Shown one piece after another: positions 1 to 64,000 of a stretch of DNA of 64,000 nucleotides. Position numbers and translations under genes: made by a program. The DNA is from Nitrospira sp. KM1 (GTDB lineage: Bacteria > Nitrospirota > Nitrospiria > Nitrospirales > Nitrospiraceae). The stretch spans positions 3,162,001 to 3,226,000 of the forward strand of contig NZ_AP022671.1 of NCBI RefSeq assembly GCF_011405515.1, written 5' to 3'. Each line of letters starts with the position of its first letter. The stretch's first letter is position 1. The notes under the pieces were generated by a model. The model saw only the letters and a program-made list of their open reading frames with translations. It searched no databases and was not told the DNA's origin.

Positions 1-86
1 CCGAGTGCATGGGCAGGGAAGCATTGAATCGGCTCGGAACAGCCGTGACCGGCCCCGCGAAGCGAAGGAAGTGGAGAAGGAGCGTT

Positions 87-1265
87 ATGAACGTTCATGA
101 ATTTCAGGCGAAGGCATTGTTCGCTCAATTCGGTGTGCCGGTGCCGCGTGGAAGAGAGATTACAAATCCAGAGACTGCCACGGCCTGGGCGAATGAGCTC
201 AATACTCCCGTGTTCGTCGTCAAAGCGCAGATCCATGCAGGCGGGCGAGGCAAGGCCGGAGGAGTCAAGATCACCAAGGACAAGACGGCAGTGGCGGGTC
301 TGGCCAAGGAACTCATCGGAAAAACCCTGGTAACGCACCAGACAGGCCCTAAAGGACGCAAAGTTCACCGTCTCTTGATGGAAGAGGGAGCGAATATCGC
401 CAAGGAACTCTATCTTTCGATTCTCGTGGACCGCGATACGGGGTGCCCCACCTTTATCGCGAGCACGGAAGGTGGAATGGAAATCGAAGAAGTCGCAGAA
501 AAGTCCCCTGAAAAGATCATCAAGGAAGCCATCGATCCGTCTGTCGGTTTTCAAGGACACAATGGCCGCAATGTGGCGTTTGCCTTGGGGCTCCAGCAGA
601 TTGAGCCCGCAGTCATCAACCCATTCGTGCAGCTGCTTGGGAACCTCTATCGTCTGTTCATGGAAAAGAACGCGGCGCTCGTTGAAATCAATCCGCTGAT
701 CATCACGAAGGAGAAAACGCTTGTCGCCCTCGACGGCAAGGTTTCCTTTGACGATAACGGCCTCTTCAAGCATGAGGACGTCCAGAAAATGCGGGACTTG
801 AACGAAGAAGAGCCGCTGGAGATTGAAGCGACAGCGAACAACCTGAATTACGTAAAACTGGACGGCAATATCGGCTGCATGGTGAATGGGGCCGGGCTGG
901 CGATGGCCACCATGGATGTCATCAAGCTCGCCGGCAGCGAACCGGCAAATTTTCTGGATGTGGGTGGCGGTGCGACGAAGGAGACGGTCGCGGCCGGATT
1001 TCGCATTCTCCTCAAGGATCCCAACGTCAAGGGCATCTTCATCAATATTTTCGGAGGGATCGTCCGCTGTGAGCGCATTGCCCATGGCGTCATCGAAGCG
1101 GCCAAGGAAGTCAAAATCTCCGTCCCGTTGGTCGTCCGTTTGCAGGGGACCAATGCAGAAGAAGGACGCAACCTCCTGGCGGAATCAGGCCTCAAATTGG
1201 AGGTCGCCAACGATTTGTGGGAAGCGGCGCAGAAAATCGTGAAGCTGACCGGAAAGGCGGCGTAA
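87..1265 (+). CDS. sucC: Succinyl-CoA synthetase (ADP-forming) beta subunit
   Basis: The protein has 392 residues when started at the ATG at 87, which gives the family-typical N-terminus MNVHEFQAK; the reading frame stays open upstream to position 9 but that extension is not family-like. It has an N-terminal ATP-grasp fold with the glycine-rich GGRGKAGGVK segment and a C-terminal CoA-ligase domain with NIFGGIVRCERIAHG. With SucD it interconverts succinyl-CoA and succinate with ATP synthesis or use, in the oxidative or reductive TCA cycle. Its length matches the family norm (about 385-400). sucD follows on the same strand, separated by one lipoprotein gene. The cytoplasmic function is certain; the direction of the cycle cannot be told from this window. 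Confidence 0.97.
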   Translation: MNVHEFQAKALFAQFGVPVPRGREITNPETATAWANELNTPVFVVKAQIHAGGRGKAGGVKITKDKTAVAGLAKELIGKTLVTHQTGPKGRKVHRLLMEEGANIAKELYLSILVDRDTGCPTFIASTEGGMEIEEVAEKSPEKIIKEAIDPSVGFQGHNGRNVAFALGLQQIEPAVINPFVQLLGNLYRLFMEKNAALVEINPLIITKEKTLVALDGKVSFDDNGLFKHEDVQKMRDLNEEEPLEIEATANNLNYVKLDGNIGCMVNGAGLAMATMDVIKLAGSEPANFLDVGGGATKETVAAGFRILLKDPNVKGIFINIFGGIVRCERIAHGVIEAAKEVKISVPLVVRLQGTNAEEGRNLLAESGLKLEVANDLWEAAQKIVKLTGKAA

Positions 1266-1272
1266 GACCACC

Positions 1273-1866
1273 ATGCCATGGAGAATGTTTGTGATCGGGG
1301 TCGTCCTCATGACCGTATCCGGTTGCATCATGGTTCGGGATGGGCAGGTGAAACCGCCGGCTCAGTGGCCCCCTCAAGTCACTCAACAAGCTAAGAAATC
1401 CATTTCGCTCCTTGTGTTCCAAGCCGGCCAGACCGCTCCCCCCGGCCAGGCCGTGAATCCCGAAAATGCCGAGAACGCCCGAAACTTGGCGGTAAAAGCC
1501 TACACGGAATCCGGCCTGTTTTCATCGGTCACGGCCGGGGGCCAGCCGGCTGATATTCAAGCCGACATCACGATCGGCGAACGAGGCAGCGAAGGCGTGT
1601 CGTGGTCGGGAGCGCTTTCGGCGTTGACCTTCACCATGATTCCTGGATACGTGTCTCAGGACGTCGTATCGACCACGACCTTCAAGGATTCTCAGCAGCG
1701 GATATTTGGAATGGTCGAAAAACGGGAAGTGTTGGGATTTTGGATTCAGTTTTTTCTCCTGTTTGGGATGCCGTTCGTCGATGGTCCGGCTTCGATCATC
1801 AACGAGACGGAATATGACATGCATCGCGCCACCATTGAGGAAGCACGCGGCAAAGGCTGGTTTTAG
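1273..1866 (+). CDS. Unrecognised lipoprotein between sucC and sucD
   Basis: This is a 197-residue protein that I do not recognise. It starts with a short hydrophobic signal (residues 4-17) ending in a lipobox-like VSGC, so Cys18 is the probable lipidation site. The rest is soluble until a hydrophobic stretch around residues 155-167 rich in Phe and Leu. It begins 8 bases after the sucC stop and ends 29 bases before sucD, so it is almost surely cotranscribed with both. No ribosome binding site stands out before the ATG at 1273. Its role is unknown. An envelope lipoprotein inside a TCA-cycle operon is an odd neighbour; cotranscription does not prove a functional link. Confidence 0.75.
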   Translation: MPWRMFVIGVVLMTVSGCIMVRDGQVKPPAQWPPQVTQQAKKSISLLVFQAGQTAPPGQAVNPENAENARNLAVKAYTESGLFSSVTAGGQPADIQADITIGERGSEGVSWSGALSALTFTMIPGYVSQDVVSTTTFKDSQQRIFGMVEKREVLGFWIQFFLLFGMPFVDGPASIINETEYDMHRATIEEARGKGWF

Positions 1867-1894
1867 CGGTCGTCGTCGTTGAAGAGGAATAGCT

Positions 1895-2767
1895 ATGTCC
1901 ATATTGGTCAATAAGAATACACGGGTGGTGGTCCAGGGCATCACGGGCAAAGAAGGGTCCTTTCATGCCACACAATGTAAAGCCTATGGTACCAAGGTCG
2001 TCGCCGGCGTCACGCCGGGAAAGGCCGGCCAGGAGGTCGAGGGCATTCCCGTCTTCAATACCGTCGCGGATGCAGTCAAGAAAACCGAATGCGACACGTC
2101 TCTGATTTTCGTGCCACCGCCCTTTTGCGCCGATGCCATTTTGGAAGCCGCCGATGCGGGAATCAAACTCGTGATCTGCATTACCGAAGGCATTCCCGTG
2201 AATGATATGGTCAAGGTGAAACGCGGATTGCGTGGACGCGATGTGCGGTTGATCGGTCCGAATTGTCCGGGGGTCATTACCGTCGATGAAGCGAAGATCG
2301 GTATCATGCCGGGCTTCATTCACAAGAAGGGTATTGTCGGCGTGGTCTCCCGAAGTGGAACGCTCACCTATGAAGCCGTCCATCAGTTGTCGACGTTGGG
2401 CCTCGGTGAAACCACCTGTGTCGGAATAGGTGGCGATCCGGTGAACGGGACAGGATTCGTCGATGTCCTGCCGTTATTCGAGAAAGATCCCGACACCCAT
2501 GCTGTTGTCATGATCGGCGAAATCGGGGGCGATGCAGAAGAAAAGGCGGCCGAGTTCATCAAGAAGCACGTCAAAAAACCCGTCGTGAGTTTTATCGCAG
2601 GGATTACTGCCCCGCCGGGTCGTCGCATGGGCCACGCAGGAGCGATCATCTCGGGCGGTAAGGGCACGGCCAGCGAGAAAATGAAGGCTCTGGAAGCCGC
2701 GGGTGTCAAAGTGGTGAAGAATCCGGCCGAAATCGGTATGGCAGTAAAAGCTGCGCTAGGTCGGTGA
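1895..2767 (+). CDS. sucD: Succinyl-CoA synthetase (ADP-forming) alpha subunit
   Basis: The 290-residue protein matches the SucD family length. The N-terminal CoA-binding Rossmann domain contains [14 protein letters not shown] (residues 11-24), followed by GPNCPGVI (121-128). The catalytic phospho-histidine is His247 in [16 protein letters not shown]. Together with SucC it forms the alpha2beta2 or alpha-beta ligase. The ATG at 1895 is preceded by gaagagga at a good distance. The stop overlaps the open frame of the next gene by a few bases, but that gene probably starts further in, at 2833. Confidence 0.97.
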
Positions 2768-2832
2768 TACAACCACGGGAACGATGGGCATGGAGCGGCC
2801 GGTTGATTCTATTGACCGGGAGAAGGCGAGCA

Positions 2833-3690
2833 ATGAAACGTCTAATCGTGCTCCTTGTGCTGATTGTCTGCGGGCAAACGCAGCTCACCGACGCAGCCGG
2901 CCGAAACACAACGGTTACCTGGCACGGCCACGCGGCGTTTGAAATCATCACGCCCAACGGGACGACACTCCTTATCGATCCTTGGTTGAACAACCCGCTC
3001 AATCCTCTGGTGAAGGACAAACAGGATCCGGTCGAACGTCTCGCAAGAGCGGATTACATACTGGTCACGCACGGTCACTTCGACCACGTGGGGGATACTG
3101 TCGCGATTGCCAAGAGGACCGGCGCGCGCTTGGTCGCCAATTTTGAGTTGGGGACGAACTTAGCCAAGTTGCAGGGATTCCCCAAAGATCAGATGGGCTT
3201 CGATACATTGATGAATCCCGGCGGAGAGATTTCCCTCGCAAACGGTGAAGTGATTGTGGCCATGACTCCTGCCGTGCATTCGAGCGGCATGGGCAACCCC
3301 ATGGCAAACGAACAAAGCCCGGAGCTCGTCTATGGAGGCAATCCTGGCGGTTTTGTCATCAAGGTCAAAGGCGGCCCGACGATTTATCATTCCGGCGATA
3401 CGGCATATTTCAAAGACATGGAAGTGATCGGCGAACAATATGAGCCGGATCTCGCGTTGCTCAACATCGGCGGCCATTTCGGAATGGAGCCTCGCATGGC
3501 CGCTCGTGCTGCTGCCAGCGTAAGGGCGAAGGTCTCAGTGGGCCATCATTACGGCACGTTTCCTGTCCTCACGCAGGATACAACTCAATTTTCTGATGCC
3601 TTGAAAAAGCGAAAGCTGGGGTTTCGTCAAATGACGCCCGGCTCCTCCATCGTCTTCAACGGCACCAAGCTGAAGCCTGCCCAACCCTAG
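2833..3690 (+). CDS. Exported metal-dependent hydrolase, metallo-beta-lactamase fold (UPF0173-like)
   Basis: I place the start at ATG 2833, after a gggag-type site, because this gives a clean signal peptide: MKRLIVLLVLIVCG, cleavage near residue 20. The mature part is a metallo-beta-lactamase fold of the UPF0173/UlaG-like type. It shows an early GHAAF motif (residues 32-36), the metal-binding HGHFDH (80-85, with His80, His82, Asp84 and His85), a later HSGDTAYF and a GHHYGTFP near the end. The length (285 residues) is about 50 more than cytosolic UPF0173 proteins, which the signal peptide and C-terminal tail explain. The substrate is unknown. It sits directly after sucD. Confidence 0.85.
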   Translation: MKRLIVLLVLIVCGQTQLTDAAGRNTTVTWHGHAAFEIITPNGTTLLIDPWLNNPLNPLVKDKQDPVERLARADYILVTHGHFDHVGDTVAIAKRTGARLVANFELGTNLAKLQGFPKDQMGFDTLMNPGGEISLANGEVIVAMTPAVHSSGMGNPMANEQSPELVYGGNPGGFVIKVKGGPTIYHSGDTAYFKDMEVIGEQYEPDLALLNIGGHFGMEPRMAARAAASVRAKVSVGHHYGTFPVLTQDTTQFSDALKKRKLGFRQMTPGSSIVFNGTKLKPAQP

Positions 3691-3832
3691 CCACGATTTT
3701 TATTTTGCACACGATTCTCATGGTATTTCGCGTGTAAGTCGCGTATCCTCATAGAATTCGTCTACTGCAGACTGTGCCGCCGATCATCGCTAGCCGGTCC
3801 CCTAAATGATTGAAGCCGAAGCAAGGAGCTGA

Positions 3833-5467
3833 TTGCGAGTCTTTCTCGTTCACGTCCGGGACCCCCAGTTTTACGCGCTTCCGGCGAAAACTCGCGCGAA
3901 AAACGGCAACATACGGGTCATGGGATTCCCGCCTATCGGGATCATGTCCCTTTCCGCTGTTCTCAAGGAGGCCGGACATGAATGTGTCATGTTCGACCAG
4001 GCCAATCCGGATACTCCCAACGCGGTCATTCTCGAACAAATTCACCACCAGCAGCCTTCATTGGTAGGCCTCAGCTTTCTCAGCACGACCAGCTATCCGT
4101 ATGCGAAAATTCTCGCCCGCCAGATTCGCGCCGCCAATTCAAAGGTCAAGCTGGCCTTCGGCGGTGTATTCGCCAGCCTGAACGCACCTTTGGTCAAACT
4201 CCAATGCCCTGAAGTCGATTTTATCTGTCGCGGCGACGGAGAACAGCTGATTCTGGATCTCCTCGCCAACCTCGAAGAGCCGGAAGGCGTATGCGGTCTG
4301 ACATGGATGAGCGATGGGAGAGTTGTCCAGAATCCGGGACGGCCGATAGAGCGACACCTTGACCAATGGCCGTTCCCCGACCGGGAGAGTCTCAAGCTCG
4401 ATTTTGTCGAATCCATGCCGTTGGATGTTCCGGCCGTGCTCTCCATGGACCGCTTCACCACCATGCAGACCTCGCGAGGATGCCCCTGGCCGTGCGTCTT
4501 CTGCGACATTCCAATTTTTAACGAAGGCAAGTGGCGCGCGCGCAGCGCACAGCATGTCGTGGACGAGTTGAAATACCTCGAATCACTTGGATATGGATCG
4601 GTCTATTTCGTCGACGATCATTTTCTCCTTCAGCCCAAGCGGATCGAGGCGATCTGCCAAGGGGTGACGAATCAGGGGTTACACATTCAGTGGGGAATCG
4701 AGGGACGCGTGGATTCGGTGGCACAACATCTCTTTCCTGCCATGGCCAAAGCCCATTGCCGAACGGTGATGTTCGGCATCGAGAGCGGAAGCCAAGCGAT
4801 TCTCGACCGGTTGAAAAAGGAGCAAACCCTTCAGGAAGTCGAAACGGCGGTGACAAACGCCAAGAATGCCGGCATTGAAATCGTGCACGGATTCTTTACG
4901 GTGGGAAATCCTGATGAGACGGTCGAAGACATGAAGGCGACGTTTGATTTTGCCGCCAAGCTTCCACTCGATACGTTCGGCTTCAATCGCCTCTGCGTGT
5001 ATCGAGGAACCCCGCTCTGGCAGGAATACATCAAAAGAGGACTGGTGAGCGAAGCGAGCGATTGGTACAAGTACTTCAAGTGCTCGGAGATTGATCCTAC
5101 ATGTCTGCCGGGTGAAACGATCAATCATGTTCGGCAAGAGGGTCTCAAGAGGCTGTTTATTTATAAGCTCACGCGCTATCCTTTGCAGACCTTTAGATTG
5201 CTCCGGCGGTTTCTCAGATTTATGCCGGTTCGCGATGTAGTCTATCTCATCATGAAGCCGTTTCTTGGACAGAAAAAGGGAGCCACCAAAGCCGAAATTC
5301 TTTCTCGCGCTGTTGAGCACGCCGATATGAAGGACGCTGCCGCTCAACTCACGCACTTGACCGATGAGATGCTACACAACGTTCTCGAAGCGTCTCGTGT
5401 CGAGCGCCAGCGGATCCAACTCGAGGCGGAGAGTTCAAGAGAACTTCCGATGGTGCCGGCCAGGTAA
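3833..5467 (+). CDS. B12-binding domain radical SAM protein
   Basis: The protein has 544 residues and starts with TTG at 3833, five bases after aaggag. Residues 1-160 form a cobalamin-binding-like Rossmann domain. The radical SAM core carries C217-x3-C221-x2-C224 in the context SRGCPWPCVFCDIP, which binds the [4Fe-4S] cluster, followed by an ELKYLESLGYGSVYFVDDHF segment typical of the BchE/HpnJ-like group. The C-terminus is a basic helical extension. Such enzymes do methylations or ring rearrangements on lipids, pigments and natural products. Hopanoid genes lie elsewhere in the window, so a hopanoid or lipid substrate is conceivable, but nothing close by shows it. The substrate is not assigned. 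Confidence 0.85.
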   Translation: MRVFLVHVRDPQFYALPAKTRAKNGNIRVMGFPPIGIMSLSAVLKEAGHECVMFDQANPDTPNAVILEQIHHQQPSLVGLSFLSTTSYPYAKILARQIRAANSKVKLAFGGVFASLNAPLVKLQCPEVDFICRGDGEQLILDLLANLEEPEGVCGLTWMSDGRVVQNPGRPIERHLDQWPFPDRESLKLDFVESMPLDVPAVLSMDRFTTMQTSRGCPWPCVFCDIPIFNEGKWRARSAQHVVDELKYLESLGYGSVYFVDDHFLLQPKRIEAICQGVTNQGLHIQWGIEGRVDSVAQHLFPAMAKAHCRTVMFGIESGSQAILDRLKKEQTLQEVETAVTNAKNAGIEIVHGFFTVGNPDETVEDMKATFDFAAKLPLDTFGFNRLCVYRGTPLWQEYIKRGLVSEASDWYKYFKCSEIDPTCLPGETINHVRQEGLKRLFIYKLTRYPLQTFRLLRRFLRFMPVRDVVYLIMKPFLGQKKGATKAEILSRAVEHADMKDAAAQLTHLTDEMLHNVLEASRVERQRIQLEAESSRELPMVPAR

Positions 5468-5474
5468 CCTCTGA

Positions 5475-6206
5475 TTATTCCGTTGGAGTGATGAGACGCA
5501 GAAGTGTATCTGCCCACACCCAGGGCGATCCCTGGTCCTCATGCTTACAGTACACAAAGCAGTCCATGCCCTGCCTATTCGCTTCTTTAATTCGCTCCGC
5601 CCAATGGCCGAGGGCCGTGTGGTCATATTCGGTCTTCCGCAACCGGATGTACCAGAAGTCCGCCGTTTGACGCAGCTCAGCCGGACGGTCGTCGGTATCG
5701 GCCGCCACCCAAGAAACATTTGATTGTTTCAGTAGTGTTTCGACTCCCGGTTCGTACCAGGAATCATGGCGGAACTCGACCGCCCATCGGTGTGATCGGG
5801 GAAGCTGGTGAAGAAACCGCTCGAGACGGTCGTCATCTCTAGTCAGATTGGGAGGCAACTGGATGAGCCACGGACCGAGCCGATGCGCAACAGCCATTGG
5901 TGCCAATTGAGTGACCATGACATCGAGAAACGAATAGCAGTCCGGCTTGAGTCTGTACCGATGTGTGATTTGACGGTGAACCTTGGGTGCGAAGACGAAA
6001 TGGTCAGGGGTCGCCGCCATCCAGTTCGAAACCGCTTTGTCGCCGGGCAGACGATACCAGAGCCCGTCCAATTCAACAGTATCGTATCTCGTCGCATAGT
6101 ACTTGAGAAAGTCGGCATGCTTGAGATCCGGCGGATAGAAACGGTCAGGCCCCTGCCACGGTTTGTACGAGTATCCGGACAGCCCGATATGGAATCGTGC
6201 GTTCAT
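5475..6206 (-). CDS. DUF72 family protein (TIM-barrel, YecE-like)
   Basis: This is a DUF72 protein of about 243 residues. It opens with FHIGLSGYSYKPWQG, the typical DUF72 start, then YYATRYDTVELDGLWYRLP, and ends with YIRLRK and WAERIKEANRQGMDCFVYCKHEDQGSPWVWA. The family adopts a TIM-barrel fold; its biochemical role is not settled. The start is uncertain: ATG at 6206 lies only one base after ggagg, so TTG at 6230 may be the true start. It is convergent with the radical SAM gene, with 7 bases between the stops. Confidence 0.85.
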   Translation of the reverse strand: MNARFHIGLSGYSYKPWQGPDRFYPPDLKHADFLKYYATRYDTVELDGLWYRLPGDKAVSNWMAATPDHFVFAPKVHRQITHRYRLKPDCYSFLDVMVTQLAPMAVAHRLGPWLIQLPPNLTRDDDRLERFLHQLPRSHRWAVEFRHDSWYEPGVETLLKQSNVSWVAADTDDRPAELRQTADFWYIRLRKTEYDHTALGHWAERIKEANRQGMDCFVYCKHEDQGSPWVWADTLLRLITPTE

Positions 6207-6261
6207 GCCTCCGATTATAACGAAGCCCAAGCTCCTATCTGAAACTATTTCAAGGGACGAT

Positions 6262-7227
6262 CTAGACTGATATGCCCCAAAATCGCTGAGCCAGCAGCCC
6301 GATACTGTAGCTCACGCCCACCGCAACGGTGAGAATGACGAGATTCAACAGTATGCGGCGTGTGACATTCATGCCGGAGAGGAACGATAAAAGTGTCGAG
6401 ACGACGACGACCATGATACCGGCGGTGGCCACTGACAAAACGGCATTTGTTGCGCCGAAGAGCACGGGCAGGACCGGAACGGTGGCACCAATGATATAGG
6501 CGGTTCCCACTACGGCCCCTGACACGACCGGCGATTCTTCCATTATCGCCTGTTCAGGCTCTTCTCCGAGGAAAATCTTTTTGGCCAGGTCCGTTGATTT
6601 CACTTCCTTTTCGGAGTTCAACGCGAGGAACGCTCCGGCAGCCATCGAGAAGGCGCCGGCCACTGCGGTGGTGCAGGCGGCGATAAGCACGGTCGTGGGA
6701 TTCCCGAATGCACCAAAAAATCCGCTCACAGCGCCCAGAATTTCCACTACCCCATCGTTCAGGCCCAGGAAGATGTTGCGAATCTGCTCGGCGCTGATCT
6801 TCCGTTCCGTGAGAGTCGTGACCATCACATCTTCATGCTTGAATTCATCCGTAAGGATCCCACGGAGCGCCTCGCCCAGTGGTTCCTTCTTGTAGGCTTG
6901 CCACAGCGTCAGATATTTGCGGACTCCATGCACTTCGATTGCCTCGAGAATGAGATGAATGGCTCCCGTTCCGAACAGACGGCAGACGAATATGAGCAGG
7001 CGGAGCTTTAGCCGCCTTCCGATATCGAGCCGATCCGTGTGCAGGCCGAAAAAGTCTTGCCAGAATCTCAGATGCTCCTCTTCGACTGCGACGAGCTTGT
7101 CGAGCGTGTCTTGCACATCACAGTCGCCGGTCATAGCCTTCAGTTGACGATAGAGGGAGAGGTCGAACAGTTCGTCCAGAACCAACGTTCTGGCTAAGTG
7201 AAGGTCATGAGAAGATGTGGAAATCAT
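6262..7227 (-). CDS. Ferritin-like domain fused to CCC1/VIT1-type iron transporter
   Basis: From the ATG at 7227 the protein has 321 residues. The N-terminal half (about residues 1-140) is a ferritin/rubrerythrin-like helical domain with metal-ligand-type acidic residues in LDELFDLSLYRQL and VEEEHLRFW, and later DEFKHEDVM. The C-terminal half has the CCC1/VIT1 signature GLNDGVVEILGAVSG and about five membrane segments, including MAAGAFLALNSEKEV. Related fused proteins (erythrin-vacuolar iron transport or MbfA type) export or sequester Fe(II)/Mn(II). I infer inner-membrane metal efflux. The frame is open to 7293, but that extension does not look coding. No iron-box-like operator was identified. 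Confidence 0.85.
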   Translation of the reverse strand: MISTSSHDLHLARTLVLDELFDLSLYRQLKAMTGDCDVQDTLDKLVAVEEEHLRFWQDFFGLHTDRLDIGRRLKLRLLIFVCRLFGTGAIHLILEAIEVHGVRKYLTLWQAYKKEPLGEALRGILTDEFKHEDVMVTTLTERKISAEQIRNIFLGLNDGVVEILGAVSGFFGAFGNPTTVLIAACTTAVAGAFSMAAGAFLALNSEKEVKSTDLAKKIFLGEEPEQAIMEESPVVSGAVVGTAYIIGATVPVLPVLFGATNAVLSVATAGIMVVVVSTLLSFLSGMNVTRRILLNLVILTVAVGVSYSIGLLAQRFWGISV

Positions 7228-7408
7228 GAGTGACGGATAGAAAAGGATTATAGCGAAATGTGTCCGAGGCGTCGATAACCGGTATGCCGGCATAGTGCTG
7301 GCTAGATGGACCGACTAGGAACGGGCATCTTCATTCCCGCGATTTTCTTGACGGAATTCGCACCTTGCGATAGAAAAATACAAGCTCAATCGAGAGGGCC
7401 ATTCGCGC

Positions 7409-8245
7409 ATGAAGCCATCCCCAAGAAAATCCCGCACGTTGGTCAGAATCCCCGTCGAGTTCGAGAGTATTGCGGACGACACCGAGTTGAAGGGGAAGGG
7501 ATACACGCTTGATCTCAATATGAACGGCTGCCGGGTTGAATCCCATACCATCGTCCCACGTGGCAGTTATTTACGGCTGCGGCTGACGATTCCGAAGGTG
7601 CCGGCGCCAGTGCTGATTGGGATGGCCCGGGTACGGTGGGTTCAAGCCCATTCCTTTGGCGTTGAATTCATCCAGCGGTCCGCAGACGACATTCCTGTGA
7701 TCAACCGAGTGACGGCCGAAAGCACGGAACAAAAAGAGTCCGTGGGCCGCGCGATCCAACAACGGGCAGGCACTGCCAACTGCACGGTCCTTGTCGTTGA
7801 AGATGATGAGGATGTGCGGCACCTCTGCGCACGCACACTCGAGGAGATTGGGTGCAAGGTCATCAAGGCGGCCGGTAGCACAGAGGCACTGCAGGCGTCT
7901 GCCGCCTACATGGGACCGATCCACCTCCTTCTGATCGATCTCATTCTGCGTCCGCCAGTTCTTCAGTTGCAGTCAGGCGGAGAACGATATCCACGGGTAC
8001 ATGGACATGAACTGGTGAACCATATCCTGCGAATCAGAAAGAAATGTCACGTGGTGTTCATGTCCGGTCACGACGACAGTGCTCTGAAAACCCTCGGCAT
8101 AGATGTGGGAGAGGCACTCTGTTTGCAAAAGCCTTTCAGCCGGGAGGATCTGCTCGTTGCCATCAACCAGGCCATGGCCGCTTCACCTTGCGAATACCGG
8201 GAATCCCGCCCGGACAAGCCCAAAAAGGCGGCCAATTCCCGCTAG
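7409..8245 (+). CDS. PilZ domain - response regulator receiver fusion
   Basis: The 278-residue cytoplasmic protein has two domains. Residues 1-100 are a PilZ domain: an RTLVRIPVEF arm with the arginines expected for c-di-GMP binding and a DLNMNGCRVES stretch in place of the usual D/NxSxxG. Residues 125-265 are a receiver (REC) domain with acidic EDDEDV, a phosphoacceptor Asp in LLLIDLIL, the Ser of VFMSGHDD and the conserved Lys of LQKPFS. The loop after the phosphoacceptor Asp is longer than usual (about 20 extra residues, including LQLQSGGERYPRVHG). It has no DNA-binding domain, so it probably works by protein contact. No partner kinase is adjacent. Confidence 0.87.
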   Translation: MKPSPRKSRTLVRIPVEFESIADDTELKGKGYTLDLNMNGCRVESHTIVPRGSYLRLRLTIPKVPAPVLIGMARVRWVQAHSFGVEFIQRSADDIPVINRVTAESTEQKESVGRAIQQRAGTANCTVLVVEDDEDVRHLCARTLEEIGCKVIKAAGSTEALQASAAYMGPIHLLLIDLILRPPVLQLQSGGERYPRVHGHELVNHILRIRKKCHVVFMSGHDDSALKTLGIDVGEALCLQKPFSREDLLVAINQAMAASPCEYRESRPDKPKKAANSR

Positions 8246-8329
8246 ATCGTCTCACTGATCGGTTCTGGACGAAACACACACCAATCCACCCATCGATGAC
8301 GCCACAGTCCGCAGCATGTGACCCCGTCG

Positions 8330-8455
8330 TCAGCCCATCAGGAAATACGCACCGAACCCGATAGCAGCCAGGACAGCGATACTCAGCATCGCTTTTTCGT
8401 GGCCGCACATTCCTGCTTGAGCCTTGCAGGCGGAGAGTGAACACATGACCGACAT
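8330..8455 (-). CDS. 41-residue single-pass membrane peptide
   Basis: This small gene was found by reading the minus strand. It has an ATG at 8455 preceded by tggaggttgt (ggagg at 8460-8464) and ends with TGA at 8330-8332. The peptide starts MSVMCSLSACKAQAGMCGHE and continues into a hydrophobic helix (about residues 23-40). It has three cysteines (C5, C10, C17) and a GHE motif before the helix. The strong Shine-Dalgarno and the clear membrane segment support a real gene. The function is unknown; the cysteines suggest metal or redox chemistry, but that is a guess. It is convergent with the PilZ-receiver gene. Confidence 0.6.
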   Translation of the reverse strand: MSVMCSLSACKAQAGMCGHEKAMLSIAVLAAIGFGAYFLMG

Positions 8456-8675
8456 ACAACCTCCAGGGCAACTAGGACATCATAGCGCACCCCTGAAATC
8501 AAGCAGGTAAACCATGACCGACGGCAGCAAAACGAGCACGGTCATCGCCGTGTCAAGGCTTGTCTGGTCTCATCAAGGTGTTTTTGCAGATGGCGAGAGG
8601 TCCGATAGGATAAGCGTTAGTTTTTCTGACAAGTTAGGCAAGTAAGATACGCAGAGGTCGAACTGGCAAAGCATA

Positions 8676-8703
8676 GCCTCCTGCCCGCTGATGGACAGGA
8701 GGC
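8676..8703 (-). terminator. Hairpin after the small exported protein gene
   Basis: An inverted repeat of 11 bases (one mismatch) around a 6-base loop lies just past the stop of the gene at 8715-9086. There is no strong T-run after it on the minus strand, so it is a weak terminator candidate. Confidence 0.4.
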
Positions 8704-8714
8704 ATTTAGTGGTC

Positions 8715-9086
8715 TTACCGACAATTAGGCGGGGGGCTGTTTCCGAAAACCTGTTTGAGATTCGTCCAGCGTTCGAATTCTTGGGTTGAGAGGTCACGCG
8801 CTCCCAAGCTGCCGGATTTGGTAGACAATTTCACCCATTCCTCGTACATGGCACATTCTTCGGCGGAAGCTGCCGGTAGAGCAGATCGAGGAACTCTGAC
8901 GGCATTGTCTCGTTCGGCGGCGGCCGGTGCCGATGATTTGGAGCTAAATTCCGAAGCCTCCGGAATGGTGCTGAAACCCTCCTTGTCGGATTCTTGAACA
9001 GCATGACAGCCCGCGCGAGGCTGGTCCGTATACACTTCACCGGGGCACACGTACATTGCAGCAGCGAGAACAATGGTTTCCAGCAT
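8715..9086 (-). CDS. Small exported protein of unknown function
   Basis: The protein has 123 residues from the ATG at 9086, which follows ggaggg at a good distance; an upstream in-frame start at 9116 is less likely. The N-terminus MLETIVLAAAMYVCPGEVYTD looks like a short signal, and the CPGEVYTDQPRAGC segment gives a closely spaced cysteine pair. The middle is low complexity (Ser, Ala and Glu rich) and the C-terminal part contains EECAMYEEWVKLS and FERWTNLKQVF with a last cysteine. I do not recognise a family. It probably acts in the periplasm or at the membrane. It stands alone between other transcription units. Confidence 0.65.
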   Translation of the reverse strand: MLETIVLAAAMYVCPGEVYTDQPRAGCHAVQESDKEGFSTIPEASEFSSKSSAPAAAERDNAVRVPRSALPAASAEECAMYEEWVKLSTKSGSLGARDLSTQEFERWTNLKQVFGNSPPPNCR

Positions 9087-9194
9087 GGAAGGCCCTCCTA
9101 TAAACACCGGTAGCACAACAGTAACATGGAAGACCCGAACCAGAAAGAAAATCCACGTGTTTCTCAGCTTGCCATCGTCCGATCGCCTCTCGCC

Positions 9195-10211
9195 TCAGTC
9201 CATGGTCAGCACGACGCGAAACCTCGCCTTTCCGCTCAACATGCGGTCATAGGCCGATGCCACCTGTTCGAGGGAAAAAGTTTCAACCATTGGTCGTATT
9301 CCGGTGAGAGCGCAAAATTTCAGGGTGTCTTCAGAATCGCGCCCCGTCCCGGACGGCCATCCTTGGATCGATCGCCGTGCCCCGATGAGCTGAATCGGAG
9401 TCACAGTAATCGGGTCGGCTGAGGCGCCGACGACTAGAAGCTTCCCGCCGACAGTCAGCCCATCAACAAGCGCGGACATAGACTTACTGTCAGGGGCGGT
9501 AGACAGGATGACTGTGGCACCTCCCATTTTCGCCAACTCACCGGCTGCGTTGGCCGAACCCGCGTCAAGGTATTTCGCTGCTCCCAATCGAAGTGCGAGA
9601 GCCTCCTTATCCTTTCCTCTTCCGATGGCCACGGTATGGAATCCCATCTTGGCGGCGAACTGAATTCCAAGATGTCCCAGGCCTCCTAACCCCTGAACGA
9701 CGACCAAGTCTCCCGCGCGCGCGCCGCTGTGCCGAAGACTATTAAAGGTTGTGACACCCGCACACAAGAGGGGAGCGGCTTCCACCGGGGAAAGATCATC
9801 GGGAATCGCTGCGAGGGTTTCGCTTTTTGCAATCATATATTGGGCGTAGCCGCCATCATGGCTGAACCCGGTGACCTTGAACTCATGACAACCCATGAAG
9901 TCTCCTCGACGGCAGGGCATACAGCGGCTGCAATGGCCGCCATGCCAGCCCACACCCACTCTCTGCCCCGTCTTCCAGTTTGGAACATCCTCACCGGCAG
10001 TATCGATCACTCCCGCGACTTCATGCCCTGTGATCCGAGGGTATTGGAGCGCCGGCCAATGTCCCTCCTTGACAAACACATCGCTATGACAGACACCGCA
10101 AGCCTGCACTTTGATGCGAACCATACCGGGACCAGGATCGGGAATCGCCCGTTTCACAATTTCAAATGCACCGCCGGGATTATTGATCTGGGCCGCAGTC
10201 ATTTGAGCCAT
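9195..10211 (-). CDS. Zinc-dependent alcohol dehydrogenase (AdhP-like)
   Basis: This 338-residue member of the medium-chain dehydrogenase/reductase family carries catalytic zinc ligands C41 (in ACGVCHSD) and the GHE motif at 62-64. Structural zinc ligands are C94, C97, C100 and C108 (CSRCMPCRRGDFMGC). The NAD(P)-binding loop GLGGLGHLG is at 174-182. It resembles AdhP/AdhT-type alcohol dehydrogenases that interconvert primary alcohols and aldehydes with NAD(H). It is a single gene on the minus strand with a divergent lipoprotein cyclase gene upstream. Substrate and physiological direction cannot be read from the sequence. Confidence 0.92.
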   Translation of the reverse strand: MAQMTAAQINNPGGAFEIVKRAIPDPGPGMVRIKVQACGVCHSDVFVKEGHWPALQYPRITGHEVAGVIDTAGEDVPNWKTGQRVGVGWHGGHCSRCMPCRRGDFMGCHEFKVTGFSHDGGYAQYMIAKSETLAAIPDDLSPVEAAPLLCAGVTTFNSLRHSGARAGDLVVVQGLGGLGHLGIQFAAKMGFHTVAIGRGKDKEALALRLGAAKYLDAGSANAAGELAKMGGATVILSTAPDSKSMSALVDGLTVGGKLLVVGASADPITVTPIQLIGARRSIQGWPSGTGRDSEDTLKFCALTGIRPMVETFSLEQVASAYDRMLSGKARFRVVLTMD

Positions 10212-10418
10212 GGTTGCCTCCCAAAGGATGTGGTCGTGAGGGTATAGAAAGAGCCTAGTTCATCCGATTCGATCAGGGCAAGATCCAAGGCGGACTCAGA
10301 TAACAGGGTGCATCGCTATATGGCTCCATCAGGATATTTCCCGCAACACAGTTCGCTTCATGATAAAACATGGACGTCGCCTTTCAAAGTAAGGGATCGA
10401 GGAGGTGCGAAGAAAAAT

Positions 10419-11240
10419 ATGAGTGGTCAGCCGTACAGGATGCGAATCATTGTGGCGGTCTGTCTTCTCGTGATGTGCTCATGCTCCAGTGATCCTGTGC
10501 CAACTGGAACATTCGTCCACGAGAAGTTTGTCGATCTCACACATCCGTTCGAACCGGAAACAATCGTCTGGCCTACCGAGCAAAACTTCAGGCTGATCAC
10601 GCAGTTCCAAGGAGACACGCCGGCAGGCTATTACTATTCTTCGAATCGCATCGAGATGCCCGAGCATGGCGGCACTCACATCGACGCGCCGATCCACTTT
10701 GCCAAGGGCGGCCGCACCCTCGACCGAATACCTCTAGATAAATTGATTGGTGCAGGGGTTCGGATTGATGTGTCGTCATCATGCAGCCGCGAGCGGGACT
10801 ATCGGGTGATGGTGCGGGACCTCCAGCAATGGGAGTCGCTAAACGGAACTATCCCGTCTCATGCTATCGTGCTGCTCGACACGGGGTTCGCCCGTCTTTG
10901 GCCCAATAGGCGAGATTATCTGGGAACGGAGCTGAGAGGACCGGCAGGTGTGCGGGAACTTCACTTTCCCGGATTGCATCCTGAGGCGGCTGCGTGGCTG
11001 ATACGCGAACGGCATGTGAAGGCCGTCGGCATCGACACCGCTTCTATCGATTACGGACAGTCTATTGGATTCGAGTCACATGTGACATTGTTGTCCAACG
11101 ACATTGCTGTATTCGAGAATGTAGCCGATCTCTCATTACTTCCAGCTCGCGGGTTTAATGTGGTGGCGTTGCCGATGAAGATTGCGGAGGGATCCGGCGG
11201 ACCTTTACGCATCATTGCGGTGATGTCGGAAGCGAAATAG
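10419..11240 (+). CDS. Lipoprotein of the cyclase/kynurenine formamidase-like family
   Basis: I start this 273-residue protein at ATG 10419, 11 bases after ggaggtg (10401-10407); the open frame back to 10308 is not needed. Residues 8-22 are a lipoprotein signal (MRIIVAVCLLVMCSCSS), with C20 or C22 as the lipidated residue. The mature part is a cyclase-family metal hydrolase (pfam Cyclase, as in KynB), with the metal motif HGGTHIDAP at 83-91 (His83, His87, Asp89). The expected later features are present: a VLLDTGFARLW segment and VKAVGIDTASIDYG. The substrate is unknown. The envelope location is unusual compared with cytosolic KynB. Confidence 0.85.
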   Translation: MSGQPYRMRIIVAVCLLVMCSCSSDPVPTGTFVHEKFVDLTHPFEPETIVWPTEQNFRLITQFQGDTPAGYYYSSNRIEMPEHGGTHIDAPIHFAKGGRTLDRIPLDKLIGAGVRIDVSSSCSRERDYRVMVRDLQQWESLNGTIPSHAIVLLDTGFARLWPNRRDYLGTELRGPAGVRELHFPGLHPEAAAWLIRERHVKAVGIDTASIDYGQSIGFESHVTLLSNDIAVFENVADLSLLPARGFNVVALPMKIAEGSGGPLRIIAVMSEAK

Positions 11241-11538
11241 TGCGCAGGCTTTTCTGTTCCGGTGGACTCGAGCGTTCTTTTCAGGCGAAGGACAGAAAAC
11301 TCAGCGTCAATTGCATAATCCCGTTTACGTTCCACGACAGCACTAGCTGGCAGCCAATCTCCAACCTTTTGGTCTGAGCGGCTTCTGCAACCCTGATGAA
11401 GCAATGGAGTTGAAAGTGGACATGGATTCGATGAGAGACTGCGGTCGCCGAGGCGACCGCAGTGAAGAAGGTGATAGGCGGTTCGATTAGCCGGAGGGGG
11501 TGTTCCGGCACTCGTACAGAGCAGTACTCAAACCGTCA
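11241..11538. other. 298-base gap with one hairpin
   Basis: This is the interval between the convergent cyclase gene and ahcY. Apart from the inverted repeat at 11439-11462, I see no gene. A 76-codon minus-strand frame at 11281-11511 has no ribosome binding site and no recognisable product. Confidence 0.6.
11439..11462 (-). terminator. Perfect 10-bp hairpin downstream of ahcY
   Basis: ctgcggtcgc and gcgaccgcag pair perfectly around a 4-base loop, about 77 bases past the ahcY stop on the minus strand. There is no clear T-run on either side. It may end transcription from either of the convergent genes ahcY and the cyclase, or act as an RNA 3' end stabiliser. Confidence 0.45.
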
Positions 11539-12873
<1,335 letters not shown>

Positions 12874-12902
12874 TCATTTATCGACTCATACGCCCAAGGC
12901 GA

Positions 12903-14051
12903 TTACAGTCCGGCGTCCTTGCGCAGGATCTTCGCCTTGTCCGTCTTTTCCCAGGTGAATTCCGGTTCATTCCTGCCGAAATGACCGTAGGCCGCGGTCT
13001 TTCTAAAGATGGGCCGGCGGAGCTTGAGGTGATCGATGATCCCTCGCGGAGTCATTGGGAAATGTTTGCGCACGAGTTTGTCGAGGTTGTCCACGGACAC
13101 TTTTTCGGTGTTCTTGGTATCTACCAACACGGACACAGGATCGGCGACGCCGATCGCGTATGCGAGCTGAACTTCGCATTTATCGGCAAGTCCGGCGGCC
13201 ACGATATTCTTGGCAATGTAACGGGCCATGTACGAAGCAGAGCGGTCAACCTTTGTGGGATCCTTTCCGGAAAAGGCACCGCCGCCATGACTACCATGAC
13301 CGCCGTATGTATCGACAATGATCTTCCTTCCGGTCAGTCCTGTGTCACCCATTGGACCACCGACCACGAATCGTCCGGTCGGATTGATATGATGCTTGAC
13401 GCTAGTCAGGTCGTAGAGTCCCTTCGGCATGACCGGCTTGATCACCTTTTCCATGATTCCGCGTTCGATCTGCTTGTTGGTCACGTCCGGGCTGTGCTGA
13501 GTGGAGACGACAATGGTATCGATACGGACCGGCTTTCCGTTTCGGTATTCCACTGTGACCTGGGACTTGCCATCCGGACGCACCCACGGAAGGATGTTTT
13601 TCTTTCGGACTTCAGCCAGGCGGCGGGTCAATCGATGCGCCAGGACGATAGGCATGGGCATCAACTCCGACGTTTCATTCGTCGCATAGCCAAACATCAG
13701 ACCCTGGTCTCCGGCTCCGCCCGAATCGACTCCCATGGCGATGTCGCCGGATTGTTGATGAATAGCCGTCAGGACGGAGCAGGTATTGCAGTCAAAGCCC
13801 CAAGACGCGTCGCAGTACCCCACGTCTTTGATGACATCGCGGATGATGTCCGGGATCTCGACGTAAGCTTTGGTCGATATCTCGCCGGCTACGAATGCGA
13901 TGCCGGTGGTCAGGATAGTTTCACAAGCCACTCGGCTGAATTTATCCTGACCGATGATGGCATCCAGAATGCCGTCGGAAATCTGGTCGGCGATTTTATC
14001 GGGATGTCCTTCGGTCACAGACTCGGACGTGAACAAATAATTGTTTCTCAT
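12903..14051 (-). CDS. metK: S-adenosylmethionine synthetase
   Basis: The protein has 382 residues, as is usual for MetK. Signatures visible are [17 protein letters not shown] near the N-terminus, [12 protein letters not shown] (ATP/methionine site) and [16 protein letters not shown] (the P-loop-like motif). The ATG at 14051 follows gaggagcc. It makes S-adenosylmethionine from methionine and ATP, the methyl donor and the cofactor of the radical SAM enzymes encoded in this window. I looked in the upstream region for a SAM or SAH riboswitch and did not find a convincing one. Confidence 0.97.
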
Positions 14052-14420
14052 CGGCTCCTCAGTGTGATTCGGTGAAAGAAACCCCAGCCGCTTCGGTGTG
14101 ACCCGGGTGACGTCGGGGTGCTTTGCAGAATAGAGGCGATATTAACGGAGATATGCTGCTTTGTCCATCACTTCAATAGTACTGGACGGGGATTCCAATA
14201 GTAGGGGCTCTGCAGGCCCTACACAGCGGGCGAGGTTTGCTTGACACTTGTTTTCCAGCACTTGTAAGATGCAAGCGTTTGCGATTTCCCCCGCCTTGCA
14301 ATAAGGCTAAGGGTGCTCTCGGGAGTGAAGGCTATCCCCTTGGCTCAGTACCGTCTTAGCTCCAATTCAACGATGTTGTAATGATGGTGTGCCTGATGGA
14401 AGAACTAAGGTATCCGGGTA
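14052..14420. other. Divergent intergenic region between metK and resB-like gene
   Basis: This region of about 370 bases must hold the metK promoter (minus strand) and the promoter of the cytochrome c maturation operon (plus strand). It also has a short inverted repeat, gtaggg...ccctac, near 14200-14220. I see no coding sequence and no riboswitch fold I can support. Confidence 0.55.
14241..14270 (+). promoter_or_regulatory. Sigma70-type promoter for the cytochrome c maturation operon
   Basis: There is a perfect -35 TTGACA at 14241-14246, an 18-base spacer and TAAGAT at 14265-14270. It leaves an untranslated leader of about 145 bases before the ATG at 14421. Confidence 0.55.
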
Positions 14421-15854
14421 ATGAATATGCCGCCTGAGACGGTATCACCCCAGGACGCTCCACGGTCCCCGGCTCCTGGTATCGGCTGGAATGAGTTTTC
14501 ACGTGAACTGGTGGACTTTTTCGCCTCGATCAGGCTGGCGATGTTTCTGTTCCTCTTCATTGCAATGACCGCCACCATCGGAACCGTCATACAGCAGGGG
14601 GAACGGCCTGAAACCTACATTCAGGAATACGGGGAAAATGCCTATCGGTGGTTTCTTCGACTTGGGTTTACCGACGTCTACCATACATGGTGGTTCACGA
14701 GTCTGCTCGGACTGCTGTGCGTGAACTCTCTCACCTGTTTCTATAAACGGTTCCCGGCTGTCTGGCGTTCCATGAAGCAGGACAGGGTCAGCGTGACCTT
14801 GAGCTTCATTCAGGGAATGAAACAGCGGGCAGAGATGCATGTTTCGGGTAGCAAGGAATCCGTCGCCAAGCAATTGGCCCAGCACTTTATCGAAAAAGGC
14901 TATCGCGTTCTCGCAAAAAACGATGCCGGCGATGTCACGGTGTACGCGACGAAGGGAGTGATGGGCCGGGTAGGCGCTCATATGGCCCATCTCAGCGCCA
15001 CGGTCATCGTACTGGGCGGACTTCTAGGGAGTTATTACGGCTTTCAAGAGTTCGGCGTGTGTCTCGAAGGCCAGACCTACCATATCCCGCGAGGCAACTT
15101 TGACTTGAAAGTAGACAAGTTCTGGATCGATTACCATGAGAACGGGTCCGTCAAGTCATACAACAGTACGTTGACCGTCCTAGATGGTGGGCAAGCGAAG
15201 TTGACGAAGACGATTACGGTGAACGATCCGCTGGTCTATAAGGGAATCTGGTTCTACCAATCCAGTTACGGTGACGCATGGGACCAGATCGAAATCGCGC
15301 GGGTCAATATCAAGGAGAAGCAATCCGACAAGGTGATCAAGACAGTCGATCTCGAGTGGCAAAAGGAGCAGGCCGTCGATGATCTCAAATTAAAGTTGGC
15401 CATCACGGATTTCGTAGCGGACTTTGCATTCAACTCCACGGAAAAGAAGGTCTATTCCAAGACCGTCGAACATGCCAATCCAGCGATCAAGCTGGCAGTG
15501 AACGAACGTAGCACGGTGGAGGCGACGCCGTGGATCTTCTATCAATTCCCGGATTTGTTCGACATCAAAGATTCGAAATATCAGTTCGAGCTGATTGGCT
15601 ATAAGCCAAAGAAATACACGGGTTTGCAAATTGCCAAGAATCCCGGCGTCAATATTGTCTGGATAGGTTCCACGATGATTGTCGTCGGCATTACGTTGTC
15701 TTCTTTCATTTATCACCGCAGGATTTGGACGAAGATCATTCCCGATGGAGATGGCGTTACCGTGCATATCGGAGGAACGACGCACAAGAGTCTTATCGAT
15801 TTTCAAAAGGAATTTCGTAAGCTTACTGAGAAAATCCACACATTTTCCGCATAG
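14421..15854 (+). CDS. resB: Cytochrome c biogenesis protein ResB (Ccs1)
   Basis: The 477-residue protein has the ResB/Ccs1 topology: a transmembrane helix near residues 36-56 (SIRLAMFLFLFIAMTATIG followed by TVIQQGE, a family hallmark), a second helix near 85-105, a third near 190 (AHLSATVIVLGGLLGSYYG), then a large periplasmic domain of about 200 residues and a final helix near 410-430. It is the partner of CcsA in system II cytochrome c maturation, delivering heme to reduced CxxCH apocytochromes outside the membrane. It is the first gene of a run that continues with ccsA, two tlpA-like genes and ccdA. It fits the six CxxCH sites encoded further along. Confidence 0.93.
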   Translation: MNMPPETVSPQDAPRSPAPGIGWNEFSRELVDFFASIRLAMFLFLFIAMTATIGTVIQQGERPETYIQEYGENAYRWFLRLGFTDVYHTWWFTSLLGLLCVNSLTCFYKRFPAVWRSMKQDRVSVTLSFIQGMKQRAEMHVSGSKESVAKQLAQHFIEKGYRVLAKNDAGDVTVYATKGVMGRVGAHMAHLSATVIVLGGLLGSYYGFQEFGVCLEGQTYHIPRGNFDLKVDKFWIDYHENGSVKSYNSTLTVLDGGQAKLTKTITVNDPLVYKGIWFYQSSYGDAWDQIEIARVNIKEKQSDKVIKTVDLEWQKEQAVDDLKLKLAITDFVADFAFNSTEKKVYSKTVEHANPAIKLAVNERSTVEATPWIFYQFPDLFDIKDSKYQFELIGYKPKKYTGLQIAKNPGVNIVWIGSTMIVVGITLSSFIYHRRIWTKIIPDGDGVTVHIGGTTHKSLIDFQKEFRKLTEKIHTFSA

Positions 15855-15929
15855 CCGATAGTGGTCAAATCGTACCTGACTTGGGTATGATGAACGATCG
15901 GGAATGTGGTATCGATCAACGGAGGATTT

Positions 15930-16844
15930 ATGGCCCGCTCGTTGTTCTTATTCGACATGACTTTTTGGCTCTATCTGGCTTCGTTGACCCTCTACATCGC
16001 CTATCTGTTCGCGCGCCGTCCTGCAATGGCATTCGCACCGGCAGGACATCCTATTGAGAATTTTGACGAGCGTGACGGGGCATGGGCCACACAACTCGGA
16101 CAGGTAGCCACGCTTGTGACCATATTCGGCTGGATGGTGAATACGGCCGCGCTCTTCACGCGCGCGTTTGAACGACTCCAACATTCAGGGACGTTTGCGC
16201 CCTGGTCGAATCAGTTCGAAGCAATGGCGTATGTGTCCTGGGCGATCATTCTTGGGTATGTACTGCTTGAGTTGCGTTACAAGATCAAGGCGATAGGCGC
16301 GTTCGTCGTGGGAATAGGATTTATCGCCATGGGGGCCGCCTCTTTATTGCCCTATCGATATCAAACCGCCGAGCCATTGGTTCCAGCCCTCAATAGCTAT
16401 TGGATTTATATTCACGTATCCGTGACGTTGACCAGTTATGCTGCATTCGCGATGGCGGGCGGACTCGGCCTGATGTACCTATTTAAGGAACGGGCAGAAC
16501 AACACGGGAGCAAATCGCGTTTTTATGCTGCATTTCCAGACCTTGAGACGATTGATGAACTCGGATACAAGGCCATCATGATCGGGTTTCCTCTTCTGGC
16601 ATTCGGCATCATTCTCGGAGCCATGTGGGCTAATTATGCATGGGGGGGGTATTGGAGTTGGGATCCCAAGGAAACGTGGTCGCTTATCGTATGGCTCATC
16701 TATGGCGCGTATATCCATGCCCGGATGACCAGGGGATGGGAGGGGCGACGGGCGGCGATTTATGCCGTCTTCGGATTTCTCATGGTCATTTTTTGCTTCT
16801 GGGGAGTGAATTTTTTATTGTCGGGACTTCACGCCTACGCTTGA
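15930..16844 (+). CDS. ccsA: Cytochrome c biogenesis protein CcsA (ResC-like)
   Basis: The start is the ATG at 15930, four bases after ggagg; a frame open back to 15906 is less likely. This gives a 304-residue membrane protein with about eight helices. The heme-handling tryptophan-rich signature WGGYWSWDPKETWS lies at residues 238-251, in a CcsA/CcmC-type domain, and conserved histidines are seen at 162 and 263. With ResB it forms the heme export and ligation complex of system II. The spacing to resB (75 bases) suggests one operon. Confidence 0.94.
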   Translation: MARSLFLFDMTFWLYLASLTLYIAYLFARRPAMAFAPAGHPIENFDERDGAWATQLGQVATLVTIFGWMVNTAALFTRAFERLQHSGTFAPWSNQFEAMAYVSWAIILGYVLLELRYKIKAIGAFVVGIGFIAMGAASLLPYRYQTAEPLVPALNSYWIYIHVSVTLTSYAAFAMAGGLGLMYLFKERAEQHGSKSRFYAAFPDLETIDELGYKAIMIGFPLLAFGIILGAMWANYAWGGYWSWDPKETWSLIVWLIYGAYIHARMTRGWEGRRAAIYAVFGFLMVIFCFWGVNFLLSGLHAYA

Positions 16845-16917
16845 TGAGGCGGAGAACCGGCACCCAACCGGATAGACCGGTTTCGAGCCTGCGGAAGGCT
16901 CACAGAAGAGGACACCC

Positions 16918-17535
16918 GTGTCAGACCAGCCGACAACTTCGTTATCAGATTCGACCGGCCGTTCCCGCCCGCTGATCTTCGTCATCGGAGCCGTCATTTT
17001 CGGCCTCGTGTTTGGCATCGTTTGGATGCAAAGTGCGAAGTACGAACCCTTGGTCATAGGAAAAATGGCTCCGGATTTTGCTTTGTCTGATCTCAGTGAC
17101 AAGCCGTATCGGCTGTCCGATTTTCGTGGGAAAGTCGTATTTCTCAATTTTTGGGCTACCTGGTGCAAACCGTGCCGCGAAGAAATGCCTTCGATGGAAG
17201 TGCTCAACAAGAACTTCGAGAAGGATGGGTTGGTGATCCTGGCTGTCAGCATCGATCGTGTCACGACGACCAAGGATATTCCTCCATTCGTCAAGGGCAT
17301 GAACCTGACGTTTCCCGTCCTCATCGATTCTTGGGGAAAGACGGACAAACCGTACAAGCGCATGGGCGTTCCCGAGACATTCATTATCGATCAGGAGGGG
17401 ATCATTCGTGAGATCGTGATCGGACCCCGTGATTGGACGAGAATCGATAGTCTTCAAATCCTGACGAAACTATTGAATGTGACCCCAAAAACTGCCGCCG
17501 AATCCTCGATTGTCTTAGAAAGGAAGAGAGGATGA
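16918..17535 (+). CDS. Membrane-anchored thioredoxin-like protein (ResA/TlpA type)
   Basis: The 205-residue protein starts with GTG at 16918. One N-terminal transmembrane helix (about residues 18-37) anchors a periplasmic AlkC/TSA-Redoxin fold. The active site is W-C83-K-P-C86 in FWATWCKPCREEMPS, followed by a cis-Pro region VPETFIIDQEG. ResA-type proteins keep apocytochrome CxxCH cysteines reduced for heme ligation. Its stop overlaps the next start by four bases (ATGA), so the two thioredoxin-like genes are translationally coupled. Confidence 0.9.
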   Translation: MSDQPTTSLSDSTGRSRPLIFVIGAVIFGLVFGIVWMQSAKYEPLVIGKMAPDFALSDLSDKPYRLSDFRGKVVFLNFWATWCKPCREEMPSMEVLNKNFEKDGLVILAVSIDRVTTTKDIPPFVKGMNLTFPVLIDSWGKTDKPYKRMGVPETFIIDQEGIIREIVIGPRDWTRIDSLQILTKLLNVTPKTAAESSIVLERKRG

Positions 17536-18071
17536 AGTCCGCTTTGTCCATAGGAGCGGGTGTCGCCGTCATCACATTATGGACAACGGTCCTCACGGCT
17601 GGCGTGGTCATTCCCAGTCCCGTGGCCAAGCGGGGAATCGTCAAGACAGGGGACGAAGCTCCTAATTTTCAATTACGGGATATGGAAGGGCGGCTGGTCG
17701 CGTTATCGGACCTTCGCGGCAAAGTCGTGCTGCTCAACTTTTGGGCAACTTGGTGCGGGCCCTGCCGAGTTGAAATGCCGGCGATGGAAGAACTGTATAG
17801 AACGTTCGGGCGGAAGGATTTTGAAATCCTGGCCGTATCGACGGATGCGCAGGGGGTCACGGTCACCCGCCCATTTCAGCAGGAAAATCATCTGACGTTT
17901 CCCATCCTCCACGATGCGGACTTTCGTGTTGGGCTGACATATGGAGCCCGTACCCTCCCAATGACATTCATGGTCGACCGACAAGGTATCGTGCGGCACC
18001 AGATTTTTGGCGCACGGGACTGGAGCGCCCCTGAAGCCCAGCAATTGATCCGCTTGTTGATGAAGTCGTAG
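17532..18071 (+). CDS. Second thioredoxin-like protein (TlpA type)
   Basis: The 179-residue protein has a signal peptide or anchor at residues 6-25 and a thioredoxin-like domain with C75-G-P-C78 in FWATWCGPCRVEMPAME. It overlaps the upstream tlpA-like gene by four bases and is followed after six bases by ccdA. It differs from its neighbour in the CxxC dipeptide (GP here, KP there), so the two may have different redox potentials or different targets, for example one for apocytochromes and one for another periplasmic thiol. That division of labour is inference. Confidence 0.9.
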   Translation: MKSALSIGAGVAVITLWTTVLTAGVVIPSPVAKRGIVKTGDEAPNFQLRDMEGRLVALSDLRGKVVLLNFWATWCGPCRVEMPAMEELYRTFGRKDFEILAVSTDAQGVTVTRPFQQENHLTFPILHDADFRVGLTYGARTLPMTFMVDRQGIVRHQIFGARDWSAPEAQQLIRLLMKS

Positions 18072-18077
18072 TAGGCT

Positions 18078-18824
18078 GTGACACAATCAATCTCACAAAT
18101 CTCGCTGCTTGCCGCATTTTCAGCAGGGCTGCTCTCATTTGTCTCCCCATGCGTCCTGCCGCTCGTCCCATCATACATTTCCTACATTACAGGATTGTCG
18201 ATCGAGCAATTGACCGATGCGACCGCCCGTTCGAGATTCAAGACCACAATCGTGGTCAACTCGCTCCTCTTCATCGCGGGGTTTTCTGCCGTATTCGTCG
18301 CCTTTGGGGCGTCCGCCAGTTTTATCGGGCAGATGCTGATCACCTATCAGGACCATATTAGGAGAGTCGGCGGCGTGCTGATTATCGTGTTCGGGTTGTA
18401 TTTACTGGGGATTTTGAACATTAATTTCCTGCAAATGGAGCACCGGTTTCAATTCCGTAACCGGCCGGTCGGCTATCTCGGCTCATTTCTCATCGGCGTG
18501 GCGTTCGCTGCCGGTTGGACACCATGCGTCGGTCCTGTGCTCGGAACCATTTTGTTATACGCGAGTACTACGGACTCATTGCTAAACGGCATCCTCCTCC
18601 TTACGAGCTATTCCCTCGGGCTAGGTCTTCCCCTGTTTCTCACGGCTCTCGGAGTCGACCGGTTTCTAGCCTATTTCAAACAGGCGCGTGCATACCTTTG
18701 GGGAGTCTCCACGGTGAGCGGGGTCATGCTAGTGGTCGTGGGCGTGATGATTTATGCGAATTCACTGACGATGATCACGAGCTTCCTGGAACGCTATGGA
18801 ATCGGATGGTATCTCGGCCAATGA
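18078..18824 (+). CDS. ccdA: Cytochrome c-type biogenesis protein CcdA
   Basis: The 248-residue polytopic protein starts with GTG at 18078. It has six predicted helices, with the paired redox cysteines of CcdA/DsbD-beta at C25 (FVSPCVLPLVPSY) and C150 (GWTPCVGPVLG). It passes electrons from cytosolic thioredoxin across the membrane to periplasmic thioredoxin-like proteins such as the two encoded just upstream. It closes the maturation operon resB-ccsA-tlpA-tlpA-ccdA. Confidence 0.95.
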   Translation: MTQSISQISLLAAFSAGLLSFVSPCVLPLVPSYISYITGLSIEQLTDATARSRFKTTIVVNSLLFIAGFSAVFVAFGASASFIGQMLITYQDHIRRVGGVLIIVFGLYLLGILNINFLQMEHRFQFRNRPVGYLGSFLIGVAFAAGWTPCVGPVLGTILLYASTTDSLLNGILLLTSYSLGLGLPLFLTALGVDRFLAYFKQARAYLWGVSTVSGVMLVVVGVMIYANSLTMITSFLERYGIGWYLGQ

Positions 18825-18989
18825 GAACCGCTGAAAAAGCTTGCAGCATCGTTCTCATGCCAGCGCGAGCGTCATCCGTACTGGCAAAATTTCGAACTCA
18901 TCCGGTGATTGCCAGGAACCGCCAGATACGGTGAGAGGCTCACACCCCATAAGAGTGACCCCGAGTGCATACACGCTTAGTAGTACGGG

Positions 18990-19007
18990 TTTCCTCTTGA
19001 GAGGAAA
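18990..19007. terminator. Small hairpin between convergent ccdA and bamD
   Basis: TTTCCTC and GAGGAAA form a perfect 7-bp stem around TTGA in the gap between convergent genes. It is weak as a terminator because it is AT-rich and lacks a following T-run. Confidence 0.3.
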
Positions 19008-19041
19008 GTCGAAGGAAAACGACTGGCTCAGGGTCTGCGGA

Positions 19042-19980
19042 TCAGCACCAGGCGCCGATTCGGCAAGTTACAAATGAGGGGGCCAGCCCATTGGCCGAGG
19101 GAATGCGAAGGGAACTACCAGTGGTCTCGGGAACAACTCCAGCGGCAAGGCTCGATTGATCACCGGATGAAGAAGGGGAGGCTTCAACGGATGCGGGCTC
19201 ATCTTGTTTCTTGGCCGCGACAGCAGTCGGTTTACCACCGTTTATTTTGGCCAGCAGTTTCGCCCCCTCTTTGGAGTGTGTACTATTCGGATACTTTTCC
19301 GCCAGCAGCGTGAGTTTTTCACTCGCCCAGTCATCCGCGCCCAGGTCGTGGTAACTCAACGCCAAAAAATATAGGGCATCGGGAGCGACGGACTTATCTG
19401 GATAGACCTTCATGATCTGGTCAAACCGGTGGGCAGCTGCCAGGTATGACCCTCTTCGATAATAGAACTGTCCGACAAATAAATGCATCTGAGCCAGGAG
19501 ATCATGGCATTCCTGCAATTTTTCACTCGATGGACCGTCGTATCTGCTTCCGGGATATTCGCGACGTAATCGCTCGAACGATTCGATGGCCTTCTGAATA
19601 GGTTCCGGATCGCGTTCGATGCCTTTGGCCCGTTTCATCTGGCTTTCACCGACCCGAAACGCCGCATAGGGTGCGAGCACATGCGTGCGATGGAGATCGA
19701 GGAAGTGATTGTATTCCACGATCGCTTCGGCGTATTCCTCCTTTTCGAAGAAGGCCTCGCCGCGCTTCATGATGACGTTCGGATCGTAGTTTTTTTCGAT
19801 AGTATCGCCCAGGAAGATGGACTCGTCCGTTCCACTCACGTTTTTCTTGGCAGTAGGGTCGGCATTTTTGGGCGTGCTTGAACACCCGACGGCGAAGGAG
19901 AAGGCTCCGATCAGGAGCATGAACTGTAACGGAATGCCCGGCCACTGAGTACGTATGACCGAACGTATCATCGATAGCAT
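19042..19980 (-). CDS. bamD: Outer membrane assembly lipoprotein BamD
   Basis: The 312-residue protein has a lipoprotein signal ending FAVGCSS, with Cys33 as the lipidated residue. The body has the BamD tetratricopeptide pattern, with RGEAFFEKEEYAEAIVEYNHFLDLH, APYAAFRVGESQMKRA and the second half APDALYFLALSYHDLGADDWASEKLTLLAEKYPNS. A low-complexity Ser/Pro/Ala tail follows from about residue 245. BamD works with BamA in inserting beta-barrel proteins. It stands alone here, without the other Bam genes. Confidence 0.88.
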   Translation of the reverse strand: MLSMIRSVIRTQWPGIPLQFMLLIGAFSFAVGCSSTPKNADPTAKKNVSGTDESIFLGDTIEKNYDPNVIMKRGEAFFEKEEYAEAIVEYNHFLDLHRTHVLAPYAAFRVGESQMKRAKGIERDPEPIQKAIESFERLRREYPGSRYDGPSSEKLQECHDLLAQMHLFVGQFYYRRGSYLAAAHRFDQIMKVYPDKSVAPDALYFLALSYHDLGADDWASEKLTLLAEKYPNSTHSKEGAKLLAKINGGKPTAVAAKKQDEPASVEASPSSSGDQSSLAAGVVPETTGSSLRIPSANGLAPSFVTCRIGAWC

Positions 19981-20113
19981 AAAGTGATGCCCTAGTTTGT
20001 AGCAGGAGAGTCTCCAAATTGCAACGAACTACGATGAGTTGACCCCCATACCATCGGGACCTATAATCCCGCGCAGAAAGCAAACGTGGATCGACCGAGA
20101 ATCCAGCTTGAGC

Positions 20114-21106
20114 ATGATCCGGACTCGAATAATTGGCACAGGTTCGTACTTGCCAGACCGTGTGGTCCCAAACGGTGAATTAGGCGCCGGTTTGGGAACC
20201 AACCCTGCGAAGGTCCTTCGATTAACTGGTATTTCCGAACGTCGTCGGGCGACGGAATCGCAGGCTTCCTCTGACCTTGCTGTTGAAGCATGCCGGGAAG
20301 CATTGACGTCCGGAGGGGCCCTCGCCTCGTCAATTGAGGCCATCTTAGTATCGACCACTTCGCCGGACAGCGCGTTTCCGTCTACCGCCTGTCATGTCCA
20401 GCATCGGCTCGGTTGCCGTGGGGTAGCGGCGTTCGACCTGGCCGCTTCCTGCTCCGGATTTCTGTACGGACTGTCGATGGCTGATGCCATGATCCGAAGT
20501 GGTCAGATAAAACAATGTCTTGTAGTGTCCGCTGAGGTGAAATCTAGTTCGGTTGATCCCGCGGACGCCGACACCGCATTTCTATTTGGGGATGGGGCGG
20601 GAGCCGTGGTTGTACGCGCGGAGTCAGGACCCGATCAGCAGACTCAGGGGGTGCTGGGAATCAGATTGTACGCCGATGGGGGGAGGCACAATCTGATTCA
20701 TATCGCGGCGGGAGGATCGAGAAATCGGGCTACGGTGGCCGCCATCCAGGCGAATGAACATAAGATACGGATGGAGGGGGGGCCGCTTTTTCGTCTGGCA
20801 GTCAGAAAGCTGGAACAGGCCATTCGAGATATTTTAAAGGAATTCGGAGTGGGATTGGATGACATCGCGCAAATCCTCCTGCATCAAGCCAACGGTAGGA
20901 TCCTCTCTTGCCTCACGGAGAGATTGGGCGTGTCTGCATCCAAAGTCTGCTCTGTCATCGAGCGGTATGGCAACACTTCGTCGGCTTCTTTGCCAATAGC
21001 ATTGGACCATGCAGTTCGGAACGGCAACGTTCACGAGGGCGACGTGGTGCTACTGGGGAGTTTCGGAGGAGGAATTACATGGGCTGCAGGATTGGTCAAA
21101 TGGTAA
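20114..21106 (+). CDS. 3-oxoacyl-ACP synthase III (KASIII)-family protein
   Basis: Started at ATG 20114 (MIRTRIIGTGSYLPD), the protein has 331 residues, matching FabH. The catalytic triad is visible: Cys113 in DLAASCSGFLYG, His257 in LLHQANGRI and Asn287 in RYGNTSSASLPIAL. It condenses an acyl-CoA with malonyl-ACP to start fatty acid synthesis, or acts in a specialised pathway. It is not in a fab operon: it stands between bamD (divergent) and the phosphate uptake pair. For that reason I do not claim it is the housekeeping FabH. No strong ribosome binding site is visible before the ATG. Confidence 0.9.
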   Translation: MIRTRIIGTGSYLPDRVVPNGELGAGLGTNPAKVLRLTGISERRRATESQASSDLAVEACREALTSGGALASSIEAILVSTTSPDSAFPSTACHVQHRLGCRGVAAFDLAASCSGFLYGLSMADAMIRSGQIKQCLVVSAEVKSSSVDPADADTAFLFGDGAGAVVVRAESGPDQQTQGVLGIRLYADGGRHNLIHIAAGGSRNRATVAAIQANEHKIRMEGGPLFRLAVRKLEQAIRDILKEFGVGLDDIAQILLHQANGRILSCLTERLGVSASKVCSVIERYGNTSSASLPIALDHAVRNGNVHEGDVVLLGSFGGGITWAAGLVKW

Positions 21107-21182
21107 CGATGAGCCCGAACACGAGACAGGCGGTGCGAGGAACGCAAACAACAGGAAGGTTTTCCATCGGAGGAGCCCTGTC

Positions 21183-21803
21183 ATGATGTTCGGATTGATA
21201 CCGAGAGAAGAAGCCTTCTTCGAATTGTTCAAGAAGGCGGCTCATAACATGATCGAGGGAAGTCGTCTGCTTGCCGGGATGATGAAAGATTTACGGTCCC
21301 CCATTGATCAGGCCAAACGGATCAAGGATGTCGAACATATCGGGGACGGCATCACACATGACATCGCACTTCGGTTGAATCAGACCTTTATCACTCCGAT
21401 CGATCGCGAAGATATTCACGATCTCGCCAGCGCGTTGGACGACATTCTGGACGTGGCGGAGGCCGTGGCTGACCGTTTCGTCCTGTACAAGGTGACACAG
21501 CCGACACCGATGGCCGTCAGGCTTGCGGAGATCTTGTATCAGGCTTCAGTCGCAGTCGGGCGTGGGGTCGACCGGCTTGGGCTGCCGCATCCGCAAATTC
21601 AGGAATGCAGCGTTCAGGTGAACAGCCTCGAGAACGAGGCCGACCGCGTATCCCGTGATGCCATATCCGAACTCTTTGAGAAGGAAACGGACCCTATCGC
21701 GGTCATCAAGTGGAAAGAGATTTACGAAGGGTTCGAAGCCGGAACCGACCGCTGCGAAGACGTCGCCAACATCCTGGAACGAATCTCCATTAAACATCAC
21801 TGA
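21183..21803 (+). CDS. DUF47 / PhoU-like phosphate transport regulator
   Basis: The ATG at 21183, nine bases after ggagg (21169-21173), gives a 206-residue all-helical protein of the DUF47 (PhoU_div) family, starting MMFGLIPREEAFFELFKK. PhoU-type ExxxD metal-binding patterns are seen in KRIKDVEHIGDGITHDI and NSLENEADRVSRDAI. Such proteins are encoded directly before pit genes and are thought to control or couple the Pit transporter. Here pit begins 29 bases downstream, consistent with that rule. A longer frame runs back to 21009 inside the KASIII gene and is ignored. Confidence 0.9.
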   Translation: MMFGLIPREEAFFELFKKAAHNMIEGSRLLAGMMKDLRSPIDQAKRIKDVEHIGDGITHDIALRLNQTFITPIDREDIHDLASALDDILDVAEAVADRFVLYKVTQPTPMAVRLAEILYQASVAVGRGVDRLGLPHPQIQECSVQVNSLENEADRVSRDAISELFEKETDPIAVIKWKEIYEGFEAGTDRCEDVANILERISIKHH

Positions 21804-21832
21804 GCAGAGGCCGAACCTCTACATCCGACACC

Positions 21833-22825
21833 ATGCCTGATCTCGGCGGAATGCTTCTCCTTGTCATTTTTCTCGCACTGCTGTTCGATTTTTCGAACGG
21901 ATGGCACGACAGCGCCAACGCGATCGCGACGGTCGTGTCCACGAGAGTCGTCCCCCCGTTTGTGGCCGTGATGGGCGCGGGAATACTGAACATCGCGGGA
22001 GCGTTCATGTCGACGGCGGTTGCCAAAATGGTCGGGTCGGGCATCGTGGATCCGGCATCCGTGACTCAGCAGATGGTTGCGGCTGCCTTGGCGGGCGCCA
22101 TCTTATGGAACCTGTTTACCCTGCTCCTGGGTCTTCCGACGAGCTCTTCCCACGCGTTGATCGGCGGCTTAGTTGGAGCGGGAGTGACGCACGGCGGATG
22201 GAGTACGGTGAAATTTTCCGGCCTTCGGTCCGTTCTGGAGGCAATGGTACTGTCACCGTTCTTCGGATTTGCCATAGGACTGTCGTTCATGGTGATCATC
22301 AGCTGGTTGTTTTTTCGCGTGGCCCGCAGCGTGGCGACAAAACTCTTCAAACGCCTGCAATTGTTGTCCGCCTGTTTCATGGCCTTCAGCCACGGAGCGA
22401 ACGATGCGCAAAAAGCGATGGGGATTATTACCCTCGCGCTGCTGTCTGCCGGTGAGATTCAGACGGCCGAGGTGCCCACCTGGGTCATCGGCTCCTGTGC
22501 CATAGCCATGGGACTGGGTACGGCAGTTGGCGGATGGCAGATCGTCCGTACGCTGGGTATGGGAATCGTCAAATTAGAGCCTGTCCATGGATTTGCCGCT
22601 GAAACCGGGGCTGCTGCCGTGTTGATGGTCACCGCCCATATCGGGCTGCCGGTCAGTACAACCCACACCATTACTTCTTCAGTGATGGGAGTCGGGGCCA
22701 TCAAGCGCCTCTCGGCCGTTCGATGGGGTGTGACAAGGCGGATTCTCTATGCCTGGATCTTTACTCTTCCCGGCGCAGCCATTCTCGCCTCGATCATCTA
22801 CGTGCTCGGCGCCAAATTCTCATAG
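21833..22825 (+). CDS. pit: Low-affinity inorganic phosphate transporter, Pit family
   Basis: The 330-residue membrane protein has the two inverted PHO-4 signatures: FDFSNGWHDSANAIATVVSTR near the N-terminus and FMAFSHGANDAQKAMGII in the second half. Other matching features are LGLPTSSSHALIGGLVGAG and LPVSTTHTITSSVMGVGA. About ten helices are expected. It imports metal-phosphate complexes driven by the proton gradient. It forms a pair with the DUF47 gene and is convergent with the PhoR/PhoB-like pair, suggesting a phosphate-response locus. Confidence 0.94.
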   Translation: MPDLGGMLLLVIFLALLFDFSNGWHDSANAIATVVSTRVVPPFVAVMGAGILNIAGAFMSTAVAKMVGSGIVDPASVTQQMVAAALAGAILWNLFTLLLGLPTSSSHALIGGLVGAGVTHGGWSTVKFSGLRSVLEAMVLSPFFGFAIGLSFMVIISWLFFRVARSVATKLFKRLQLLSACFMAFSHGANDAQKAMGIITLALLSAGEIQTAEVPTWVIGSCAIAMGLGTAVGGWQIVRTLGMGIVKLEPVHGFAAETGAAAVLMVTAHIGLPVSTTHTITSSVMGVGAIKRLSAVRWGVTRRILYAWIFTLPGAAILASIIYVLGAKFS

Positions 22826-22849
22826 CCGGCCCTGAGAGTCAGATACAGC

Positions 22850-24664
22850 CTACAGGATGGGGAGCCTCACGACGAACCGGCTCCCGGTGGGACTATTCGC
22901 TTCTGCCCAGACCTGCCCGCCGTGTCCCTCCACGATATGCTTGACGATCGCCAGGCCCAGGCCGGTGCCTCCCAGTTCACGTGACCGGGCTTTGTCGACC
23001 CGATAGAACCGTTCAAAGATGCGTGGCCGGTCCTGCTCGGGAATGCCGATTCCTGTATCAGCCACGCTAATCTCGATCATGTCTTGCGGATGGCCGGGCA
23101 GGCCGACATTGTGGATCGGGCGGGCCGCGACGGTGATGGTCCCGCCCTCCGGAGTGTATTTGATCGCATTGTCGACCAGATTCGCGAGGACTTGGAGCAG
23201 TCGCTCTTGGTCCCCGCTAAAGAGCGGAAGGCCCACCATGCCGACGGCTTGCAATTGGTGCTGTTTCTTATCCGCCAGAGGTTTGATCATGGAGAAGGTG
23301 CGTTCGATAAGCGAATCAATCTGCAGCGGCTCACGCTTGAAGTGCACCTGCCCAGATTCAATCTTCGACAGTTGAAGGAGGTCTTCCAGGATCAGGTTGA
23401 GCCGATCGCTTTGTTTAAGGATGATGTGAAGAAAATTAGTCCTGCTTTGCGGATCATCCTGCGCGCCGTCCAGCAGGGCCTCGACATAACCCTTGATCGA
23501 GGTGAGCGGCGTCCGTAATTCGTGAGACACGTTCGCCACAAAATCCTTTCGAATGCTTTCGAGCCGGCGAAGTTCCGTGACGTCATGGAAAATGAAGATG
23601 GCGCAGACGTCGTATTCTCCTTGCGCGCCTGCTGCCGAGGCCTCGATATGCACGCAGCGCCCCGAGTCCAGGAGAATTTCCTCTTGTTCCGTCGTCGATC
23701 CATCAAGGACCCTTGAGACAATCGCATCAAGCTGAGGATGTCTGAAGGCCCTGGAGTAATGATGCCCTCGCGCCTGTGACTTCGAGATGCCGAACATGCG
23801 TTCCAATGCCGGATTGACCTGGAGGATACGTCCCGCGCTGTCCAAAACCATCACGCCTTCCACCATGGACGTCAACATGGCGAGCAATTGAGCACGGTCG
23901 TCGGAAATTTCCGCGATGCTCGTGTTTAACTGGTCGGCCATTTGGTTCAGTGTATCGGCCAAGAGGCCGACTTCATCGCGCGACGACACACGAATCTTGA
24001 CCGTATGATCTCCGCCCGCCAGTCTCTTTGCCGCCGATGCCATGTCCAGCAACGGCCTGGTGAGGCTTCCCGCCAGCCAGACGCTGAGACCGACAACGAG
24101 CAAGAACGCGCTGCCGAACGCAAGAGCGAGGTTGCGTTTGAGCGTCGCCTGTTCTTGGTCAAGCGTCGTCATCGGAAGTCCCAGCCTCAGATAGAGCGGT
24201 TGAACAGACGGATTGGCGTTGTGCAGACGTGTGGCGCGGTAGAGCGTCCGATCTCCCGTCGTTTTGCTGGCGCGCAGGTCCGTGCCAGTCCCCGTTGCCA
24301 CGGCCTGCTCGATTTCCGGTCTCGTACGGTGATTTTCAACGGCGGCAAGGTCCCGGTCTTGGACCGCACTATCGGCCACGACCGTCCCGTCACTCGCGAT
24401 GAGTGTGACTCTGGCCAGGGACCGTGTGCCGAGTTCCCGCAGGACGGATTGGAGTTGAAATCGGACAGCCGGTGCCTGGAGATCGGGAAACAGACCTCGT
24501 AGTTGATACGCGATCAGGCTGGTCCGGACTTCCAATGTCAGATGGGATCGAGTGAGTTCCTGCTGCTCCAGTGAGCGCGCGGCGAGAATTCCCGCGATGA
24601 CGAATCCACAAATAAGGGCAAGCAGTGTGGCGAGCGCGACCTTCCAGCGGATCGAGATCGTCAT
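22850..24664 (-). CDS. phoR: PhoR-like sensor histidine kinase
   Basis: The 604-residue inner-membrane kinase has TM1 at about residues 8-30, a periplasmic sensor of about 150 residues, TM2 at about 178-198, HAMP (200-255), PAS (262-365) and HisKA with phosphoacceptor His381 in NVSHELRTPLTS. The HATPase_c domain has DNAIKYTPEGG, VADTGIGIP and GGTGLGLAIVKHIVEGHGG. It overlaps the regulator gene by four bases. The architecture is that of PhoR kinases, and the Pit/DUF47 neighbours support a phosphate role, but related kinases sense other signals, so the name is a strong suggestion rather than proof. Confidence 0.85.
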   Translation of the reverse strand: MTISIRWKVALATLLALICGFVIAGILAARSLEQQELTRSHLTLEVRTSLIAYQLRGLFPDLQAPAVRFQLQSVLRELGTRSLARVTLIASDGTVVADSAVQDRDLAAVENHRTRPEIEQAVATGTGTDLRASKTTGDRTLYRATRLHNANPSVQPLYLRLGLPMTTLDQEQATLKRNLALAFGSAFLLVVGLSVWLAGSLTRPLLDMASAAKRLAGGDHTVKIRVSSRDEVGLLADTLNQMADQLNTSIAEISDDRAQLLAMLTSMVEGVMVLDSAGRILQVNPALERMFGISKSQARGHHYSRAFRHPQLDAIVSRVLDGSTTEQEEILLDSGRCVHIEASAAGAQGEYDVCAIFIFHDVTELRRLESIRKDFVANVSHELRTPLTSIKGYVEALLDGAQDDPQSRTNFLHIILKQSDRLNLILEDLLQLSKIESGQVHFKREPLQIDSLIERTFSMIKPLADKKQHQLQAVGMVGLPLFSGDQERLLQVLANLVDNAIKYTPEGGTITVAARPIHNVGLPGHPQDMIEISVADTGIGIPEQDRPRIFERFYRVDKARSRELGGTGLGLAIVKHIVEGHGGQVWAEANSPTGSRFVVRLPIL

Positions 24665-25371
24665 GTCGTGCCAGGTCGCTCCTTCAATTTATAACCAAGG
24701 GATTTGACGGATAGAATCGCCTCATCGAGGAGCGAGATCTTTTGTTTGAGGCGACGGACATGCACATCGACGGTTCTCGTCGTGCCGAAGTAGTCGTACC
24801 CCCAAATGGTATTCAACAGGACTTCCCTGGTCAGCACGCGTCCGGGATTACGCAGCAGGTGTTCCAGAAGACCGAATTCCTTGGCCGTGAGCGGCACCTC
24901 TGTGCCTTGGACGGTGACTTCGTGGCGTGAGAGATCCATGACCACTGGGCCGTAGCGGTAGACAGTGGGACTGTCCGTGTGACTTCGGTCGAGTCTGCGG
25001 AACATGGCCTTGACCCGTGCCACGAGTGCTTTCGGGCTGAACGGTTTCGTGACGTAATCATCGGCTCCGAGCTCGAGACCAATGACGGTGTCGGACTCTT
25101 CCGCTTTGGCCGTCAGCATGATGATCGGCAGCAGAGCGGTTTCCGCGGAGGCGCGCAGACGTTTACAGACCTCAAGCCCGTCGATTTCCGGCAGCATCAG
25201 GTCGAGCACGAGCAAATCCGGCTTTTCGGATTTGGCCAGCTTCAGACCTTCGGTTCCATTGGCGGCCGCGACGACCCGGTATCCCTCCTTCTCCAGGTAT
25301 AATTTGACCAGTTGAAGAATGTCCCGCTCGTCCTCGACGACGAGGATTTTTTTGATGCCGTTCTGTGTCAT
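24661..25371 (-). CDS. phoB: PhoB-like OmpR-family response regulator
   Basis: The 236-residue protein has an N-terminal receiver domain with phosphoacceptor Asp57 (LLVLDLMLPEIDG), Thr in IIMLTAKAEE and Lys in TKPFSPKALVARV, then a winged-helix DNA-binding domain with LTAKEFGLLEHLLRNPGRVLTRE and a terminal VDVHVRRLKQKI. It is coupled to the kinase gene downstream. I looked for a Pho box upstream of pit and of this gene and found none I would defend. Confidence 0.88.
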   Translation of the reverse strand: MTQNGIKKILVVEDERDILQLVKLYLEKEGYRVVAAANGTEGLKLAKSEKPDLLVLDLMLPEIDGLEVCKRLRASAETALLPIIMLTAKAEESDTVIGLELGADDYVTKPFSPKALVARVKAMFRRLDRSHTDSPTVYRYGPVVMDLSRHEVTVQGTEVPLTAKEFGLLEHLLRNPGRVLTREVLLNTIWGYDYFGTTRTVDVHVRRLKQKISLLDEAILSVKSLGYKLKERPGTT

Positions 25372-25453
25372 GGCGACGAGTCAGCGTACGGAGGTATGTG
25401 AAGCGTGTCAAGGCACGCTGTGACTCAGGATCCTCCTTGGGAGGTGTAATCTG

Positions 25454-25470
25454 TTGACGGAGACCGTCAA
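25454..25470. promoter_or_regulatory. Perfect 7-bp inverted repeat upstream of ispH
   Basis: TTGACGG and CCGTCAA face each other across three bases, between the divergent phoB-like gene and ispH and about 50 bases before the ispH ATG. It may be an operator. The left arm also reads as a -35-like TTGACG, but the matching -10 is poor. Confidence 0.35.
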
Positions 25471-25521
25471 TGTCACGTAAGGTGATGCACGGGTTGTCCA
25501 GTCAGAAAGGGGCCTGATTCC

Positions 25522-26478
25522 ATGAAAATTTATCTCGCCAATCCGCGCGGATTCTGCGCCGGTGTGGACCGGGCCATCGATATCGTCGATCTCTCGTTGA
25601 AGAAGTACGGAGCTCCGATCTACGTGCGCCACGAGATCGTCCACAGCCGTCATGTCGTGAATTCATTGCGTCAGAAAGGAGCCGTGTTCGTGGAGGAACT
25701 CGGTGAAGTGCCTGAAGGCTCCGTCGTGATCTTCAGTGCTCATGGTGTGGCAAAGTCGGTCTGGGATGAAGCGAATCGTCGCCGGCTGCATGTCATCGAC
25801 GCGACGTGCCCGCTCGTCATCAAGGTCCACAATGAAGTCAATCGCGACTATACGCAGGGGTATGACTTGATTCTCATCGGTCATGCCGGACATCCCGAAG
25901 TGATCGGAACGCTCGGACAGATCCCCGACAAGTTTCACCTGGTTTCCTCGGTGGAGGATGTTGAAAAGTTGCAGGTGGAAAATGCTCATTCCTTATCATA
26001 TGTCACGCAGACGACGTTGAGCGTCGATGAGTGTCGTGACATCGTCGGGGCTCTTCATAAGCGATTTCCCAATATCAAAGGACCGCATCAGGAAGATATC
26101 TGCTATGCCACGCAGAATCGTCAGAATGCCGTCAAGGAACTGTCCAGGCTTGTCGATGTAATCCTGGTCATTGGATCGCCAAATAGCTCAAATTCCAATC
26201 GGTTGCGGGAGTTGGGCGAGCACTGTGGGATCAATTCTTATTTGATCGATTCCGCAGCCGACATCAATCCGGGCTGGCTGAAGAACGTCAATGCCGTGGG
26301 TATTACTGCCGGGGCGTCCGCTCCAGAAGTCTTGGTTGAGGAAGTCGTGGCGTATTTGAAGACCTATGGGTCTTCGGCAGAGGTGGAGCATTTGAATGTG
26401 ATCGAGGAGGATGTAGAGTTCCTACTTCCGAAAGAGTTGATTGCGATCGAATCTGCAGGCAAGTCCGTCACCGCATGA
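25522..26478 (+). CDS. ispH: 4-hydroxy-3-methylbut-2-enyl diphosphate reductase
   Basis: The 318-residue protein has the three cluster cysteines of IspH: C12 (NPRGFCAGV), C96 (DATCPLV) and C194 ([10 protein letters not shown]). Substrate-binding motifs include [23 protein letters not shown] and SNSNRL. It makes IPP and DMAPP in the last step of the MEP pathway. Two further MEP genes (dxs, ispG) lie 13-15 kb downstream, among hopanoid genes. The ATG at 25522 follows a gaaaggggcc site. Confidence 0.97.
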
Positions 26479-26551
26479 GTCCCGCCTGTCCCTGTTTCGA
26501 CCAAATATTGTAGGACTTGGCTAGCGCCTCCACTACAGGCTGTATTTTTCT

Positions 26552-26580
26552 TTGATTCCCCGGCCGGGCTGTGCTACAAA
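26552..26580 (+). promoter_or_regulatory. Promoter candidate for smc
   Basis: TTGATT at 26552-26557, a 17-base spacer and TACAAA at 26575-26580 lie about 60 bases before the smc ATG. Confidence 0.4.
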
Positions 26581-26640
26581 ACTTGCCCGTGCAGTCCCCA
26601 CACCGACCAGCAAAAACTTCTATCACAGAAGGAGCCGTGC

Positions 26641-29600
26641 ATGTATCTCAAGTCGCTTGAGATGTTGGGGTTCAAGTCGTTCGCGGAAGCGCGAATCGAA
26701 TTTCCGGAGGGTGTGACGGCGATCGTCGGCCCCAATGGAAGCGGTAAAAGCAACGTAGTCGATGCCATTCTATGGGTGCTGGGGGAACAGAGCACAAAAA
26801 CGTTGCGCAGTGAAAAAATGGAAGACGTGATTTTCAACGGGACCGAGTTGCGCAAACCCTTGGGTATGGCGGAGGTCTCACTGATCATCAGCGGGCTCGA
26901 TCATATCAAAGTCGATCCGCTCTCCGGTCTCACAAGCCAACTCGCGGAATATCAGGATCTGATGATCACACGCCGCCTCTACCGTAACGGAGACAGCGAA
27001 TATCTGCTCAACAAGGCGGCGTGTCGTTTGAAAGACATCCGCAGCGTGCTGCTGGATACCAGAGCGGGAACGAAGGGACACACGGTTATTGCCCAGGGAC
27101 AGATCGATCAGATTCTCAATGCCTCTCCGCAAGACCGTCGTGAGCTGATCGAGGAGACCGCAGGGATCGTTCGATACAAAAAACAAAAAGCCGAGGCGCT
27201 ACGCAAGCTAGACTCCACACATCAGAATCTCCTGCGGGTGAGAGACATCATCGCCGAGGTCAAAAAGCAGTTGAATTCGCTCGAACGCCAGGCGCGTCAG
27301 GCGCGCTCCTATCAACTGCTTCAACAGGAAGCCCGGACGCTGGAAATTCGGTTGCTTACCGATGAATATCGAACGCTAAGCAGGGGCATCACCGACATTG
27401 AGAAGGCGCTTTCAGGCCTGACGGAACAGGAATCGGAGCAAGCAGCACAGCAGGGGAGACTCACCGCTGAACTCGAACGGACCAAGCTGTCGATTGCCCA
27501 GGCGGGCGAGGTCATTCAACAGCGCCGTCAAGAACTCGAACGCGTTGAACAGCAGCAATCGCAGGCGTTGACCGCCGCGGAGGTCGAACGGCATCGGGGT
27601 GAATTGTTTCGCCAGCAGCGAGTTCAGGGAGAGCGCGAATCCGAACGTATGCGGCAAGAGCAGGAACGGGTCAAGGCGGACGATGCGGTGCTGCGCGAAA
27701 CGCTGGAAACGCTGGAATCGCAACTCGTCGAGCGCGAACAGGAACTCGAGGTGCTTGACTGTGAGGTGAAAGCCCTCTTGCACCGGCGGGCAAGCGTTGT
27801 ACAGGAAGAGGAGCGCGGACGTGTGGACGTATTGAATCTTGCCGTCCTTGTGGCAAACACGGAGCAGAACCTGTCCCAATTGACGACACGGGTCGGCGAC
27901 TTATCGGCACGAGAGACCCGAATGGCCCAGGAGCGGGAGGAGTTCCGCGCGCAGCATCTCGCGACGGCGGACAGACAGCATCAGGTGGGTCTTGATCGGC
28001 GAGAGGCCGAGACCTCTGTCGTCGAACTGCGCCATCGACAGCAAGAACTTGCGCAGTCTATGGAACAGACGGAACGTGCCGTGACGGAACTGGATCGCAC
28101 AAATCTGCAGCAGGCCGAGGAACTCGCCGCCGCGGACTCACATTTGCGTGCGCTACAGGATGTTCTGCGCGAAGCGATGGGATATGCCCGGACGGGAGCC
28201 GAAGAATCCACGGCTCTAAAGGGTTGTGATGGCGTCCAGGAGGCAATTGCCGAGTGGCTTGAGGTTCCCTCAGGTCTCGAGCGCGCGGTAGAAGCTATAT
28301 TGGGCGAACGGGTCCGAGGCTGGTTCGTCGATAACCCTGAGGCGGCAACACGAGCGGTGGGTTTTCTCACGCAACATGAACTAGGGCGTGGAGCGTTTCT
28401 TCCCCAGTCTCTCCGGTGGACAGAACGGCAGTCCGTCGAGCCGTGGTGGGAATTGCTTCGAGAATGTCCGGGCGTCGTCGGACAGGCTCTTGATCTCATC
28501 CGTGGTGACGACGCGCGCAACGCTGTCCGCGCCTATCTGTTCAGCGGCGTGGTCATCGTCGACACACTGGATGTGGCCATGACTCTGTGGCGTGCCGGAA
28601 CCTGGACCGCTCCCGAGGGGCCGACGTTCGTGACACGTTCCGGTGAGGTTCTCGATGCTGCCGGGGTCGTAAGCGCTGGCCAGGCCGGAGCCTCGGGAGC
28701 CGGTCTTCTTGAGCGGCGTCGTGAAGTCATGGATCTCGATGCCAGGCGGACGCGCCTTGGGGAGGCCTTGGAAGAGGGGCGTTGCCGTCGCGAGCAGATG
28801 GGCGTAGCACTGCAATCGCTTCGTGAAGAATCACGAGTGGTGGCGGACTTCCTGCGTGAGGCCGAACTGAAGGCGCTCTCGCTTCAGAAAGATGAAACGG
28901 GGTTGCACCAGTTTCTCGGAAATTTATCACAACGCATCGAGGTGCTGGAGGGGGATTCAAAGCGCGACTCGGAGGAGGTTCAGAGACTCGAGCAGGAAGT
29001 CCGGCTGAACGAGGGACAGTTGGCCCAGTGGATGAGAGAAAAAATGGGACAAGAGCAGTCGCTGGGGCAAGTTCGCGCACGAGCGACTGAAATCGATCAC
29101 CGGGTGCAAGAGGTGCAACAACGGCTGACGGCAGCACAGTTATCCGCCCAGGGTGTCCGCACGACCTGCGAGCATCATCGCCGGGACTTGGAGCGCGTCA
29201 GACAGGAACATGAAGAGGCCGTCAGGCGCAGCGAGGAACTCACCCAACAGCTGGAGTCCTTGAGTGGGTCCATTGAGCAGAGCGAAGCAGAACGCCGGAA
29301 GCAGGAAGATCTCTGTCGGGATCTGGGCGCCGCGGTCGACGCCGCGAAGGGGTTGTTGGTAGGGGCGCAGGATTGTCAAACGGAAGACCTGACCCGCGCA
29401 CAAGGGATTGAAGTTGACCTGGACACTGTGCGGAATACGGTATCGTCCCTCCGAGAGCAACGGATGACCGTTGAGGTTAAGCGAGCCGAAGTGCGTACGC
29501 AACTCGGCGTCGTGGAATCCACGTTGACCGGTACCTATGAAGTCGATCTTGGGATGCTATCGGACCAATTTCAAACGGACGCATTGCCGGACGGACAGAA

Positions 29601-30300
29601 TCAACCCGACCAGCCCGTAGATGATCCCAGGCAGCAACTGCAGAAAATCCGAGAGCGGCTCGACCGCATGGGACCGATCAATCTTGCGGCCATTAGCGAG
29701 CATCAAGAATTGGAAGAGCGGCATCGATTCCTGACAACGCAGGAGCAGGATCTCTCGAATTCGATCGCCTCGCTGAAAGAAATCATTCAACGCATCAATA
29801 GAACGACCAAGGACATGTTCGCCTCCACCTTTGCCGAACTGCAGGAGAAATTTAGCCAGGTTTTCGCGAAGTTCTTTCCTGGCGGCCGCGCCGAACTCCA
29901 GTTGGTGGATGCGGCGGTTGATGAATCCGGCGAGGGAACAGGCTCGGAGGATCCGGGAGTCGAGATCGTCGCACAACCTCCTGGAAAACGCCTGAAGAAC
30001 ATTACGATGCTCTCCGGAGGTGAAAAAACATTGACGGCCATGGCGCTATTGTTTGCCAGTTTCCTTATCCGTCCGACGCCGTTCTGCATTCTTGACGAGA
30101 TCGATGCGCCGCTCGATGAGGAAAACATCGGACGGTTCACGGCCGTGCTCCGTGAGCTGTCCAGCGATGCGCAATTTATGGTCATCACGCATAATAAGCG
30201 CACGATGGGGATCGCAGATTCCTTGTTTGGGGTAACCATGGAGGAGCCGGGAATCTCGAAGCTCGTCTCGGTCCGCCTCAGCGATTTTCAACCAGCGTAG
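26641..30300 (+). CDS. smc: Chromosome segregation protein SMC
   Basis: The 1219-residue protein has the full SMC layout: N-terminal Walker [10 protein letters not shown] (residues 30-38), long coiled coil (about 170-510), a hinge around residues 520-650, a second coiled coil (about 680-1000), and a C-terminal head with signature [16 protein letters not shown] and Walker [16 protein letters not shown]. It condenses and resolves the chromosome with ScpA/ScpB, which are not in this window. The acidic insert in the C-terminal head ([18 protein letters not shown]) is normal for the family. The ATG at 26641 follows agaaggagcc. Confidence 0.96.
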
Positions 30301-30355
30301 AATGATAATAGTCGAAAAACTCTTGTAGTTCAGGGCACTTCCGCTCTCCTCTTGC

Positions 30356-30384
30356 TTGACTTCGCTTGTGGTGTCTGTTATATC
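30356..30384 (+). promoter_or_regulatory. Sigma70-type promoter for the hopanoid operon
   Basis: TTGACT at 30356-30361, exactly 17 bases, then TATATC at 30379-30384, about 110 bases before the squalene-hopene cyclase ATG. Confidence 0.55.
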
Positions 30385-30493
30385 CCGAGACACTAGTCGT
30401 GGTCGATCCGCGTATCGAAAGCCCGGCATGCGCCGATGAGGTAAAATCGGTAGGGCCGATTCCTCTCGCGTCTATTCTTGCAGTCAAATCACG

Positions 30494-32668
30494 ATGAACA
30501 TTATTCGGACGTTACTCGATCGTCTCTCCGATAGTCTGTTTGTCACCGTGCCCGACAAGATCAGGCTTGCCACCGACCCGTCTCTGCTCCCATCTCTTCG
30601 GCTGGTTTCCGACAAGTCCTCCCCCGTGGTCTCCCCAGATGTGCCGGGCCGGCGTACGGCGTCACCGGTCGGGAGCCAACTGGATGCAATCGATGATGCG
30701 GTGCGGCGGAGCCAAGCCTGGTTTCTGTCCAGGCAGCATCAATCGGACGGCTATTGGGTTGCCGAGCTGGAAGCCGACACGACATTGACGTCCGAATATC
30801 TCATGCTGCGCCGTTTCCTCGACCGCGTGGATCCCGAGCGCGAGCGAAAAGCCGTGCGATACCTCCGCGCGACGCAACAGCCGGACGGAGGCTGGCCAAT
30901 TTTTTACGGAGGTCCGTCGGAAATCAGCGCGTCGGTCAAGGCGTACTTTGCTCTCAAATTGAGCGGAGTTTCAGCGGAGGAACCGTTCATGATCCGCGGC
31001 CGCGACCGGATTCTCGAAATGGGCGGGGTCGTGCAGGCGAATGTGTTCACAAAAATCGCTCTGGCCCTGTTCGATCAATACGACTGGCAGGGCATTCCCA
31101 GTATGCCTCCCGAGATCATGCTTCTTCCCAAGCGATTCTACTTTAGTATTTATGCGATTTCCTATTGGTCGCGGGCGGTGTTGATCCCGTTGCTCATCGT
31201 GTTCGCAAATCAGCCGGTCTGTCATGTTCCGAAAGAGCAGGGGATTGACGAGTTGTATCTGTCTCCCCGCGCAGGCCTCCGATACCGGCAATTTCCGCCG
31301 TTTAACAAAGACCAGGGATGGTTTACGCCGCACAACGTGTTTGTGGTTCTCGATGCGGTGCTTAAATTGTACGATCGCATGCCGTTGAACTGGGTGCGGG
31401 AAAAGTCATTGCACCGCGCCGCGACGTGGATGTTGGAGCACATGAAAGGGACGGGCGGGCTCGGGGCCATTTACCCGGCGATGGCGAATTCCATCGTGGC
31501 CTTGCGGTGCTTGGGCTATCAAGTGGACGACCCGCTGGTTCAAAAAGCGCTGCGTGAAATCGAAGACCTGGAAATTTACGATTCCGTGGCAATCGGAGAC
31601 CAGCGCGTCGACGCGCTGCACCTGCAGCCCTGCCATTCTCCAATTTGGGATACGTCGCTGTTGATCAATGCCCTCATCGAGGCTGGAATGGCACCGGATC
31701 ACCCGGCTCTTCAGCGCGCCGGCATGTATTTGATGTCACGGCAGACCAAGACACTGGGAGACTGGAGATTCTCTTCTCCGCAGGCGGAGCCGGGAGGCTG
31801 GTATTTTCAGCACGAGAATGAACTGTATCCCGACGTCGACGATTCCGCGGTTGTCCTCATGGCGTTGGCGAAAATTCGTCTGCCTCAGGCCGAGGCCCTA
31901 CAGGATTCGATTGAACGAGGACAGCGCTGGGTAGTGGCCATGCAGGGTTCCGATGGAGGCTGGGGGGCATACGACAAAGACAATAACCGCATCGTATTCA
32001 ATTACATCCCGTTTGCGGATCACCATGCGTTGCTCGACCCAAGCACTTCGGACTTGACCGGCCGATGCCTCGAAATGTTGGCCGCGATCGGATACGATCG
32101 ATCGCATCCGGCAGTGGCATCCGCCCTTAAATTCTTGAAACGCGAGCAGGAATTGGACGGCAGTTGGTACGGCCGCTGGGGGGTGAACTATATTTACGGA
32201 ACCTGGTCCGTACTAGCCGGTCTCAGAGCGATCGGAGAGGACTTGTCCCAACCGTATATCCGGCGGGCTGTTGAGTGGCTTGAATCCAAGCAAAATCCCG
32301 ACGGGGGTTGGGGAGAATGTTGTCAATCGTATGGCGAGTGTGAATGGAGCGGAAAAGGAGACAGCACGCCTTCTCAGACCGCCTGGGCCGTGATGGGGCT
32401 CATGTCAGCGGGCGTCACTGATTCGTTCAGTGTGGCACGGGGTATTCAGTATCTGCTCCGACAACAGATGAAAGACGGCTCCTGGGAGGAGATTCGCCAC
32501 ACGGGCACGGGTTTCCCGCGCGTGTTCTATCTGCGCTATCATTGGTACTGCCAGTATTTTCCTTTGTGGGCGCTGGCGATGTACCGCAATCTCAGGGCGC
32601 GCGGGAAAATGCGGGCTGATGAGGTTCGTCAGTCAAAATTGGCTTCCAGACCACGGGCCGATGCTTGA
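30494..32668 (+). CDS. shc: Squalene-hopene cyclase
   Basis: The 724-residue protein has the catalytic acid motif DVDD at residues 447-450 (context LYPDVDDSAVVL) and many QW repeats, for example QPDGGWPIFYGG, GSDGGWGAYDKD, LDGSWYGRWGVNYIYG and NPDGGWGE. It cyclises squalene to hopene and diplopterol on the inner membrane. The first 60 residues are an extension of low conservation. It leads an operon with the hpnG-like nucleosidase, whose TTG start overlaps the shc stop. MEP-pathway genes on both sides supply the precursors. Hopanoids stabilise membranes. Confidence 0.96.
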   Translation: MNIIRTLLDRLSDSLFVTVPDKIRLATDPSLLPSLRLVSDKSSPVVSPDVPGRRTASPVGSQLDAIDDAVRRSQAWFLSRQHQSDGYWVAELEADTTLTSEYLMLRRFLDRVDPERERKAVRYLRATQQPDGGWPIFYGGPSEISASVKAYFALKLSGVSAEEPFMIRGRDRILEMGGVVQANVFTKIALALFDQYDWQGIPSMPPEIMLLPKRFYFSIYAISYWSRAVLIPLLIVFANQPVCHVPKEQGIDELYLSPRAGLRYRQFPPFNKDQGWFTPHNVFVVLDAVLKLYDRMPLNWVREKSLHRAATWMLEHMKGTGGLGAIYPAMANSIVALRCLGYQVDDPLVQKALREIEDLEIYDSVAIGDQRVDALHLQPCHSPIWDTSLLINALIEAGMAPDHPALQRAGMYLMSRQTKTLGDWRFSSPQAEPGGWYFQHENELYPDVDDSAVVLMALAKIRLPQAEALQDSIERGQRWVVAMQGSDGGWGAYDKDNNRIVFNYIPFADHHALLDPSTSDLTGRCLEMLAAIGYDRSHPAVASALKFLKREQELDGSWYGRWGVNYIYGTWSVLAGLRAIGEDLSQPYIRRAVEWLESKQNPDGGWGECCQSYGECEWSGKGDSTPSQTAWAVMGLMSAGVTDSFSVARGIQYLLRQQMKDGSWEEIRHTGTGFPRVFYLRYHWYCQYFPLWALAMYRNLRARGKMRADEVRQSKLASRPRADA

Positions 32669-33489
32669 TTGCTCAGTCGACGAATGCTGCTGTCCGTGAG
32701 CGAGCGGACTCGCGACCTGCTGTGAGCCCCGTCGCGATCTTTGCGGCCACTCGGTGGGAAGTTCGCGCCCTTCTTCGTGCTCTCCCGACAACACAGATGA
32801 CAAGGATCGGTGGAATCCGCTGTTGGAGTGGTACGCACGGAGGCATTCCCTATCACATTGTGCAAACGGGTGTAGGACCGGAGCCTGCCGCCAAGGCCGC
32901 ACGAGCGATAACCGAGGCTCGGGCTCCCGCGCTCATGATTTCGACCGGATTTGCCTGTGCCCTTGCCTCGGCGCGTATCGGAGATCTTGTCGTCGGAACT
33001 GACGTGCAGTCTGTGGCCTATCAGGCTGGATGGAAAAAGAATACAGCGACTTGGGTCTGCGATCAGCGAATGCGCAGTCGCTTGTTTCACGCCGCGAGCG
33101 GCGCGGGAATTTCAGCTCTTGATGGCGCCGTCGTCTCGGCGCCGACGGTCGTCTGCTTGGCCGGCGAAAAGCGCGATTTGGCCAGCATGACTCAAGCCGT
33201 TGGCCTGGACATGGAAAGCGCGGCGCTGGCAGGGGTCGCGGCCAGACGGGAGATTCCATTTTTGATCGCGCGTACGGTTTCTGATCTTGTCGACGAAAAT
33301 CTCGCTGTCGATTTCAACCTCTTTCTTCGACCACAGGGGTGGGCGCGAGGAGTGCTCATGTTCGTCCGGCGTCCGTCCAGCATTCTGGATTTAAATCGCC
33401 TGAGGAGGCAGAGCCACATTGCGGCGGATCGGTTGACGACGGTGTTCCAAGCGTTCGCCGCCGACGCCTTTGGATTGTCAGAGTCGTGA
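32665..33489 (+). CDS. hpnG: Hopanoid-associated phosphorylase/nucleosidase, HpnG-like
   Basis: The protein has 274 residues if started at TTG 32665, which overlaps the shc stop; a GTG at 32722 would give about 255. It has the PNP/MTAN nucleosidase fold: FAATRWEVRALLRAL, GVGPEPAAKAARAI, IGDLVVGTDVQ and the specificity segment VGLDMESAALAGVAARREIPFLIARTVSD. In hopanoid clusters HpnG releases adenine from adenosylhopane to give ribosylhopane. Its position after shc and the presence of hpnH further on support that role over a general MTA/SAH nucleosidase. Confidence 0.82.
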   Translation: MIAQSTNAAVRERADSRPAVSPVAIFAATRWEVRALLRALPTTQMTRIGGIRCWSGTHGGIPYHIVQTGVGPEPAAKAARAITEARAPALMISTGFACALASARIGDLVVGTDVQSVAYQAGWKKNTATWVCDQRMRSRLFHAASGAGISALDGAVVSAPTVVCLAGEKRDLASMTQAVGLDMESAALAGVAARREIPFLIARTVSDLVDENLAVDFNLFLRPQGWARGVLMFVRRPSSILDLNRLRRQSHIAADRLTTVFQAFAADAFGLSES

Positions 33490-33501
33490 GGGCCGTATAA
33501 C

Positions 33502-34272
33502 GTGATCACATTCATTGAACATCTCGGAAAACAGGCAGTAGGGATGATCCGTGAGATGGGACGGATGCTGCTCTTTCTCGTGTCGTCATTCGCCTGGTTG
33601 ATGCGGCCGCCTTTTCGACTGATCCAGTTCGTCAAGCAATTGCATTTTGTCGGCTACAAGTCGACGTTCGTGGTAGTTCTGACGGCCGGATTCACGGGAA
33701 TGGTGCTGGCTTTACAGGGATACTACACGCTACGCAAATTCGGTTCGGAAGGATTGCTCGGTTCTGCGGTGGCACTGAGCATGATACGAGAGCTCGGACC
33801 GGTATTAGCAGCATTGATGGTCACGGCGCGTGCCGGATCCGCCATGACTGCGGAGATCGGTATCATGCGCATCACGGAACAGATTGATGCATTGGACACC
33901 ATGGCGATCAATCCGCTGCAGTACCTGATCGCACCCAAATTGGTCGCCGGCCTGGTCGGGGTGCCTTTGTTGGTCGCCATCTTCGACGTCGTCGGGATCT
34001 ATGGAGGCTATCTTGTCGGTGTCGAGCTCCTCGGGGGCAACGGCGGGGCCTACTGGAATTCTATCGAGTCCGCGGTCGAGTGGAAGGACGTGTACGGCGG
34101 GATCCTGAAATCGGTGAGTTTTGGGCTGATCGTCAGTTGGATCTGCTGTTACAAAGGCTTCTATACCAGGCAGAGCGCGGAGGGACTGGGAAATGCCACC
34201 ACCGAGGCGGTGGTGCTGGCATCCGTGCTCATTCTTGTCTGGGACTATTTTCTTACGTCGGTGTTGTTGTAG
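33502..34272 (+). CDS. mlaE: Lipid transport ABC permease MlaE
   Basis: The 256-residue membrane protein starts with GTG at 33502. It matches the MlaE (DUF140) family: LTAGFTGMVLALQGYYTLRKFG, ALSMIRELGPVLAALMVTARAGSAMTAEIG, ITEQIDALDTMAINPLQYLIAPK and a C-terminal TRQSAEGLGNATTEAVV. About five or six helices. It is the permease of an Mla-type complex moving phospholipids, or here possibly hopanoids, between the membranes. mlaF, mlaD and mlaC follow in order. Confidence 0.94.
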   Translation: MITFIEHLGKQAVGMIREMGRMLLFLVSSFAWLMRPPFRLIQFVKQLHFVGYKSTFVVVLTAGFTGMVLALQGYYTLRKFGSEGLLGSAVALSMIRELGPVLAALMVTARAGSAMTAEIGIMRITEQIDALDTMAINPLQYLIAPKLVAGLVGVPLLVAIFDVVGIYGGYLVGVELLGGNGGAYWNSIESAVEWKDVYGGILKSVSFGLIVSWICCYKGFYTRQSAEGLGNATTEAVVLASVLILVWDYFLTSVLL

Positions 34273-34363
34273 TTCGAGAGATGCGTGAGCATCACGCGAG
34301 GAGCGCATTCAGTGTGGGGTGGTATTTCCAGGCATCGGTGCGGGACGCGGGCGTCGGAGACGC

Positions 34364-35158
34364 ATGATTAAACTCGTCGGTGTGGAAAAAACATTGGGTG
34401 GGCAGCGCGTGCTGCAAGGACTCGATCTGTCCATTCCTATTGGAAAACTCACAACGGTGATCGGCCGCAGCGGCGAGGGGAAGAGCGTCCTCTTGAAGCA
34501 CATGATCGGACTGATGCAGCCCGACCGCGGTGAAGTGTGGGTGGACGGTATTGAAATCTCGCATCTGAAGGAGAAACGGCTCAACGATATACGAAAGCGG
34601 TTCTCCATGCTGTTCCAAAGCGCCGCGCTGTTCGATTCTCTTTCAGTATTTGAAAATGTGGCTTTCCCGCTCCGCGAGAAGCTCCGGATGACCGGCTCGG
34701 ATGTGACGAAACGTGTCGAGGAGAGGCTGGAACAGGTCGGGCTGCAAGGGATGGGTCACAAATTTCCGGCCGAACTCAGCGGGGGCATGCGAAAACGCGC
34801 CGGCCTGGCACGTGCGTTAGTCATGGAGCCCGAAATCATTCTGTTCGACGAGCCGACGACCGGCTTGGATCCGTTAATGGCGAAATCCATCCACGACTTG
34901 ATCGTCGCCATGCAGCGGCGCTTTAAATTCACGGCCGTCATGGTCAGTCACGAAATTCCGGAAGTCTTCGCGATTTCCGATTGGGTTGCCATGCTGCGGA
35001 AGGGTCGGATTGCCGCCATGGCGCCGGCTGCCGAGTTTGTACAGATCACCGATCCCGAGATCCGGGAGTTCATTACCGTCGGCGGCACGGTCTCACTGCA
35101 GGGAGCACCGATGCGCGCGGCAAGGGAGGACGAATGGAAAAAGCCAAACTTGAACTGA
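34364..35158 (+). CDS. mlaF: Lipid transport ABC ATPase MlaF
   Basis: Started at ATG 34364 the protein has 264 residues; the open frame back to 34319 is not family-like. Walker A is GRSGEGKS (34-41). The Q-loop is MLFQSAALFDSLSVFENVAFPL, the signature is LSGGMRKRAGLARAL and Walker B is IILFDEPTTGLDP. This is the Mla-specific ATPase subfamily. The gene overlaps the mlaD start by 25 bases, a sign of translational coupling. Confidence 0.94.
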   Translation: MIKLVGVEKTLGGQRVLQGLDLSIPIGKLTTVIGRSGEGKSVLLKHMIGLMQPDRGEVWVDGIEISHLKEKRLNDIRKRFSMLFQSAALFDSLSVFENVAFPLREKLRMTGSDVTKRVEERLEQVGLQGMGHKFPAELSGGMRKRAGLARALVMEPEIILFDEPTTGLDPLMAKSIHDLIVAMQRRFKFTAVMVSHEIPEVFAISDWVAMLRKGRIAAMAPAAEFVQITDPEIREFITVGGTVSLQGAPMRAAREDEWKKPNLN

Positions 35159-35577
35159 TCGTGGGCCTGTTCGTCTTGGCGGGCATCGTCTGCCTGGGCT
35201 ACCTGTCGGTCAAATTGGGGAAGCTGGAACTCATTGGTGGAAACGTGTACGAAGTGATCGCACAGTTTACGACGGCTTCGGGACTCAAGCCAGGCTCGGC
35301 GGTGGAAATTGCCGGCGTGGAGGTCGGTCGAGTGCGCGGCATTCTGTTGAAGGACGACCGGGCCGCTGTGACGCTGGCAATCAATGATCAGATCAAGCTG
35401 TACTCGGACACGATTGCCTCTATCAAGACCAGAGGGATCATCGGTGAAAAGTTTCTCGCGCTGTCTCCGGGCGGCGGGGGCGACCAGTTGAAACCGGGTG
35501 ATACGATCAGAGACACCGAGTCCGGACTCGATCTCGAAGAGTTGGTCAGCCAATACGTCCATGGTAAGGTGAACTGA
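35134..35577 (+). CDS. mlaD: MCE-domain substrate-binding protein MlaD
   Basis: The 147-residue protein begins at ATG 35134 after gggagga. It has one N-terminal transmembrane helix (residues 6-26, ELIVGLFVLAGIVCLGYLSV) and a single MCE domain with YEVIAQFTTASGLKPGSAVEIAGVEVGRVRGI and IKTRGIIGEKFLALSPGG. The C-terminal tail is short, as in E. coli MlaD. The hexamer forms the periplasmic lipid channel on MlaE. Confidence 0.94.
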   Translation: MEKAKLELIVGLFVLAGIVCLGYLSVKLGKLELIGGNVYEVIAQFTTASGLKPGSAVEIAGVEVGRVRGILLKDDRAAVTLAINDQIKLYSDTIASIKTRGIIGEKFLALSPGGGGDQLKPGDTIRDTESGLDLEELVSQYVHGKVN

Positions 35578-35621
35578 TTTTTATGGAATCGGCGTGTGAA
35601 TTCGCACGGGAGAGTGATGTT

Positions 35622-36263
35622 ATGACAGGATTTGTGAGAACACCGAGGAAGGTAGCCGTCGGAATCGTGGCCTGTGTGTTCCTGTGGGCGGGAGGCCTGC
35701 TCGTGCATCCGGTCGACGTGGCGCATGCCGGTGATGCCACCGATGCGATGAAGTCAACCATCGACGAAGTCCTCAAGGTTCTGAGAGACAAGGAACTCAA
35801 GCAGCCTCCAAAAGCTGACGAACGGCGACAATTGCTGGAGAAGGTGGTTGGGGAACGGTTTGATTATCCAGAGATGTCCCGGCGTTCGCTGGGAGCGGCT
35901 TGGACGAATCTAAACGACAAAGAACGGGATGAATTCGTCGGGCTGTTCAGAACGTTACTGGTCAATACCTATGCCGATAAGATCGAGTCGTATTCCGGTG
36001 AAGGTGTCCAATATCTCAGCGAGCGGACTGAGAAGGAGTATGCCGAGGTCAGGACAAAAGTCCTGACGGGGAAAACGGAAATTCCTCTCGATTACCGGCT
36101 GCTGCACAAGGCATCGGCCTGGCGCGTCTATGATGTCGTGGTCGACGGAGTCAGCCTCGTCAACAATTATCGCGGACAATTTGCAAAGATTCTACGCAGT
36201 GGAACCTTTGCCGACCTCGTTGATCAACTCCGCAAGAAATCCGATAAAATTAAAGCCCCATAA
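35622..36263 (+). CDS. mlaC: Periplasmic lipid carrier MlaC
   Basis: The 213-residue protein (ATG 35622 after gggagagtg) has an extended signal peptide cleaved near AHA/GDA (about residue 36) and the Tol_Tol_Ttg2 fold. Visible family features are VGERFDYPEMSRRSLGAAW, LFRTLLVNTYADKIESYSGE and WRVYDVVVDGVSLVNNYRGQFAKIL. It shuttles lipids between the inner-membrane MlaFED complex and the outer membrane. An Omp85-type barrel gene follows 27 bases downstream. Confidence 0.93.
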   Translation: MTGFVRTPRKVAVGIVACVFLWAGGLLVHPVDVAHAGDATDAMKSTIDEVLKVLRDKELKQPPKADERRQLLEKVVGERFDYPEMSRRSLGAAWTNLNDKERDEFVGLFRTLLVNTYADKIESYSGEGVQYLSERTEKEYAEVRTKVLTGKTEIPLDYRLLHKASAWRVYDVVVDGVSLVNNYRGQFAKILRSGTFADLVDQLRKKSDKIKAP

Positions 36264-36290
36264 CGCGATCGCTTACCCGAACGAGTGCTC

Positions 36291-37493
36291 ATGACGAGCC
36301 TGCGCGGCATCGGTGCCATTTTCGCATGCCTGCTTGCGGGCGCCGGCATGCTCTGGGGTGCCGCCGCGCGGGCGGACACGCAAATCTTCCCCATTCCATC
36401 CGCTTCCACCTCCCGCAATGACGGAAATGACGTGGGATTGATCGTTCCCATTTTGATGACGGACCCGGACGGCGAATTGAAATATCTGCTGGCTCCAATG
36501 CTCATCAAGAACTCGATCGTCGGGACGAGAGGGACATTGAATGTGTTCCGATACGATTCAGGCGGACGGCAGATGCAATTCATCGGCTCGTTCACGGAAA
36601 GAATTGAACGCAAGATCATGTTCAACTATACCGATCCGGCATTCAGCAATGGACGCTACTTTCTGAATTTTGGAGGAGCGTTTTTCAAGAACGCGACCGC
36701 CAGATTTTTCGGCATCGGGCAGGCGACTCCGGAATCCAACGAGACGAATTATACTGACCGCGAGGCGAGAGCCAACTGGCGGTTTGGCATCTATGCCAAC
36801 GAGGTGACGCAGATCTCCGTCAGCCAGCGATTCCGTCAGGTCAGCCTGCAAGAGGGCGCGACCGATTTGCCGTTTACCGTGGACCGGTTTCCAACCGTCG
36901 ATGGCGTGACGGGTGAGTCCCTCATTTTCGGAAATCGCGCCACCTTTCACTATGATACGCGCAACAATCTCGTTTCTCCGACAGACGGAATGGCGATCAC
37001 CGCGTACGCTGAGATCAATCAGAACATTCGTAACGGGGATCATCCGGTATATTCACGCTATGAGTTGGAGGTGAAGAAGCTGTTTCCCAGCGAATCCAAA
37101 CGGGCCATATTAGTGATGCGCGCGGACATTCAAGCTACGCTGGGGACACAGGTTCCGTTTTTTGAACAGAGTTCGTTGGGAGGTCAGAACAACCTCCGCG
37201 GGTACGGCGTGGACCGCTTTATCGATAAAAACCTGGTCGCCGTGAGCATTGAAGAACGCATTCACATTGCACGAACCAAGCTCGCGGGCGTGACAGCCGA
37301 TTTCGAAATCGCACCGTTTCTCGATACCGGCCAGGTGTTTAATGATTTCAAGGACGTCAGTTTCAAAGATTATCGGATGACCCCGGGGATGGGATTCCGC
37401 GGAATTGTGCGCCCGAACATGGTGGGCCGCATCGATTATGGATATAGTAAAGAAGGCGGCGCCATATTCGCTGGTCTCGATTTCCCATATTGA
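36291..37493 (+). CDS. POTRA-less Omp85 (BamA/surface-antigen) outer membrane barrel
   Basis: The 400-residue protein starts at ATG 36291 (a GTG two codons earlier is possible). A signal peptide ends at AARA/DTQ (about residue 29). The rest is beta-strand rich, with the Omp85 C-terminal barrel signatures FHYDTRNNLVSPTDGM, LGGQNNLRGYGVDRF and a terminal YGYSKEGGAIFAGLDFPY ending in an aromatic residue. There is room for a 16-stranded barrel but not for POTRA domains. It lies just after mlaC, so a role as outer-membrane exit or entry point of this lipid transport system is attractive but unproved. Confidence 0.82.
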   Translation: MTSLRGIGAIFACLLAGAGMLWGAAARADTQIFPIPSASTSRNDGNDVGLIVPILMTDPDGELKYLLAPMLIKNSIVGTRGTLNVFRYDSGGRQMQFIGSFTERIERKIMFNYTDPAFSNGRYFLNFGGAFFKNATARFFGIGQATPESNETNYTDREARANWRFGIYANEVTQISVSQRFRQVSLQEGATDLPFTVDRFPTVDGVTGESLIFGNRATFHYDTRNNLVSPTDGMAITAYAEINQNIRNGDHPVYSRYELEVKKLFPSESKRAILVMRADIQATLGTQVPFFEQSSLGGQNNLRGYGVDRFIDKNLVAVSIEERIHIARTKLAGVTADFEIAPFLDTGQVFNDFKDVSFKDYRMTPGMGFRGIVRPNMVGRIDYGYSKEGGAIFAGLDFPY

Positions 37494-37497
37494 AATT

Positions 37498-38526
37498 GTG
37501 CGCCTTCGTATCGCAGTTGCTCTCCGCCGTGCCCTGCCTGTCATTCTGGTTGCGGCCCATCTTGCTTTTCCGATTCCACTGTGTGCCGAAGGATTCGGCC
37601 CGTTCCCGGTAAGGAATTTCAACCCACTCGATCAATTGGTCCTGAACATGCCGGGCGACCGTGCATCGGTGGTGAAGAAGGGGACCCTGGATATCCGCCT
37701 CGAAGTCGCGAATACCGCCGTCATCTATCGGGAGGAAAATCCGCAGGCCAGCGCCACGATCAAGTTCGAGACATTGCGAAGCGGGCTCTTTCTCCGCTAT
37801 GGAGTCCATGATCGGTTCGAAATTGCCATTGAAATTCCCGGATACTACCGATATCAAGGATTTATGGATGGACCGATCAAGACCGTTGAACGACTCACAA
37901 CCGGACTGTCTCCGGCCCGGAGCGCTCTTGGAGACATGTCCTACGTCTACAACATTTCTCGCGGGGGACAGACCGTAGTCAGCGGAAGGGAAGGAGCTGC
38001 AGGGTTGGGAGACACGACGCTCATGAGCAAGTATCAGGTGCTCCCGGAGACGTCGGTATGGCCGGCGCTTTCGATTCGCACGGCCATCAAACTGCCGACT
38101 GGTAACGAAGGAGAATTTTTTGGAAGCGGAAGTCCAGATTTTGGAATCGGGCTGGCTTCGGAAAAATCGCTGGGCGGTCGGTGGATTCTTTACGCCAACC
38201 TGAACGGGGTCTTTCCGACGGGGCGGATCGGCGGCATGCCGTTACAACCCACCTTCACGGGAATCGCCGCTGCTGAATATCTTTGGACCGAGGCGTTGTC
38301 TCTGACCATTCAATTTGACTATTATTCCCCTCCTTTCCACGGAATCGGGCTTCGTACACTCGACCGCGGTGTGACGGAAGTGGCTGCCGGGTTCGGCTAC
38401 CGTATGGCGTCACACTGGTTGTGGCAACTGTACGCTATCGAAAATGTTGACTTCATCACGGGGAGCGCTCCCGATTTCACCGTCTCCACACTGATCACCT
38501 ATAGGTTTGGGTTGTGGTCCGACTGA
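37498..38526 (+). CDS. DUF3187-like exported barrel protein
   Basis: I choose the GTG at 37498, just after the stop of the upstream barrel gene, because it yields a full signal peptide (about 30 residues ending PLCA/EGFG). An open frame back to 37405 overlaps the neighbour and is unlikely. The 342-residue protein is strand-rich with GPFPVRNFNPLDQLVLNMP, a DRFEIAIEIPGYYRY segment, LSIRTAIKLPTGNEGEFFGSGSPDFGIG and a last strand LITYRFGLW, matching the DUF3187 family as I recall it. It is probably an outer membrane beta-barrel. It ends the mla run. Confidence 0.7.
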   Translation: MRLRIAVALRRALPVILVAAHLAFPIPLCAEGFGPFPVRNFNPLDQLVLNMPGDRASVVKKGTLDIRLEVANTAVIYREENPQASATIKFETLRSGLFLRYGVHDRFEIAIEIPGYYRYQGFMDGPIKTVERLTTGLSPARSALGDMSYVYNISRGGQTVVSGREGAAGLGDTTLMSKYQVLPETSVWPALSIRTAIKLPTGNEGEFFGSGSPDFGIGLASEKSLGGRWILYANLNGVFPTGRIGGMPLQPTFTGIAAAEYLWTEALSLTIQFDYYSPPFHGIGLRTLDRGVTEVAAGFGYRMASHWLWQLYAIENVDFITGSAPDFTVSTLITYRFGLWSD

Positions 38527-38540
38527 GTATTCATACTCAG
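38523..38540. repeat. Perfect 8-bp inverted repeat over the DUF3187 gene stop codon
   Basis: CTGAGTAT and ATACTCAG flank two bases; the TGA stop lies in the left arm. It may be a terminator or an RNA end. There is no T-run. Confidence 0.35.
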
Positions 38541-38683
38541 GCCTAACATGCCTAAGCGCTTGACAACATAGGCATCTTGTGTGAAACTACGTCTGCCATC
38601 ATACGCCGCATGTCTGCTTCGCCACACCTTGGTTTACTCAGCCTGTAAATCAGGCAACGGTTACTCGCAAAGGAGCTTCCAAC

Positions 38684-40627
38684 ATGTCAATTTTGAAGAC
38701 TATCCATAGCCCGGCGGACTTAAAGAAGGTCCCTGCTTCTAAATTTCCAGCCCTATGTCAGGAAATCCGTGAGCAGATCATCGGGGTTGTCTCCAATGTA
38801 GGAGGCCATCTGGCGTCCAATCTTGGCGTGGTCGAATTGACGGTCGCGCTTCATTATCTGCTGGATACACCTCAGGATAAAATTGTTTGGGATACAAGTA
38901 ACCAGGCCTACACGCACAAGCTGTTGACCGGGCGACGGGAGCAGTTTCATACACTCCGGCAGTATGGAGGGTTAAGCGGGTTCTGTAAACGTGAAGAAAG
39001 CACGTACGATACGTTCAACGCGGGCCACGCAGGGACCGGGGTCTCGGCAGCTTATGGCATGGTGGAAGCCAGAGAGCAGTTAGGGCAGAACCACAAAGTC
39101 GTCTGCATCGTTGGTGACGGGGCCATGACTGCTGGGATGACTCTGGAGGGACTGCACCACGCAGGAGGATTGGCAAAAGATTTTCTGGTGATATTGAACG
39201 ATAACCAGATGTCGATTTCGAAGAATGTCGGAGCGATTTCCTCGTATCTTAACCGGACGTTCACCGGTGAGTTCTATACGAAGATGCGGGAAGAAACCGG
39301 ACAACTGTTGGCGAAGATCCCTCACATTGGTCAGGATGTCCAGAAGCTGGCTCGGCGTGCGGAGGAGCTTGCCAGGGGAGCGATTCTCCCCGGACTGTTG
39401 TTTGAGGAGCTCGGTTTCCGTTATGCGGGACCGATCGACGGGCACAATTTCGAGCATCTCCTCCCGACCCTGGAAAACGCGTTGAAGATGAAGGGGCCGG
39501 TCCTGCTTCACGTCATTACGAAAAAGGGGTTGGGGTATGAGCCCGCAGTCCAAAACCCCGTCTGGTTTCATGCTTGTCCCGCATTCGTCCAGGAGACCGG
39601 CGCTCCCGCAAAGAAAGCCGCACGCCCCTCCTACACTCAAATGGCCATCGAGTCTTTGGTCAAGCTGGCACGGGAAGACAAACGGATCGTGGCGATCACT
39701 GCCGCGATGTGTGAGGGGACGGGGCTGAATGCATTTGAAAAGGAATTTCCAGACCGCCTGTACGACGTAGGCATTGCCGAGCAGCATGCCGTCACCTTTG
39801 CTGCAGGGCTTGCGACGCAAGGCATGCGGCCGGTTGTGGCGATGTATGCCACATTCCTGCAGCGCGCCTATGACCAGGTGGTGCACGACGTGGCCACCCA
39901 GAATTTACCCGTGACCTTTTGCATCGACCGCGGCGGTTTGGTGGCCGAAGATGGCACGACCCATCATGGTGCCTTCGATTATGCCTACCTAAGGCATATG
40001 CCCAATATGGTCATCATGGCACCCAAGGACGAGAATGAACTTCAGCATATGCTCAAGACGTGCGTCACATACGATGGGCCGGCTTCGGTGCGTTATCCCC
40101 GCGGAGTGAGCCTGGGGGTCGAAATGGATCGCGTCCCGACCGCTCTCCCAGTCGGCAAAGGAGAACTGCTGCGAGATGGTCATGAAGTGGCCATCATGGC
40201 TATCGGAGTTCCTGTCTGGCATGCGGTGAAAGCTGCCGAACGGCTTAGTGCCGAAGGCATTTCGACGGCGGTCATTAATGCCCGGTTCGTGAAGCCTCTC
40301 GACAAGGATCTCATCGTGAGCATTGCCAAGAAGGTACGGTATGTTGTGACGGTCGAAGAAGGCTGCAAAATGGGAGGATTTGGGTCAGCGGTTCTCGAAA
40401 CCTTGTCGGATGCCGGAGTCGGGGGACTCAAGACCAAAATCCTCGGACTTCCCGATTGGTATATCGAGCAGGGTCCGCAAGACCTCCTCCGCGAACGGTA
40501 TGGGTTGACGCCGGAAGGTATCTACAACAGTGTGAAAGAGCTCGTGGGGGATGGCGCGGTTTCGCTGCAGGATGGAATGCCGTCGATGGCAGGACATCTT
40601 CCTCACGGGGATGAACAAGGAAGTTAG
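38684..40627 (+). CDS. dxs: 1-deoxy-D-xylulose-5-phosphate synthase
   Basis: The 647-residue thiamine diphosphate enzyme has the DXS features: GGHLASNLGVVELTVALHY, the ThDP motif GDGAMTAGMTLEGLHHAGG followed by NDNQMSIS, DVGIAEQHAVTFAAGLA and the C-terminal transketolase domain VEEGCKMGGFGSAV. It condenses pyruvate and glyceraldehyde 3-phosphate, the first MEP step. The ATG at 38684 follows aaaggagctt. A TTGACA at 38560-38565 upstream lacks a good -10. The gene ends within or next to the ispG start. Confidence 0.97.
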   Translation: MSILKTIHSPADLKKVPASKFPALCQEIREQIIGVVSNVGGHLASNLGVVELTVALHYLLDTPQDKIVWDTSNQAYTHKLLTGRREQFHTLRQYGGLSGFCKREESTYDTFNAGHAGTGVSAAYGMVEAREQLGQNHKVVCIVGDGAMTAGMTLEGLHHAGGLAKDFLVILNDNQMSISKNVGAISSYLNRTFTGEFYTKMREETGQLLAKIPHIGQDVQKLARRAEELARGAILPGLLFEELGFRYAGPIDGHNFEHLLPTLENALKMKGPVLLHVITKKGLGYEPAVQNPVWFHACPAFVQETGAPAKKAARPSYTQMAIESLVKLAREDKRIVAITAAMCEGTGLNAFEKEFPDRLYDVGIAEQHAVTFAAGLATQGMRPVVAMYATFLQRAYDQVVHDVATQNLPVTFCIDRGGLVAEDGTTHHGAFDYAYLRHMPNMVIMAPKDENELQHMLKTCVTYDGPASVRYPRGVSLGVEMDRVPTALPVGKGELLRDGHEVAIMAIGVPVWHAVKAAERLSAEGISTAVINARFVKPLDKDLIVSIAKKVRYVVTVEEGCKMGGFGSAVLETLSDAGVGGLKTKILGLPDWYIEQGPQDLLRERYGLTPEGIYNSVKELVGDGAVSLQDGMPSMAGHLPHGDEQGS

Positions 40628-41819
40628 CCTCACGCTCATGCATATTACACGACGGAAAACGAGGCAAATCACGGTCGGAAAGATCAAGGTCGGCGGGGAT
40701 GCCCCCGTGTCGGTCCAGTCGATGTGTTCGACGGACACTCGCGATATCGCCGCCACGATCGAGCAGATCCACCAACTCGAGACCGCCGGCTGCGAGGTTA
40801 TTCGTGTTGCTGTTCCGGACGAAGATGCTGCAGCGGCTCTGCCGAAGATCAAGGCCGCGATGGCAGTGCCGCTGATTGCGGACATTCATTTTGATCACCG
40901 GCTCGCGCTGAAGGCCGCAGCCGTCGTGGATTGTGTCCGGATTAACCCTGGCAATATCGGCGCCTGGTGGAAGGTGGAAGAAGTCATCAAGGCTGTGAAT
41001 GATCACGGGATCCCGATTCGGGTCGGCGTCAACGGCGGATCGCTTGAACGGCCTCTGTTGGACAAATACGGTTGGCCGTCGCCGGAGGCATTGGCTGAGT
41101 CGGCGCTGAACGCCGTGCATGCGTTGGAGGACGTCGGTTTTACCAACATGAAGGTGTCCCTCAAAGCCTCTGACGTCCACCATGCGATCGATGCCTATTG
41201 GTTGTTTGCGCATCAGTCGAACTATCCCTTGCACATCGGAATCACTGAAGCGGGTACCGCGATGACCGGAGCCGTCAAATCGTCCATGGGGCTCGGTTTT
41301 CTCTTGTCGCAAGGAATTGGAGATACACTCAGGGTCTCGCTCGCCGCCGATCCGGTTGAAGAAGTGAAAGTCGGATTCGAAATCCTCAAGTCCCTTGAGC
41401 TTCGCCATAGGGGCATCAATGTGATTGCCTGTCCTACATGCGGACGAGTCGAGATCGATGTCGTGCGAATGGCCAACGAATTGGAAAAGAAGCTTGGCCA
41501 CATCAAAACTCCGCTCAACGTATCGGTGCTCGGCTGCGTCGTCAACGGCATCGGTGAAGGGAAAGAAGCCGATATCGGGATCGCGGGCGGGGAAGGAAAA
41601 GGAATTCTCTTCAAGAAAGGCAAACTCGTTCGCAAGGTGCCGATGGAAGAACTCATGGATACGCTCATTCAGGAAGTGGAGTCGCTTGCCAAGGAAAAAG
41701 AAGCCGAAGGTAACGGCGAAGTCGTCGAGCGTGCGGATGAGGGCTGGGAACCCCTCATCGCCGGATCAGATCAACCCTCCACGCTCGGGAAAGAAATTCC
41801 CGTTCTTCCCAACCGCTAG
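40611..41819 (+). CDS. ispG: 4-hydroxy-3-methylbut-2-en-1-yl diphosphate synthase
   Basis: From ATG 40611 (17 bases inside dxs) the protein has 402 residues; ATG 40638 is the alternative. IspG motifs include RRKTRQITVGKIKVGGDAPVSVQSM, IADIHFDHRLAL, RINPGNIG and the cluster cysteines C274 and C277 (IACPTCGR) and C309 (VLGCVVNGIGEGKEAD) with Glu316. It converts MEcPP to HMBPP. The overlap with dxs indicates coexpression of the first and a late step of the MEP pathway. The acidic tail of about 40 residues is variable in the family. Confidence 0.96.
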   Translation: MNKEVSLTLMHITRRKTRQITVGKIKVGGDAPVSVQSMCSTDTRDIAATIEQIHQLETAGCEVIRVAVPDEDAAAALPKIKAAMAVPLIADIHFDHRLALKAAAVVDCVRINPGNIGAWWKVEEVIKAVNDHGIPIRVGVNGGSLERPLLDKYGWPSPEALAESALNAVHALEDVGFTNMKVSLKASDVHHAIDAYWLFAHQSNYPLHIGITEAGTAMTGAVKSSMGLGFLLSQGIGDTLRVSLAADPVEEVKVGFEILKSLELRHRGINVIACPTCGRVEIDVVRMANELEKKLGHIKTPLNVSVLGCVVNGIGEGKEADIGIAGGEGKGILFKKGKLVRKVPMEELMDTLIQEVESLAKEKEAEGNGEVVERADEGWEPLIAGSDQPSTLGKEIPVLPNR

Positions 41820-41856
41820 ACCGGTCCATCCTGGTAGCTACCGCCATGCGCGAAAG

Positions 41857-41886
41857 TTGAGATGCCGAAACCAGGCCCGTTATAAT
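41857..41886 (+). promoter_or_regulatory. Promoter of tRNA-Cys
   Basis: TTGAGA at 41857-41862, an 18-base spacer and a perfect TATAAT at 41881-41886 end eight bases before the mature tRNA 5' end. Confidence 0.7.
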
Positions 41887-41894
41887 GGCTGCGT

Positions 41895-41969
41895 GGCGCC
41901 GTACCCAAGTGGTAAGGGAGCAGTCTGCAAAACTGCGATGCAGCGGTTCGAACCCGCTCGGCGCCTCCA
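41895..41969 (+). tRNA. tRNA-Cys(GCA)
   Basis: The cloverleaf is complete: acceptor GGCGCCG pairs with CGGCGCC, the anticodon stem GCAGT/ACTGC closes loop CTGCAAA with anticodon GCA, and the T arm contains GGTTCGAAC. The 3' TCCA is encoded. The length is 75 bases. Confidence 0.96.
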
Positions 41970-42092
41970 TTCCAGCTTTTTCCGAGATTGACTATCGCTC
42001 CGCTTCTTTTGTCGTAGGTCGACGTATTGAGGGCAGCATAAAGTATCCCTAAGGGCGGCTGTTGTGTTGGTGGACTTACGAGGTGTGCGAAA

Positions 42093-42121
42093 TTGACCCT
42101 CCTCTGAGGGAATGTTAAAAT
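42093..42121 (+). promoter_or_regulatory. Promoter of hpnH
   Basis: TTGACC at 42093-42098, exactly 17 bases, then TAAAAT at 42116-42121, about 75 bases before the hpnH ATG. Confidence 0.6.
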
Positions 42122-42197
42122 CTCGCACGTTAGGATTCCTCGATCGTATCACACGCTGCAGCGCCTCGTATAAAAGCGCACTACGGAGGAGAGTGGA

Positions 42198-43214
42198 ATG
42201 GGTGTTCCCCTTTCGCAAATGGTTACCGTGTCAAAGTACGTGCTGACTCAAAGACTCCGCGGCGTGGCGCGCTATCCCCTCGTATTGATGCTGGAGCCTC
42301 TTTTCCGGTGTAATCTTGCCTGCGCGGGGTGTGGCAAGATTCAGTATCCGGACCATGTTCTCGACAAGCGATTGACTCCCGATCAATGCTGGGCCGCCGC
42401 GGAGGAATGCGGGGCTCCGATCGTCAGTATTCCAGGAGGGGAGCCCCTGATTCATCCGGAAATCGCGAAGATCGTCGAAGGACTCGTGGCGCAAAAACGA
42501 TACGTGTACCTGTGCACCAATGCGATCCTGCTTGAGCGAAAACTTGACGAGTACAAACCCTCGAAGTTCCTCACGTTCAGTGTCCACATGGATGGACTCA
42601 AGCCCGAGCATGATCTGGCCGTGTGTCGGGACGGGGTCTACGATGTCGCAGTCAAGGCGATCAAGGCTGCTCTCAAGCGGGGCCATCGCGTGACGACCAA
42701 TACGACTCTCTTCGACGATGCCAACCCCGAACGAGTCAGAAAGTTCTTCGACGAGATGATGAAACTCGGGGTCGAGGGCATGATGATTTCCCCCGGCTAC
42801 AGTTACCAGAAGGCGCCGGACCAACAGCATTTTTTGAAACGATCGAGGACTCGAGAGTTGTTCTCGCGAATTCTGAGCAAGCCCGAACGCGGCTGGCAAT
42901 TCAATCAATCGCCGCTGTTTTTGGATTTCCTCATGGGGAACCGGGATTATGAGTGCACACCATGGGGAAACCCGACGTACAATGTATTCGGTTGGCAGAA
43001 GCCCTGCTACCTGTTGCAGGAGGGATATGCCAAGACGTTTCGTGAGTTGATGGAAACGACGAAATGGGATCAGTATGGATCTTCCAAGAACGAAAAGTGC
43101 GCGGACTGCATGGTGCATTGTGGCTATGAAGCCTCGGCCGTCCAAGATACCTTTGGCACCCTTTCAGGATTCAGCCGCACGGTGAAGCTGACGCTCCTGC
43201 CGACCTCCAGATAA
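42198..43214 (+). CDS. hpnH: Hopanoid biosynthesis radical SAM protein HpnH (adenosylhopane synthase)
   Basis: The 338-residue radical SAM enzyme has C38, C42 and C45 in LFRCNLACAGCGKIQYP, then the SAM-binding SIPGGEPLIHPEI. The C-terminal region has MMISPGYSYQKAPDQQ and a cysteine-rich EKCADCMVHCGYEASAV. The whole pattern is that of HpnH, which joins a 5'-deoxyadenosyl group to diploptene to give adenosylhopane, the substrate of HpnG. The ATG at 42198 follows ggaggagag. It has its own promoter, and a small unknown gene follows after one base. Confidence 0.94.
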   Translation: MGVPLSQMVTVSKYVLTQRLRGVARYPLVLMLEPLFRCNLACAGCGKIQYPDHVLDKRLTPDQCWAAAEECGAPIVSIPGGEPLIHPEIAKIVEGLVAQKRYVYLCTNAILLERKLDEYKPSKFLTFSVHMDGLKPEHDLAVCRDGVYDVAVKAIKAALKRGHRVTTNTTLFDDANPERVRKFFDEMMKLGVEGMMISPGYSYQKAPDQQHFLKRSRTRELFSRILSKPERGWQFNQSPLFLDFLMGNRDYECTPWGNPTYNVFGWQKPCYLLQEGYAKTFRELMETTKWDQYGSSKNEKCADCMVHCGYEASAVQDTFGTLSGFSRTVKLTLLPTSR

Positions 43215-43215
43215 C

Positions 43216-43611
43216 ATGACCGATACAAAGGATCACAGCGCGGCGGCGGGAGCCGCCTCGCTGGAAGGACGCACGTTTCGTCCGACATCCCCGCAAGAGT
43301 TAACGGAAGCTGTCGAACTCGCATTCGATTATCGTGGGGATGTCACCCTGTACACGACGTCTGGCCAATTGATCACAGGGTACATTTTCAACCGCGATGC
43401 CACAGGGATCTCCCCCTATCTGGAAATATTTCCTTCCGGCGAATCCGCAGCTTGTCGGATTAACTACAACCAAATTGCCAGTATCGCTTTTACAGGGCAA
43501 GACACTGCGTCAGGGAAGTCCTGGGAAGCTTGGATGGCCAAGAAAGAGTCCGAACGACAGGCTGAAACCCGGCGTGTGGCCACCGATGCAGAGTCTCGCG
43601 GCCATCTCTAA
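43216..43611 (+). CDS. Small unknown protein cotranscribed with hpnH
   Basis: The 131-residue soluble protein starts at ATG 43216, two bases after the hpnH stop. I do not recognise a named family. The middle (about residues 30-95) is strand-rich, with VTLYTTSGQLITGYIFNRDATGISPYLEIFP and INYNQIASIAFTGQDTASGKSWEAWMAKK, which reads like a small beta-barrel (Sm- or WYL-like) followed by a charged helix. There is no signal peptide. Tight spacing with hpnH suggests a linked role in hopanoid side-chain synthesis or regulation; this is inference from position only. Confidence 0.7.
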   Translation: MTDTKDHSAAAGAASLEGRTFRPTSPQELTEAVELAFDYRGDVTLYTTSGQLITGYIFNRDATGISPYLEIFPSGESAACRINYNQIASIAFTGQDTASGKSWEAWMAKKESERQAETRRVATDAESRGHL

Positions 43612-43719
43612 CGTGGATCCTCTGTTCATTGTCGAGCATCATCCCCTCCTCGCGGATTCTAAACCCCATCAATATCCTCAAAATCTGCATTTCTCTAATG
43701 CGATGAGGACCTCCTCTCG

Positions 43720-43748
43720 TTGACAAAGATAGGGTCCTATGTTAGAAG
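43720..43748 (+). promoter_or_regulatory. Sigma70-type promoter upstream of the 43.9 kb gene
   Basis: Perfect TTGACA at 43720-43725, a 17-base spacer and TAGAAG at 43743-43748. It may also serve the electron-transfer operon that starts at 44591. Confidence 0.5.
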
Positions 43749-43877
43749 AGCGGCCTCAAAATTGGGTACGCTTGGCCCACGGAATTTCGTTGCCTGGCAG
43801 ACGTAGCGGAGGCTTCGGGGCACGATAGTCGTCGGTCAGAAGCGGCCCGGGGTGATTTTGTCGTCGCACAGGGGACA

Positions 43878-44390
43878 TTGACATCGTTACGATGGGTTGC
43901 AGTGCTTGCGGCGGCTCTCGTGTTTTCGCCTCTCATAGCCGTGGCGACGCACGAGGCCGACCATCGGTTCACTGTCGAAGGTTTTGTCTGTGGTCCTGAT
44001 GGAAAGGGAAGTGCTGACGCCGATGTCATGGTGAAGGATACCAAGATTTCCTACGGTCAAGTCGTAAAGACCGATGGAAACGGGTATTACAAGGCTACCT
44101 TTCACCTGCACAATGACAATCTTGGTGATCCGCTCCTCGTCGAGGCGAACGGACAGCAACAGGAGCAAAAAGTTCAGTTTGATCCCAAGGACCTGGAGTC
44201 GGAACGCAAAATTCAGGTCCATTTTGGGCAAGGATGTATTCGCGACGTCGGGGGGCCTCCGGTGTGGGTGTACGCGGGGCTCGGAGTCGGCGTTCTGGCA
44301 GTGGCAGGCATCATCGGGAAGAAGATGGTGCGTTCATGGCGGAAACAGGGTCAGAAGAGAGGAAAGTCTCAAGGTAAACGGAAGAAATAA
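43878..44390 (+). CDS. Exported protein with carboxypeptidase-regulatory-like domain and C-terminal anchor
   Basis: The 170-residue protein starts with TTG at 43878, which keeps a full signal peptide (VAVLAAALVFSPLIAVATHE). Residues 30-110 look like a small beta-sandwich of the carboxypeptidase regulatory type: FTVEGFVCGPDGKGSADADVMVKD and KTDGNGYYKATFHLHN. A transmembrane helix (about residues 134-152) and a very basic cytoplasmic tail follow (RSWRKQGQKRGKSQGKRKK). It is probably an inner-membrane protein facing the periplasm. It lies 200 bases before the electron-transfer operon and may be associated with it. Confidence 0.7.
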   Translation: MTSLRWVAVLAAALVFSPLIAVATHEADHRFTVEGFVCGPDGKGSADADVMVKDTKISYGQVVKTDGNGYYKATFHLHNDNLGDPLLVEANGQQQEQKVQFDPKDLESERKIQVHFGQGCIRDVGGPPVWVYAGLGVGVLAVAGIIGKKMVRSWRKQGQKRGKSQGKRKK

Positions 44391-44590
44391 CCGAGGCGGA
44401 TCGTGGGGCTGTTGCGCACCTCGCCGTATCGGTCGGATGACATGGCGGGAACATTGCGCGTGGCTTCAATGGATTCGTGAGAATTGGCGCTTTTGCAGAG
44501 GTTGGCATTCACCTTGGCGAAAGCGCTTTTTTTTGGCCGGAAATCATATTTTTTGAAAGCGGTGGGGGAAAGAAAGGAGCTCGAATCCGT

Positions 44591-45097
44591 ATGAAAATCA
44601 TTCAATGGGCTTTCTTGGCTGGAGTGGGATTGGCGTTTGCCGGCTGTGGTGGAGAGGGCGGCGGTGAAGGACCGATTGTTCCGCCTCCTCCTGCCCCGGC
44701 TGAATACGCGGACAAGCACATGCCGGCTGGTTGGTGGGCGGACGCGGCCAAAGTAGAAGAGGGGCGCAAGCTGTTCATCGGTGAAACCAATCCGGACGTG
44801 AACTGCGCAAGCTGCCATGGAAAAGATGGCAAGCCGGTCAAGGCCGGTGCGCGGGACTTTCGAAACGGCGAGCGGATGAAGCTATATTCAGATTCCGTGT
44901 GGTTCTGGCGTATCTCGGAAGGTGTACCAAACACGAAGATGAAAGCTTGGAAGAGCAAGCTCTCTGATGAAGATCGTTGGAAGCTCGTCCTCTTTGAACG
45001 GAGTTTTGGACTCTCCGGCAAGGCCTGGGATGCGGACAAGAAGCAATGGGCTGATGCGGGAACGGTCAAGGTCGCAGCGGCTGAGTCCGTGAAGTAA
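44591..45097 (+). CDS. Monoheme c-type cytochrome lipoprotein
   Basis: The 168-residue protein starts at ATG 44591 after aaaggagc. The lipoprotein signal ends FAGC, with Cys19 lipidated, and a Gly/Pro-rich linker follows. The heme site is C72-A-S-C75-H76, and Met117 in NTKMKAW is the probable sixth ligand. It is anchored to a membrane and faces the periplasm. It is the first gene of a ten-gene same-strand cluster containing bc-complex and bd-like subunits, and probably acts as electron acceptor or donor in that assembly. Confidence 0.9.
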   Translation: MKIIQWAFLAGVGLAFAGCGGEGGGEGPIVPPPPAPAEYADKHMPAGWWADAAKVEEGRKLFIGETNPDVNCASCHGKDGKPVKAGARDFRNGERMKLYSDSVWFWRISEGVPNTKMKAWKSKLSDEDRWKLVLFERSFGLSGKAWDADKKQWADAGTVKVAAAESVK

Positions 45098-45150
45098 TCG
45101 AAGCTGGCGGATCGAACACTCGTGACTGTAGTAGGAGGGCGGCGAGTATT

Positions 45151-46854
45151 ATGAAAACCTGGCAGCGCGGTCTCTTAGCATTGTTTGCGCTCGTGGCGTT
45201 GTGGGGAGGCACAGCCTATGCGCAGGCTCCCGGCGCCCCACCGGTTGAGTTTCCCTATACGGGAAACCGGACCGCCGTCTGGATCGTCGCCCAACTGCAC
45301 ATTCTCTTCGCCGGCTTTATTCTGGGCGCCCCGATCTTCGTCGTGATTTCCGAATGGCTCGGCTATCGGAAGCAGGATCCCCGGTACGACAGGTTGGCGA
45401 AGGAAGTCACCAAGGTAACCGTCATTTTGTACAGTATGACGGCGCTGACGGGTGGGCTGTTTATCTTTGTCCTCCTGGCCACCTATCCGCAATTCACGAC
45501 GTGGCTCATCAATCACTTCTTCATCGTGTTTGCAGTCATCTACCCGCTGCTCTTCATCGGGGAGACATTCGTCCTGTACATGTATTTCTACACCTGGGAT
45601 GCGTGGAAGGGGAATAAGAAAGCCCGTCATATCGCGCTCGGTGTGCTGTTGAACCTGATTGGAACGATTACGCTGTTCGTGATCGACGGGCCGACCTCGT
45701 TCATGAACACCCCCGTCAAAGCGGAGGGCATTTCGCCGCAAGAATTTCTTGCGACGGCCACGATCTGGGACAAGATTTTCAATTACAGCTGGATGCCTCT
45801 CAACTTGCACCGTCTTGTCGGGAATGTGACGTTCGGAGGATTCGTCGCCGGCCTCATCGCCGCCTACATGTACATGGGGGCGGACAAAGAGGAAGAGCGT
45901 TCCTACTATGACTGGATGGGGTTCGTCGGCAATCTAATCGGTGTCGGTGCGCTGTTGTTCCTTCCTTTCATGGGCTACCTCCTTGCCTACGAACTCTGTG
46001 ACTATGACGCCTCCATCTGTCCGTATATGATGGCCGATCAGCTCTCGATGTTCTTTGAAATGCAGGGCGCCATGATCGGACTCATCTTTTTGGCCAGCAA
46101 CTATTACATCTGGTTGAGCATGAAGCGGATCGAAGGCGTCGAGAAAGTCCGTATGACCATTCTCGCGCCTATCGTCATGATTGCGCTGCCTCTGATCATG
46201 ACCAAAGTCCTCACCGACTATCCGGCCCCGGATCCAACGTCGCTCGTCTTCTTGCTCCCGCTCCTCTTAGCGCCTGTCATCCTCGGCAGGTTCATTCCTG
46301 TGACAGTTTCCGCCCGCACCGTCATCAAAGTGGGATTCTTGATGGTCGTGGTCGGCAACGCCATCTGGATGACTCCCCACGGCTTTGTGCCAACGGGAGC
46401 GAAGCTCGTCGCCGAGCTGGAGTTGCCGTCCGACTGGAATTTTCTGGCCCTGATGCCGGCGAAAAACTCCGCAGCGTTCACGCTGGTGTTTGTCACCGTC
46501 GTCAATTATGTGATTTATAACCGGGCCATCAGCCAGGGGACCATTGTTTGGGGACGAATCGATTTCGTCTCACAGTTCGTCCTGATCTTCCTTGCATTCA
46601 GCGCGATTTGGACCATGGGATTGATGGGCGCCGTGCGCTCGCTCCTGCGGAAGTACTTCCATACATATAACCTGTTGCCCGATTTCACGGCGGAATCATT
46701 CACGCCGACATTATCCTATTCGGCCTGGTGGATTACTGCCATCACCGTCGTCTTTTACGGCGTCGTCAGCTTTGCGATTTTGGTCACCTTACGGGCATCA
46801 CATCCCAAAGACCACGTTCCGGAAGGGAGCCCCGTTCCTGCCGGAGCCAAGTAG
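45151..46854 (+). CDS. Cytochrome bd-like (CydA-type) membrane protein, copy 1
   Basis: The 567-residue protein has an N-terminal signal-like helix and then about 13-14 transmembrane helices. CydA-type features are His50 in VAQLHILFAGF (position of the heme b595 ligand), Glu138 in FIGETFVLYMYFYTWDAW (proton-path Glu region) and His220 in NLHRLVGNVTFGG (heme b558 ligand position). A long Q-loop as in canonical CydA is not apparent, and no cydB is present in the cluster. A tail ends HPKDHVPEGSPV. It is related to, but distinct from, true bd oxidase subunit I. Whether it reduces oxygen or only oxidises quinol or carries electrons is unknown. A second copy lies at 50800. Confidence 0.85.
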   Translation: MKTWQRGLLALFALVALWGGTAYAQAPGAPPVEFPYTGNRTAVWIVAQLHILFAGFILGAPIFVVISEWLGYRKQDPRYDRLAKEVTKVTVILYSMTALTGGLFIFVLLATYPQFTTWLINHFFIVFAVIYPLLFIGETFVLYMYFYTWDAWKGNKKARHIALGVLLNLIGTITLFVIDGPTSFMNTPVKAEGISPQEFLATATIWDKIFNYSWMPLNLHRLVGNVTFGGFVAGLIAAYMYMGADKEEERSYYDWMGFVGNLIGVGALLFLPFMGYLLAYELCDYDASICPYMMADQLSMFFEMQGAMIGLIFLASNYYIWLSMKRIEGVEKVRMTILAPIVMIALPLIMTKVLTDYPAPDPTSLVFLLPLLLAPVILGRFIPVTVSARTVIKVGFLMVVVGNAIWMTPHGFVPTGAKLVAELELPSDWNFLALMPAKNSAAFTLVFVTVVNYVIYNRAISQGTIVWGRIDFVSQFVLIFLAFSAIWTMGLMGAVRSLLRKYFHTYNLLPDFTAESFTPTLSYSAWWITAITVVFYGVVSFAILVTLRASHPKDHVPEGSPVPAGAK

Positions 46855-46912
46855 TCGCCGTATGATATGAATGGTTGGTGAGTAGACTTGAGCATTACGC
46901 ACGAGGAGTTTT

Positions 46913-47719
46913 ATGGGTAAGGCAATGTTGAAGATCGTCACGGGTTTGGTCATCGGTGTCGTGCTGTGGGTCGTCACAATGGCACTGGAATTCCCGCCGG
47001 TGTTCCGCTGGCTGTTTTTTGGCTATGCCATGCTGGGGACCGTCGTGTTTTTGATTCTCGACGCGCCGAATCTGAAGCCGATGAGCGGGGTCAAGGCGGT
47101 CGGGGCATTGCTGGTCTTTTACGCCGTCATGTGTACGGTCTACATCGCCGGAGCTTCATTGTGGCCGCAGTACGATCCGGAAGACGAAAAGGGAAAGATC
47201 GACAAAATCCTCAAGCCCAAACGCGCTGCGACTGAGCAAGGGAAGGCCGACGAGTTGATCGCCCGTGCCAAGGCGCTCGATGAGCAGGCCAAGGCATTGG
47301 CGGAACGGATCAAGGCGCTGGGCGGCGATCAAGCTTCCGGTGCTCAGGCGGCCGGGGGGCCGGGGGCCCCGCCCTCAACGACGGGTGCGGCCGGTGGCGA
47401 TATTCTCAAAATCGGTGAAGATCAGTGGCAACTGCAAGAATGTTACAACTGCCACAAGCTCAAGGGTGAAGGTGGAAAGAAGCGGGGTCCCGAGCTCGAC
47501 AATATCGGCAGCTACCTGACCGTCGACGATATCAAGCAGAAAATTCTCGATCCGAAAAGCTGGATGGCCGAAGGATTCGAGAAGGAGTTTGAAAAAGGCA
47601 AAATGCCGGACAAGTACAAGGACCTCATGGAAGAGAAGGACGTGGTGGCTCTTGCCACCTGGCTCGTGACCTTCAAGGATACGTCGGTGAACACGCCGAA
47701 ACCCATCAAGAAAAAATAG
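46913..47719 (+). CDS. Membrane protein with coiled coil and C-terminal cytochrome c domain
   Basis: The 268-residue protein starts at ATG 46913 after cgaggag. Three transmembrane helices (about 8-25, 33-50 and 62-80) are followed by a charged helical segment (92-137, Ala/Lys/Glu rich, likely coiled coil), a Gly/Ala/Pro linker (140-162) and a monoheme c domain with C177-Y-N-C180-H181. Met in GKMPDKYKD is a possible sixth ligand. I know no exact family for the whole protein. The Rieske gene starts one base after its stop codon, so it is probably a structural and electron-carrying part of the bc-type complex. Confidence 0.85.
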   Translation: MGKAMLKIVTGLVIGVVLWVVTMALEFPPVFRWLFFGYAMLGTVVFLILDAPNLKPMSGVKAVGALLVFYAVMCTVYIAGASLWPQYDPEDEKGKIDKILKPKRAATEQGKADELIARAKALDEQAKALAERIKALGGDQASGAQAAGGPGAPPSTTGAAGGDILKIGEDQWQLQECYNCHKLKGEGGKKRGPELDNIGSYLTVDDIKQKILDPKSWMAEGFEKEFEKGKMPDKYKDLMEEKDVVALATWLVTFKDTSVNTPKPIKKK

Positions 47720-47720
47720 C

Positions 47721-48653
47721 ATGCAGCCACAACTCAAATCCAAAGTTCGGTGTACGGATCGTGAAATCGGTGAAGTGACGAAGGTCGTCGTCGATCCGCT
47801 CTCGCACGAAATCAGCCACATCGTCGTCTCCATGAACGGAAGCGGCGAGCGTCAGGTCGCCATGGCTTCTGTCCGTCATGTGACGGAGGGAACGGTGGAA
47901 CTGGGGACGGCTTCGACGGACGTGTTGTCGCTTCCCCCGTTCAAGCGTGACGATTACGTCACCACGCACGAAGTCGAAATCGCCCATCTCGAGGAAAAAG
48001 TGCATGTGACCCCCGGCGAAGTGCTGGTGCCATTCCCCGAGCTGGAGAAGAACGTCAAGCGCCGGACGTTCTTCATGAACTTCACCCATGCCATCGGCTT
48101 CCTCATTGGGTTGCCCATCGCCTTCCCGATCCTTCGGTACCTCATGAAGCCGATGTATGTGCCGTTCGACAACAGTTGGCTCAAGATCGGTAATGTCGGC
48201 AAGATCAAACAAAACGATATCGGTGTCCAGTTCAAATACAAGCGCAAAGTCAAAGAAGCGTACATGCCGGAAGCCGAAATCGAAAAAAACGTCTGGATAC
48301 TGAAAGCCACGCCGGCCGTACTTGAACAGGTGTATCAAGGCAAGGACATGGAGTTCCGGAATGCGTCGGGTTTGCCCGTCTGGACCAATAAGAAAGACAT
48401 TCCCTACGTCGCGTTTTCCGGCAAATGTCCTCATCTCGGGTGTGGATACAAGTGGCGGCAGCATAAGGTGCTCGGTCAGGTGTTTCTCTGTCCATGCCAT
48501 TTGAGCATCTACGATGCTGCGGGAAAAGTACTCGACGGCCCGGCTCCGCGACCGCTCGATTCGTTGCCGATCAAAGTGTCGGCCGGCGGAGACGTCGAAA
48601 TCATCGACATGGAATTCAAGGCGGGCACCAAAGCCCAGATCCGGATCATCTAG
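47721..48653 (+). CDS. Rieske iron-sulfur protein with N-terminal PRC-barrel domain
   Basis: The 310-residue protein has an unusual layout. Residues 1-80 look like a PRC-barrel (VRCTDREIGEVTKVVVDPLSHEISHIVV). A transmembrane helix spans about 121-140, and then a Rieske domain with ligands C236 and H238 (CPHLGC) and C257 and H260 (CPCH), and disulfide cysteines C241 and C259. Because the PRC part precedes the helix it should lie in the cytoplasm, with the Rieske cluster in the periplasm. The stop TAG is directly followed by the ATG of cytochrome b. It passes electrons from quinol to cytochrome c. Confidence 0.92.
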   Translation: MQPQLKSKVRCTDREIGEVTKVVVDPLSHEISHIVVSMNGSGERQVAMASVRHVTEGTVELGTASTDVLSLPPFKRDDYVTTHEVEIAHLEEKVHVTPGEVLVPFPELEKNVKRRTFFMNFTHAIGFLIGLPIAFPILRYLMKPMYVPFDNSWLKIGNVGKIKQNDIGVQFKYKRKVKEAYMPEAEIEKNVWILKATPAVLEQVYQGKDMEFRNASGLPVWTNKKDIPYVAFSGKCPHLGCGYKWRQHKVLGQVFLCPCHLSIYDAAGKVLDGPAPRPLDSLPIKVSAGGDVEIIDMEFKAGTKAQIRII

Positions 48654-49766
48654 ATGGAACATTCGTCGATTCCAAGCACCCAGCCGACCGTCATCGAAAA
48701 GGTGGTGGCCTTTATTGACGAGCGGGTTGGCCTGAAGCAGATGCAGGCGAAGATGTTGAATGAGCCGGTCCCTGGGGGATCTCGCTGGGCCTACGTCTTC
48801 GGCTCGGTCCTGCTCTTCATCTTCATCATGCAGGCGCTGACCGGCATCTTGTTGATGTTCTACTACGTGCCGACTGCGGATCACGCCTATGCCAGCACGC
48901 AGTACATCATCCACGATGTGGACTATGGGTGGTTCCTGCTGAGTTATCACTTTTGGGGTTCAACCGCCATGGTCGTCTGCGTATTTGCCCATATGTCTCA
49001 GGTGTTTCTCTGGGGGGCATACAAAGCTCCCCGTGAAATGATCTGGCTTGTCGGCCTGGCATTATTCGGGGTCGTGATGGGATTCGGTTTCACCGGCTAT
49101 TTGCTCCCCTGGGATCAGCGCGCCTATTGGGCCACGACGGTAGGCGTCGAAATCATGGACAAGACGCCGGTTCTGGGCGACTTCATGGCCCGCTTCCTCA
49201 AGGGCGGTCCCACGCCGGGCCAGATGACGCTGAGCCGGTTCTTCGTCATCCATGTCATGATCTTGCCGGCCGCCTTGATGGGGCTGGCAGGCTTGCACCT
49301 CTTCCTCTTCCGGGCGGCGGGACCGGCCGGTCCGTTCCGTGGCTCCGTTGAAGAGATCAAGGCCAAGACGGATTACTTTTTCCCGCGTCAGATCTGGAAG
49401 GATATCGTCGGCATGGCCGTCGTGTTCGCGAGCATCTGCGCGCTCGCGTTCTGGGAGCCGGTCGTGCTCCTGGAGGAAGCAACGCCGGATCCCGGCGACT
49501 ATCATCCGGAACCGGAATGGTACTTCCTTTTCCTGTTCCAGCTGCTGCGGCTGAAGATTTTTTCTGGGGAGTTCGGTCAGTTCCTGGGCGCCATTGCCGT
49601 GCCGGGTGCATTCATGGCGTTGCTCGCGGCTTTGCCGTTCATCGATCGGGATCCCGAACGAAACATTTTCAAACGTCCGATCGCGCTGATCGGATGGATC
49701 GTCGTGATGGTCACCATTTTATTGTTTACCGTATCCGCAATCATCAACCGGGAATTCTTGGACTGA
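48654..49766 (+). CDS. Cytochrome b of a bc-type complex (b6 and subunit IV regions in one chain)
   Basis: The 370-residue membrane protein has the four heme-b histidines H99/H113 and H200/H215 (13 and 14 residues between pairs; the latter spacing is the b6-like one). The quinol-site motif PEWY is at 287-290 in HPEPEWYFLFLFQLLRLK. Both the N-terminal four-helix part and the C-terminal three-helix part (subunit IV region) are present, so the chain is complete but shorter than a mitochondrial cytochrome b. It starts on the base after the Rieske stop. It oxidises quinol with the Rieske protein. Confidence 0.94.
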   Translation: MEHSSIPSTQPTVIEKVVAFIDERVGLKQMQAKMLNEPVPGGSRWAYVFGSVLLFIFIMQALTGILLMFYYVPTADHAYASTQYIIHDVDYGWFLLSYHFWGSTAMVVCVFAHMSQVFLWGAYKAPREMIWLVGLALFGVVMGFGFTGYLLPWDQRAYWATTVGVEIMDKTPVLGDFMARFLKGGPTPGQMTLSRFFVIHVMILPAALMGLAGLHLFLFRAAGPAGPFRGSVEEIKAKTDYFFPRQIWKDIVGMAVVFASICALAFWEPVVLLEEATPDPGDYHPEPEWYFLFLFQLLRLKIFSGEFGQFLGAIAVPGAFMALLAALPFIDRDPERNIFKRPIALIGWIVVMVTILLFTVSAIINREFLD

Positions 49767-49792
49767 GGACGCCGCGCCGTGCGCCACAACCC

Positions 49793-50773
49793 ATGACCGA
49801 CGAACGGGATTCCATGTCGCCAACAAAAATCGGATTGCAGGTACTTTGGTCCACCTTCTGGACGGGGCTGCCGATCAAGCTGGCAGTTGCCGTGCTGTTT
49901 TTAGCGATGGGCATCATGCATTTCGAAGGACGGCTCGGCCTGGCGTTTTTGATGCTCCTTGCGAGCCCGGTCACCGTCTTCGCTCTCCCGGTGATCAGCG
50001 CGGCATTTGACTCTCATCTCGGTGAAGGCGCCGGGATTGCGCTCCTCTTCCTTATCTCTATCCCGGTCGACATCTGGGCATTTGGGGTGGTGAGCAGGAC
50101 GTTTTTTCTGGAGAAGTTCAGGAAAAATCCGCCGGACGGCCTTGGCTTGACGCTCTGGTGGAAGTCGGCCGTTGCCGGGGCGATTTTCCTCCCGATTCTG
50201 TGGTTCCTGGTCGGTACCGTGACATCGGCTTCGATCTCCATGTCCCACAGTTTGCTGGACATGGACATGTTGAAGGCCATTCCAGTCGCCGAGCGGATCA
50301 GCATCGAGCTCACCATTTGGGGGATGATCTCGACCACCGTACTATTGATTCTCCTCCTGATCGGCGTGTCAATCGTTGGACGCATCATTCGCAGCAAGGC
50401 AGCCACGGCCGGCCCGGCTCCGGAGAACTACCAAGGCATCGTGACCCGCTGGGACCTCATGCGTGTGCCTGCCGACCAAACCTTGATGCTGACGGCCATG
50501 ACGGGGGCAGGTGTGGCGCTGTCGTTGTTGTTCTGGTCGGTGCTTCCTGTCACGACTCCACATCCTCACGAGTGCTGCAAGAAAGAGGAAGTGAAAGCGC
50601 GTCCGGCCATCAGGCCCCTCGAATCCTTGAACAAGGACGAGAAGCTGATTGCCCAGCTGACCGCGCAACTGGATGCGCTTGAAAAGCAAAAAGCCGAGTC
50701 GGACAAAGACAAGACCAAGGGCAAACAGAAAGCGTCCAAAGAGACGGCGTCTCCAATTCAGAAGAAACCGTAA
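49793..50773 (+). CDS. Unrecognised polytopic membrane protein in the bc/bd-like cluster
   Basis: The 326-residue protein starts at ATG 49793 (ATG 49814 is an alternative), 26 bases after cytochrome b. It has about six to seven helices, for example residues 24-44, 46-64, 75-95, 120-145 and 172-195, then one near 238-255. A cysteine/histidine-rich HPHECC motif follows the last helix and looks able to bind metal. The C-terminal 60 residues are charged and helical (Lys/Glu/Gln rich, coiled-coil-like). I do not recognise a family. Its place between cytochrome b and the second CydA-like gene suggests a subunit of the same assembly. Confidence 0.7.
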   Translation: MTDERDSMSPTKIGLQVLWSTFWTGLPIKLAVAVLFLAMGIMHFEGRLGLAFLMLLASPVTVFALPVISAAFDSHLGEGAGIALLFLISIPVDIWAFGVVSRTFFLEKFRKNPPDGLGLTLWWKSAVAGAIFLPILWFLVGTVTSASISMSHSLLDMDMLKAIPVAERISIELTIWGMISTTVLLILLLIGVSIVGRIIRSKAATAGPAPENYQGIVTRWDLMRVPADQTLMLTAMTGAGVALSLLFWSVLPVTTPHPHECCKKEEVKARPAIRPLESLNKDEKLIAQLTAQLDALEKQKAESDKDKTKGKQKASKETASPIQKKP

Positions 50774-50799
50774 CTCAAGAGATCAATGAGGTGAGTGCC

Positions 50800-52647
50800 A
50801 TGCGACACCAGGGCGGAATGATTCAGCGGCTGCTCCGAGCCCTCGATGGTCCCGGCAGATGGCTTCCGGGTCTGTTGCTTGGCGCTGGGATTCTCGCGCT
50901 TCCCTCTCTGGGGTTTGCGGCAGAAGGGACCCAGGCCGGTCCGACCGAATATCGCGACATTCCGGGGATCGGCAGCCGGAATCTCGTCTGGATCATCGCA
51001 CAACTCCATCTGCTGCTGGCGGGATTCGTGCTGGGCGTTCCAATTTTCGCCTGGCTCTGCGAAGTCGTGGGCTGGAAGGGTGGGGAGAAACGGTATGACA
51101 AACTCGCCAAGGAGTTCACGAAGCTTCTGACGTCCGCCTATGCCACGACCGCATTGTTCGGCGGCATTCTCCTGTTTCTCCTGATCGCGTTTTACCCCAA
51201 ACTCATGAATTATCTGACGGATATTTTTTTCCCGTCGTTCATTTTCTATTGCATCCTCTTCCTGCTTGAGACGGCTACACTCTATCTCTACTGGTACGGG
51301 TGGGATGCGATGCAGGACGGCAACAAGAAGACCTTCCACATCTTCTTGGGCTTTCTCCTGAACTTTTTTGCCTTCTTTATCATGATCGTGCCGAACTCCT
51401 GGGCCACGTTCCAGGCCAGTCCGGTCGTGATCGCGGAGGGCACAGACCTCCAGCGAGCCTGGGCGGCGACCTGGAATCCCACCTGGTGGCCCGTCAACAT
51501 CCACCGGTTGATCGCCAACGTCGTGCTGGGCGGATACATTTGCGGCGCCTATGCGGGCATCCGATATCTGTCGGCGAGAAATGCAGAAGAGCGGGACCAT
51601 TATGACTGGATGGGATACGTCGGCAATTTTATCGGCGTCTTCGGTCTACTCCCGCTCCCGTTCGCCGGCTACTGGTTGATGCGCGAAATCTATCAGTACA
51701 ATCAGCAGATGGGCATCACCCTGATGGGCGGATTCCTCTCCTGGCTCTTCATCCTGCAGGCCATGCTGATCGGCGTGTTGTTCCTCGGGTCCAATTATTA
51801 TTTCTGGCTCGGGATCACGCATCGCATTCCGGGCTCCGAAATGAAATATCGCAAACCGATCATGACCATGCTGATCATCCTGCTTCTGTGTCTGGGAGTG
51901 TGGATGACGCCGCACTCGCTCGTCGCCAGCCTGGAGGAAGCGAGAAAGATGGGCGGGACGCACCATCCCCTGCTCGGGGTGTTCGGAGTCATGTCCGCCA
52001 AGATGACAGTGGCCAACCTCATGATTCTCGTCACGTTTATGAGCTTCATCATGTATTGGCGCGCGGGCAAACAGGAAACCGCCACGTGGGCCAAGGTGGC
52101 CAGGTCAGTCATGGGCGGAGTGCTTGTGCTTGCAGGTATCGCCGTGATCGTACTGGGTGTGTGGGGCTATTTCGTTCCGGCCATCATCCGCATCAATTAT
52201 TTCTCGACCTCGCAGGTGCTCATCGTACTGTTCGTCATGCTGACGATCACGCCACTGACGGCACTTCTGCTCAAGAGCGCGAAGACGACCACGGAGATGG
52301 TGTGGGGACGGATGCCGCCACGGGCCGGTTATGCGCTTGTATTGAATTCCGTCATGGTCATTCTTTTGATGACGCTGATGGGCTATGCGCGTTCGTCGTC
52401 ACGAGTTCATTGGCACATCTACGGTGTCATGCGAGACTCGTCGCAGTATGCTTTTTCACCGGCGCTCGGATATGCGGCCGCCTTCATGGCGTTGAATACG
52501 TTTCTCTTCTGCATGCTCGTGGCATTTATCTTCTGGGTCGCGACGATGGGTGACAAGGCCAAAGGCGGTCATACGAGTGACAAGGCTGAGCTGCCCCACG
52601 GCATTCCCGCCATGGCCGGCGGGGCGCCCGATCGTGACCGAGCATGA
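50800..52647 (+). CDS. Cytochrome bd-like (CydA-type) membrane protein, copy 2
   Basis: Started at ATG 50800, after tgaggtg, the protein has 615 residues. A signal-like segment (residues 22-41) precedes about 14 helices. The CydA-type residues match copy 1: His70 in IAQLHLLLAGF, Glu157 in FLLETATLYLYWYGWDA and His235 in NIHRLIANVVLGG. Copies 1 and 2 share the order of motifs over the first 300 residues (AQLH, GWDA/TWDA, HRL, YDWMGxVGN) and are clearly paralogues. Copy 2 is longer at the C-terminus. It also lacks a CydB partner. Function as in copy 1: quinol-linked electron transfer, with oxygen reduction unproved. Confidence 0.85.
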   Translation: MRHQGGMIQRLLRALDGPGRWLPGLLLGAGILALPSLGFAAEGTQAGPTEYRDIPGIGSRNLVWIIAQLHLLLAGFVLGVPIFAWLCEVVGWKGGEKRYDKLAKEFTKLLTSAYATTALFGGILLFLLIAFYPKLMNYLTDIFFPSFIFYCILFLLETATLYLYWYGWDAMQDGNKKTFHIFLGFLLNFFAFFIMIVPNSWATFQASPVVIAEGTDLQRAWAATWNPTWWPVNIHRLIANVVLGGYICGAYAGIRYLSARNAEERDHYDWMGYVGNFIGVFGLLPLPFAGYWLMREIYQYNQQMGITLMGGFLSWLFILQAMLIGVLFLGSNYYFWLGITHRIPGSEMKYRKPIMTMLIILLLCLGVWMTPHSLVASLEEARKMGGTHHPLLGVFGVMSAKMTVANLMILVTFMSFIMYWRAGKQETATWAKVARSVMGGVLVLAGIAVIVLGVWGYFVPAIIRINYFSTSQVLIVLFVMLTITPLTALLLKSAKTTTEMVWGRMPPRAGYALVLNSVMVILLMTLMGYARSSSRVHWHIYGVMRDSSQYAFSPALGYAAAFMALNTFLFCMLVAFIFWVATMGDKAKGGHTSDKAELPHGIPAMAGGAPDRDRA

Positions 52648-52727
52648 ACATTTCATCGTTCGATTATTTCTGCGTGATCGGGCCGGCTGATTGAGCCGGC
52701 CTGGTTGGACATTTTGAGCGAGGGATT

Positions 52728-53351
52728 ATGAGCGAAGTCGCAATGCTGCAGTTGATCGGGCTCTTGGTCGTCTGCACGGGAATCAGCATCCTGCTCTTCA
52801 TCCGTGCCCAGTTCGCCAGGGTCATCGGATTCGTGGCCATTGTCCTGGGCCTGTTTTCTCTGGTCGCGCTGGCCGTTCCTCAGATGGCGTCGCTGCCTCC
52901 CGCGGAGGAAAAGTTCGACATTGCCACCGTGAAAACCCCGACGGATATGGCGGCCATCGGTCAAAAGATCTTTTTCAGCAAAGGCCAATGCGCGCTCTGT
53001 CATTCCATCGGTCCGAGTGAATCAGCCCGCTGTCCGGACTTGAAAGGCATCGGCGCCAAGCTGAGCCGGGAATTCATCTTCGAGAGCCTCACGCAGCCGC
53101 AAGCGTATATCTACCTGGACTACCGGCACGAAGGCCCGCCGAAGGAGTACCCGGCGCGCATGCCGTACATCAACAAGAATCCGATCGGCCTCTCCAAGAA
53201 CGAGATCCTGTCCGTGATCGCATTCCTGCAGCAGATGAGCGGGGAGCCGATTTCCGTCAGTCCGTCAGAACTCGAAGTGCCGGGACAGTCTCCCGCCGCA
53301 CCGGTCAAGGCCGCGGTAGAAGTTCCTGTCACCGTCGCACACGCACGTTGA
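52728..53351 (+). CDS. Membrane-anchored monoheme cytochrome c
   Basis: The 207-residue protein starts at ATG 52728 after a gagggatt site. Two N-terminal helices (about 6-25 and 30-51) precede a cytochrome c domain with C88-A-L-C91-H92. The class-I-like fold continues with CPDLKGIGAKLSREFI, a possible Met ligand in ARMPYINKN and a final helix KNEILSVIAFLQQM. A Pro/Ala/Val tail follows. It lies between the second CydA-like gene and another cytochrome c gene and probably carries electrons on the periplasmic face. Confidence 0.9.
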   Translation: MSEVAMLQLIGLLVVCTGISILLFIRAQFARVIGFVAIVLGLFSLVALAVPQMASLPPAEEKFDIATVKTPTDMAAIGQKIFFSKGQCALCHSIGPSESARCPDLKGIGAKLSREFIFESLTQPQAYIYLDYRHEGPPKEYPARMPYINKNPIGLSKNEILSVIAFLQQMSGEPISVSPSELEVPGQSPAAPVKAAVEVPVTVAHAR

Positions 53352-53361
53352 GGAGGCACGT

Positions 53362-54081
53362 ATGGGTGGCCCATTAGTCAAACCCGTGATTCTGATCGGA
53401 GTGGTGTATCTGCTCCTGAAGTTTGTGGTGCCGAATATTCCAGGCTCCGCTCCGCTGCCATCCAGTCTGATCTTTCTGTACCTCATGCTGGTCACCTCCG
53501 GGATCGTGATCTTTGCCACGATGAGCGGCGAATCCAAGGATGCCTTTTGGGGACCGATTCAGCGATTCCTGACCGGCGAGAACATCGGCGCGTTGCAAAC
53601 GGCCCGCTACGGGGTCTTGATTCTCTTTCCGCTGCTCGTCGGTTGGCAGACCTACGGAAGCACGGCGGTCAGCGATCAGCCTCCGGCGGAAAACCGGACC
53701 ATTCATCCTGCGCCTCCCGGTGAATACACGGGCCTTTCAAACCCCGTCTCGAAGACTCCGGACAACATCATGCAGGGCAAGGGGTTCTATGCGGCCTTCT
53801 GTTCTCCGTGCCACGGCGGAAATTTCGATGGAAAGGGACCCGCGGCGCGCGGGTTCAATCCTCCTCCGGCGAATTTTTCCGATCCGACGACCATCGCCAT
53901 GCTTCAGGAAAGCTATCTCTTCTGGCGTATCAAGAAGGGCGGGGTCGGTCTGCCGATCGAGGGCATGCCCTGGAAATCCGCAATGCCCCGATGGGAAGTC
54001 GAACTGCCGGATGAATGGATCTGGAAGATCATCATGGGCGAATACGACGGAGCCCATCAGTCCCCGAGAACGTGGGAGTAA
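53362..54081 (+). CDS. Membrane-anchored monoheme cytochrome c, three helices
   Basis: The 239-residue protein starts at ATG 53362 after aggaggca. Helices at about 8-24, 35-54 and 82-98 are followed by a periplasmic cytochrome c domain with C147-S-P-C150-H151. The probable Met ligand is in EGMPWKSAMPRWE. The spacing to the neighbours is 10 bases upstream and 24 downstream. It is similar in layout to the cytochrome at 52728 but not a close copy. Confidence 0.9.
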   Translation: MGGPLVKPVILIGVVYLLLKFVVPNIPGSAPLPSSLIFLYLMLVTSGIVIFATMSGESKDAFWGPIQRFLTGENIGALQTARYGVLILFPLLVGWQTYGSTAVSDQPPAENRTIHPAPPGEYTGLSNPVSKTPDNIMQGKGFYAAFCSPCHGGNFDGKGPAARGFNPPPANFSDPTTIAMLQESYLFWRIKKGGVGLPIEGMPWKSAMPRWEVELPDEWIWKIIMGEYDGAHQSPRTWE

Positions 54082-54105
54082 CCAATCAGGTTGGATGAGG
54101 CATTT

Positions 54106-54942
54106 ATGACACGGGTAAAGCCGCGGCCAGTGACCACTTTCAAGATAGCGTCGGCAGGTGCAGCATTCGCATGCCTTCTGGCCGGAGCCGTTCCTGTGCT
54201 TGCGCAAGAAAGCGTTGCGGTTCGCGCCCCGTTGGCCAAAGGTGCGCTGCCGGTCGATGATCCAAACGCCGCTGCCTGGAGCAGCGCCCCGCAGGCGCAA
54301 TTCCCCATGTCGCCACAGGTACATTGGCAGAACCGTATCCAAGAAGTCACGGTCAAGGATGTCAAGGTCCGTGCGCTGCACGATGGCACACAGGTCGCGT
54401 TTCTGCTCGAGTATGAGGATCCCACGGAAGATCCGGACGATGCCGCTGCGCTCGAATTCATGGTCGGCGAGTTGAAAGCCCACTTCGCCCATGGCCAGCC
54501 GATGTCCCAGGTCGAAGGCGGTCCGGTGAACATCTGGTTCTGGAAGAATAAGGCGAACAAAGCCGTTGACATGAACGCCAAAGGGTTCGGCACGCTCAAG
54601 ACGCAATCCCATCAAGATGTGACGGCGAAGGGGGTGTACTCCAACGGAACATGGAAAGTGGTCTTCTCCCGTGCGCTCTCCAACGAGCATGTCGATGAAG
54701 ATACGCAGGTCAAGCCGGGAGAATTCATCAACATCGCTTTCGCAGTGTGGGACGGTAAAAAGAACGGCGCCGGTGAACTACAGGAAAAGGGGTCACAGAA
54801 AGCGGTCTCCTCCTGGTGGTATTTCCGTGCAGAGCCGCCACCGGATTACTCAGGCTATCTTTATGCGGCGATGGCCATTGCCGTGGCGGTCGGATTTCAG
54901 TTTGTCCTGATCCGCAAACTGAAGAAAGGGCAGTCAGCATGA
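54106..54942 (+). CDS. Heme-b binding protein of the ethylbenzene dehydrogenase gamma / NxrC-like family
   Basis: From ATG 54106 the 278-residue protein has a signal peptide cleaved near residue 33 (PVLAQ), a beta-sandwich domain (about 40-235) of the EB_dh type with DDPNAAAWSSAPQ, VRALHDGTQVAFLLEYEDPTEDP, VNIWFWKN and FINIAFAVWDGKKNG, and one C-terminal helix (about 248-270). Such proteins bind one heme b and are the electron-transfer (gamma) subunit of DMSO-reductase-family enzymes, including nitrite oxidoreductase. No molybdopterin subunit is encoded here, so it serves the bc/bd-like assembly instead. It overlaps the next start by four bases. Confidence 0.83.
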   Translation: MTRVKPRPVTTFKIASAGAAFACLLAGAVPVLAQESVAVRAPLAKGALPVDDPNAAAWSSAPQAQFPMSPQVHWQNRIQEVTVKDVKVRALHDGTQVAFLLEYEDPTEDPDDAAALEFMVGELKAHFAHGQPMSQVEGGPVNIWFWKNKANKAVDMNAKGFGTLKTQSHQDVTAKGVYSNGTWKVVFSRALSNEHVDEDTQVKPGEFINIAFAVWDGKKNGAGELQEKGSQKAVSSWWYFRAEPPPDYSGYLYAAMAIAVAVGFQFVLIRKLKKGQSA

Positions 54943-55952
54943 AGGCGGCAAGGCTTCAAGTCATGGGAGCGGTGGCCGGCCTGATCGGCGTGTGGGGTAT
55001 GGTCGCCGGTGGCTGCGCGAGCGAGCAGCAGAAAAAGGGGCACGAACTCTATGCCCATTACTGCCTGCATTGTCACGGAGAAAACGGCCGTCAGAACGAA
55101 GGGTTCAATTGGTCCTCGATGCCGGATCCCAAGCCGAAGGATTTGTCCAATAAGTCGGAGATGAGTACGTTCAAGGACGAGGACATCTTCAACACCGTGT
55201 CGCGCGACATGAAGGATACCAGCCCGGGCGGTGACAAGATCGGCGATGACGATTTCGCTGTCCCGACGATGCCGACCTTCAAGTACACGCTCTCAGAAGA
55301 GGAGATCTGGGCCATCGTCGGGTATGTGCGCACGCTTCACGGCATGAAGTTGGAATTCAAAGTCGAGGAGCGGAAGAAGGAGTTGGCAGAGGCGCTGAAG
55401 TCCGCCCAGACAAAGTTCGATGAGTCGAAGGCGGCCTATGAGGCGGCGGAAAAGAAAGCAAGCGAAGAAGCGGAAAAGAAAAGCGCCGCGCTCAAAAAAG
55501 ACGTCGATGTCGACGAGTCTTCCTATGCCAAAGAACAGGAAGCCATGGGCAAAGCGAAGAAAGAATTGGACGCGGCCCAGATGGCGGTGACCAATTTCAC
55601 GAGCAGACCGGGCAAAGGCACGAGCGTGGCCAGGCCGGATCTTCCTGTCAAAGGTGATCTGACGGCTGTGCAGGATCTTGGCAAGCGACTGTATTTCAAT
55701 AAGTATGGTTGCAACGGTTGTCACAGCATCGGCGAAGATGGCGGTAAAGTCGGTCCGGCTCTCGACCGTGCCGGATTCCGCCTCAACGGCACCTGGATCT
55801 ATCGATGGGTCAAGAATCCACAGGCGATGAAGCCCGAGACGCGCATGCCGGCCCTCGGACTCAGCGACGCGGATGCCAAGGCCGTGACAATTTATCTGGG
55901 AACGTTGCGTGCGCCGAGAGCCGAACCGGCGAGCGACAAACCCGCGAGCTGA
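54939..55952 (+). CDS. Diheme cytochrome c lipoprotein with central coiled coil
   Basis: The 337-residue protein starts at ATG 54939 (ATGA overlap with the upstream gene). The lipoprotein signal ends VAGGC, Cys26. The first cytochrome c domain has C42-L-H-C45-H46. A highly charged helical segment of about 80 residues (142-218, Lys/Glu/Ala rich) is probably a coiled coil. The second heme domain has C258-N-G-C261-H262 with Met in TRMPALGLSD. The coiled coil could span distance or mediate oligomerisation. It is the last gene of the cluster. Confidence 0.9.
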   Translation: MKAARLQVMGAVAGLIGVWGMVAGGCASEQQKKGHELYAHYCLHCHGENGRQNEGFNWSSMPDPKPKDLSNKSEMSTFKDEDIFNTVSRDMKDTSPGGDKIGDDDFAVPTMPTFKYTLSEEEIWAIVGYVRTLHGMKLEFKVEERKKELAEALKSAQTKFDESKAAYEAAEKKASEEAEKKSAALKKDVDVDESSYAKEQEAMGKAKKELDAAQMAVTNFTSRPGKGTSVARPDLPVKGDLTAVQDLGKRLYFNKYGCNGCHSIGEDGGKVGPALDRAGFRLNGTWIYRWVKNPQAMKPETRMPALGLSDADAKAVTIYLGTLRAPRAEPASDKPAS

Positions 55953-55959
55953 TCTATGT

Positions 55960-56019
55960 TCGGCTGTCCAGCCGAGCTTGGGAAATGCAGCGCCGTGCGC
56001 AGTTCGCACCCGACGGCGC
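55960..56019. terminator. Paired hairpins between the electron-transfer operon and ubiA
   Basis: TCGGCT/AGCCGA (55960-55975) and GCGCCGT/ACGGCGC (55990-56019) lie between the two convergent genes. They could end transcription from both sides. Neither has a good T-run. Confidence 0.4.
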
Positions 56020-56055
56020 CAGCCGATATGCAGCGTAGGTCGAGCGCCACACTGG

Positions 56056-56952
56056 TTACAGATAGAACCCGGTCAGCAGTCCAGCCGCAATGACCGAACC
56101 GAACCATACGTGCCGGTGAAACAGTTCAAACGCACGTGAGGGTGAGAGCGCGGTTCTCAGTTGAAAGACCTGTCCGAGGCATACCAGGCTGAGGCCTGCG
56201 AGTACGACGAAGAAACTCCGCCCGATAGCCGACATCCAGCCGGCCAGTCCCAGCAGAAATAACATCGCGGCCAGTGCCACGCCGACCGCGATCCATGAGA
56301 TCCGTCCGAAGAACAAGGCCGATGATTTCACGCCGATGCGGAGATCGTCCTCCACGTCCTGTAGCGCGTAGATCGTATCGTAACCAATGGCCCAGAAGAC
56401 GGTTGCGGCAAATACGAGCCATGCCGGACTGTCGAGCGTTTCGCGAGCGGCGGCCCATGCCATGATCGTTCCCCAACCGAACGCGATGCCGAGCATCGTC
56501 TGCGGCACATGAATGATCCGCTTGGCAAACGGGTACAGTGCCGCGAGCAGCAGTGCGATCGGACTCAAGAGCATGGCAAGGGGATTGAGAAGCAGCACCA
56601 GCCCGGCGGCGGCGGCCACCAGGACGGCGGCGATCGCCGTCGCCTGTTTCACCGTCATTTCACCGGAGGCTAATGGTCGTAAGCGGGTCCTTGAGACGTG
56701 CCGGTCGAACGAGCGGTCGGCAAGATCATTCAGCACGACACCAGCGCTGCGCATAAGGAACGAGCCGAGTGAGAAGATTGCGAGCAGTTTCCATGGAGGA
56801 ACGCCCCGGGAGGCAAGGATGAGCGACCACCATGTCGGCAGCAACAGAAGGAGAGTCCCGGTCTGGCTCTGAAGACGGATCAAGCGAGCAACCGCAGACC
56901 AGGATGGCAGGACCGAAGGTCTGATAGATTCAGACGGAAACTCTGCAGGCAT
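56056..56952 (-). CDS. ubiA: 4-hydroxybenzoate polyprenyltransferase-type UbiA
   Basis: From ATG 56952 the protein has 298 residues; the frame is open to 57000. It is a polytopic prenyltransferase with the two aspartate-rich motifs of the UbiA family: NDLADRSFDRHVSRTRLRPL and DTIYALQDVEDDLRIGVKS. Other family features are RLQSQTGTLLLLLPTWWSLILA and WGTIMAWAA. It attaches a polyprenyl chain to an aromatic acid in quinone synthesis. It is convergent with the electron-transfer operon. The 4-hydroxybenzoate specificity is likely from the motif pattern, but menaquinone-type or other UbiA enzymes cannot be excluded. Confidence 0.87.
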   Translation of the reverse strand: MPAEFPSESIRPSVLPSWSAVARLIRLQSQTGTLLLLLPTWWSLILASRGVPPWKLLAIFSLGSFLMRSAGVVLNDLADRSFDRHVSRTRLRPLASGEMTVKQATAIAAVLVAAAAGLVLLLNPLAMLLSPIALLLAALYPFAKRIIHVPQTMLGIAFGWGTIMAWAAARETLDSPAWLVFAATVFWAIGYDTIYALQDVEDDLRIGVKSSALFFGRISWIAVGVALAAMLFLLGLAGWMSAIGRSFFVVLAGLSLVCLGQVFQLRTALSPSRAFELFHRHVWFGSVIAAGLLTGFYL

Positions 56953-57047
56953 GCCCGCGACCTTAGCCGAGGCATGTGTGGCTGTCAAACGGGCTCTCAA
57001 CTCATCCGGTCGGTTGTGGCTGACGGCGCCTTTTCGGTATAACGAAT

Positions 57048-58985
57048 ATGGTGAGGATGATTCACACTCATCGTGGTATCAAGAGCCGGCTTTCCACCGC
57101 GGCTATGGTCGCGGGGTTTTTGACGCTCCTGTTGGAGGGGTGCGGCCTCTTTAGCAGTCGAGACGGCCTCGGAGCCGGATATTATCTGCCGCTGACGGTG
57201 CAGCTGCGGGCCAATCCATCGGTTGCCGCGGCGCAGGTGACATACCAGGACGCCTGCGGCCAGGAACGCACGCTCCCAATCGGAGAATCTCTTTCGGCGG
57301 CGATTACACGCAAGACGGGCCGTGTCTTCCAAAAGGTCGTGTCCGATGAACAAGCCGGGGCGGCCGTGGACGGGTATGAGGATGTGTCGGTCGGCCTCGC
57401 GACGCTCGATCTCCTCGTCACCAGAAAAGTGAAGAAGAGCTATCCTGCCACGCTCACGATCGGATTGGATTTCGCCTATACGGCTGCCGACGGGACGGTC
57501 CTCTTTCAGAAAAAGTTACAAAGTTTGGGAAGCGGCGAAGTCGATGCGAGCGCTTCCTCATGCGATGTCACGGGACTCGAGCAGATTGCCCACGACGCGA
57601 TCGAGCGCGTCACCGACGGGATGGCGATTCAACTCGGAACCTCCAGCAAGGTCCTTGAGGCCGCCCGCAAAGCAGGCAGCGGCACACCCACACCTCAGGT
57701 CTCGGTCCCTCCCTCGCCGATCCCGTCGGGTATAAGCGCTGCCGCGCCGCTCACGATGTCTTTGGTTCACACTCCGTCACGATCGTCGGCTCCGGCCGTT
57801 CCCGGCGGACCAGCGACGTTGACATTTAGGGCCATCGTGCGCGATGAGAACCGCAATCAGGTGCTCCATCCGGGCGAAGCGCTCTCTGTCGAAATCGAAA
57901 TCACCAACGACGGGCCGGGGGATGCGCTTGGCGTCGAGGTGATGGCGAACGGAACTCCCGAGTTGGTCGAACAGATCCCGAGCGTCGTGCCGGTGGGAGA
58001 CATTCCACGGGGCGATGTAAAACGGATTTCAGTCGAAGGAAAAGCGGGAACGATAAAGGAAGCGCTGCAGGCCGAACTGACGCTCTCCATGCGAACCACT
58101 TCGCCATCGGATCAACTGCCTCAAGCCAAGCGATTCGTCATCTCGATGAAACCTGAAAGCGCTCCGGGCGCCACGGCCGCCCCGGTCGATGTCGATGAGA
58201 TTCCCAAGTCGAGCGGAAAACTGAAACAGCCGAAGGCCATCGGAATTGCCGTGGGGATTGGACAGTTCCGCGATCCCGACGTGCCACAGGTCAAGTATGC
58301 CTCTCGCGACGCCGAAGTCATGGGCGGCTATTGGCAGGCGGTGAGCGGAATTTTGCCGGACCGGATCCGTAGACTCACAGATCATCGTGCCCTTAAAGAC
58401 GATCTGATCGAAGCCTTGGAGGAGTGGCTTCCGGCTAAAGCCGATGCGTCCACCGTTGTATATCTGTACGTGTCGGGCAGGGGAGTCGTGGATGCCTCGA
58501 CTGGAGCCGTGTCCATCGTGCCGTTCGATGGTCATGCATCCGGCACCCGGATGTATTCGTTGCGGCGGCTCCACGAATCCCTGACACGATTACCGATCTA
58601 TCGAGCCATAGTCATGCTCGATCTGTCGCTCGAGACGATTGCCAGGCAGGACGGGTTGGAACCTGCTGCACCGGTGTGGGAACAGAGCGCGCAGGGGAAA
58701 GACAAGGTGCTCTTGATGGTCGGCAATCGGAGCGTTCAGGAAGCCCACGCTTATGATCCGGGGCACCATGGTCTGTTTACATACGAGGTCCTGAAAGGCA
58801 TGGCCGGTGCCGCCGATGTCGATAAAGACGGACAGGTTTTGGCCGGTGAACTATGCGCCTATGTCAAAGGTGAAGTGCGTGTGATTGCAAGAGAACAATT
58901 CGGAAACGAACAAGAGCCCTTTTGCATACCGGGCCCGAATCAAGGCGCGAGCGTGAGATTGCAGCCGATCTCGAAGATCAAGTAG
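57048..58985 (+). CDS. Lipoprotein with degenerate caspase-like (peptidase C14) domain
   Basis: The 645-residue protein has a lipobox LLLEGC (Cys32). A middle domain (about residues 255-375) looks like an Ig-like fold (VRDENRNQVLHPGEALSVEIEITNDGPG). The C-terminal 250 residues follow the caspase/metacaspase layout: AIGIAVGIGQF, then YLYVSGRGV, MLDLSLE, MVGNRSVQEAH, GLFTYEVLKGMAG and an EF-like ADVDKDGQVLAGELCAYV. The catalytic His is replaced by Arg478 and the Cys position by Ser527, so it is probably not a protease. It may be a scaffold or binding protein at the envelope. Two starts are possible (57048 or 57057); TATAAC at 57038-57043 suggests a near-leaderless transcript. Confidence 0.8.
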   Translation: MVRMIHTHRGIKSRLSTAAMVAGFLTLLLEGCGLFSSRDGLGAGYYLPLTVQLRANPSVAAAQVTYQDACGQERTLPIGESLSAAITRKTGRVFQKVVSDEQAGAAVDGYEDVSVGLATLDLLVTRKVKKSYPATLTIGLDFAYTAADGTVLFQKKLQSLGSGEVDASASSCDVTGLEQIAHDAIERVTDGMAIQLGTSSKVLEAARKAGSGTPTPQVSVPPSPIPSGISAAAPLTMSLVHTPSRSSAPAVPGGPATLTFRAIVRDENRNQVLHPGEALSVEIEITNDGPGDALGVEVMANGTPELVEQIPSVVPVGDIPRGDVKRISVEGKAGTIKEALQAELTLSMRTTSPSDQLPQAKRFVISMKPESAPGATAAPVDVDEIPKSSGKLKQPKAIGIAVGIGQFRDPDVPQVKYASRDAEVMGGYWQAVSGILPDRIRRLTDHRALKDDLIEALEEWLPAKADASTVVYLYVSGRGVVDASTGAVSIVPFDGHASGTRMYSLRRLHESLTRLPIYRAIVMLDLSLETIARQDGLEPAAPVWEQSAQGKDKVLLMVGNRSVQEAHAYDPGHHGLFTYEVLKGMAGAADVDKDGQVLAGELCAYVKGEVRVIAREQFGNEQEPFCIPGPNQGASVRLQPISKIK

Positions 58986-59047
58986 CAGGGGAAAAACCTC
59001 TTGAGACCTGGAAAAAACCCGTGTAGGGTAAGGATCCTTCCGCAGAC

Positions 59048-59123
59048 GCCGGCGTAGCTCAGTTGGTAGAGCAGCGGTTTCGTAAACCGCAGGTCGCCCG
59101 TTCAATCCGGGTCGCCGGCTCCA
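59048..59123 (+). tRNA. tRNA-Thr(CGT), integration target
   Basis: The cloverleaf is complete: acceptor GCCGGCG/CGCCGGC, anticodon stem GCGGT/ACCGC with loop TTCGTAA (anticodon CGT), T-loop TTCAATC and encoded TCCA 3' end. The integrase gene lies six bases beyond, pointing towards it, so the 3' end is probably the attachment site. Confidence 0.95.
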
Positions 59124-59128
59124 CAATC

Positions 59129-60244
59129 TCAAGCACTTACGTTCTTAGAAGAATCCTTCAAATCGGCAGGTGTTAATACAGTGTTAGAAAGGTAGGTAGA
59201 GAGCTTACCTGCAGCGGCAATCAAATCACTTTCTGCCACGCTGTTATATCGCTTCCACATCATCGGCGATTTGTGCCCGATGATCTGCATGGCCGTGGTT
59301 GTATCGACGCCTGCGCGTCTTAGGTTTGTGGCTGCGCAGTGTCTCAAATCGTGAAACCGTAAGTTCTCTATGCCTGCCTTCTTGCTAGCCGTCTTAAATG
59401 ACCTTTTGACTTCCCTCACAGGATTTCGCTGATACACGAATACGTGTTTGTGTTTTAGGTCTCTGACCTTGGATAGGTCCATCAAGGCGGTCTTCACATC
59501 ATGAGTCATCGGCACCTGACGGGGTTTGTTGGTTTTTGTATCAACACCCCGTAGTGTAATGATCCCTCGATGCAGGTCTACTCGATCCCAGGTCAAATTT
59601 AAGATTTCGCCTAAACGCTGACCTAGATGGTAGGCAGTTAGCAAGATGGGCTTCAAATGAGGGGCAGAGCATTCGTATAGCCTGCTCCACTCTTCAGCAC
59701 TTAACACTCTGTCTCGTTCATTGTTCGGGTTAGGAATGGGTACAAGGCTAGCAGGGTTGACCATGAGCAGACGCTTTCGTCTCGCTACGTTCAAGCAATG
59801 CTTCAGGACGATGTGATCATTGTTAATGGTCTGAAGCTTTACCGCATCACCATTACTCTTCTTTCGCTGTGCCCTGTACTCCTCTACATGTTCAGGAGTA
59901 ATTGCTGTTAGCTCCTTGTTTCCAAAGAACGGTATCAGCTGTAACTGGACTATGTTAATTCGGTCCTTAAGAGACTTGAGCCGTAGAACCTCCTCTAGTG
60001 CTAGGTAGGTCTCTCCCCACTCCTTAAATGTGAGCGGTTTGGCTGCGTCGCTCTTGATCATGCCCTTCATCAATTCAGTCTTGATAAGAGCTTCCTGTTG
60101 TCTAGCAGCAGTCCGGTTATGACTTCCGACCTTCCACCGTCGCAGCTTTCCTCCTCCTTTTCCATTTGCTAGCGATATTGTCTTACCATCATCAATGATA
60201 GAGAACTCCACATAATAACTATCCTTCCGTTTAGTCAGCCCCAT
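59129..60244 (-). CDS. int: Tyrosine recombinase / integrase of an integrated element
   Basis: The 371-residue protein has an N-terminal arm-binding region, a SAM-like core-binding domain (about 70-160) and a catalytic domain with the R-H-R-H-Y set: R210 (HLGQRLGEIL), H298 and R301 (FHDLRHCAATNL), H324 (IIGHKSPMMW) and nucleophile Y333. It is convergent with tRNA-Thr, which ends five bases from its stop codon, the classic arrangement of elements inserted in a tRNA 3' end. Its start overlaps the xre gene by 14 bases. It should catalyse insertion and, with an AlpA/Xis-like factor, excision. Confidence 0.94.
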   Translation of the reverse strand: MGLTKRKDSYYVEFSIIDDGKTISLANGKGGGKLRRWKVGSHNRTAARQQEALIKTELMKGMIKSDAAKPLTFKEWGETYLALEEVLRLKSLKDRINIVQLQLIPFFGNKELTAITPEHVEEYRAQRKKSNGDAVKLQTINNDHIVLKHCLNVARRKRLLMVNPASLVPIPNPNNERDRVLSAEEWSRLYECSAPHLKPILLTAYHLGQRLGEILNLTWDRVDLHRGIITLRGVDTKTNKPRQVPMTHDVKTALMDLSKVRDLKHKHVFVYQRNPVREVKRSFKTASKKAGIENLRFHDLRHCAATNLRRAGVDTTTAMQIIGHKSPMMWKRYNSVAESDLIAAAGKLSTYLSNTVLTPADLKDSSKNVSA

Positions 60245-60461
60245 CGGACTTCCTCCTTTCCTGTGGCTTGCTTGCCACTCCGACCAGTTGGGTAAGGGAA
60301 ACGTTTAGCGCCTTACACAGCTTGAGAAGAGTGGAGAGCTGAGGGTCAAGCAGGCCAGCTTCGAGCCTTGCAAGTGACACAAAGTGCACGCCACTTAAGT
60401 CCCCCAGCTTTCGCAAGCTCAACCCTCGTCGCTCTCGCCACTCTCTCAAGCATGTCTTCAT
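60231..60461 (-). CDS. XRE-family helix-turn-helix regulator
   Basis: The 76-residue protein is a small Cro/CI-type HTH: residues 9-62 with REWRERRGLSLRKLGDLSG, VHFVSLARLEAGLLDPQLSTLLKLCKALNVSL. It has no extra domain. It overlaps int by 14 bases and probably regulates integrase expression in the element. Confidence 0.87.
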   Translation of the reverse strand: MKTCLREWRERRGLSLRKLGDLSGVHFVSLARLEAGLLDPQLSTLLKLCKALNVSLTQLVGVASKPQERRKSDGAD

Positions 60462-60500
60462 AGACGAATGTTAGCGTTTATGCTAATACACTGTCAATCA

Positions 60501-60710
60501 CTATTTGGCGGGCATCGGCAGGACAGTGTGTTCCTCGATCCAGTTATCTAACGCTTGTCGATCAAACTTGGTCAGGCGTCCCACCTTCACAAAGGGTATT
60601 CGGCGTTGGCTTACCATCGTATAAAGGGTATGAACACTTATCCCAATGATGTCTGCCATTTCTCGCATACCCAACAGTCGGCGCGACGTTTGCTGAGACG
60701 GCTCAGTCAC
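60501..60710 (-). CDS. AlpA/excisionase-type HTH protein, copy 1
   Basis: The 69-residue protein has a MerR-like HTH_17 fold: LLGMREMADIIGISVHTLYTMVSQRRIPFVKVGRLTKFDRQALDNWIEEH. Such proteins act as excisionases or transcription activators of integrase. It lies 39 bases upstream of xre on the same strand. A second one of the same type sits at 62531-62737. Confidence 0.87.
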   Translation of the reverse strand: MTEPSQQTSRRLLGMREMADIIGISVHTLYTMVSQRRIPFVKVGRLTKFDRQALDNWIEEHTVLPMPAK

Positions 60711-60991
60711 TTGGTTATCCTTTCGTTTTCTCTAGTCCCCGGGTCTAGCGCTCGCCTTCCCGCGCCAGCGGGGAAGGCGAGCGCACTAGACAACTCGGCT
60801 TTCAGTGGGTGAGATTCCACACTCTCAGTGTTGACCTGCTAAATTTTAGGGGATGCAAAGGACGACCTACGAGCTTTTGGGGGGTGTACTACATCCCTCG
60901 TTACTTCAGTTATTTGGGAATGTGGCTTTAGAAAAGATTAATCAATCATAGGTGAGCACACACCCCCACAAAGTTAGTAGGTATTGAGGGT
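60711..60991. other. 281-base gap with strong inverted repeats
   Basis: This contains the long hairpin at 60743-60791 and a wider 8-bp inverted pair GGGGGTGT (60880-60887) / ACACCCCC (60960-60967). I see no gene. It probably holds the promoter of the xis-xre-int run and the end of the ATPase transcript. Confidence 0.5.
60743..60791. repeat. Long near-perfect inverted repeat
   Basis: GTCTAG-CGCTCGCCTTCCC (60743-60761) faces GGGAAGGCGAGCG-CA-CTAGAC (60771-60791). That is a 13-bp perfect GC-rich stem with a 9-base loop and a further 6-bp outer stem. It could be a terminator, a protein-binding site or a structured RNA. No T-run follows on either strand. Confidence 0.75.
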
Positions 60992-62215
60992 CTATAAATG
61001 GATGAATTCGTCTTTCATCGACCATGCCCACTCGGGATTTACGACCAACTGATGCGGCACCCCATTTCCATAGTCCTCATACAGTGCGAATCCCAACCAC
61101 GCCATCTCCTGCATCGCTAGTTTTGCAGTGTCTGGGCTTACTCTGAGAGCGTCTTTAACTTGGTTGACTGTTAAGGCCTCCCCTCCGTTTCTCTTGAATG
61201 CCAGCAGTATTTTCCTCCGCTTCTCTGGCATTGACGACAGTGCCACTTGTACGACATGTGGCATATCCTCTACCGTTAATTGTCGTCGTTCGTGCAGAAG
61301 CGCATGACCCCGAGCTAGGTTATACAGAACAGCCTGTGCCCTATATGGTGCTTCATGCTGTGGTTGTATGTCTGGGTCATAGGGAGTTCGCATTATCGCA
61401 AGGAGCTTAGCGCAAGCTGCAATACTCCTGCGGGTTTCAGCAGGGTCTTTAGCAAGCTCCCAGGGAACACCTCTGAACCCCTTATTGTCTGTGAATACCT
61501 GAGCCAAAAACTGATGTACCTGCAACCTGCACGTCCTCAACTTTTCGACATAGGGAAGTTCCCCATGATTTATCTTGGACAGTTCTTCAACAGTGGGTTC
61601 TGACATGGCTTGCATGACAAGGAAAAACATCCGACTGCCGAGATTGGCCATAACCTTCCATACCACTGAATCAAATGGGGTTGTACAACCCAACCATGCA
61701 AACAAGTAATCGCCCTCATAGCCACGTCTTCCATGTGTCCCGCTATCAGTCATGAAACCCTGACCATCCAACACGCGAGTGATTACACTAAATTTTTCGA
61801 TTAATTCATCCTGTTTTCCTTTAAAGATGGTTGCCATTTCCGGGGTAAGCAGTACCCGCTTTTGAATTTTTGGCAGGAGATCAACTTTCTTTAACTTGTC
61901 TACCGACGTATTTGCCGATTGGCTCACAAACGCAGCATGCGTGAACTTATCCGACCGATAACAGATCGGGTCACCATTCATGCAGGCCCCATCGAACATA
62001 CTGGCAACCGTAGTTTTCCCTGCACTGGGTGGTCCCACGTAAATTAACGCCACAGGGTTCACGTTGTCGGCGAGCAATAGTGTGGCGCACGTCGATAGTC
62101 CCATCTCTACAGCCTGCCATAAGTCAGGGAAATGCGTAGTTATGACATCACGGACATCCTTAATGCTCACTTTGTTGACGGTTGCAATTTCTTCCACCGC
62201 ACTATTCACGTTCAT
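60992..62215 (-). CDS. P-loop ATPase with C-terminal winged helix, element protein
   Basis: I start it at ATG 62215 (MNVNSAVEEIATVNKV), giving 407 residues; the frame is open to 62305. Walker A is GPPSAGKTTVASMF. Beyond it, LLTPEMATIF and FMTDSGTHGRRGYEGDYLFAWLGCTTP follow, in positions where Walker B and sensor motifs of helicase-like AAA/SF3 or DUF3987-like proteins occur. The C-terminal 70 residues look like a winged helix (LTVNQVKDALRVSPDTAKLAMQEM). A role in DNA replication or mobilisation of the element is plausible but not established. It lies 3 bases into the end of the upstream 110-residue gene. Confidence 0.7.
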   Translation of the reverse strand: MNVNSAVEEIATVNKVSIKDVRDVITTHFPDLWQAVEMGLSTCATLLLADNVNPVALIYVGPPSAGKTTVASMFDGACMNGDPICYRSDKFTHAAFVSQSANTSVDKLKKVDLLPKIQKRVLLTPEMATIFKGKQDELIEKFSVITRVLDGQGFMTDSGTHGRRGYEGDYLFAWLGCTTPFDSVVWKVMANLGSRMFFLVMQAMSEPTVEELSKINHGELPYVEKLRTCRLQVHQFLAQVFTDNKGFRGVPWELAKDPAETRRSIAACAKLLAIMRTPYDPDIQPQHEAPYRAQAVLYNLARGHALLHERRQLTVEDMPHVVQVALSSMPEKRRKILLAFKRNGGEALTVNQVKDALRVSPDTAKLAMQEMAWLGFALYEDYGNGVPHQLVVNPEWAWSMKDEFIHL

Positions 62216-62544
62216 GCTCCTCTCCGTACGCTCGGAAGTTTGTTCCGAGATGTGGTATTTCCTGCATAGCTGACCTTCATGCCTTTCTGCGCGGCCTTCG
62301 CGCAATAGATCTTGCGTCCCACGAAATGTTTTCGGATTAATTCATCAGCCTGTGGGTAGATGACATGGTCCATATAGTCGTCATCCTTTTTATTGAACAA
62401 TGAATCCGTTAGCGGAACAGAGTTATGATTGATGCGCGGAGAATCTGCTCCATCCACGTCCCCCACGATCTCAAGACGGACGGGATCACCCGTTACCGGA
62501 AGTCTCCATTCTGCTAGGACACGCGTTATCTCAACTTCGCTCAT
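62212..62544 (-). CDS. Unknown 110-residue element protein
   Basis: The protein starts MSEVEITRVLAEWRLPVTGDPVRLEIVGDVDGADSP-like and has no family I recognise. It overlaps the start of the ATPase gene by four bases and the end of the AlpA-like gene by 14, so the three form one compact, translationally coupled operon. The C-terminal 50 residues are basic (KKDDDYMDH, then RKHFVGRKIYCAKAAQKG), which could suit nucleic acid binding. It contains the single cysteine of the chain at about residue 82. Confidence 0.65.
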   Translation of the reverse strand: MSEVEITRVLAEWRLPVTGDPVRLEIVGDVDGADSPRINHNSVPLTDSLFNKKDDDYMDHVIYPQADELIRKHFVGRKIYCAKAAQKGMKVSYAGNTTSRNKLPSVRRGA

Positions 62545-62737
62545 GCGTCACCTCATTTATCGGCTGATTTGGTTTAAGCCCAAGACGAACCCATGCCTCC
62601 AAATCTGATACCCGTATGCGTGTCAATCGACCAACTTTCACGATTGGGATGTGACCACCGGCGACCCATTTTTTAAGCATCGCCACTGAACACGAGAGAC
62701 GTGTTGCTACTTCTTTGATCGAAAGTAAATCTGCCAT
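62531..62737 (-). CDS. AlpA/excisionase-type HTH protein, copy 2
   Basis: From ATG 62737, which follows aaggagcag, the protein has 68 residues and the HTH_17 fold MADLLSIKEVATRLSCSVAM, VAGGHIPIVKVGRLTRIRVSDLEAWVR. It resembles copy 1 in fold and in the VKVGRLTxxxxxxLexW pattern. It heads the operon with the 110-residue protein and the ATPase, so it may activate it. Confidence 0.85.
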   Translation of the reverse strand: MADLLSIKEVATRLSCSVAMLKKWVAGGHIPIVKVGRLTRIRVSDLEAWVRLGLKPNQPINEVTHERS

Positions 62738-63777
62738 GAACTGCTCCTTGATAATGTGGATGAAACACACTGCCATCCGCTGGCACTATGCCATGGTCTA
62801 GTAGATCATCTAAGAAAACTCGATTGGATTGAATAAAGACCTAGGGAATAGGCAGTGAACAAGCACTAGCGGACATAACCAAGCGCGCGCACAGTCGCAG
62901 TTACATATGTCACCTCCTGGTTGACTTATTGGATGGACGGATCTGAAGCAACTAATGTTGCCTATCTGAAAATATCTGCGAGAAGTGGAGTTGCTTTGCG
63001 CTTACATAGGCTGAATCTTATATCTAAACCATCATGGACCATCAGGATACGATCTCATGGTCTATGGAGGAAGATTTCGATTGCTACTTCCCGAGCTGCC
63101 TATCCCGATAACGTCAAAAAGGTCACTGTATCTGAAGGGATACCTCTCGAATAGTGTTTTGAGCCTGAGATCCCCTGCTAGGACTCATACAACTTACCGC
63201 AGGTGATTGGTGGAAATATGTCAAGGTGAACCTACGGTATCAAGCGGTATCCACTCATAGTAACGATGAAGGGGATTTTAGGCTTTCTCATAACACTTAA
63301 CGGTCATCTCCTAAAAAAGTAACATCCTTCATCAGATGTGTAAGACCAGCATGTCATTCAAACTTTATAACCATATATAAAATGTATGAATTTTCCGAGG
63401 TACTTAGAAATTGCCTAGAAATCAATAATCTAAACTTTCTGGCGAAGCCTCACCCCTAAACGAGTTGAACATAGCCATGTCCTTCCCTTTTTCCGAAAAA
63501 GCTACCTCAAGAGGTTAAATTAGGTTTGAGAGAATTTTCGATGTGCCTGAAAGCCTACTTTGCCCATTTTTACAATAACCTACGAACACTTTTAATGGTC
63601 TGAAAACGCTTCAATTTAGGTCGACTTTTGTCAACCATCTTGTCAACCGCCTTCCTTCTCTTTACGCATATACACGCATATGCATATTTCTCATGGCTCT
63701 TGCGCCTCTGTCACAGAGGCTCCTAGAATTGCTTCCCAGAAAAGGTTTATGTCCGAACATATCCCTTACTTCATCAC
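62738..63777. other. AT-rich stretch of about 1 kb without a convincing gene
   Basis: It is visibly more AT-rich than the left side of the window. The only longer frame (62921-63154, plus strand) has no ribosome binding site and no family resemblance. It contains a palindrome tagatcatcta near 62802, short repeats of tgtcaacc near 63640 and acgcatat near 63665, and a 7-bp hairpin at 63704-63720. The stretch could hold a non-coding RNA, the element's origin or the decayed remains of a gene; I cannot decide. Confidence 0.5.
63704..63720. repeat. 7-bp perfect hairpin upstream of the EVE-like gene
   Basis: GCCTCTG and CAGAGGC pair around a 3-base loop, about 60 bases before the ATG at 63778. It may be an attenuator, operator or terminator. 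Confidence 0.35.
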
Positions 63778-64000
63778 ATGGCGTACTTTATAGATTTGTT
63801 TTCGCCCGAAACGTATGACGCCTTCAGTCGATCCAAGCGCGACATATCTGGATTTCGCATTCGTCATAAGCGAATGGCAGACCGCATTAAGCCAGGGGAT
63901 GTGTTCGTTTGCTATCTCACTCGATTGTCGCGCTGGTTCGGTTTACTAGAAGTTGTCGAAGGGCCGTTCATTGATAATCACCCGATATTTATTTCAGAAA
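63778..64000 (+). CDS. Partial EVE/PUA-like domain protein, cut by window end
   Basis: An open frame starts at ATG 63778 and runs off the end of the window (74 codons seen, no stop). The start MAYFIDLFSPETYDAFSRSK, then FRIRHKRMADRIKPGDVFVCYLTRLSRWFGLLEVVEGPF, resembles the EVE (PUA-like) fold, with the KPGD turn and the LTRLSRWFGLLEV strand pair where modified bases bind in characterised members. EVE proteins bind modified nucleotides and often sit next to restriction or other defence genes. No Shine-Dalgarno is visible. It is the probable first cargo gene on the right of the element. Confidence 0.65.
   Translation, partial: MAYFIDLFSPETYDAFSRSKRDISGFRIRHKRMADRIKPGDVFVCYLTRLSRWFGLLEVVEGPFIDNHPIFISE

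Follow-up and report, generated by a model that had tools for sequence, protein, structure and literature searches.

Nitrospira are among the main nitrite oxidizers, and we know of no biochemical demonstration so far of O2 reduction by Nitrospira without a heme-copper oxidase. The locus studied here, in Nitrospira sp. KM1, encodes a bc complex pair, c-type cytochromes and two bd-like proteins in a single run of genes. It raises the question of whether these products make up one electron-transfer module that ends at oxygen, and whether they assemble into one particle. The window, that is, the whole stretch of DNA that was analysed, is 64,000 nucleotides long and corresponds to 3162001-3226000 of a closed, 4.51 Mb genome.

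The initial annotation left it open how well the assembly is described. The cluster and its supercomplex proposal have been known since 2019, when Mundinger et al. (PMC6606698) described it in N. moscoviensis as CIII_1, bd-like_1, bd-like_2 ("CIV"), alt_nxrC_1 and cytochromes c, and put forward a III-IV supercomplex in contact with NXR. All genes of the region are strongly transcribed in N. moscoviensis on nitrite (PMC6606698). The N. moscoviensis locus has the same eleven genes in the same order, with 65-94% identity per gene; the two loci are orthologous and nothing essential differs, g6 being the least conserved part. Four features described below, namely the fusion of g7 with g8, the variation of bc and MrpD genes in place, the short g6 and the conserved g0, were not found reported in the open literature, supplements and subscription papers aside.

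The gene run and its conservation

The cluster occupies window positions 44591-55952 on the + strand and is an unbroken run of eleven genes, g1 to g11, in which each gene is spaced from the next by -4 to 80 bp. All the genes of the initial annotation were found, on one strand and in the order given there, although that annotation counted ten where its own list had eleven. In Pfam and NCBIfam searches of each cluster protein, five came out as c-type cytochromes, two as CydA-like, two as a Rieske/cytochrome b pair and one as an EbdC/NxrC-like heme-b protein; the remaining one is an unknown membrane protein. The claim of six heme-c sites held: g11 encodes two CxxCH sites and g1, g3, g8 and g9 encode one apiece, which makes exactly six, and every one of them is conserved across 19 orthologous clusters. 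Shuffled versions of the same proteins gave a mean of 0.004 sites and a maximum of 1 (2000 shuffles). Promoter-like matches at the cluster were not above chance. Hopanoid/isoprenoid-type genes flank the cluster on one side and a convergent UbiA-like gene on the other; about 3 kb past the cluster, a frame at 59129-60244 on the - strand resembles, by eye, a tyrosine-recombinase integrase.

Relatives were found by a search keyed on the Rieske protein alone, which gave close matches throughout the order plus two more families of the class. Gene order was kept in 18 of 18 relatives' stretches, two of them with a shortened g6. The full eleven-gene order was present in 16 stretches from two families; the remaining pair (L054 and L055), from two further families, had ten genes in order and a short replacement for g6. 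A second survey, keyed on g2, covered 80 public loci: 55 were complete, and 25 were cut by a contig end, a stretch limit or a run of N. Apparent synteny breaks in two loci (L132 and L133) proved to be N runs. The complete loci include those of Nitrospira moscoviensis NSP M-1 and Ca. N. defluvii. Gene order is thus conserved far beyond chance. Loss of synteny in relatives had been named as one observation that would refute the initial reading; the order is kept across four families, and there is good support for a conserved gene unit that joins bc, c-type cytochrome and bd-like parts in one module.

Loci in sister families show how the unit varies. In families f5 and f8 the neighbours of the g7-g8-g9-g10 core are a pair of MrpD-like proteins and a bc complex that is b6f-like and split. 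The two MrpD/NuoM-like ion-pump proteins are encoded between g1 and a fused bd-like protein (L184:5826-9110, L183:10707-14126), and so take the stretch that holds g2 to g6 in Nitrospira. In a third family, f15 (L056 and L190), the PRC-Rieske/cytochrome b pair and the homologs of g7-g8-g9-g10 are on separate contigs. The presence of the core beside a different bc complex in f5 and f8 suggests that bc genes became associated with it more than once or were exchanged in place. Because the core occurs with two kinds of bc complex, or without one on the same contig, we take the core to be the oxidase module, beside which bc modules have been placed. A related system is TO_1/TO_2 of Ca. Manganitrophaceae, for which complex-III-like components and a possible bifurcation have been discussed (PMC9040806) and with which our cluster has in common a bd-like protein, c-type cytochromes and a periplasmic heme-b protein. 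TO_2-like loci (L183, L184, L187) share homologs of g1, g7-g8, g9, g10 and g11 with the window cluster, but differ in that two MrpD-like proteins replace g2 to g6, g7 and g8 are fused, and the split b6f-like bc complex is downstream.

The bc module

The bc module consists of g4 and g5 and, probably, g3, all on the + strand. The g4 product (47721..48653) has a PRC-like N-terminus, one TM helix and a Rieske [2Fe-2S] domain. Its initial designation as PRC-Rieske stands for the Rieske part (6.6e-9); the PRC match, at E 0.0085 and 16.5 bits, fell short of the cut-off of 21.2 bits. The Rieske residues C236, H238, C241, C257, C259 and H260 are invariant in the 19 clusters, and C236, H238, C257 and H260 follow the C-x-H plus C-x-x-H ligand pattern of bc/b6f complexes. 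The g5 product (48654..49766) is a cytochrome b in which a b6-like part is fused with a subunit-IV-like part (Pfam Cytochrome_B 2.3e-47, Cytochrom_B_C 9.6e-9). Its four heme-ligating histidines (H99, H113, H200 and H215) and E288-W289-Y290 of the PEWY Qo motif are likewise invariant. Since both proteins retain every expected ligand without exception, and g5 its PEWY motif as well, g4 and g5 likely belong to a working bc complex.

The g3 product (46913..47719) has N-terminal TM helices, a probable coiled-coil and a C-terminal monoheme cytochrome c domain with the heme site CYNCH (Pfam Cytochrom_C 3.4e-8); C177, C180, H181 and M231 are invariant in the 19 clusters. As an adjacent, TM-anchored monoheme protein, g3 is, by position, a candidate for the cytochrome c1/f-type subunit of the bc complex.

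The CydA-like proteins

Both CydA-like proteins match Cyt_bd_oxida_I, over their N-terminal ~240 residues only, with scores above the curated cut-off of 26.2. The product of g2 (45151..46854, + strand; bd-like_1) has 567 residues and about 11-14 TM helices, and matches over residues 40-285 (3.5e-22, 79.0 bits); that of g7 (50791..52647, + strand; bd-like_2 or "CIV") has 618 residues (2.5e-19, 69.6 bits). The two were profile-aligned with 31 canonical CydA sequences, and the alignment reaches only the N-terminal ~240 residues. The roles of the residues compared are established knowledge for E. coli cytochrome bd-I. H19, E107 and H186 of E. coli CydA correspond to H50, E138 and H220 of g2 and to H73, E160 and H238 of g7, and all are invariant in 19 orthologs. 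The quinol-loop residues K252 and E257 (E. coli numbering) are absent or not conserved in both proteins. E99 is replaced by I, V, L or A in g2 and by a hydrophobic residue or Tyr in g7, where the replacement is alignment-dependent. The GWxxxExGRQPW motif with E445 is missing from both. The M393 position is not recognisably kept, in an alignment whose C-terminal half is weak. Both proteins have an invariant M..K pair at the place of canonical M393 (M435/K438 in g2, M401/K404 in g7), but the region is too poorly aligned for ligand assignment. In addition, g7 carries an invariant H391-H392 pair that its paralogs do not have, and this pair may be what the copper/heme suggestion for bd-like_2 in the literature (PMC6606698) refers to. 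The AF2 model of g7 was poor (pLDDT 54) and was left out of the reasoning on ligand geometry; its only PDB matches with E<=0.001 were CydA chains.

A canonical CydAB quinol oxidase was considered and rejected: E99 is replaced, GRQPW is absent, M393 and E445 are not kept (in a weak C-terminal alignment), and Pfam and NCBIfam searches found no CydB match among the cluster genes, nor did the g6 model give a fold match with E<=0.001. Taking the bd-like parts as working bd oxidases is not supported, several catalytic-site residues being missing. What the two proteins do fit is the OR-N class, with a CydA domain, an N-terminal H/E/H core and no quinol-binding residues. The OR-N type CydAA' (OR-N1 plus OR-N2) of the cytochrome bd superfamily is credited to Murali et al. 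2021 as cited in PMC12342949 and PMC10839748, which assign these proteins to OR-N CydAA' oxidase. The likeness extends to the presence of two paralogs, one presumably NIDE0901-like. In our tree, which was built without published OR-N reference sequences as anchors, g2 and g7 fall in two separate clades; by the N1/N2 labels of the literature and by position, g7 is presumably the NIDE0901-like OR-N2 protein. Missing quinol residues had already been noted in related bd-like proteins (PMC3578206). A solved OR-N structure was not found in the PDB, and we know of none elsewhere, nor of an OR-N enzyme that has been purified.

The g7-g8 fusion and the cytochromes

Besides g3, four genes on the + strand encode c-type cytochromes. 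The g1 product (44591..45097) is a monoheme lipoprotein (lipobox C19, heme site CASCH; Cytochrome_CBB3 1e-8) in which C19, C72, C75 and H76 are invariant in the 19 clusters. The g8 product (52728..53351) is a TM monoheme cytochrome (CALCH; Cytochrom_C 1.7e-7). That of g9 (53362..54081) is a two-TM monoheme cytochrome (CSPCH; Cytochrome_CBB3 2.4e-7) whose sequence resembles the monoheme cytochrome subunit of alternative complex III (6lod_E, 6f0k_E). The g11 product (54939..55952), the start of which overlaps the g10 stop as ATGA, is a diheme lipoprotein with NCBIfam cytochrome matches (lipobox C26, CLHCH and CNGCH); C26, both CxxCH sites, M111 and M303 are invariant in the 19 clusters.

One polypeptide combines g7 and g8 in families f5 and f8 and in Nitrospira sp. 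RCA. The fused genes are those of L072 and L183-L187; they lie at L072:10491-12887, L183:7791-10235 and L184:9141-11648, the others being in L185, L186 and L187. Only clear g7-g8 fusions were counted, and an in-frame g6-g7-g8 frame in L110, which in part looks like an assembly error, was left out. The tree gave no support for acquisition of the L072 fusion by transfer. Because the two are fused in relatives, there is strong evidence, at the level of gene structure, that the cytochrome c g8 would work on the CydA-like g7. The lost quinol residues, the fusion and the absence of a heme-copper oxidase (see below) together point to cytochrome c as the probable direct electron donor to g7. Among the loci examined, no fusion joining the bc part to the bd-like part was found.

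g10, g6 and a probable twelfth gene

The g10 product (54106..54942, + strand) is an EbdC/NxrC-like heme-b protein with a signal peptide and a C-terminal TM helix, of the alt_NxrC_1 type. It matches EB_dh (PF09459; 1.6e-22, 81 bits against a cut-off of 33.3) and TIGR03477, the type-II DMSO reductase heme-b subunit (1.6e-31), as well as the Kuenenia NXR subunit C (7b04_C, 1.8e-16) and EbdC (2ivf_C, 4.7e-14). In the window genome g10 is encoded away from nxrAB.

The g6 product (49793..50773, + strand) is a membrane protein of ~6 TM helices with a charged tail. It has no Pfam or NCBIfam match, and its AF2 model (pLDDT 68.5, pTM 0.55) has no PDB match with E<=0.001. In L054 and L055 the g6 slot holds a short one-TM protein with a charged tail, which is similar to g6 at its C-terminal end (L054:7340-7800, L055:7440-7850, minus strand); the large N-terminal part of g6 is absent.

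Upstream of g1 lies g0 (43878..44390, + strand), whose product has a signal peptide, a CarboxypepD_reg-like fold with a weak CarboxypepD_reg match, and one C-terminal TM helix. In 71 loci a g0 homolog precedes g1 on the same strand at a distance of no more than 1.5 kb; in L183 the homolog lies within the bd-like/b6f cluster itself. The g0-g1 gap is 200 bp and co-transcription is uncertain. Probably g0, which is absent from the list in the initial annotation, is a twelfth cluster member encoding an extra subunit.

NXR and oxidases in the carrier genomes

NXR was searched for with the genome's own NxrA and NxrB as queries (E<=1e-50 and E<=1e-20, respectively), TIGR03479 being a poor NxrA marker here. 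The window genome has three near-identical NxrB genes and several NxrA genes, and is thus a Nitrospira-type nitrite oxidizer. It has no COX1 homolog; only 5 of 37 cluster-bearing genomes had a COX1 match over most of the model. Six bd-like Pfam matches and one canonical CydA were found in the window genome, and this quinol-type CydA is the only other oxidase seen there. With no heme-copper oxidase, the nitrite oxidizer would otherwise have no cytochrome c oxidase. Elsewhere in this genome (C1:2315000-2331000), nxrAB adjoins another bd-like gene, 43% identical to g7.

Two genomes with the full cluster, G163 and G157, both draft MAGs that are 97-98% complete, gave neither NxrA (E<=1e-50) nor NxrB (E<=1e-20). 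NXR therefore cannot be the cluster's only partner. A third genome, G110, was ruled out as NXR-free by an NxrB at 98%; this closed 3.6 Mb relative has no NxrA at E<=1e-50, possibly through an assembly artefact or gene loss.

A model for the cluster and its alternatives

Our preferred reading, to which we give a probability of roughly 0.55, is that the operon encodes one cytochrome-c-centred electron-transfer module in which an OR-N-type oxidase is joined to a b6-type bc complex. The core of the module would be g7-g8-g9-g10. Periplasmic electrons, from NXR in nitrite oxidizers, would be received by the heme-b protein g10 and the cytochromes g9, g11 and g1, and the cytochrome c g8 would pass them to the CydA-like g7. 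Together g7 and g2 would form the OR-N-type CydAA' oxidase that reduces O2. The attached bc complex would consist of the g4 Rieske protein, the g5 cytochrome b and, probably, the g3 cytochrome c, with g6 as a scaffold or adapter. With low-potential donors such as formate, hydrogen or storage compounds, the bc complex would run forward, from quinol to cytochrome c. The initial annotation had named quinol oxidation as one of the combined functions. As the main direction it is not supported: in current models electrons from nitrite come in at cytochrome c and flow to quinone in reverse (PMC8407350), and since the electrons enter there, on nitrite the bc complex would run mainly in reverse, driven by the pmf from cytochrome c to quinone, and supply quinol for reverse complex I.

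Whether the module is also one physical assembly is another matter. There is a substantial chance, somewhat short of even, that the bc complex and the OR-N oxidase, the latter with its cytochromes, are independent of each other, making two or more complexes that are kept in one operon only for co-regulation and linked by a diffusible cytochrome c. Separation of the bc pair from the g7-g10 core in f15, the different bc types of different families and the lack of any bc/bd fusion all fit that arrangement. It sits less well with the interleaved order of bd-like protein, cytochrome c, Rieske, cytochrome b, g6, bd-like protein and cytochromes, which is kept without exception in the loci examined, and with the fact that bc genes adjoin the core in two different forms. 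Assembly of the products into a single supercomplex is a reasonable but tentative proposal, less likely than not. The same holds for its fullest form, a single particle whose b6-type bc complex would share bound cytochromes and an NxrC-like input with a cytochrome-c-fed CydAA' oxidase.

The function of the bd-like proteins and the role of NXR also allow other readings. O2 reduction by g2 and g7 is not assured, as residues of the E. coli di-heme site are missing: E99 and the E445 motif are gone, and the Met393 position is not recognisably kept. The two proteins could instead extend the bc complex as a membrane part that reduces quinone or translocates protons. The whole would then be a device for reverse electron transport akin to alternative complex III, with O2 reduced elsewhere. 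The loss of E99, E445 and the GRQPW motif, the MrpD-like ion-pump pair that in f5 and f8 lies where Nitrospira has g2 to g6, and the likeness of g9 to the alternative complex III cytochrome are all in keeping with such a device, which was raised for related bd-like proteins in the Nitrospina genome paper (PMC3578206). We nevertheless think it unlikely, since known quinol-site residues are lost too, and since the window genome, with no heme-copper oxidase and a quinol-type CydA as its other oxidase, would then be missing a cytochrome c oxidase. Slightly less improbable is a cluster dedicated to NXR, as its specific docking and respiratory partner through g10 as a membrane NxrC. This was proposed for N. 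moscoviensis (PMC6606698) and agrees with the match of g10 to Kuenenia NXR subunit C and with the many carriers that are nitrite oxidizers by NxrA/NxrB; against it, G163 and G157 carry the full cluster with no detected NxrA or NxrB, draft MAGs though they are, and alt_nxrC_1 transcripts are well below those of nxrC_2 (PMC6606698).

The theme of the cytochrome-c-centred module has a precedent. In the cytochrome bcc-aa3 III-IV supercomplexes of Actinobacteria, a bc complex and a heme-copper terminal oxidase are wired by a bound cytochrome c. The cluster would repeat the combination of bc complex, oxidase and cytochrome c, but here the oxidase would be bd-like. If the single particle were real, it would be a III-IV supercomplex whose oxidase is of the bd type instead of the heme-copper type, and electrons entering at about +0.4 V would be divided, some going downhill to O2 and some uphill to quinone at the expense of the pmf. 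The fusion of g7 with g8 and the lost residues sharpen the oxidase hypothesis towards a cytochrome-c-fed enzyme with an altered di-heme site. In sum, the cluster would carry nitrite electrons via heme proteins to oxygen, with quinone receiving a part of them, and it is the best candidate for O2 reduction by Nitrospira without a heme-copper oxidase.
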